From: an uncultured Bacillota bacterium
GTDB taxonomy: Bacteria > Bacillota_I > Bacilli_A > RF39 > UBA660
Reading direction: 5' to 3'
NCBI GenBank assembly: GCA_947246355.1
Contig: CAMXQX010000006.1
Location: 1 to 32,679, forward strand
DNA: 32,679 bases
Shown: one piece after another, positions 1 to 32,679 of the stretch
Layout of the letters: each line of letters starts with the position of its first letter
How positions within the stretch are numbered: the stretch's first letter is position 1
Made by a program: the position numbers and the translations under genes
Notes under the pieces: model-generated
Databases searched by the model: none
Seen by the model: the letters and a program-made list of their open reading frames with translations, nothing else
What the model was told of the DNA's origin: nothing

Positions 1-38
1 ATACTTCTCTTTTTTCCTATTTCCTTCTTCCAAACAAA

Positions 39-62
39 AAAAGAAGATTTTTTTCTTCTTTT
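39..62 (-). terminator. Rho-independent terminator after the permease gene
   Basis: Inverted repeat AAAAGAAGA / TCTTCTTTT with flanking A/T tracts just downstream of the stop. Confidence 0.5.
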
Positions 63-94
63 CCTTTAGTTATCCATATGTTTTACAAAATCAT

Positions 95-1156
95 CTATGC
101 CTCTTTTTGTTTCATATCTTCGATTTTATCACTAATATCCTCTTTAAAAAACTTAATGGTTGCAATAAGAATCACGGCAAGTGGGAAAGAAATCATAATC
201 CCAAAAATACCGAGTAACTTTCCTCCTACAAAGACAGATAAAATAACAATTAAAGGATGTACATTATTACTTTTTCCATAGACAAGAGGATTAATTACAT
301 AACCATCAACAAGAGATAAAATGGCAAAAGTAATGACCGTTCGAACAAATAAAGCAGGACTAATCACAAAAGCAGTTACCGCCGCAACGACATTGGTAAT
401 CATTCCTCCAAAATAAGGAATTAAGACACCAATCATGGCAAGAACACCTAGAAGAATCGCATTAGGGTGTCCAATCACAACGTAAGCAAGACCATATTCA
501 ACGACCGTAATCAGCATTACTTTCATAATTCCCACTAAATAATTCTTCATCTCTTTATCTAGAATACGCACATATTGGAAAGCCCTTTTCGATTTTCTTT
601 TTAAAAGTCTTTTTGTTTTCTTTCGTATATCTTCCATATCCACCAAAAGATAAATAGCTGCTGAAAAGGCAATAACAGCGGTTGCTATATAATCCATCGA
701 AACATTAATTACTTTAGTAACACCATTCGTCGCATACTTTCCCACATTTTTAATAATATCATTGAAAGTGGTCATTAGTGTTTCTTGCAGATTTCCAAAC
801 TCAATATCACTGTTCATCGAAAACTCTTTTACAAAAGTAATGAGTGTATTGACCAAACTAATAATCTGATCAAATAAAAGAGGAACAACAAGCCCCACAA
901 TGAGAGCTATCACACCAAGGACCACAAAAAGAACAACGCCAACAGCCACTGGCTTTGGAATCTTTTTATCCATTAAAAATCGTAAGAAAGGGTAAAGGGC
1001 ATACGCAACAATAAAGGCTAAGAAGAAAGGCAAAGCCATCTTCGAAATTTTGCCCACTACTCCTAACCATAAATTGCCTGTATGGTACATCAAATAAATT
1101 ATAAGGGCAATTAACCCCACATTGATTAATTTAAAATCCAACTTATCTTTTATCAT
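95..1156 (-). CDS. AI-2E family transporter / PerM-like permease
   Basis: 353 aa polytopic protein with a C-terminal GxxGIFGIMISFPLAVI-type segment typical of the family; 4-nt overlap with the upstream dtd. Confidence 0.85.
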   Translation of the reverse strand: MIKDKLDFKLINVGLIALIIYLMYHTGNLWLGVVGKISKMALPFFLAFIVAYALYPFLRFLMDKKIPKPVAVGVVLFVVLGVIALIVGLVVPLLFDQIISLVNTLITFVKEFSMNSDIEFGNLQETLMTTFNDIIKNVGKYATNGVTKVINVSMDYIATAVIAFSAAIYLLVDMEDIRKKTKRLLKRKSKRAFQYVRILDKEMKNYLVGIMKVMLITVVEYGLAYVVIGHPNAILLGVLAMIGVLIPYFGGMITNVVAAVTAFVISPALFVRTVITFAILSLVDGYVINPLVYGKSNNVHPLIVILSVFVGGKLLGIFGIMISFPLAVILIATIKFFKEDISDKIEDMKQKEA

Positions 1157-1596
1157 TTTTTCCTACTTTCTAGTAAAATCGTAACAGGTCCATCATTGGT
1201 GAGAGATACTTGCATATCTTCCCCAAAAATACCTGTTTCTACTTTACAATCTTTTTTTAATTCTTGAAGAAAAGCATCATAGAGAGATGAAGCAAGAGCA
1301 CCTTTCATACTTCTTGTATAACTGGGGCGATTTCCATGACTTGTATCCGCATAAAGCGTAAACTGCGAAATACTTAAAATACTTCCCTTTACTTCTAGTA
1401 TACTCTTATTCATCACACCATTTTCATCATTAAATATTCTTAAATGAAGAATCTTATTCGCTAAAAAGAAAACATCATCCATCGTATCCTCTACTTCAAA
1501 ACCAACGAGTAAAACCATACCTTTCTCAATTTCTGCAACGACTTTCTTCCTAATTTCTACTTTGGCTTCTAAGCTCCTTTGTACTAAAACTCTCAT
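1153..1596 (-). CDS. dtd: D-aminoacyl-tRNA deacylase
   Basis: 147 aa; SQFTLYADTSHGNRPSYTRSM and NDGPVTILLES motifs. Confidence 0.95.
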   Translation of the reverse strand: MRVLVQRSLEAKVEIRKKVVAEIEKGMVLLVGFEVEDTMDDVFFLANKILHLRIFNDENGVMNKSILEVKGSILSISQFTLYADTSHGNRPSYTRSMKGALASSLYDAFLQELKKDCKVETGIFGEDMQVSLTNDGPVTILLESRKK

Positions 1597-3746
1597 TGCA
1601 CTGTCCTTTGGATATCCATAATCTCTGGAAGTGTTTTCACATCGTTTTCAAATTTCAAAGCTTTCTCCCTTCCTTGTACCAACACGGTTAAGGTAAGCAA
1701 ATTATAATCCATATTAGGAAGTAATTGCACATTTTGAACAGAGAGATTATTATTCGAAGCAATCTTTAAAATGGAGAGTAGAACATCATCTTTTTTTAAA
1801 GTATGAAGGAAAAATTCACAAGGGTATTTATTTTCAATTTCTGTATTCCAAGCAACGGCAATAATCCGTTCTTCTAAATCTTTTACATTAGGGCAAATGC
1901 TTCTATGCACTGTAATTCCATTTCCCTTGGTAATATAGCCAACGATATCCTCTCCAGGAAGTGGCTTACAACAGGATGCAACATTCACCTTAATTTCATC
2001 AATTCCACTTACCACAATGTCCGTTTTTACACTAGGTGTATCAACGGTTCCATTCTGTTTTTTCTTTAAAATACTTTCCTCTATAGGAATTTTTCCATTG
2101 GTTTGATAACTTAAAACAGCACTGGTTGTTATTTTATTGCTTCCAATAGCTATATAGAGTTGCTCTACGTTTTCTACTTTAAAATAGGTAAGGACTTCTT
2201 TTATATTTTCCTCTTTTAGAAAATCGATAATACTTATTTTTTTCCTTCTGAGTTCTTCTTTTAAAATTTCTTCTCCTTTTTTTAAGTAATCTTCTTGCGA
2301 TATTTTATTAAAAAACGCTTTAATCTTATTTCGTGCTTGGTTGGTTTTTACCATGTTTAACCATTCTCTACTAGGACCAATACTATTTTTATTGGTATTG
2401 ATTTTAACAATATCGTCCGTTTTTAATTCGTAGTTTAATGGAACAATCGTATCATTGACAATCGCACCTACCATTTTATCACCGATATCGCTATGAACTC
2501 GATAAGCAAAGTCAATAGGAGTTGAACCCATCGGAAGCTCAATGACATCACCATTGGGTGTAAACACATAAATATTTTCATTCAAAAAATCATTTTTAAC
2601 GGTACTTACAAATTCCTCATCGGTCATCTCCTCTTTTTGTAGTTCAATAATCGAACGATAAAATTGTAATTTTTGTTCCATTACATTTTTCATGAGTTTT
2701 CCTACATTGTTCGCATTGTTTTCTTTATACGCCCAATGAGAAGCAATACCACGTTCTGCAATTTCATCCATTTCATAGGTACGAATTTGGATTTCATAAA
2801 GTTGTTCATTTTCTCCAAAAACAGTGGTATGTAGAGACTGGTACATATTGGCTTTCGGCATGGCTATATAATCTTTAAACCGTTTGGGAACGGGTTTATA
2901 TTTTCCGTGAATTAGTCCAAGAGCGTGGTAGCACTCCTCTTTTGTATCGACAAAGACACGCAGAGCCAAAATATCATAAATATCACTCATTTTCTTGCCC
3001 TTATCCAATTTTTTATAAATGCTAGAAATACTTTTAGAGCGCCCTTTTATCTCATGCTTGACCCCTGCTTCTTTTAAAAGAAGAGAAACTTGATTCATCA
3101 TTTTTTTGACATCGCTATCTCGCTCTAATTTGGACTTATTTAATTGTTCAACGATAGAAAAATAAACATCTGGTTTCAAATATCGTAAACACAAATCCTC
3201 CATTTCTCCTTTTATCCTGCTCATACCAAGACGATTGGCAATGGGAATAAAGATTTCCTGTGTTTCTAACGCTTTTTCCTTTTGTTTTTTTAAAGGAAGG
3301 CCAAAGAGAGTTCGCATATTGTGCAAGCGAGATGCCAGTTTAATTAAAATCACACGTACATCATCGGATAACCCTACTAAAATTTTTCTTTGCACTTCTA
3401 CTTTTTCATTACTTGTTGGTGTAAAAGTCAATTGATTGATTTTATAAAGACCTGTAACAATAGAAGCAATGTCTTTTCCAAATTCTTGTTCAAACTGTGG
3501 ATTTTCTATTGCATTTACCTCATGAAGCAAAGCAGCACAAATGGTTTCCACATTTTGCTTACTATCTGCTAAAATCTTCGCCACTTCTAAAGGATGAACA
3601 ATAAAATCTTCCCCTGTTCGTCTTTTTTCCCCTGCATGATATTTTTTGGCATATTCATAAGCTTTTTCAATTAATTTTATATCTTCTTCCTTTGTATTAT
3701 ACGTCTTCACCATTTCGGTTAATGTTTCCAATGTACTCATTTCCAT
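1593..3746 (-). CDS. rel: RelA/SpoT-family (p)ppGpp synthetase; hydrolase domain appears degenerate
   Basis: 717 aa with synthetase motifs (RFKDYIAMPKANMYQSLHTT, EIQIRT), TGS domain, SCCKPLPGEDIVGY zinc-finger region and ACT-like C-terminus. HD-domain residues altered (see findings). Confidence 0.95.
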   Translation of the reverse strand: MEMSTLETLTEMVKTYNTKEEDIKLIEKAYEYAKKYHAGEKRRTGEDFIVHPLEVAKILADSKQNVETICAALLHEVNAIENPQFEQEFGKDIASIVTGLYKINQLTFTPTSNEKVEVQRKILVGLSDDVRVILIKLASRLHNMRTLFGLPLKKQKEKALETQEIFIPIANRLGMSRIKGEMEDLCLRYLKPDVYFSIVEQLNKSKLERDSDVKKMMNQVSLLLKEAGVKHEIKGRSKSISSIYKKLDKGKKMSDIYDILALRVFVDTKEECYHALGLIHGKYKPVPKRFKDYIAMPKANMYQSLHTTVFGENEQLYEIQIRTYEMDEIAERGIASHWAYKENNANNVGKLMKNVMEQKLQFYRSIIELQKEEMTDEEFVSTVKNDFLNENIYVFTPNGDVIELPMGSTPIDFAYRVHSDIGDKMVGAIVNDTIVPLNYELKTDDIVKINTNKNSIGPSREWLNMVKTNQARNKIKAFFNKISQEDYLKKGEEILKEELRRKKISIIDFLKEENIKEVLTYFKVENVEQLYIAIGSNKITTSAVLSYQTNGKIPIEESILKKKQNGTVDTPSVKTDIVVSGIDEIKVNVASCCKPLPGEDIVGYITKGNGITVHRSICPNVKDLEERIIAVAWNTEIENKYPCEFFLHTLKKDDVLLSILKIASNNNLSVQNVQLLPNMDYNLLTLTVLVQGREKALKFENDVKTLPEIMDIQRTVQ

Positions 3747-3753
3747 AATGCAC

Positions 3754-5985
3754 CTAGGAATTAATTCCTTTTACTTTTAATTCTTCTTTTTCATCTAAGG
3801 CATACCACTTTTTCTTTTTCGGTTTTCCTATATTCTTTTTTTCCATATGAAACCATAGATAGGTTGCTATAAATAAAGAAGAGTACGAACCAACAAGTAA
3901 ACCAATAAACATAGCAATATTAAAGTTTACAATTTCACTACTTCCAAAAAGAAGTAAAGAGGCAATCGGTAACAATGTCGTAAGAGAAGTAAAGATATTT
4001 CGAGAAATGGTATTCGTAATGCTTTGGTTGACAATATTTTCAAGTTGTTCTTTTGTTTTTACTTTTTCTTCTTTCATGTCTTTATTACTACGAATCGCAT
4101 CAAAAACAACAATGGTATCATTAATCGAATAACCCAAAATGGATAGAATAGCCGCAATAAAAATCGTGGAAACTTCAAGCTTGAAAATGCTAAAGACAAT
4201 TACGACGAATAGAGCATCGTGTAAAAGGGTTAAAATGCTGGCCAGTGCATAATGGAAAGTAAAACGAATGGAAATATAAATGACAATACCAAAAAGGGCA
4301 AGAAGAAGTGAAAAGATAGCATTTTTTACTAAATCCTGTTTTACACGATTGGATACCACCCCTACATCTACAGAGGCATCGTATTTTTCTTTGAAATAAT
4401 TTTGCGTTGTAGTAATCTCTGCTTCCTCTAATGTATTATCAAGAATAATGGTATAAGTATCTTCTCCTTCTTTGGTGAACGTTTCCAATTTATAATCCAT
4501 AGAGGCAATATCGTTTTCTATCTCACTATTTGTTATCTTTTTTGCTGTATTGAAAGTAATGGAGGTTCCCCCTTTAAAATCAATCCCTAAATTTAATCCT
4601 TTTATCGTAAGAAAAATAGAACCAATAAAAAGCAAAATAGCTGTCATAAATGCGAATTTAGATTTATAAAGTGTCAAGCGATTGAACTTCTCCTTTACTT
4701 GGATAGAGCCAATAAAGAAACTTACTTTTTCATTAAAGCGGTTGCTTAAAACAAATTTAGTTGTAATATATCTTGTAAATAAAACCATGACAAACATTGT
4801 AACTACAATACTAATCATTAACATCGTCGCAAAGCCTTTGATGCTGCTTTCCCCAAAAATAAATAAAATGATAGCCGCAATGAGTGTTGTTACATTGGCA
4901 TCAATGACAGTAAGTAATGAATTTTTATTTCCTATTCGGTAAGCTTCCTTAAGTGACTTTCCATTTCGAAGTTCATCTTTGATACGAGCAAAATTAATGA
5001 CATTCGCATCCACCGCCATCCCAATTCCTAAAATCATAGCTGCAATACCTGGAAGAGTTAATACACCCCCCATAAGCCAAAAGATTGCAAAACTTAAGAA
5101 AGTATATATTAATAGGCTAAGGGATGCTAAGAATCCTGCAAAGCGGTAAGTCAAAATCATAACCAAGATCACAAGAATAAGTCCAATCACACCTGCTGTA
5201 AAGGTTTTATTTAGAGATGATTCTCCAAAAGAAGCATCCACGGTCTTCGATGAAATCTCTTTTAATTTGGTGGGAAGACTCCCTGAATTGATATTGCTTA
5301 CAAGTGTTTTTACTTCCTCTGTTGTAAAATTTCCCTGAATGATAACATCTGAGGAAAACGCTTCTCCTACACGAGCAGCAGATAAACACCTACTTCCCTC
5401 ATTTCCACAAGAGGCACTTTCTTTAGCGTAAGAATCAACCCCCTCTTCAAAATCAATCCAAATCACAATGGTATTGTTACTTCTTTTGCTAATTTCCTTG
5501 GTTACCTCATAAAATTTTGTTTTGTTCTTGATTTGAAGCGATACAGCGGGTTTGCCTTTATCGTCGGTCCCTACTTTCGCACTCTTAATCACATCCGCTG
5601 TCATTAAAAGATTGTCCCTAGTGTCTCTAAATGTTAAAGATGCCACTTGACTTAAATTTTTTCTTGCTTCTTCAGGACTTTTGACACCAGCTAATTGTAC
5701 GCGAATACGATTATCCCCTTCTATTTGAATGACAGGTTCTGCGACTCCATATTCATCAATTCTTCTAGCAATCGTTTTATACGTACTATCTACCATGGAA
5801 GCATCCAGTTTTTCCTCTGTTAAACTTTCAACTTCATAAAGAATCTCAAAACCTCCTTGTAGGTCAAGTCCAAATTTTAAATTTTTAAAGAGAATGGGAG
5901 TCAAAAAGCCAACCACTCCAATTAAAATAATGAAAAGAAACCAATACTTTAGGGTACTTTCTTTTGTTTCTTGTTTTTTCTTCAT
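3754..5985 (-). CDS. secDF: Fused protein translocase subunit SecDF
   Basis: About 743 aa; LKFGLDLQGGFEILYEV (SecD) and GLNLGIDFKGGTSITF (SecF) motifs in one chain. The start at 5985 (MKKKQETKES) is preceded by GAGGAG; the ORF-track start at 6003 lies inside the upstream gene. Confidence 0.95.
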   Translation of the reverse strand: MKKKQETKESTLKYWFLFIILIGVVGFLTPILFKNLKFGLDLQGGFEILYEVESLTEEKLDASMVDSTYKTIARRIDEYGVAEPVIQIEGDNRIRVQLAGVKSPEEARKNLSQVASLTFRDTRDNLLMTADVIKSAKVGTDDKGKPAVSLQIKNKTKFYEVTKEISKRSNNTIVIWIDFEEGVDSYAKESASCGNEGSRCLSAARVGEAFSSDVIIQGNFTTEEVKTLVSNINSGSLPTKLKEISSKTVDASFGESSLNKTFTAGVIGLILVILVMILTYRFAGFLASLSLLIYTFLSFAIFWLMGGVLTLPGIAAMILGIGMAVDANVINFARIKDELRNGKSLKEAYRIGNKNSLLTVIDANVTTLIAAIILFIFGESSIKGFATMLMISIVVTMFVMVLFTRYITTKFVLSNRFNEKVSFFIGSIQVKEKFNRLTLYKSKFAFMTAILLFIGSIFLTIKGLNLGIDFKGGTSITFNTAKKITNSEIENDIASMDYKLETFTKEGEDTYTIILDNTLEEAEITTTQNYFKEKYDASVDVGVVSNRVKQDLVKNAIFSLLLALFGIVIYISIRFTFHYALASILTLLHDALFVVIVFSIFKLEVSTIFIAAILSILGYSINDTIVVFDAIRSNKDMKEEKVKTKEQLENIVNQSITNTISRNIFTSLTTLLPIASLLLFGSSEIVNFNIAMFIGLLVGSYSSLFIATYLWFHMEKKNIGKPKKKKWYALDEKEELKVKGINS

Positions 5986-5986
5986 G

Positions 5987-6268
5987 CTACATCTCCTCTT
6001 CATTGAAATAAATCGTTCTATTGCGCCTATTCAGCTTTTCTTTTAAATAGGCATCAATTTCTCTTTCTTCTGCGTTTAATACATCCGCAACCATTTCATA
6101 CAAAAGTAAGTTTTTAGCTCTTACCCATTTGACTTCTTTTAAGTAGTTCCATATATCTTCTTCTTTGATATAAGGATATCCATCTCGATGCATTTCTTCT
6201 TGTTTTGTATGTAAAGCTGGTTTAATACGACGATATAAATCCTCTACTGTTTCAAACTCCAAATCCAT
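5987..6268 (-). CDS. ComN-like post-transcriptional regulator family protein
   Basis: 93 aa; YPYIKEEDIWNYLKEVKWVRAKNLLLYEMVADVLNAE pattern and the secDF-comN-spoVB neighbourhood known from Bacillus. Confidence 0.7.
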   Translation of the reverse strand: MDLEFETVEDLYRRIKPALHTKQEEMHRDGYPYIKEEDIWNYLKEVKWVRAKNLLLYEMVADVLNAEEREIDAYLKEKLNRRNRTIYFNEEEM

Positions 6269-6360
6269 AAAAGCCTCCTCACTTTAATAAAAAAATATTT
6301 ATTTCATATCATTATTATATATGAAAAAAGTTTTTTTTAAAAGATTTCAAAGGTGATTAA

Positions 6361-7650
6361 ATGAAAAAAAGTAAATTTATAAGATCCACTCTTATTTTAA
6401 TGGTTGGGGGAATGATGACAAAACTCCTTGGAATGCTTATTCGTATCATCACATCCCGCCTTCTTGGAAAAACGGGTATGGGAATTTATAGTCTTTTGTC
6501 TCCAACATTCATGCTACTCATCACCTTCGCTCAACTTGGTTTTCCAGTAGCTATCTCAAAATTGGTCTCCGAAGATACTAAAAACAATAAAAAATTGGTT
6601 TTGGGTCTTATTCCAATTAGTCTTTTTTTAAACGCTTGTATTTTTCTTTTATTATGGATTTTAGCTCCTTTCCTTAGTACCTATCTTCTTCATGAGAAAA
6701 GATGTATATATGCCATTATTTGTATGGGATTCGTTCTTCCCTTTATTTCTATTTCATCGATTTTAAGAGGATATTTTTTTGGAAAGGAGCGTGTTATTCC
6801 ACACGTGATTTCCAATATATTGGAAGACGTAATTAAAATTGTCATCTTGCTTATTTTTCTACCCTTATTTTTAAAGAGGAGTATCGAAGCAGCGGTTGCT
6901 TTTGTTATATTTTCTAATCTTTTTTCAGAACTTTCCTCTATTTTTATCTTTTTAAGTTTACTTCCTAAAAAAAATATTCGCCTCTCTGATTTCATTCCTC
7001 GAAGGGAAAATATGAAGAGTGTTTTTTCCCTAAGTATTCCCTTAACAGGAAGTCGTATTATTGGCAATATTGGTTATTTTTTAGAACCTATTATTTTGAC
7101 CACGGTTTTAACTATTGTTGGCTATACCAATGGATACATTATTGATGAATATGGAATCTTAAGTGGGTTTGTTCTTCCTATTGTTCTTCTTCCTTCTTTT
7201 TTTACAGGGGCTTTATCACAGGCTTTAATTCCCGTGATTAGTAAAGCAACCGCCCATGGCGATAAAAAATATGCTCGCTTTAAAATAAAACAAGCCATTT
7301 TTCTATCCCTTATTATTGGTCTTTCTTTTACTGTCTTCCTAGAACTCTATCCTCATGTTTTACTAAATTTAATGTATCGAACTACAGAAGGAACTCTTTA
7401 TTTACGTGTGTTAGCGCCTTTTTGTCTTTTGCACTATATCCAAGCTCCCATTGCTAGTAGTCTCCAAGCAATGGGCAAAGCCAAAACCAGTATGAAAGCG
7501 ACTATCCTTGGAACAGTTACACGTATCACAGTTCTTTCCTTAGCTTCCTTTTTAAAGATTGGTCTTTGGCCGATTGTAATCGCAACCGTATCCAGTATGT
7601 GCATCACCACTCTATACGAAGCAAAAAAACTAAAAGAAAGTTTACTATAA
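6361..7650 (+). CDS. SpoVB/MurJ-like MATE-superfamily polysaccharide/lipid flippase
   Basis: 429 aa polytopic; N-terminal KSKFIRSTLILMVGGMMTKLLGMLIRIITSRLLGKTGMGIYSLLSPTFML is characteristic of SpoVB. Confidence 0.85.
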   Translation: MKKSKFIRSTLILMVGGMMTKLLGMLIRIITSRLLGKTGMGIYSLLSPTFMLLITFAQLGFPVAISKLVSEDTKNNKKLVLGLIPISLFLNACIFLLLWILAPFLSTYLLHEKRCIYAIICMGFVLPFISISSILRGYFFGKERVIPHVISNILEDVIKIVILLIFLPLFLKRSIEAAVAFVIFSNLFSELSSIFIFLSLLPKKNIRLSDFIPRRENMKSVFSLSIPLTGSRIIGNIGYFLEPIILTTVLTIVGYTNGYIIDEYGILSGFVLPIVLLPSFFTGALSQALIPVISKATAHGDKKYARFKIKQAIFLSLIIGLSFTVFLELYPHVLLNLMYRTTEGTLYLRVLAPFCLLHYIQAPIASSLQAMGKAKTSMKATILGTVTRITVLSLASFLKIGLWPIVIATVSSMCITTLYEAKKLKESLL

Positions 7651-7655
7651 AAAAA

Positions 7656-7676
7656 TTAGCTCCACTTTGGAACTAA
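7656..7676 (-). terminator. Terminator for the 7684-8388 gene
   Basis: Minus strand TTAGTTCC-AAAGT-GGAGCTAA followed by TTTTTTT; one G-U wobble. Confidence 0.65.
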
Positions 7677-7683
7677 GTCTTCT

Positions 7684-8388
7684 TTATCTTTTAATATAAA
7701 CCTTATTTTTATTGTTTAAATTATTTAATTGCCTTTGAATTTCTTCCTTTGTCATATACCCTTGGCTTGGAAAATAATCCCTCTCCTCTCCATAGCACAC
7801 TGAAAATTTAGTGGTAGGTTCTGGAGTATAGGTTACCGTAGATGTCTGATTTGCAGCATCAACAGTCCAATATTTTGTATATGTTTCATCCATAATTGTA
7901 GAAGAATAAGTCGAAATATCTGTCCAACCAATTATTTTTTCATCGACCCATTTAGAATCTATATAAGTTGCCGCATAAACATCAATACTCTTTTTATAAA
8001 TCTTAAACTGATTTTCTTCGTTTAAAATATCGACATACGCATCTGTTTGTGGCGTATAAGTATGTAAATATTTCGTTCGTTTGCTACTTAAAAAATCTTC
8101 TTTTGGCATTTGCAAAAATTCTATTATTTCATCAAAAGAATACGTGTCGTCCCAATGAAATTCCTCTTGTTTTTGACAGAAATAATACTTTGCTTCCCCG
8201 TTTGTTTCTACTTTAATTAACTTCTTATCCGATAAATCAACGAGATCTATATCTTCACATTCTATTCTATAATTTTCTTCTGTTTGCATCTTATCCTCGG
8301 CACTTACTTGCATCGATAAAGCACCACTTGTTAAAGCAAAGGTTGTCAACAACATGGCTTTTTTTAATGCTTTTTTATTGTTTTCCAT
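7684..8388 (-). CDS. Secreted protein of unknown function
   Basis: 234 aa from MENNKKALKKAM with signal peptide (MLLTTFALTSGALSMQVSAED). AAGGAGAG RBS precedes the start at 8388; the ORF-track start at 8442 falls in the promoter. Confidence 0.75.
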   Translation of the reverse strand: MENNKKALKKAMLLTTFALTSGALSMQVSAEDKMQTEENYRIECEDIDLVDLSDKKLIKVETNGEAKYYFCQKQEEFHWDDTYSFDEIIEFLQMPKEDFLSSKRTKYLHTYTPQTDAYVDILNEENQFKIYKKSIDVYAATYIDSKWVDEKIIGWTDISTYSSTIMDETYTKYWTVDAANQTSTVTYTPEPTTKFSVCYGEERDYFPSQGYMTKEEIQRQLNNLNNKNKVYIKR

Positions 8389-8413
8389 TCTAAACTCTCC
8401 TTTTTGTCCATAT

Positions 8414-8442
8414 AGTGTAACATAGTTTTGAGGAAAATGCAA
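8414..8442 (-). promoter_or_regulatory. Sigma-A-type promoter for the secreted protein gene
   Basis: Minus strand TTGCAT - 17 nt - TACACT, upstream of RBS and ATG. Confidence 0.5.
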
Positions 8443-8459
8443 ACGCTTTCTTCATTCCT

Positions 8460-9089
8460 TTAAAATAGAAAAAGAGGCAAAAGAACAGCCGTTGTATTGG
8501 CAGTCATATGAAATAATATCGGAATTCTTATACTTTTGTATTTTTCTCTCAGTAGCATCAAAATCGTGCCTAGGAAAAAGGCATAAATAATGGTAAGACC
8601 TGTATGAACAAAAGCAAATAACAGAGTTGTAAATAGCATCGCCCACTTGTGAGAACAAATTTTATCAAAACTTTCTAATATTTTACCTCTATACATGTAC
8701 TCTTCTAAAATTGGACCTAAAAGGCCTGTTTCAAGCACTAAATAAATATTGCAGTTAGAGAAAGTCGTATTCGTTATTTTATAAATAAGGATATTCATAA
8801 GACTAGAAAATAGAATTCCAAAGAGGATAAGAAATAAAATATCCTTCTTAGGAAAAGACTTTTTTTCTTCTTTTTCATAAAATAGAAATATACAAAAAAG
8901 AGTATAGAAAATAGATACAATATAAGATGTATTTTTAAATAAAGACGTTTCTAAAAGGGTATCCGTATTCATTTTAGTGATACCCTCTAAAAAAAGAGTT
9001 GCAAGAAGGATAACAGCCATATTTCCTATCCAAACAAAAGCCAACATCAAAATCATTTTCAATATTTCTCTCAACTTATTCACAATCAA
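8460..9089 (-). CDS. CPBP-family intramembrane metalloprotease
   Basis: 209 aa; EEYMYR (EExxxR), FAFVH (FxxxH) and HMTAN (HxxxN) motifs within TM segments. Confidence 0.88.
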   Translation of the reverse strand: MIVNKLREILKMILMLAFVWIGNMAVILLATLFLEGITKMNTDTLLETSLFKNTSYIVSIFYTLFCIFLFYEKEEKKSFPKKDILFLILFGILFSSLMNILIYKITNTTFSNCNIYLVLETGLLGPILEEYMYRGKILESFDKICSHKWAMLFTTLLFAFVHTGLTIIYAFFLGTILMLLREKYKSIRIPILFHMTANTTAVLLPLFLF

Positions 9090-9115
9090 ATTCTTCCCTT
9101 CCTATCCTAACAGCA

Positions 9116-9144
9116 ATTATAACATAATCCATTTGAGGCTACAA
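9116..9144 (-). promoter_or_regulatory. Promoter for the CPBP protease gene
   Basis: Minus strand TTGTAG - 17 nt - TATAAT with extended TGT before the -10. Confidence 0.6.
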
Positions 9145-9157
9145 TGCCTTATTTTCA

Positions 9158-9166
9158 TGCTATAAT
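9158..9166 (+). promoter_or_regulatory. Extended -10 promoter element for the UDG-like gene
   Basis: TGCTATAAT upstream of the RBS and ATG at 9184. Confidence 0.5.
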
Positions 9167-9183
9167 GAAAAGGGTGAAAAAGT

Positions 9184-9855
9184 ATGCAATTAAAAGATTT
9201 AGAAAAAAACTACGACAAATTGCAAAAGAAATATGGAGCTAAGGAATTAAACTCCATTTATAATGGTGGATGTACCAAAAATCCAGATATTTGTTTTGTG
9301 TTTATGAATCCAACAGGAAGAAATGTAGCCTCATTAAAATCATGGAAAGGAATCCGTTCTCCTTGGCTAGGAACTAAAAATATATGGGATTTATTTTTCC
9401 CTTTGCATCTTCTTGATAAAGATATTTATACGAATATCAAATCGATAAAAGGAAGTGAGTGGAGTGAAGAATTTTCTTTAGAAGTATATCAAAATATAGA
9501 AAAACATAACATTTTTATTACCAACCTCGGAAAATGTACACAAGTAGATGCTAGAGAATTACCTAATTCCGTTTATCTAGAATACTTAGACTTACTAGAA
9601 AAAGAAATTGCCATTATTCAACCAAAAGTAATTGTTCTTTTTGGAAACCAAGTCAGTTCCATTGTTTTAAATGAAAAAATTTCTGTTTCCAAAGTACGTA
9701 AGCAATGTTTCTTAAAAGAGATAAATGGTCAAATCTATAAATTTTATTCCGTTTACTATCCTGTTGGAAATGGACGATTTAATCTAGATAAGGCAATAGA
9801 TGACATCCAGTGGATTATAGATACAGAACTAAAAAAAGTAGAAACTTCATCATAG
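9184..9855 (+). CDS. Uracil-DNA glycosylase superfamily protein
   Basis: 223 aa; PDICFVFMNPTGRN near the N-terminus, NIFITNLGKCTQ (cf. TNxxKCRP), IIQPKVIVLFGNQ and a late YYPVGNGR segment. Confidence 0.75.
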   Translation: MQLKDLEKNYDKLQKKYGAKELNSIYNGGCTKNPDICFVFMNPTGRNVASLKSWKGIRSPWLGTKNIWDLFFPLHLLDKDIYTNIKSIKGSEWSEEFSLEVYQNIEKHNIFITNLGKCTQVDARELPNSVYLEYLDLLEKEIAIIQPKVIVLFGNQVSSIVLNEKISVSKVRKQCFLKEINGQIYKFYSVYYPVGNGRFNLDKAIDDIQWIIDTELKKVETSS

Positions 9856-9870
9856 CTTTTCTACTTTTTT
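9833..9870 (+). terminator. Terminator overlapping the end of the UDG-like gene
   Basis: AAAAAGTAGAAA ... TTTTCTACTTTTTT inverted repeat spanning the stop codon. Confidence 0.7.
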
Positions 9871-9931
9871 TATTACCAAAAAGCAAATGCATATTCTCCC
9901 ATTATTTGCTAAAAAAATATTAATACGCTTA

Positions 9932-10756
9932 TTATTTTAATCTTTCTTTACAAATTTTTGTGTTCTGTTTTTTAGAATGATATAGTCTCTTTTCTACATA
10001 AATATATAATTGTAATTTAATTTTTAACATAAAATTATATTTTTTACAAGCGTTTTCTATGGCTTCATGTAAATTTTCTTCCGCAACCATATTTAATAAA
10101 GCATATAATTGACTTAACAGTTCTTGCTGTTTCATTTGGATATAAATCTCATTGGCCATATGTAGGGTTGTCATTGTGCGTAGGTCTTGCTCATCCAACA
10201 GGTCACTTCCATATTTTCTAACTTTTTCTACACCTTCAATAGATAATATATTGATATCATTTATCTCTATATAATCGTCTAATTTTAAAAATAACCATAA
10301 ATGTTTTTCACTAAAATTCTTCCAATCAATTTGAGATAAACTACTTTCGAAATCATCATCCTTGTTTGTAATATTCATCTTAAGTAAGTGTTCTTCTTCC
10401 TTTTGCGTTTCCATTTCTACTCTACTACCACTATTCTGAAATACTTCCTTTATAAACCTTTGTGCGGCTTCTTGAAGCACATCAAATTGAAATGTTGGTT
10501 GTAACTCACTATATTTTTTTTGAAATGCCCGTAGCATAGTACCACATTTCCAATTTTGAGCAATATCTAAATAAAGTGGATCCATACCATTCATATTTTC
10601 AAAATCTTCTTTTGTATATTTTCCTTCCTCTAAAACTTTTTTTCCAATCTTTTTCATTTCTGTATAAACATTTTCTTTCAATTGTTGCAAAGCAGATTGA
10701 AACGCATCTCTTTGCATTTCCCCTTTTTCTATAATTTTTTCTATATCTGTATACAT
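9932..10756 (-). CDS. Uncharacterised protein, helical and charged
   Basis: 274 aa ORF with its own promoter (TTGACA - 16 nt - TGC-TATAAT, around 10788-10815); no family recognised. Confidence 0.65.
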   Translation of the reverse strand: MYTDIEKIIEKGEMQRDAFQSALQQLKENVYTEMKKIGKKVLEEGKYTKEDFENMNGMDPLYLDIAQNWKCGTMLRAFQKKYSELQPTFQFDVLQEAAQRFIKEVFQNSGSRVEMETQKEEEHLLKMNITNKDDDFESSLSQIDWKNFSEKHLWLFLKLDDYIEINDINILSIEGVEKVRKYGSDLLDEQDLRTMTTLHMANEIYIQMKQQELLSQLYALLNMVAEENLHEAIENACKKYNFMLKIKLQLYIYVEKRLYHSKKQNTKICKERLK

Positions 10757-10822
10757 ATTTCCATACTCCCCTTTCTTTTAAAAGGATATTATAGCATATT
10801 TCTCTTGCTTGTCAAATTACAA

Positions 10823-10846
10823 AAAAAGCGTAACAAAACGCTTTTT
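10823..10846 (-). terminator. Terminator for the DUF362 gene
   Basis: AAAAAGCGT-AACAAA-ACGCTTTTT inverted repeat overlapping the stop. Confidence 0.75.
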
Positions 10847-11726
10847 AATCGATAGAAATCAGTTCATATTCTCTTGTTCCAAATCCAAGGTCACTTGCTG
10901 CTTCAATGGTATGTATTCCATGTCTTGATTCAATTCTCTCTACGAAATGGTCTCTTCCTTCCTCTTTTGAGTTATAAACCAAATCAATACAAGCCTGGTC
11001 TATAGCAATAGGGTCAGTCGATGCTAGAATGCCAATATCTTTCATACAAGGATCTTCTGCAACTGCACAACAATCACAATCCACAGACAGATTACTCATG
11101 ATATTGATATAAACAATTTTATCCTTCAATAATTGTACGACAGAGGAAGCTGCATCTGCCATCGCTTCTAAAAATTGCATTTGGTCTACTTGAAACATTT
11201 CTTCAAAAGTACCATTTTCATTTCCAATACAATGAATATAAGACTTTCCATGAGAAGAGGCAACACCAATTGACAATTGCTTTAAAGCTCCACCATATCC
11301 GCCCATAGGATGCCCTTTAAAATGAGATAATACTAGCATTGAATCATAGTTATCTATATTTTTACCTATATAATTTTTTTGAATAACTTTCCCATTTGGA
11401 ATTTCTAATACTTTATCAGGCCCTTCTGCGTCCATTATATCAACCGAAAAATACTGACTCCATCCATGCTTTTCCATTAATTTCTCATGTTTTTCTGTTG
11501 TATTTCTCTCTCCTTCATAAGCTGTATTGCACTCTACTACGGTTCCCCCTACATATTCTATCATATCTTTAAAATACGCAGGATGTAAAAAGTTTTGATT
11601 CCCTTCTTCTCCTGAATGTACCTTTACAGCTACTTTTCCTTCCAATTTCTTTCCTACTTTGTCATAAATTTTCACTAAACTTCCACTTGATAAATTCTTT
11701 GTAAAGTAAACCTTCGCTTTTTCCAT
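10845..11726 (-). CDS. DUF362 domain-containing protein (putative Fe-S/redox protein)
   Basis: MEKAKVYFTKN start; VHSGEEGNQNFLHP, SHFKGHPMGGYGGALKQLSIG, DCDCCAVAEDPCMKDIGILASTDPIAIDQA. RBS GAAAAGGAGAAG precedes 11726. Confidence 0.85.
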   Translation of the reverse strand: MEKAKVYFTKNLSSGSLVKIYDKVGKKLEGKVAVKVHSGEEGNQNFLHPAYFKDMIEYVGGTVVECNTAYEGERNTTEKHEKLMEKHGWSQYFSVDIMDAEGPDKVLEIPNGKVIQKNYIGKNIDNYDSMLVLSHFKGHPMGGYGGALKQLSIGVASSHGKSYIHCIGNENGTFEEMFQVDQMQFLEAMADAASSVVQLLKDKIVYINIMSNLSVDCDCCAVAEDPCMKDIGILASTDPIAIDQACIDLVYNSKEEGRDHFVERIESRHGIHTIEAASDLGFGTREYELISID

Positions 11727-11828
11727 TTTCTCTTCTCCTTTTCTGATTTTATTATAGCATACATTTTTTTGCCCAAACATAGAGATATTAATAAGAAGGA
11801 TTGGTCTATAAAGGATATCTACTCCTTT

Positions 11829-13814
11829 TTAATCTAAATCCTCGCTTTTTTTAAGAAGTTCTTTTAAAACAAAATTATTTTTAAATTCTTCACTTTTGTA
11901 ATAGGCACAGGCATCTTCTTTCGCATGTTTTAAAATAGAAAAATCTTCTTTAAAATTGGCAAGTTTAAACACTTGGGTACCACTTTGTCTGCTTCCAAAC
12001 AAATCTCCACTTCCGCGAAGACGAAAATCTTCTTCACTAATTTTAAATCCATCGTTTGTTTTGGTAAGAACAGAAAGTCTTTCGGTTTCATAATTGCTAA
12101 TTAAGATGCAATAAGACTGTAAATCACTACGTCCTACCCGTCCTCTTAATTGATGAAGCGCAGAAAGTCCAAACCGATAACTGTCAAAAATAACCATCAT
12201 CGTCGCATTGGCTACATTGATGCCAACTTCAATCACCGTCGTACTAATTAGGATATCAATGCTTCCTTCTTGAAAAGCATTCATGACTTCTTCTTTTTCT
12301 TTGGCTTTCATCTTACCATGTAAAACGCCTATTTTATAATACTTTCCAAAAGCTCGATTCATTTTTTTCTCTAATGTATAAACATTCTCTAAATCGATTT
12401 TATCACTTTCTTCTACTAAAGGGGCAATCACATATATTTGATGGTTTTGCTTTAATTCTTCTAACATTCGTGTCAATACTTCTTTTAAATCCTCTTCTTT
12501 TTTTAAAAGAGTAATAATTTCTTTTCTACCACTGGGAGGAGATGCAATACTCGAAATATCCATATCACCATAAATGGTTAAAGCATAGGTTCTTGGAATC
12601 GGTGTGGCACTCATATAAAGTACATCAGGTGTAATGCCTTTGTTTTTTAAACTTCCTCTTTGGTTGACTCCGAATCGATGCTGCTCATCTGTAATCACAA
12701 GTCCTAAATTATTGTAAATGACATCATCTGTAAATAATGCATGGGTTCCAATGATCATATCTACTTCTTTATTGGCAATTTTTTCTAAAATTTCTCTTCG
12801 TTCTTTACTTTTCATCTTCCCCGTTAATAAGGCCACATGGACATCAAAAGAAGAAAGAAGATTCAAAACTGTATCATAGTGTTGGTGTGCTAAAATCTCA
12901 GTAGGAGCCATTAAACAACTTTGGTACCCACTTAAATAATTCATGTACATGCTAAGAATCGCAACGATGGTTTTCCCACTTCCTACATCTCCTTGCAAAA
13001 GACGATTCATTCTTTTTTCAGAAGATAAATCTTTATAAATCTCTTCTATACTTTTTCTTTGATCTACAGTAAGAGAAAAAGGCAAAGACTGGATGACTTC
13101 TTCGACTTTTGTAAAAGCAATACTTCTTTTTAACCCTATTTTCATCATTTTATTTTCTTTTAATTCTGTCATTTTCATCATAAAAAGGAAGAGTTCTTCA
13201 TATTTAGCCCGGCGAAGAGCCTGTTTTAATTTCTGTTGACTTGTTGGATGATGTATTTCTAAAATGCTTTCCTTTTTGGACAGTAAATGATACTTTTCGA
13301 CATATTCTTTAGGAATAAAATCAATAGGATAAACGTCTTTTTTCAGTGCTTGATCAATAAACTGTGCTATTTTCATAGAGGATATTCCATTCGTTGTATG
13401 GTAGACGGGTTCTATGCTTTCTTTTAAAATAGGTCCAAAGCGTATTTCGGACGCAACTATTGTTTTTACATGTTTATCTATTTTTCCAAAAATAGTAAGA
13501 CAAGAGCCTACTTTTATGGATTGTTTTAAATAAGAACGATTAAAAATAACTATATTTAAAATATGTGTTTCCGTTTGCAATGGAAAAGAAATTTTACTTA
13601 AGTTTTTATAAATGTAAAAAATTTTAGGCACACCCGCTACTACCCCATCGATAATAACAAATGCATCCCTTAATTCTTTTAAATTGCTCTTTTTGATCAA
13701 ATCATACCGAAAAGGATAATATTCAAGTAAATCTGCTTCATTTTCAATTCCTAATTTTTTAAGTAATAAAAGCGATTTTTCGCCAATTCCTTTCATTTCC
13801 CTTAAGTCTGTCAT
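11829..13814 (-). CDS. recG: ATP-dependent DNA helicase RecG
   Basis: 661 aa; LLQGDVGSGKTIVA, MAPTEILAHQHY, DEQHRFGVNQR, MSATPIPRT, LRGRVGRSDLQSYC, FRLRGSGDLFGSRQSG. Confidence 0.97.
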   Translation of the reverse strand: MTDLREMKGIGEKSLLLLKKLGIENEADLLEYYPFRYDLIKKSNLKELRDAFVIIDGVVAGVPKIFYIYKNLSKISFPLQTETHILNIVIFNRSYLKQSIKVGSCLTIFGKIDKHVKTIVASEIRFGPILKESIEPVYHTTNGISSMKIAQFIDQALKKDVYPIDFIPKEYVEKYHLLSKKESILEIHHPTSQQKLKQALRRAKYEELFLFMMKMTELKENKMMKIGLKRSIAFTKVEEVIQSLPFSLTVDQRKSIEEIYKDLSSEKRMNRLLQGDVGSGKTIVAILSMYMNYLSGYQSCLMAPTEILAHQHYDTVLNLLSSFDVHVALLTGKMKSKERREILEKIANKEVDMIIGTHALFTDDVIYNNLGLVITDEQHRFGVNQRGSLKNKGITPDVLYMSATPIPRTYALTIYGDMDISSIASPPSGRKEIITLLKKEEDLKEVLTRMLEELKQNHQIYVIAPLVEESDKIDLENVYTLEKKMNRAFGKYYKIGVLHGKMKAKEKEEVMNAFQEGSIDILISTTVIEVGINVANATMMVIFDSYRFGLSALHQLRGRVGRSDLQSYCILISNYETERLSVLTKTNDGFKISEEDFRLRGSGDLFGSRQSGTQVFKLANFKEDFSILKHAKEDACAYYKSEEFKNNFVLKELLKKSEDLD

Positions 13815-13856
13815 AGAGCACCTCTATTCCTATTATAGAAAACATTTGTTTGTCTG

Positions 13857-14327
13857 TCAACCGACTAATTTATTTTTTTCTTTGAAAAGGAATGGTTTTT
13901 TATAATGAATACAATCTACGTATTCTAATAACTGATCCATGTTTATATTCTTTTCTGCCTTTAGATAGTACTTATCCTTCCAAAAATAAATCTCATTTTT
14001 TTTTAATATATCCTTGGGAAGTACTAGAATATCTTCAATCTCATAAAGAAATTCTTCTTCAATAAGTTCAATTCGTAAATCAATTTCACCATCAAAATAA
14101 TCAAAATAGTCCAATCGATCGCCATCAATTTCTAAAATAAGTCCATAGAGAGTATCGCTGTAAGCCCTCACTTCATAAAATCCTTGTACTTCTATAGCAT
14201 AATTATATTTTAATTTTAAAAGAATATTTTTTAAATCCTTTTCTACCTCTTCCATAGTATTAAAGTCAATATGAATGTTTGGTAAATAAAGAATCATATC
14301 TTTTTTAGAGTTCATCTCAACTTTCAT
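13857..14327 (-). CDS. Uncharacterised acidic protein
   Basis: 156 aa ORF between recG and engB with good spacing; no family recognised. Confidence 0.6.
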   Translation of the reverse strand: MKVEMNSKKDMILYLPNIHIDFNTMEEVEKDLKNILLKLKYNYAIEVQGFYEVRAYSDTLYGLILEIDGDRLDYFDYFDGEIDLRIELIEEEFLYEIEDILVLPKDILKKNEIYFWKDKYYLKAEKNINMDQLLEYVDCIHYKKPFLFKEKNKLVG

Positions 14328-14356
14328 GAAATCACCTATTATTAGTGTATGAAAAA

Positions 14357-14383
14357 AGAATTATTTATCGCCTAAATAATTCT
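14357..14383 (-). terminator. Terminator overlapping the engB stop
   Basis: Minus strand AGAATTATTTA-ggcga-TAAATAATTCT followed by a T tract. Confidence 0.75.
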
Positions 14384-14953
14384 CTCTATTTTTTCTTGAA
14401 TCTCTGATTTTCCTGTCTTGGTTACATTGGAAAACACCACAAAGTCATCCCCTACTCCTAATTCTAAATCAGCCAATATAACATTTCTTTGCATTTGATG
14501 TTTTGTAATTCCTACTTTATCGGATTTGGTTGCAACAATCGTAACAGGAAGCTTGTAATATTTTAAAAAATTATACATCATGATATCATCTTCAGAAGGC
14601 TTATGGCGAAAATCAATTAACATAAACACTTGTTTTAAGTTATCTCTGCTAATTAAATAGTCCTCCATCATCAAGCCAAACTTTTTATGTTTTTCCTTGC
14701 TTAAATTGGCATATCCATATCCTGGTGCATCTACCAAATAAAAACGTTCATTGACCAAATAAAAGTTAATGGTTTGTGTCTTTCCTGGACTAGCGCTTGT
14801 TCGAGCATAATTCTTACGATTAATTAGTGTATTGATAAAACTACTTTTCCCAACATTGCTTCTTCCTACCAGTAAAAATTCTGGCAAATTGTCGGTTGGG
14901 TACTGACTACGTCTTACCGCACTCATTTTTAAATCTACTGAATTTATTTTCAT
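14372..14953 (-). CDS. engB: Ribosome biogenesis GTP-binding protein EngB/YsxC/YihA
   Basis: 193 aa; GRSNVGKSSFINTLINRKNYARTSASPGKTQTINFY, DAPGYGYA, ATKSDK. Confidence 0.97.
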   Translation of the reverse strand: MKINSVDLKMSAVRRSQYPTDNLPEFLLVGRSNVGKSSFINTLINRKNYARTSASPGKTQTINFYLVNERFYLVDAPGYGYANLSKEKHKKFGLMMEDYLISRDNLKQVFMLIDFRHKPSEDDIMMYNFLKYYKLPVTIVATKSDKVGITKHQMQRNVILADLELGVGDDFVVFSNVTKTGKSEIQEKIERII

Positions 14954-15011
14954 GCATACACCTCTTTTTTATGTACTTCATTATAACATACTTAAAATCG
15001 TTTGGCTAGTT

Positions 15012-15518
15012 TTATTTTGTTTTTGCCAAAATCTCTTTTTGCCTTTCTATTTCTTGATAAAAAAGTTCTATTCCATCCTGTACTGCCACTCCCCTTTGCT
15101 CTTCTAAATCTTTTAATTTTGTAAAATATACCTTATAAGGTATATTAGTATCTATTCTATAGATACTAACTCCAAAAAAAGAGGGATGGTGGTAAAAATC
15201 TTTTTCAAAGGTAGATTTCAGTCTTTCAAACGATTCTATCTGTTTTCTACTTAACTTCTCAGGTAAATAAAGAAAACCTGCATACTTGCCATCAATCTTT
15301 CCAGCATTGAGTAACAATGCTATATTTCTTTTGGCAAGTTCTAGAGCAAAACCTTCCACAGAAAAATTTGGAGGTAATTCCATTTGATTTTCATCAAAGA
15401 ATTCCTTTAGCAAATCAATATGTTGCTTTACGTCACCATGCTTTGTCTTTGTAACTATTTCCCCATCAAGGTCACTCTCTTTTCCATAAAAAAACCACAA
15501 TAAATCAGAAATATTCAT
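15012..15518 (-). CDS. Uncharacterised protein, third gene of the cassette
   Basis: 168 aa ORF, codirectional with and about 20 nt from the preceding gene; FFDENQMELPPNF and YLPEKLSRKQIESFERLKSTFEKDFYHHPSFFGVSIY segments. Confidence 0.7.
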   Translation of the reverse strand: MNISDLLWFFYGKESDLDGEIVTKTKHGDVKQHIDLLKEFFDENQMELPPNFSVEGFALELAKRNIALLLNAGKIDGKYAGFLYLPEKLSRKQIESFERLKSTFEKDFYHHPSFFGVSIYRIDTNIPYKVYFTKLKDLEEQRGVAVQDGIELFYQEIERQKEILAKTK

Positions 15519-15538
15519 AAAATATACCTCTCTTTGTA

Positions 15539-15796
15539 TTAACCTTCTATCTCGAACTCAAATTTTGTCTTTATATATACATTTGGTGCGATTAATTTTT
15601 CATAAATGGATGGAATTTCTTTCTTTAAAAAATCCAAATCCTCCAAAATAGAATAAGCTGTATCTTTTTTTATATGAAAAAAGCAATCATCTTCGATAAG
15701 TATTTCTTTAATCAATTGGTATTTTTCCAAATCATCTATACTACAAAGGCTAATTTTTTTATCGGTTATTTTTCTTAATTGTTCTAATAATTCCAT
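15539..15796 (-). CDS. Uncharacterised small acidic protein, second gene of the cassette
   Basis: 85 aa ORF overlapping the upstream gene by 13 nt. Confidence 0.65.
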   Translation of the reverse strand: MELLEQLRKITDKKISLCSIDDLEKYQLIKEILIEDDCFFHIKKDTAYSILEDLDFLKKEIPSIYEKLIAPNVYIKTKFEFEIEG

Positions 15797-17235
15797 CCTT
15801 TTTTTACCTCCAAATTTTTTTCAAACTTCTCATTGGGTATAGAAAGAATGCCTCTTTTTTTCATATTACGTAAATCAAGCCCACTTAAAAGAACACCTTC
15901 TTTTGCCTCTTCAAATACATAATAGGTATCTCCATTCTCACAATATTTGGATAAATCAACAACTACGATAGAATCGTATTTTTCTCCCTTTTTTTTATAA
16001 CAGATCGTATAGGGAATTTCCTTTTGCAAACCATCTGCTATATTGGCATTCAACATGGAAGAAATATAATTGGTATAATGAGGAGAAGTTAAAATAGGGT
16101 TTATACCTAATTTAGATATAGAATCCATCATTTCCTTGATATTTTTTACTTCCTGTGGAATCATTTGTTTTAAACTTCTATATCTAACTTCCAGCCTTCT
16201 TCTTTCCTCTTTTAGAACTCTTTGGTACTTTTCATATTTTTTATCTGCATTTTCAATGGCAGAATGAATATCATTTTTAGGGTTTAGCGCCTCAAATCCA
16301 ACTGTTTTTAAGCCTATTTTAACCCGTGTCCTATCATCAACTGTACTGATCTCATCGCCATTTTCCTTCTTTGTTGCATCTGCTTTAATAACAACGCCTC
16401 TGTAGGAAAACAGAGCATATCTCTTACTTCCAAAGGAAACAACAGCGTTTATGCCAACCTTTTTAAGTAAGCTTACATAAATAGCTGCAAAATCTTTCTT
16501 ATTTTCTAGATTATCGTCTTTTTCATCTTTAAGGATAGGAAGAGAATCATCACTTTCTATTCTTTTACACAGCTCTATATATATACTTCTCGCTATAACA
16601 AAGTCATTTTCCTCAAGATTCACTCTTTTCAAAACTTCTCTTTCTAAGTTTTTATCCAGTTCTATTGTACAGAAGCTTCCATTCAAAATTTCATCATGTG
16701 GTGTTTCAAAAATGAAGTGACTTTTAATATCTTGAATACGCTCCATCTTGTGTTTAGGCAGTGCTATATGATTTTCTTCATAAAACCGTTCTAGGCTTAA
16801 AAAAGAGTCAATATAGTTTGTAAGAGAAATAGGAGCAAAATCCTCTTTATGTTCTTCAAAATTTAAAAATTTTTCAAAAGTAGACTCATCTGATAGAATT
16901 GCCATCAATCTACAAATAGGAATTTCATTTTTAGGCGTATTTTGGTACTCCTCATATGAATAATGAGGATAAATTTCCTGCAACTGCTTTTTATAATAAG
17001 AGTTCAGATAATTTATTTTCTCAAAGTATTTTTTTGGCAAAGTTGGATCGTTTTTTATAAAATGTTGCATTACTTTATTTAAAGCTATAATATAATCCAA
17101 TTTTTGAATATTCTTAAATAGACTTTTTTCATTTTCAAAATTCATAACAAATTTTCTAAAAACAGTATCGTCTTTGAAAATTAATTCCAAAGTTGTTAAG
17201 GGTATAACCTTAAAATCTTTTTGTAATTCATCCAT
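15784..17235 (-). CDS. Uncharacterised protein with N-terminal tandem repeat and a degenerate transglutaminase-like domain
   Basis: 483 aa; KKDFAAIYVSLLKKVGINAVVSFGS...YALFSYRGVVIKADAT resembles the transglutaminase-like fold without its Cys and His; two related ~66-aa N-terminal segments. Confidence 0.7.
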   Translation of the reverse strand: MDELQKDFKVIPLTTLELIFKDDTVFRKFVMNFENEKSLFKNIQKLDYIIALNKVMQHFIKNDPTLPKKYFEKINYLNSYYKKQLQEIYPHYSYEEYQNTPKNEIPICRLMAILSDESTFEKFLNFEEHKEDFAPISLTNYIDSFLSLERFYEENHIALPKHKMERIQDIKSHFIFETPHDEILNGSFCTIELDKNLEREVLKRVNLEENDFVIARSIYIELCKRIESDDSLPILKDEKDDNLENKKDFAAIYVSLLKKVGINAVVSFGSKRYALFSYRGVVIKADATKKENGDEISTVDDRTRVKIGLKTVGFEALNPKNDIHSAIENADKKYEKYQRVLKEERRRLEVRYRSLKQMIPQEVKNIKEMMDSISKLGINPILTSPHYTNYISSMLNANIADGLQKEIPYTICYKKKGEKYDSIVVVDLSKYCENGDTYYVFEEAKEGVLLSGLDLRNMKKRGILSIPNEKFEKNLEVKKGWNY

Positions 17236-17410
17236 ATATATTCTCCCTTATTATCCTATTATTTTTATTATACCATAGTTTTAAATTTCCAAGCATCACA
17301 AATTACAAATTTTATAGTTTTTTTATTCCTTATATCATGCCTGGATTTCTTGTCATTACTTCTACCATTAGTATAACATTCGATCTTCTTCTAAAATAGA
17401 TATAAAAAAA

Positions 17411-17431
17411 TCCACTTTTTTATGGACTTTT
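17411..17431 (-). terminator. Terminator after the 17433-18290 gene
   Basis: Minus strand AAAAAGTCCA-TAAAAAAG-TGGATTTTTTT hairpin with T tract. Confidence 0.6.
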
Positions 17432-17432
17432 T

Positions 17433-18290
17433 TTATTTTCTATATTGACTTATCATTTGTTTTTTCGACAATACCCAATCATAATTGTTACCTACGATGA
17501 TGGAATCACAATAAGGGCAGACGGAACTGTTTACATTTTCTAAAGGTGCATTACAATTTGGACATTTATTTGCCTTTGTATCCATTCCTTTTATAAAAGT
17601 CATCTCGTAGTTGTAAATAAGCTTGTTTCTATCTGTTCCACGGACAACTTTATTATTTTGATCAACGACATAATCGAGACATTCAACAGTCATTCGAACC
17701 CTTAGAGCAATGGTGTTTTCTATTTTTTCCATTCCAACGACTTCAAAGGCTTTCATTTCAAAATCTTTCATAATATTCGTTTGTTTTTTCATATGAAGAG
17801 CCACTAATTGTGAATGGTATAAATTATAAAGCTCATCCGTTGTATACCTTCTTAAAGTATCATAATCAAAATGCATCCAAGCCTCTTGTATGTTTTTATA
17901 AATAGCAAATGCCTGCATACGGAATGCATTTTTATCGAAATGAGGAAGAACTTCTTTTATCTTAGTAATATCATATGGATTCATAGAAAATTGGCTTACT
18001 GTAGTGGTGGATTGATTACTATTTTTTTTAGATGCGACAGTTATAAAAACAACAACAACTACAGCTACAACAACAATAATAAGTTCAAATCCTCCCATAT
18101 CGCTATCAGAAGAACTAGATCCACTACTCCAAGAAGAACTTCCGCCCCAAGAGGAACTTCCTCCGCCCCAAGAACTAGATCCTCCACTGTAACTTCCATC
18201 CCATCCCGAGTCAGCACGCGCTGGAACGGTTTTTAATATGCATCCTAAAAGTAGCAAAGTCACTATAAATACATAACTTACCTTTTTCAT
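17433..18290 (-). CDS. Membrane-associated Tim44-like domain protein with zinc ribbon (YdjG/YdjH-like)
   Basis: 285 aa; signal-like N-terminus, Gly/Ser/Trp-rich stretch (GGSSSWGGGSSSWGG), TM segment, Tim44-like region, C-terminal CPNC...CPYC ribbon. Confidence 0.75.
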   Translation of the reverse strand: MKKVSYVFIVTLLLLGCILKTVPARADSGWDGSYSGGSSSWGGGSSSWGGSSSWSSGSSSSDSDMGGFELIIVVVAVVVVVFITVASKKNSNQSTTTVSQFSMNPYDITKIKEVLPHFDKNAFRMQAFAIYKNIQEAWMHFDYDTLRRYTTDELYNLYHSQLVALHMKKQTNIMKDFEMKAFEVVGMEKIENTIALRVRMTVECLDYVVDQNNKVVRGTDRNKLIYNYEMTFIKGMDTKANKCPNCNAPLENVNSSVCPYCDSIIVGNNYDWVLSKKQMISQYRK

Positions 18291-18312
18291 AAATACCTCT
18301 ATTCTTACTATT

Positions 18313-18321
18313 ATTATAGCA
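18313..18321 (-). promoter_or_regulatory. Extended -10 element of the membrane Tim44-like gene
   Basis: Minus strand TGCTATAAT upstream of the start at 18290. Confidence 0.45.
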
Positions 18322-18348
18322 TTTATTTTCCTTTTCTTTAAAGTTTTA

Positions 18349-18385
18349 GGATAAAAAATTCACATTTTTTGTGAATCTTTTATCC
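18349..18385 (-). terminator. Hairpin terminator between the two Tim44-like genes
   Basis: GGATAAAAGATTCACA-AAAAA-TGTGAATTTTTTATCC (minus strand); long near-perfect stem containing the upstream stop codon. Confidence 0.7.
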
Positions 18386-18916
18386 TACAGTTTTCAAGGA
18401 AACGAGTACCCAATCCTTTTCTTCTAAATTGTATGTTGTACCACAATAAGCACAAAGTCCACTCGCATTTACATCGATAGAAGCCCCACACCCTGGACAT
18501 TTTCTAACGCTCCCTTGTTTTGTAAAATTGATTTTTTTTCTGAAAACAAGATAGTTTTCTTTTTCTACTCTATCTGTATTCACTCCACTAATAACGTTTC
18601 CATCTTCATTCATTAAATAATCCATATATCTAGATGTAATGTTGACTTCTATCTCCATAAAATTTTCTTTTATCTCTTGTCTTAAAATCGTTGTTTGTTT
18701 GACATTAATCTCATCATACATTTGTATCACATTTCTTTGATGTAAGGAATCCACTTTAGAGATAACCTCATGATAGACTTCATCACTCACAAAATGTCTT
18801 ATTTTCTTAGGTTCCTTCATCATGATTGCTAAATGGACTTGAATAAATACATTATCAACAAAGGATTTAAATTTACTCTCTGTAAATTCACTATCGTATT
18901 TTAAAATTTCGTTCAT
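18380..18916 (-). CDS. Soluble Tim44-like domain protein with zinc ribbon (paralogue of 17433-18290)
   Basis: 178 aa, no signal or TM; shares MDYLMNEDGNVISG..., KCPGCGASIDVNASGLCAYC and DWVLVS with the downstream protein. Confidence 0.75.
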   Translation of the reverse strand: MNEILKYDSEFTESKFKSFVDNVFIQVHLAIMMKEPKKIRHFVSDEVYHEVISKVDSLHQRNVIQMYDEINVKQTTILRQEIKENFMEIEVNITSRYMDYLMNEDGNVISGVNTDRVEKENYLVFRKKINFTKQGSVRKCPGCGASIDVNASGLCAYCGTTYNLEEKDWVLVSLKTVG

Positions 18917-18919
18917 AAA

Positions 18920-20128
18920 TTAACCAATTTTTGCTCCACAGTTGCTACAGAAATTCCCTGTTGCTTTCGTTCCACAATTGCTACAAAATTTTGCAGCCAC
19001 TGTATTTTCTTCACTTGTAATTTCTTCTTTTGCTTCTTCCTTTGCAACTGGCACTTCTGTTGGTGCTTCCACTGGCTCTTTTGCACCAAAGATTGTACCT
19101 GGTTCTGGCATCGCCGTCTCTTGCTTTTCTACGGTGGTTGCATTTTGATTTACTTGCCCCATAAAACTAGAAGCAGCTCCTGCAGCCATATTCATACCAG
19201 CAAAACCCATCATTGCTCCATTATCATTGCTAGCGGCGTTTTCCATAGCAGATGCAGCTGACTGTGCCATAAGTCCTGCTTGTAAATTAGGGTTAGAAAA
19301 GATAGTTGCATCATCAATGCGGCTTACTCTCTTCATGGATTCATCCGTTAGGTTAATATCCCCAATCGCAACATCGGTAATTTCTAAACCATATTGTCCT
19401 CTCCATGAATCATCCAAACAACGATTCATTTCATCAGAAATATCACTTCCATAAAGTCCCATATCTCCAAAAGATACTTTTGCTTTACGCATCACAACAG
19501 AAATGGCTTGTGTAATTTGTTCTACAAACTTTGTCTTTAATTGGCTTCCAATCACCTCTTCATAAGTGACAGTATCTTTTGGATTACTTCCTATCACACT
19601 AGAAATTAAAAGCGCTGGATTCACAACCTGAAATGCATATTCTCCAAAAAAGGTCACTTCTAGCATTCCATATTTTTCATCGGTAATTTTCTTTGGTTGT
19701 GGACTTCCAAATTTATTTCCTGTAATAACCTTAGTATTCACATAATATACTCTTTGATCATGGGCTTCTTGTCCACCATAGGTGATACGTCTTCCCATTG
19801 TTTTAATGGTTTCTTTAATTCCTTTGAAAAAACCACCTTCAAAAACGGTTGGTTCTGTACTACTATCATAAGTATAAGAACCACTTTCAGCTGTAAACTC
19901 TGTAATCGCTCCATTATCAACGATAAGCATACACATTCCTTCTGGTACAACAATCGTACTTCCATTTGTAATTATGCCCTCACTTGGATGTTTATTTCCT
20001 TTCCCATGACGTACGTCTCCTCTTTGAATTAAAACATTATTTGCCACTTCTGGACAAACGACGAACTCTTTAAATTGATCTCCAAGTCCAGACGAAACTG
20101 AACTTGTAATTGCTTTAATTAAGCCCAT
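18920..20128 (-). CDS. SPFH-domain / virion core protein-like (YdjI-like) with C-terminal double zinc ribbon
   Basis: 402 aa; ...EFVVCPEVANNVLIQRG, GSTIVVPEGMCMLIVDNGAI, FEGGFFKGIKETIKTMGRRITYGGQ, C-terminal FCSNCGTKATGNFCSNCGAKIG. Confidence 0.88.
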   Translation of the reverse strand: MGLIKAITSSVSSGLGDQFKEFVVCPEVANNVLIQRGDVRHGKGNKHPSEGIITNGSTIVVPEGMCMLIVDNGAITEFTAESGSYTYDSSTEPTVFEGGFFKGIKETIKTMGRRITYGGQEAHDQRVYYVNTKVITGNKFGSPQPKKITDEKYGMLEVTFFGEYAFQVVNPALLISSVIGSNPKDTVTYEEVIGSQLKTKFVEQITQAISVVMRKAKVSFGDMGLYGSDISDEMNRCLDDSWRGQYGLEITDVAIGDINLTDESMKRVSRIDDATIFSNPNLQAGLMAQSAASAMENAASNDNGAMMGFAGMNMAAGAASSFMGQVNQNATTVEKQETAMPEPGTIFGAKEPVEAPTEVPVAKEEAKEEITSEENTVAAKFCSNCGTKATGNFCSNCGAKIG

Positions 20129-20306
20129 AATTCACTCTCCATTCTATACTCATTATAACATGTTTTTTGTAAATTGAAAACAAGGTTCCCTTTTCTTAAC
20201 ATAGTCTTCACAGAAATTAATCTTTCCATTCTATTTGTCATTTTTAAGGACCAAAATTGATATCTTATTTCCAATGGATAGAGATGAGCATATTATTTCT
20301 AAAATA

Positions 20307-21434
20307 TTAGCTACTATATTCACTTGTAATTCCAAAATACGTTTCTAATGTCAGCCAATCTCCATTATTATAAAGTTTTGAAGCAAGTTCTTCCCCCACA
20401 TAGCGATAATGCCAAGATTCATAAATATACCCAGTTTCGTTTGTTTTCCCTTTTGGATATCTTAAAATAAAACCATACTTATAACAATTTTGATGCAGCC
20501 ACTTCGCTTCTTTGGTATTATCGAAAGCAGAACTAATCGTATTCACATCAAAAGCTAAACCCGTTTGGTGTTCCGAGTGTCCAGGACGCGCTGAATAGGT
20601 GTCTGCTTCTTTTTTACCATCACGTGCTACATAATTATTGTAAAGTGTATTTTGTTTATTGTAAGATCGAAATCCACTCGAAATATAGATATTTAGTCCT
20701 TCCTTTTTGGCTGCATCACGCATTTTATTGAATGCATTTACTGTTGCATCTGTAAGTCCATTCCCATAATTAGAAGGTAGTGAATATGTTTTATTCGCAA
20801 TTAATAATCCATCAATATATGTTACTCCATTTTTAATTTCTCCCTTGAATCCTTTTGAAGTGGTAAATGTCTTATTCTCTGTTTGTGATGGAACCTTCGG
20901 TTTAGAAGTCGTATTCTTCTTTTCTTTTACAATTAGCTTTGCTTCTTCCCTTGCTTCATTTCCACTTGCATCTTTGGCAACATAATAAATGGTATATTCC
21001 CCTACTTTATTGAAATCATATTCTCCCTCTACAACCACTTGTATCTCTTCTTTGGAATTATCACTTGCCTTAACATCTTTTAATAAATCTATTTTTACAC
21101 CTATTTCTGTTGTCCATTCCTTTTTATAAGTTAGTGTTGGTTTTTCTGTATCTTCAACGGTAATTTCGAATTCATAAGTCTTTTTCCTTTTCCACCTATC
21201 TTGAACCACTACGGTTAACTTACCCTCTCCTAGTTTATCGGTTACTATCTTCTCACTTTTTAAAAGCTTTCCGTTTTGCACAGAAATAATTTCTTTGGTT
21301 TCTATTTCCTCGTACAAAGAAAAAGTATTCTTTTTTAAAACAACCTTGGGACTCTGTAAGAGGGAAAATCCAATACAACTTCCCATAAGCAAAAAAATAA
21401 TCACAATAACTATAATAAGTATTCTTTTTCTCAT
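20307..21434 (-). CDS. VanY-type D-alanyl-D-alanine carboxypeptidase with N-terminal Ig-like (DUF5011-like) domain
   Basis: 375 aa; SGFRSYNKQNTLYNNYV, SARPGHSEHQTGLAFDV, ESWHYRYVG; N-terminal VGEYTIYYVAKDASGNE. Confidence 0.9.
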   Translation of the reverse strand: MRKRILIIVIVIIFLLMGSCIGFSLLQSPKVVLKKNTFSLYEEIETKEIISVQNGKLLKSEKIVTDKLGEGKLTVVVQDRWKRKKTYEFEITVEDTEKPTLTYKKEWTTEIGVKIDLLKDVKASDNSKEEIQVVVEGEYDFNKVGEYTIYYVAKDASGNEAREEAKLIVKEKKNTTSKPKVPSQTENKTFTTSKGFKGEIKNGVTYIDGLLIANKTYSLPSNYGNGLTDATVNAFNKMRDAAKKEGLNIYISSGFRSYNKQNTLYNNYVARDGKKEADTYSARPGHSEHQTGLAFDVNTISSAFDNTKEAKWLHQNCYKYGFILRYPKGKTNETGYIYESWHYRYVGEELASKLYNNGDWLTLETYFGITSEYSS

Positions 21435-21500
21435 AACATCACCCTTTTTATTATTATAGCACTATTTTTTCTTTTTGTATTATCTCTATTCTTTTCCAAT

Positions 21501-22316
21501 TCACTTTTCAAAATCAGAAGGAATCCCCTTTTCAAAATGCAACTCCACTCCTGTTACTGGATGTTTTAGAGTAAGGGAACTAGCGTACAAATACAAATGT
21601 TTATAATTATCCTTTATTCCATATTTTTTATCTCCTAAAATAGGGTGTCCTATCTCTTTAAAAGAAACGCGAATTTGATGCTTTCTTCCTGTTTCAATTG
21701 TAATAGTAACAAATGAAATATTGTTTTTAAACTTTTGACACGAGTACTTTGTAATTGCTTCTTTCGTAGAAGCATTTTTTCTACTCACGAAAACAAATCC
21801 AGCTTCGTTTTCCTTTAAATAAAATTTTAGTGTATCTTCTTTTTTTACTTTTCCATGAACTAAAGCCTTATACTCTCTTTTTGTTTTGGCCCAATTTTTT
21901 TGTAAAATTTCTTTTACTTTTTCACTTTTCGCAAAAAGGAGTAAACCCGCTGTATCATAGTCCAATCGATGAACAATATAAATTTTATTTTGCTTCCCTT
22001 TTTGCTTTACGTAAGAAGAAACCTTAAAATAAAGGGTATTTTCTCTTGTTTTGGCATCAGCAATCGTAAGCATTTGATAAGGCTTATCCACAACAAGTAT
22101 ATATTCATCTTCATAAAGAAGGGGTATTTCTTTATCAATTCGTTTGATAATGTCTACCTTATCTTTTTCTTTTAGACAAAAATCATAAGCAGTTCGTACT
22201 TTCTTGTTTACTAAAATTTCTTTATTTTTTAGGTGTTGTTTACTTTGTTTTTTAGAGAATCCTTTTTTCTCTAAAAAAGAGAAAAGACTACACTCTTTTT
22301 CTACATTGTATTCCAT
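21501..22316 (-). CDS. RluA-family pseudouridine synthase with S4 domain
   Basis: 271 aa; VHRLDYDTAGLLLFAKS, GRKHQIRVSFKEIGHPILGDKKYG. Confidence 0.92.
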   Translation of the reverse strand: MEYNVEKECSLFSFLEKKGFSKKQSKQHLKNKEILVNKKVRTAYDFCLKEKDKVDIIKRIDKEIPLLYEDEYILVVDKPYQMLTIADAKTRENTLYFKVSSYVKQKGKQNKIYIVHRLDYDTAGLLLFAKSEKVKEILQKNWAKTKREYKALVHGKVKKEDTLKFYLKENEAGFVFVSRKNASTKEAITKYSCQKFKNNISFVTITIETGRKHQIRVSFKEIGHPILGDKKYGIKDNYKHLYLYASSLTLKHPVTGVELHFEKGIPSDFEK

Positions 22317-22921
22317 TATTCTACCCCTTTTTGAAAGAATTGTTTTATTTTCTTTAAATGGAAAAAAAGGAGTAAATAAAGAATACCAAGTAAGAAGCCC
22401 AAAAGAACATCGCTCGCATAATGTACCCCTAAATACACTCTACTCATACCAATAAGGGAAATATAAAGGGTTGCTAAAACAATAAGAATAATTTTAGAAT
22501 GTCTATTTTTTAATCTTCCACAAAATAGAAAACATAAAAAGCCTACAAAAACGATACTCACCATCGCATGACTCGATGGCATACTATATCCTGGTTCAAA
22601 AGTAAGAGCAATACCTATAGGTCGCTCTCTTTGAAAAATAAGTTTGAAAACGTTACTAATAATAAAAGGAAAAGCAAGATGAAAACTTACAAAGAAAGAG
22701 ATGATTTTTCTAGGATGAAAAATCCAAAAGAGAATACAAATCATAACAAATAAAAGCGTAATACTAGAAATACTTAAAAAGAAATTTGTCATAAAGTCAC
22801 TTTGAAGAGAAATGATTACATTATAAATAGTCGTATCAAAATAAGCCGTGTGATGATTTAAAATGAGAAAGATAAGAAGACATGATAAAATGGTACATGC
22901 CCCAAATAAAATTTTCTTCAT
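22316..22921 (-). CDS. PAP2-family phosphatase
   Basis: 201 aa; KLIFQRERP, PSSHAM, SRVYLGVHYASD motifs; TAATG overlap with the downstream gene. Confidence 0.92.
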   Translation of the reverse strand: MKKILFGACTILSCLLIFLILNHHTAYFDTTIYNVIISLQSDFMTNFFLSISSITLLFVMICILFWIFHPRKIISFFVSFHLAFPFIISNVFKLIFQRERPIGIALTFEPGYSMPSSHAMVSIVFVGFLCFLFCGRLKNRHSKIILIVLATLYISLIGMSRVYLGVHYASDVLLGFLLGILYLLLFFHLKKIKQFFQKGVE

Positions 22922-22945
22922 CTTTTCTCCCTTCTAGCAAAAAAC

Positions 22946-22962
22946 TTGGAGAAATTCTCCAA
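22946..22962 (-). terminator. Terminator for the XRE-ABC operon
   Basis: TTGGAGAA-T-TTCTCCAA hairpin followed on the minus strand by a T tract. Confidence 0.75.
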
Positions 22963-22967
22963 AATTT

Positions 22968-24290
22968 TTACGATTTTTGTTTTAGTGCTTTAAACATTTT
23001 CTTCCATAAACCTTCTGAAGAATAGTTTAAAATACCTACTTTATAAATTTTAAGTCCAAAATGAATTAATAAATAATCAAATAAAATGGCAATTCCAATC
23101 GATAGTAGTACATCTAAAATACCAATTTGTCCAACCACAAATAAGGATGGAGATAAAATAGCTGAAATCAATGGTACGTAAGATAGAATACGAATAAATA
23201 AAGCTCCTTTAAAGGTGGAAGCCATAATCGCTAAATAGTAGCCAACCAGTAAAATAATCATAATAGGGGTTTGCAATTGTTGAAAATCTTCTGTATTGGT
23301 GGTAATGGAAGCAAGAACACCGGCTAAAAGCGAATAAGCGACAAAAGTAATAATCATCAAAAGAAGAGATAAAGGTATTACATAAGTAAGTTGAGAAGCA
23401 AGGCTACTTTCAAAGACTTTTGAAACCGTTCCTCCGATCATAGTATCGAGGCCTGTAAATAAATGGTTCGATGAAAGTACGTTTTTAACAACCAAACCAA
23501 GTAAGAAGTAAACAATGAGAAGTCCTCCTTGCAATAGAACAAAGATATTTCCCGATAAAATTTTGGATGCAAAGTGGGTTTTGGCACTGACATTGGAAAT
23601 AATGATTTCCATACCCCTTGTTGTTTTCTCATCGTTGACTTCGGCTCCTATCATTTGGACTAAAAAGATGGTTAACATAAAAAATGGTAAAATAATCATT
23701 GGAAATACTGTTTTCATCACCATTTCCATATTTTCATCTTCGGTTTTCTTTGTTTCATCTAAAATTTCTCTTGTAATAGAAACAGGACCGACGATTTTTT
23801 CTACATCTTCCATCGAAACATCCACTTTCGAAGTCGCAATGATGGTTTTGGTATTATTGACTGCTGTAGATAAAAGTTGGTAATCAATGGTATCAATAAA
23901 GCCATCACTCATTAAAGTGACATCTAAAATTTTATTCTCATCATTTCTAATGATAAAAGCATACTTTTTACTTTCTCCTTCTATAAACTCTTTGATTTCT
24001 CCTTGTTCTGTATAAGGAAGAACTTCATAATTTTTACTATCTTCCCCATAATAACCTTTATCGACAGTATAAATTTGTTCTTTTAAAATGTCGTAAGCCT
24101 CACCAGTTTCATCCATTACATAGATTTTTAAAGGTTCATCAAAGTCTCCACCAAAGAACTTGATAATGGAGTTGATATTAAATATGCCAACAATACCAAG
24201 GCAAAGTAAAATATTGGCGAGAACAAACCATTTGGTTTTTATTTTTCTCTTTAAGCTAACACTGGTTAGAAAAAACAATTTATTTCTCAT
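22968..24290 (-). CDS. ABC-2 type exporter permease (NatB-like)
   Basis: About 440 aa from MRNKLFFLTSVSLKRKIKTKWF; large extracytoplasmic loop and MIGAEVNDEKTTRGMEIIISNVSAKTHFASKILSG. Confidence 0.88.
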   Translation of the reverse strand: MRNKLFFLTSVSLKRKIKTKWFVLANILLCLGIVGIFNINSIIKFFGGDFDEPLKIYVMDETGEAYDILKEQIYTVDKGYYGEDSKNYEVLPYTEQGEIKEFIEGESKKYAFIIRNDENKILDVTLMSDGFIDTIDYQLLSTAVNNTKTIIATSKVDVSMEDVEKIVGPVSITREILDETKKTEDENMEMVMKTVFPMIILPFFMLTIFLVQMIGAEVNDEKTTRGMEIIISNVSAKTHFASKILSGNIFVLLQGGLLIVYFLLGLVVKNVLSSNHLFTGLDTMIGGTVSKVFESSLASQLTYVIPLSLLLMIITFVAYSLLAGVLASITTNTEDFQQLQTPIMIILLVGYYLAIMASTFKGALFIRILSYVPLISAILSPSLFVVGQIGILDVLLSIGIAILFDYLLIHFGLKIYKVGILNYSSEGLWKKMFKALKQKS

Positions 24291-25173
24291 ACGCTTCACC
24301 TACTTTTTCAATAAATATTTCATTTAAACTGGCTTCTTCAACCACAAATTTTGTAATGTTCGCATCTCTTAATTTTTTAAATACTTCTGGAACTACATCC
24401 CCATTTTCAATTTTTACAATATAGTCTTGTCCCTGTGTAACATTGATGACTCCTTTTACTTTTTTTATTTCATCTAAAGAGAAATCTCCTTGGATTAAAA
24501 TATTCTTCTTTTGATACTCCTCTTTGATATCTTTTAAATCTCCAGCGAGTACACTTTTTCCATGAAGAAGAACAACGATTTTTTTACAAAAGAGTTCTAC
24601 GTGTTCCATACGATGAGAAGAAAATATAATCATACTCCCTTTTTTGGATAAATCTAAAATTTCTTTTTTAAAAAGTTCGATGTTAAAAGGATCCAGTCCT
24701 GAGAAAGGTTCATCCAAAATAAGGAGTTTTGGTTCATTTAAAATAGCCGTAATAAATTGTATTTTTTGTTGATTTCCTTTGGATAATTCTTTTATTTTCT
24801 TATGTTTATATTCCGTAATGGAAAATTTTTCCAGTAAAGTATCAAGTCTTTCTTCAATTTGTTTTTTACTCATTCCTTTTAGCGTTCCATAAAAAACACA
24901 TTGGTCATAGACCGTCAATTTGGTAAGTAAACTTCTCTCTTCCGTTAAAAAGCCTATTTTATCAGTCACACTATAATCGATTTTTTTATTATCTAGTGTA
25001 ATTTTTCCTTCTGTTGGTTCAAGTAGTCCCATAATCATACGAAATGTAGTCGTCTTTCCAGCACCATTCACACCAAGTAATCCAAAAATCTCTCCTTCTT
25101 TTACAGTAAATGACAAATCATCCACTGCTTTAAATTCTCCATAATATTTTGTTACATGTTCTACTTTAAGCAT
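24280..25173 (-). CDS. ABC transporter ATP-binding protein (NatA-like)
   Basis: 297 aa; GVNGAGKTTTFRMIMGL, LSKGNQQKIQFITAILNEPKLLILDEPFSGLDP. Confidence 0.93.
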   Translation of the reverse strand: MLKVEHVTKYYGEFKAVDDLSFTVKEGEIFGLLGVNGAGKTTTFRMIMGLLEPTEGKITLDNKKIDYSVTDKIGFLTEERSLLTKLTVYDQCVFYGTLKGMSKKQIEERLDTLLEKFSITEYKHKKIKELSKGNQQKIQFITAILNEPKLLILDEPFSGLDPFNIELFKKEILDLSKKGSMIIFSSHRMEHVELFCKKIVVLLHGKSVLAGDLKDIKEEYQKKNILIQGDFSLDEIKKVKGVINVTQGQDYIVKIENGDVVPEVFKKLRDANITKFVVEEASLNEIFIEKVGEAYEK

Positions 25174-25183
25174 AATTTCCTCC

Positions 25184-25603
25184 TTAATGTTTTATTTTAA
25201 TCACTGTATAAAAAATAAGATAAATCATTAACTGTATTCCCACAAGTAAACCTAGTACTTCCGAATAAGTCATTTGATTTAAGAAAGCACAAACAATACT
25301 GACTAATCCTTCTAAAAAAATACTGCATCTAAATGTACAAGCCATGGCCATATGATAAAGATACTGATACCTTTCATCCTGTGCTTTGGTCTCTATATTG
25401 TATTTTACTTTCTTATTCTTATAAGAGATGCCTATAAGTACAAAAAAGTAAATGGCAACGGATACAATTCCTACCACAAATCCTAGAATGTACTCGTGAA
25501 CCTCCTTACTTTGCGGGCAACAAAAGTTATACACAAGTAATGCTATTCCTATAATAAGACAAAGGCTCGCATCCACTAGTTTATATTTCATTTGCTTTGT
25601 CAC
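25184..25603 (-). CDS. Small multi-TM membrane protein of unknown function
   Basis: 139 aa with about four TM segments, between XRE and ABC genes. Confidence 0.7.
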   Translation of the reverse strand: MTKQMKYKLVDASLCLIIGIALLVYNFCCPQSKEVHEYILGFVVGIVSVAIYFFVLIGISYKNKKVKYNIETKAQDERYQYLYHMAMACTFRCSIFLEGLVSIVCAFLNQMTYSEVLGLLVGIQLMIYLIFYTVIKIKH

Positions 25604-25802
25604 TTTGCTCCTCCTTGTAAATAAAGATTTCCTCTATTGTTCTTTTAAAATGCGTAGCAATTTTAAAAGCCAATATAATCGAAGGATTATATTTCCCTTT
25701 TTCAATCGAAATAATCGTTTGCCTTGATACGCCTAGCGCATAAGCCAGTTCCTCTTGGGTTTCACCTAATTCTTTTCTATATTGTTCTACTTTGTTTTCC
25801 AA
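25581..25802 (-). CDS. XRE-family HTH regulator
   Basis: 73 aa from a TTG start (TTGGAAAACAAAGTAG) preceded by AAAGGAGGG; ETQEELAYALGVSRQTIISIEKGKYNPSI. The ORF-track start (25913) is upstream of the promoter. Confidence 0.85.
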   Translation of the reverse strand: MENKVEQYRKELGETQEELAYALGVSRQTIISIEKGKYNPSIILAFKIATHFKRTIEEIFIYKEEQSDKANEI

Positions 25803-25816
25803 AGAATCCCTCCTTT

Positions 25817-25832
25817 GTAAAGTTAACTTTAC
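25817..25832. promoter_or_regulatory. Perfect 16-bp palindrome, candidate operator
   Basis: GTAAAGTTAACTTTAC between the -10 box and RBS of the XRE operon. Confidence 0.6.
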
Positions 25833-25836
25833 CACC

Positions 25837-25865
25837 ATTATAAAACAAGAAATATCAACTGTCAA
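25837..25865 (-). promoter_or_regulatory. Consensus sigma-A promoter of the XRE-ABC operon
   Basis: Minus strand TTGACA - 17 nt - TATAAT. Confidence 0.8.
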
Positions 25866-26143
25866 GTTTATTTTACATAAATAAGCTTTTTCACGGTTTT
25901 CTTTTTTTACCAAAAAAAGTATAGTATTTTTTAGTAACTTTTTATAAGTTTTTAAATGTCGTTAAACCTTTATTTATAAGTATTTATAACTTTTTTATTT
26001 TTGAAAGATATTTACATATATTATTATAATTTCTCATGTTTTCACTTTCAAAAGTAGTAAATTAATAGTAAAAAACATCAAAAATTTTATATTTTTGTTT
26101 TAAAATAAAGTTTTTTATTAAACAATAAATCTTTTTGAATATA

Positions 26144-26183
26144 AAAAAGCAAAATAATTTTAAGGTTTCTTATTTTGCTTTTT
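26144..26183 (-). terminator. Terminator after ftsX
   Basis: AAAAAGCAAAATAA ... TTATTTTGCTTTTT perfect 14-bp stem. Confidence 0.75.
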
Positions 26184-26253
26184 ATTTGATTACTATTACA
26201 AAAAAAGGACGCTCATTTCCTCTTTTTTAATTCCAAACTATAAAAATAAAATT

Positions 26254-27153
26254 TTAAGATTTTAAATATTTTTTTACGGCTCGTAAGCTTCCAAACATAC
26301 CAACAACAATTCCAATTAAAATTAAAACCCCTGAAACTTGAAAAATAAAAGGTTGTGGTATAATCAAAGTAATTAAATCAGAAAATAGTTTTCCATCGAA
26401 ACGATTATACATGGCTGTATAACCATAGGTTGTTAATAAAATAGGAAGGATAGCTCCTAGTAACCCTAAAACAAGGCCCTCAATAACAAAAGGAATTTTA
26501 ATATTGATATTTGAAGCACCTACAAGCCGCATAATTTCAATTTCCCTTCTTCTTGAAAAAATCGTGATCTTAATGGTATTAGCAATTAAGAAGGCAGTTA
26601 CAACAATCAGTGCAATGACAACAATATAGCTTCCTTTTCTTACTAGATCAAAAATAGATACCAACTGTTCTATCATTCCCTCTCCATACTTAACAGTTCC
26701 AACTCCTTTTAATTCTTGGATTTTACTAGCCGTTTCCCCAATAAAATCCACATCCTTCACTTTTAAAAGATACGTGTCTTGTAAAGGATTTTCTTCTTCA
26801 CTCCACCCACTCATAATATTTCGATACGTTTCTGATTCATTCATCATCTTCTCTTGTATTTCGCTTTTTGATTCATAAGCAATGGTGTCTACATTGTCTA
26901 TTTTTTGCATTTCTTGCCTAAGTGTCTCTTTTTCTTCTTCTGTGATTTTTTTATCCAAAAAAGCAACAATTGTAGCATTTTTTTCCACTTTATCTGTAAA
27001 ATTATTTACATTAAATGTTAGCAGTAATGACAAGGATACAACAATTAATGTAATTGTAATACAAGTAATCGAAGCAAGAGACAAAGAAAAATTTCGAAAT
27101 ACACTTTTAAAGGCATCTCTTATATTTCTACTAAGAATTCTTACTGCTCTCAT
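26254..27153 (-). CDS. ftsX: Cell division protein FtsX
   Basis: About 299 aa from MRAVRILSRNIRDAFKSVFRN; NNFTDKVEKNATIVAFLDK, RRREIEIMRLVGASN. Directly after ftsE. Confidence 0.93.
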   Translation of the reverse strand: MRAVRILSRNIRDAFKSVFRNFSLSLASITCITITLIVVSLSLLLTFNVNNFTDKVEKNATIVAFLDKKITEEEKETLRQEMQKIDNVDTIAYESKSEIQEKMMNESETYRNIMSGWSEEENPLQDTYLLKVKDVDFIGETASKIQELKGVGTVKYGEGMIEQLVSIFDLVRKGSYIVVIALIVVTAFLIANTIKITIFSRRREIEIMRLVGASNINIKIPFVIEGLVLGLLGAILPILLTTYGYTAMYNRFDGKLFSDLITLIIPQPFIFQVSGVLILIGIVVGMFGSLRAVKKYLKS

Positions 27154-27844
27154 TGTTATATGTTCCTTTCGCATAATCTTTTAAAATTCTTCCATTATCT
27201 AATTGAATGGTTCTATTTTTGACTCTATTTACAATATCAATATCATGAGTAACCATAATGATAGTCGTTCCCAGCTTATTAATCTCTTCTAAAACTTCCA
27301 TAATCTCATCACTGGTTTTTGGGTCTAGATTTCCTGTTGGTTCGTCACAAATTAATATTTTAGGACCATTAACAATACTTCTAGCAATCGCGACCCTTTG
27401 CTGCTCCCCTCCCGATAATTCATGAGGATAGTTTTTCGTTCTGCCTTTTAACCCAACTAAATCTAAAACCTTAAGAACTTTCGTATGAATTTCGTCTTTA
27501 GGAAGGCCCAATACTTCTAGTGTGAAAGCTACATTTTCATAAACATTGAGCCTACTTAGTAACTTGTAATCTTGAAATACAACTCCTATTCTTCTTCTCA
27601 GTTTATATACCTTATTGTTCCTTAATTTGCTCACATCTAAACCACCAATAAAAATTTTACCTGCTGTTGGACGTTCCTTGCGATAAAGCATATTTATAAG
27701 TGTCGATTTCCCACAGCCTGTTGGACCAATAACAAAAACAAACTCACCCTTATCAATCGATAAATCCATATTATGGATGGCTACAACTCCTGTCTTAAAT
27801 TGTTTTCTAACTCCAATACATTCAATTAAGGCCATAAACGTCAT
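27131..27844 (-). CDS. ftsE: Cell division ATP-binding protein FtsE
   Basis: 237 aa; GPTGCGKSTLINMLYR, LSGGEQQRVAIARSIVNGPKILICDEPTGNLDP. Start may be the internal Met at 27835. Confidence 0.93.
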   Translation of the reverse strand: MTFMALIECIGVRKQFKTGVVAIHNMDLSIDKGEFVFVIGPTGCGKSTLINMLYRKERPTAGKIFIGGLDVSKLRNNKVYKLRRRIGVVFQDYKLLSRLNVYENVAFTLEVLGLPKDEIHTKVLKVLDLVGLKGRTKNYPHELSGGEQQRVAIARSIVNGPKILICDEPTGNLDPKTSDEIMEVLEEINKLGTTIIMVTHDIDIVNRVKNRTIQLDNGRILKDYAKGTYNNESSKNS

Positions 27845-27877
27845 CCTCTCTATTTTTCATTATAACAAATTTTTCTT

Positions 27878-28780
27878 CTATTGTCCACCAAAGGATTGGT
27901 AGGAATCTACCACCAAGAAGAAGGCATCGGCATCAATTTTATGTATAGCTTCTTTCACAACAAAGTATTCTTTCGTTGGAACAATGCACATAATTACTTT
28001 TTGTGTTTTTCCTGTATAGCCCCCTTTCCCCTCCAAAATAGTTACACCATGTTCTAAATAGTGAATCAAAAAACTTTTCATTTCCGCTTCGCAGTTGGTT
28101 ACAATATAAAAGCATTTTGTTTGACTGATACCAAGCATCACTTTATCTGCCATTAAGCTAATAATGTAAAGTACCATAATAGCATACATTACCTTTTCAA
28201 AAGCAAAAAATCCTCCCTCTCCTAGGAAAAAACCTGAGGCTACAACAATCAAACCATCACTTGCTAGCATTGCCTTTCCAATGGATATATGTGCATATTT
28301 GGAAACAATTTGATTAATAATATCTGTTCCCCCTGTTGTAAATCCTGATTTAAAATTAATTCCAGACCCTATCCCTGCAATGACTGCCCCAAAGATAACA
28401 TTCAATAATATATCATTCGCATCAAAGTGAAGTTGTGTTCCAATAGAAGAGGTAAGTTCCACACAAAGAGGAAACAGAATGGAGCCCACCAAAGACCCTT
28501 TCGTTTTTTCAAACCCAAGAACAAAATAACTAACAATAAGTAGTAAAATGGATAAGATTAAAATGACTATGGATGGACTAAGATGAAGTGTTTCTTTGGT
28601 AATAATCGAAATTCCAGATACACCCCCATAAACAATATTGTAAGGCAAAAAGAACAAATTAAAAGATAGGGCTAAAAGTAAGCATCCTATAAAAAGTTGG
28701 ACATATCTAGATAATAGGTTTCCTGATAAAATCGTCTGTACTAGTTTATCATCCAATTTCACTTTTTTCTTAAACATCAT
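27878..28780 (-). CDS. YitT-family membrane protein (DUF161/DUF2179)
   Basis: 300 aa; NIVYGGVSGISIITKE, GINFKSGFTTGGTDIINQIVSKY, C-terminal GGYTGKTQKVIMCIVPTKEY...DADAFFLVVDSYQSFG. Confidence 0.92.
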   Translation of the reverse strand: MMFKKKVKLDDKLVQTILSGNLLSRYVQLFIGCLLLALSFNLFFLPYNIVYGGVSGISIITKETLHLSPSIVILILSILLLIVSYFVLGFEKTKGSLVGSILFPLCVELTSSIGTQLHFDANDILLNVIFGAVIAGIGSGINFKSGFTTGGTDIINQIVSKYAHISIGKAMLASDGLIVVASGFFLGEGGFFAFEKVMYAIMVLYIISLMADKVMLGISQTKCFYIVTNCEAEMKSFLIHYLEHGVTILEGKGGYTGKTQKVIMCIVPTKEYFVVKEAIHKIDADAFFLVVDSYQSFGGQ

Positions 28781-29880
28781 TTCCCCTCCTTCTTAAATTA
28801 TCATGAATAAATTCGTCAATTTCCCCATCCAATACGCCTTTTACATCACCAGTTTCTGTTCCTGTTCGCGTATCTTTTACTAGCGAATAGGGATGCATTA
28901 CATAATTTCGAATCTGTGAACCAAAATTGATATCGGCATTTTCCCCTTGGATGGTGGACATTTGCTTATTTCTCTTTTCTTCCTCTAATAGATAAAGTTT
29001 ACTCCTTAAAAGATGCATCGCTGTTTCTTTATTTTGAATTTGACTCCTCTCATTTTGACAAGTGACAACAATTTTTGTTGGTAAATGCGTAATACGGACT
29101 GCAGAATCTGTTGTATTTACACCTTGTCCTCCTTTGCCACTACTTCGGTAGACATCAATTCGAATATCAGTATCTTTTATTTCTATGGATACCGTTTCAT
29201 CATCTAGTTTGGGTGTCACAGTAACAGAAGCAAAAGAAGTGTGTCTTCTTGCCCCTGCATCAAAAGGAGAAATACGGACCAATCGATGTACTCCTTTTTC
29301 CCATTTCAAATATCCATAGGCATACTCTCCTGTTATCAAAATGGAACTACTTTTAATCCCAGCTCCCTCTCCATCTTGCGTATCCAATTCCGTCCATTTA
29401 AATCCTTTCTTTTCGCACCATCTTAAATACATTCGCTTTAGCATAAGTGCCCAATCACAGGCCTCAGTCCCTCCCGCTCCTGCATGAAGTTCTAAAATAG
29501 CATCCATCCCATCATAAGGACCATTTAACAATAGTTTTGTCTCCAAAGTATCAAAGGCAATCTTACTATTTTTTAGCTCTTCCTCCATCATTTCTTTTAA
29601 TTCTTCATCGTTTTCTTGCTTCAATAAGGCTATAATCTCTAAATTTCCCTTCATTTTATCTCTTACTGTTTTGGTGTCAAAATAAAATGATTTTAAATGA
29701 TTGCATTTTTTTATTACCTCTTCACTTTTTTTTCTATCATCCCAAAAATGGGGTCCTTGCATTACTTGTTCCAATTCCTTTATTTTTTTTAGTGTTCCTT
29801 CTGGGTCAAAGTGACCTCCATAATTTCTCTATTTTCTCTTCCAATTCTGTATATTGTAAAAACAAATCACTTAATTCCAT
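28770..29880 (-). CDS. prfB: Peptide chain release factor 2, made by +1 programmed ribosomal frameshift
   Basis: The ORF-track part (28770-29774) has GGQGVNTTDSAVRITHLP. The upstream zero-frame MELSDLFLQYTELEEKIEKLWRSL starts at 29880 and meets TGA at 29808-29806 in TATGGAGGTCACTTTGAC; +1 shift continues DPEGTLKKIKELEQVMQGPHFW. Predicted product about 369 aa. Confidence 0.95.
29805..29822 (-). promoter_or_regulatory. prfB programmed frameshift site (internal SD + CTT TGA C)
   Basis: Minus strand TATGGAGGTCACTTTGAC: SD-like GGAGG three nt before CTT, then in-frame TGA C. Confidence 0.93.
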
Positions 29881-30011
29881 ATTTTTTCTCCTTTTTCATA
29901 TTGTTTTATGGTTCTTTCTATAAAACAATATCTATATTCTCATTTCATTATACTATATTCCACTTTCTTTTTAAAGAAATTTACAAGCTTTATTTCTATC
30001 CAATAAAAAAA

Positions 30012-30035
30012 GTTAGAAGCCTTCTAACCTTTTTT
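30012..30035 (-). terminator. Terminator after the YfcC-like permease gene
   Basis: GTTAGAAGgCTTCTAAC hairpin with A/T tracts on both sides. Confidence 0.7.
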
Positions 30036-30036
30036 A

Positions 30037-31464
30037 CTATATAGCCGCCATTATTAGTATAGCAATCGTAACAACTACTAATAAAGTAAGCACAAATTTC
30101 CAAATATGTTTTAAATATTCTTTATAAGAGATATTCATGTACTTAAGTCCAAGCACTAACATCACTGATGTTGGTACAACAAGGGACACAATACCATAAA
30201 TTGATTGTACTGTAATAGAAATTATATTTATATCTTTAACCATTAAAGTTGTCATCGGATCATAGATTGCGAATAACAAATATGGATAAGAACTATAAAT
30301 AATGCTACCAATACTACTGATTCCAGCAATAGCAAAATAATTGAATTTTGACGCCCCTCCAACCAAAGCATTTACAATCGTTTGGAAAAATGGGGTTTGT
30401 GTACTATTAACTGTATAAAGAAGAAGATTGGCAAAGATGACAACAACAGCAACAGGAAGCATCTCCTTTACTCCATCAACAAATGATTCCATAGCCTCTT
30501 TCATCTGTAATTTGTAAACCCACGCTGTTACTAATGATAAAAGAACAAGTAACATCACAAATTCATAATTGCCCCAATATCCAAATGCAGAGATAGAACC
30601 AAGTAATTTTTGGAAAATGGCAAAATCATTGATCGTAACCGATGTAATTTTCGTATACAATTCATCAAAGAAATCAATTTTAAGTGCACTCCAATTAAAC
30701 ATAGAAACAAAGACAAGCAACACTGTGATAATAAATAAAACAATACCTGTCGTTGGTTTTTTGCTTGCTTTTATTGTTTTATTATATAAGGGAGAGTCCT
30801 CTGTTTTCGTCTCTTCTTTCTTTGTACCCTTCTTTGGTTTTTTCTCTCCTTTATTTCCGATTAAAATAAAAGTCAATAAGGTTCCAAATACAAGGACAAA
30901 TAAAACAATAGAATAGATAATTGTCGCTTCAATTTCAACACTTAGAAAATAATTAACATAATTATATCCATCCATATTGTATCCAACAAAAGAAGCCATT
31001 CCACCTACGATAATTGCACCAAATGTTGCTAAGAAAGACTTCATTTTATTGAATCCTAACGTTGTTAAAATAGCAATAGATAGTGGAATAAGTAAGAAAA
31101 GAGGTAAACTCAAATTTAATCCTGCTGTTATTAACGCATAAAACAAGGTCGTTAAAAGAATAAAGATTGTTTCCTTTCCTTTAAATTTCTTAGAAATTCC
31201 TTCCACCATACTTTTTAAAATACCAGTTTTGTTTAAAATACCATAAAGTCCCCCTACAGCAAGAACAACTAAAGCATTAAGTACAAACATTTGGTATACA
31301 GATGTGGCAATAGGATATAAGAATAAATCTCCTATTCCAAGTGGTGTAGTTGTTGTTTTAGTAAATACTCCACTAGAAAATGATCCACCTGGTATAATCC
31401 AAGTTAGTACAACATAAACTAAAAAAACGATTCCGATTGCTTTTAATAAATCATGTTTTTTCAT
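30037..31464 (-). CDS. YfcC/AbgT/DcuC-like (IT superfamily) permease
   Basis: 475 aa polytopic; LTWIIPGGSF, TTPLGIGDLFLYPI, ALVVLAVGGLYGILNKTG. Confidence 0.7.
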   Translation of the reverse strand: MKKHDLLKAIGIVFLVYVVLTWIIPGGSFSSGVFTKTTTTPLGIGDLFLYPIATSVYQMFVLNALVVLAVGGLYGILNKTGILKSMVEGISKKFKGKETIFILLTTLFYALITAGLNLSLPLFLLIPLSIAILTTLGFNKMKSFLATFGAIIVGGMASFVGYNMDGYNYVNYFLSVEIEATIIYSIVLFVLVFGTLLTFILIGNKGEKKPKKGTKKEETKTEDSPLYNKTIKASKKPTTGIVLFIITVLLVFVSMFNWSALKIDFFDELYTKITSVTINDFAIFQKLLGSISAFGYWGNYEFVMLLVLLSLVTAWVYKLQMKEAMESFVDGVKEMLPVAVVVIFANLLLYTVNSTQTPFFQTIVNALVGGASKFNYFAIAGISSIGSIIYSSYPYLLFAIYDPMTTLMVKDINIISITVQSIYGIVSLVVPTSVMLVLGLKYMNISYKEYLKHIWKFVLTLLVVVTIAILIMAAI

Positions 31465-31761
31465 AACTTATAACCTCCATTATAAGTATAGCAAAGTTTC
31501 TTTTAAATAGAAAGCTTTTTTTCCCAATAATTACCTTATTTTCAATAATTTTCATCTAATTTTCACGTTTTTTCTATCTATATTCTCTTTATTTTTTTGA
31601 TAAAAGTGCAAAAAAAAAGAAAAAGGAATGAAATAAAACTAAAAAATTCTTTATTTCATATTCACTTTGGTTTTAAATCTGTTCTTTTTCATTTTTTACG
31701 ATATGACATTTTATTTTCCTCGATATATATATATCTTTATCATTTTCATAGTAAACAAAAA

Positions 31762-31790
31762 ATAGGAAAATAGATTTCCATATTTCCTAT
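31762..31790 (-). terminator. Possible terminator downstream of the surface protein gene
   Basis: ATAGGAAA ... TTTCCTAT with minus-strand TTTTTTG after it, about 130 nt from the stop. Confidence 0.4.
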
Positions 31791-31921
31791 GTTCTTCTTT
31801 TTTCCTAAATAATACCACTAAAACAAATTTCCATTACAATTCATTTCATAAAGTACTTTTACTATGCACCAATGCTAATGATAAATTTTTTTAATATGCG
31901 TCTTCATGCTTTCAACAAACC

Positions 31922-32656
31922 TTATTTTATTTCAGATTTATATACATTAATTACAGGTCTAATTGGCATTAATCCTGAACTCCAATGATCAACAAAATAT
32001 CTTGGATTAGAGTTATCATATCCCTCTTGATTAGCAACACATGGCCCACAGCTTAGATTATAATATGATTGACACTTTCCTGTAGTACATTTTGTTGTAC
32101 TCATAGTAAGTCCTAAAAAATTAGATAAATCATACGTTCCCAAATAGTTATAATGATCTATTTCATCGTCATATTTAAAATTATTATCTATTGCAAACAA
32201 ATCTTCTAACTTAATTAGACGAATGGTATAGTTGTCTACTTTTTTCAATTTTACATTTAATTTTTCTCCGATGCTATCTACATATTTTTTGATCTCACTT
32301 TGATTATAATTTATTTTTTCACTATTAAAAACTTCACTAGATATTTTTTCATAAATTTCACCTTGCATCGCTTCGTCATATGTATTTTTCGCTATTGCTG
32401 TTACATAATCACTTTTCTCATCGCTGTTTTTAATAATTATCCATTTTGAACCATTTTTTAATTCAATATTTTCAAATACTTCATATTTTTTATACTTTTC
32501 TTCTTTTGTTGGATTCTTTTCATCTGTTTTTTCTTCTTTTTGTGTTGGATTCTTTTCTTTTACCTCCTCTTTATTTGTTACCTTATCATATACTATATAT
32601 CCCCCTAAGGCTATAATAATCACAGATAAAACAACAATTACAATATTTTTCTTCAT
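31922..32656 (-). CDS. Membrane-anchored extracytoplasmic protein of unknown function
   Basis: 244 aa; N-terminal signal anchor, Lys/Glu-rich linker (EEVKEKNPTQKEEKTDEKNPTKEEK), Cys-rich KCTTGKCQSYYNLSCGPC, C-terminal SSGLMPIRPVINVYKSEI. Confidence 0.75.
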   Translation of the reverse strand: MKKNIVIVVLSVIIIALGGYIVYDKVTNKEEVKEKNPTQKEEKTDEKNPTKEEKYKKYEVFENIELKNGSKWIIIKNSDEKSDYVTAIAKNTYDEAMQGEIYEKISSEVFNSEKINYNQSEIKKYVDSIGEKLNVKLKKVDNYTIRLIKLEDLFAIDNNFKYDDEIDHYNYLGTYDLSNFLGLTMSTTKCTTGKCQSYYNLSCGPCVANQEGYDNSNPRYFVDHWSSGLMPIRPVINVYKSEIK

Positions 32657-32679
32657 ACATTTTCTCCTTCAAAATTAAT

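Follow-up and report, generated by a model that had tools for sequence, protein, structure and literature searches.

Toxins of the transglutaminase type have been described as a class (PMC3482391). Inactive transglutaminase domains also occur in polymorphic toxins, where the order is a signal peptide, the domain, and then RHS repeats, and these domains have been proposed to act as surface anchors (PMC3482391). A second group of described systems comprises the LXG effector-immunity operons of T7SSb (TelC/TelD; PMC9600955); in the telD operon, immunity-type genes follow the effector, and a DUF4176 gene comes last (PMC9600955). Here we describe a locus of three genes (A, B, and C) in a window of 32,679 nucleotides, the whole stretch of DNA analyzed, from an uncultured Bacillota bacterium. 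Protein A shares with the inactive toxin domains (PMC3482391) a likely transglutaminase fold with lost triad residues and a relationship to conflict-type proteins, but differs in being cytoplasmic and accompanied by a partner, B. Some relatives of A resemble the T7SSb operons (PMC9600955) in having large ORFs with a C-terminal A domain, B directly downstream, and DUF4176, WXG100, and EssC-like genes nearby. The comparison with the LXG operons covers these features. The pair in the window, in contrast, stands by itself, in a genome without the markers tested.

Organization of the locus

The initial annotation described three codirectional genes with a 13-nt overlap, a gap of about 20 nt, and one promoter. 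The coordinates (Table 1) bear this out, as does a 25-nt block around TGGTATAAT that the sister species (G001) shares without a change, even though protein A there is only 55% identical. No transmembrane-level hydropathy was found in the A, B, or C proteins (maximum KD19 1.42), in agreement with the earlier claim that they contain no TM segment.

Table 1. Positions of the features in the window and of the related loci mentioned in the text
Feature	Sequence	Position	Strand	Remarks
Gene A	window	15784–17235	-	483 aa; N-terminal half helical, containing two ~100-residue segments related to each other; transglutaminase-like core (~195–310) degenerate; C-terminal part alpha/beta
Gene B	window	15539–15796	-	85 aa; first 13 nt shared with the end of A
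Gene C	window	15012–15518	-	168 aa; 20-nt gap after B; small alpha/beta orphan with H33, N71, Y79, L85, and Q93 invariant; family adjoins A-B in this genus only
Extended -10 promoter TGGTATAAT	window	17275–17267	-	read directly; presumed A-B-C transcript
Gene C, sister species	L002 (G001)	3215–3727
5100-aa ORF	L161 (G203)	1251–16553
2963-aa ORF	L160 (G290)	3262–12153
Protein right after A-B	L067	1–1377	-
Protein right after A-B	L131 (G319)	5215–6612
Variant operon	L147	5056–10545
Variant operon	L151	6002–9765
Variant operon	L154
Variant operon	L156	4760–8556
Variant operon	L158	5124–10282

The trio also lies upstream of engB in G001, the other genome of the genus. The order of A, B, C, engB, and the next gene is the same in both genomes, and the neighborhood upstream of the trio differs. 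Substitutions in A and B between the two species fall mostly at third positions, and dN/dS, at a dS close to saturation, is approximately 0.22 for A and 0.15 for B. The third-position excess and the low dN/dS indicate that A and B are real genes under purifying selection. Within this genus, B is more constrained than A.

Gene C and the limits of the unit

The three proteins had been proposed to form one unit, and a single three-component machine would fit the gene order and promoter that the two genomes of the genus have in common. The distribution of C, however, stands against such a machine, which we consider very improbable. Six other genomes have a relative of C (~160–200 aa) by itself next to unrelated housekeeping genes; we take these neighbors, from their translated sequences, to be murG, tgt, queA, or murD. 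C does not recur beside A-B elsewhere, and one divergent C is located one gene away from A-B in G130. In the sister species, C is broken by a frame change and some residues are missing, possibly owing to an assembly error. The linked pair A-B is thus what remains of the proposed three-protein unit; C is not part of the core module and is probably a later add-on to it.

The AlphaFold model of C, which is confident (pLDDT 84), gave no PDB match with E < 0.001. Among its viral matches, the second-ranked had by far the highest probability (0.82, E 0.02); it is an uncharacterized 117-aa phage protein, on which we did not rely. Comparison of the C family with PHROGs yielded nothing credible, and no C was found in phages. 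Weak matches of C to Hpt-domain proteins were rejected as chance.

Gene A probably encodes a divergent transglutaminase-like protein

Of 291 genomes from the taxonomic family of the bacterium, 77 contained A when searched with a 17-member profile. Across the class, A is almost restricted to that family in the profile search; the sole match outside it, in G350, is itself a Transglut_core protein. The relatives in named records come from uncultured Erysipelotrichaceae, Bacilli, and Firmicutes MAGs. Both A and B are almost limited to one family of uncultured Bacilli.

Most members of the A family carry C-x-x-[WF]..H..A-D-[AS], in the order of the transglutaminase triad, and the Cys and His of this Cys-His-Asp triad are kept in 40 of the 48 distinct members. 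The C..H..D order and spacing are those of the transglutaminase-like superfamily (PF01841). Pfam Transglut_core (PF01841) matched three of the 17 profile members weakly and under the curated cut-off (best E 8e-4, 20.0 bits against a cut-off of 23), and did not match window A. In an hhalign comparison with genuine Transglut_core proteins, the catalytic regions lined up in register with an E of 0.009, at a probability of only 4.5%. In a Foldseek search, the model of the degenerate window A gave no PDB match with E < 0.001, and weak USP (papain-like) fragments were obtained. The hhalign probability places the homology to transglutaminases at the edge of detection; these weak but consistent signals lead us to infer that A is a divergent protein of the transglutaminase (papain-like) fold. 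The helical N-terminal half and the dedicated partner B distinguish A from the rest of the superfamily. The initial annotation noted a distinctive architecture for A. A does have relatives: it would be a member of the transglutaminase-like superfamily whose active site is missing in the window.

Homology within the A family and within the B family, and the loss of the triad, are, at the sequence level, well established. Window A and its congener have both lost the Cys and the His, and in both the segment preceding the Cys is shortened; in window A, the Cys is replaced by Lys and Asp286 is kept. The eight triad-less members among the 48 are these two, one in G267, and five in FtsK-linked loci. 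Five of the eight could be placed in a tree, for which the most parsimonious solution has three state changes; the well supported branches force one. Independent loss of the active site on more than one occasion is likely, though not proven. The members with an intact triad, which form the majority, would be thiol enzymes (peptidase, transglutaminase, or deamidase) with a putative protein target.

Window A, B, and C had no credible match in Pfam or NCBIfam, and neither they nor three relatives of A matched the PADLOC defense families. A was not found in phage or plasmid records, and no relatives of A or B were found in viral contigs. These results, with the absence of C from phages, led us to reject a mobile-element or phage origin. 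PDB sequence searches with the profiles of A, B, and C returned chance matches only.

It might be supposed that A works as a normal thiol enzyme of the cytoplasm, or is an inactive paralogue of one, with B as its regulatory subunit, that there is no conflict role, and that the use by T7SS is a side branch. Most A genes are indeed stand-alone genes in housekeeping surroundings, with neither a mobile nor a secretion context, and the searches of phages, plasmids, viral contigs, and the defense library would be in line with this. We nevertheless regard it as unlikely, since a housekeeping gene would not usually be so patchily distributed within the family, diverge so rapidly, or have lost its active site in several members.

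Gene B is a probable dedicated partner of A

The B proteins share a conserved motif, K-Y-x-L-I..L-x-x-D-x-C-F-F..A-x-x-I-L. An A gene or A-like ORF was located directly upstream of B in 29 of 30 fetched loci: a profile-detected A in 27 and a degenerate A-like ORF in two, with neither in the remaining one. Among 41 neighborhoods, A (in 35 loci) and B (in 33) are alone in recurring widely. In nine of the 41, an ABC-transporter cluster was present, which we attribute to the general abundance of such clusters. The distances of A and B are correlated in a mirror-tree comparison (r = 0.67; none of 5000 permutations was as high), a correlation that could also arise from shared descent alone. B is retained with all eight triad-less members of A. 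The linkage points to B as a dedicated small partner of A and to A-B as a genuine two-gene unit. The initial annotation had foreseen an undescribed cytoplasmic unit with conserved gene linkage, and the linkage across related genomes supports such a unit in A-B; that the two act as a multi-protein system is a reading drawn from the linkage.

B was absent from about 10 loci in which A has an intact triad and downstream sequence is available. B is thus not strictly required by an intact A and is not simply an obligatory antidote.

The next most recurrent neighbors, found in five loci, are a protein of ~120 aa and an FtsK-type ATPase. These loci (L147, L151, L154, L156, and L158; Table 1) contain a variant operon with a degenerate A, B, the ~120-aa protein, the FtsK-type ATPase (~255 aa), and further uncharacterized genes, in which we recognized no described system.

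Relatives associated with T7SS and the role of the pair

The A domain forms the C-terminal end of three large proteins, L131 (718 aa), L159 (893 aa), and L160 (2963 aa); its catalytic residues are intact there, and the gene for B begins 5–35 nt further on. Genes for DUF4176 lie near the effector-type relatives in G019, G319, and G203, and WXG100 genes in G290 and G019, so that one or other marker is present near these relatives, whereas none was found near the locus or elsewhere in the window genome. Long FtsK_SpoIIIE (EssC-like) proteins were also found near them; the one in G290 has an FHA domain, like EssC itself. YukC was detected in none of the nine genomes tested, which include the effector-like carriers, and YukC, DUF4176, and WXG100 are all absent from the two genomes of the window genus, G000 and G001. 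A cognate small gene directly downstream is typical of T7SS effector-immunity pairs, and B overlaps or follows A in this manner. The effector architecture, like the A-B linkage and the selection on both genes, is clear from the sequences.

The position of B right behind the C-terminal A domains, the ADP-ribosyltransferase-type toxin domains in the giant relatives, and the existence of transglutaminase toxins as a described class (PMC3482391) raise the possibility that A-B is an effector/toxin-immunity or toxin-antitoxin pair. B would then neutralize an active A that harms the cell or a neighbor, and the window copy would be an orphan remnant kept for the protection given by B. A strict toxin-antitoxin pairing is made less likely by the intact A genes that have no B. 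Moreover, B stays beside every A that has no active site, stand-alone A has no export signal, and window A is under purifying selection; the constraint on the dead A speaks against B as an antidote to catalysis alone. We give this explanation a minor but real share of probability.

We favor, with moderate confidence, the explanation that window A-B is a binding complex that has been domesticated and is non-catalytic, and that it descends from an effector-partner module or has an ancestor in common with one. A-B would be a two-protein module in which a helical half of A precedes a transglutaminase (papain-like) fold and B is the cognate small protein encoded in an overlapping frame. The A domain is also found at the end of T7SS effector-like proteins, with B behind it in the position of an immunity gene. 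In the genus of the window, the triad is gone, both genes are still under purifying selection, and none of the three T7SS markers is present in the genome; taken together, these make a domesticated binding complex the most likely state of the pair, which would act by binding alone, A and B presumably binding each other. Their physical association, the direction of evolution, and the biological role are all presumed here. More broadly, A-B might represent an intracellular system for conflict or regulation, so far without a name, in one gut Bacilli family, its roles shifting repeatedly among secreted warhead, stand-alone enzyme, and inactive sensor or decoy, and with an FtsK-type ATPase operon joined to it in one branch; we consider this distinctly unlikely.

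Two unannotated families, A and B, can thereby be given a probable superfamily and a partnership open to test. They offer a case in which a bacterial enzyme domain has lost its active site while the partner gene was kept, and they link gut Bacilli genes of uncharacterized role to T7SS effectors.

Several relatives have further features of their own. In the 5100-aa ORF of G203, which adjoins DUF4176, an A domain and a HELGH motif occur together with an ADP-ribosyltransferase exoenzyme domain. The 2963-aa ORF of G290 has a Tox-ART-HYD1 match, helical repeats like those of the N-terminal half of A, and a C-terminal A domain with B downstream, and adjoins WXG100 genes and an EssC-like gene. In L067 and L131, the protein encoded right after A-B contains a HELGHTFD metallopeptidase motif and shows a weak Peptidase_M60 match.
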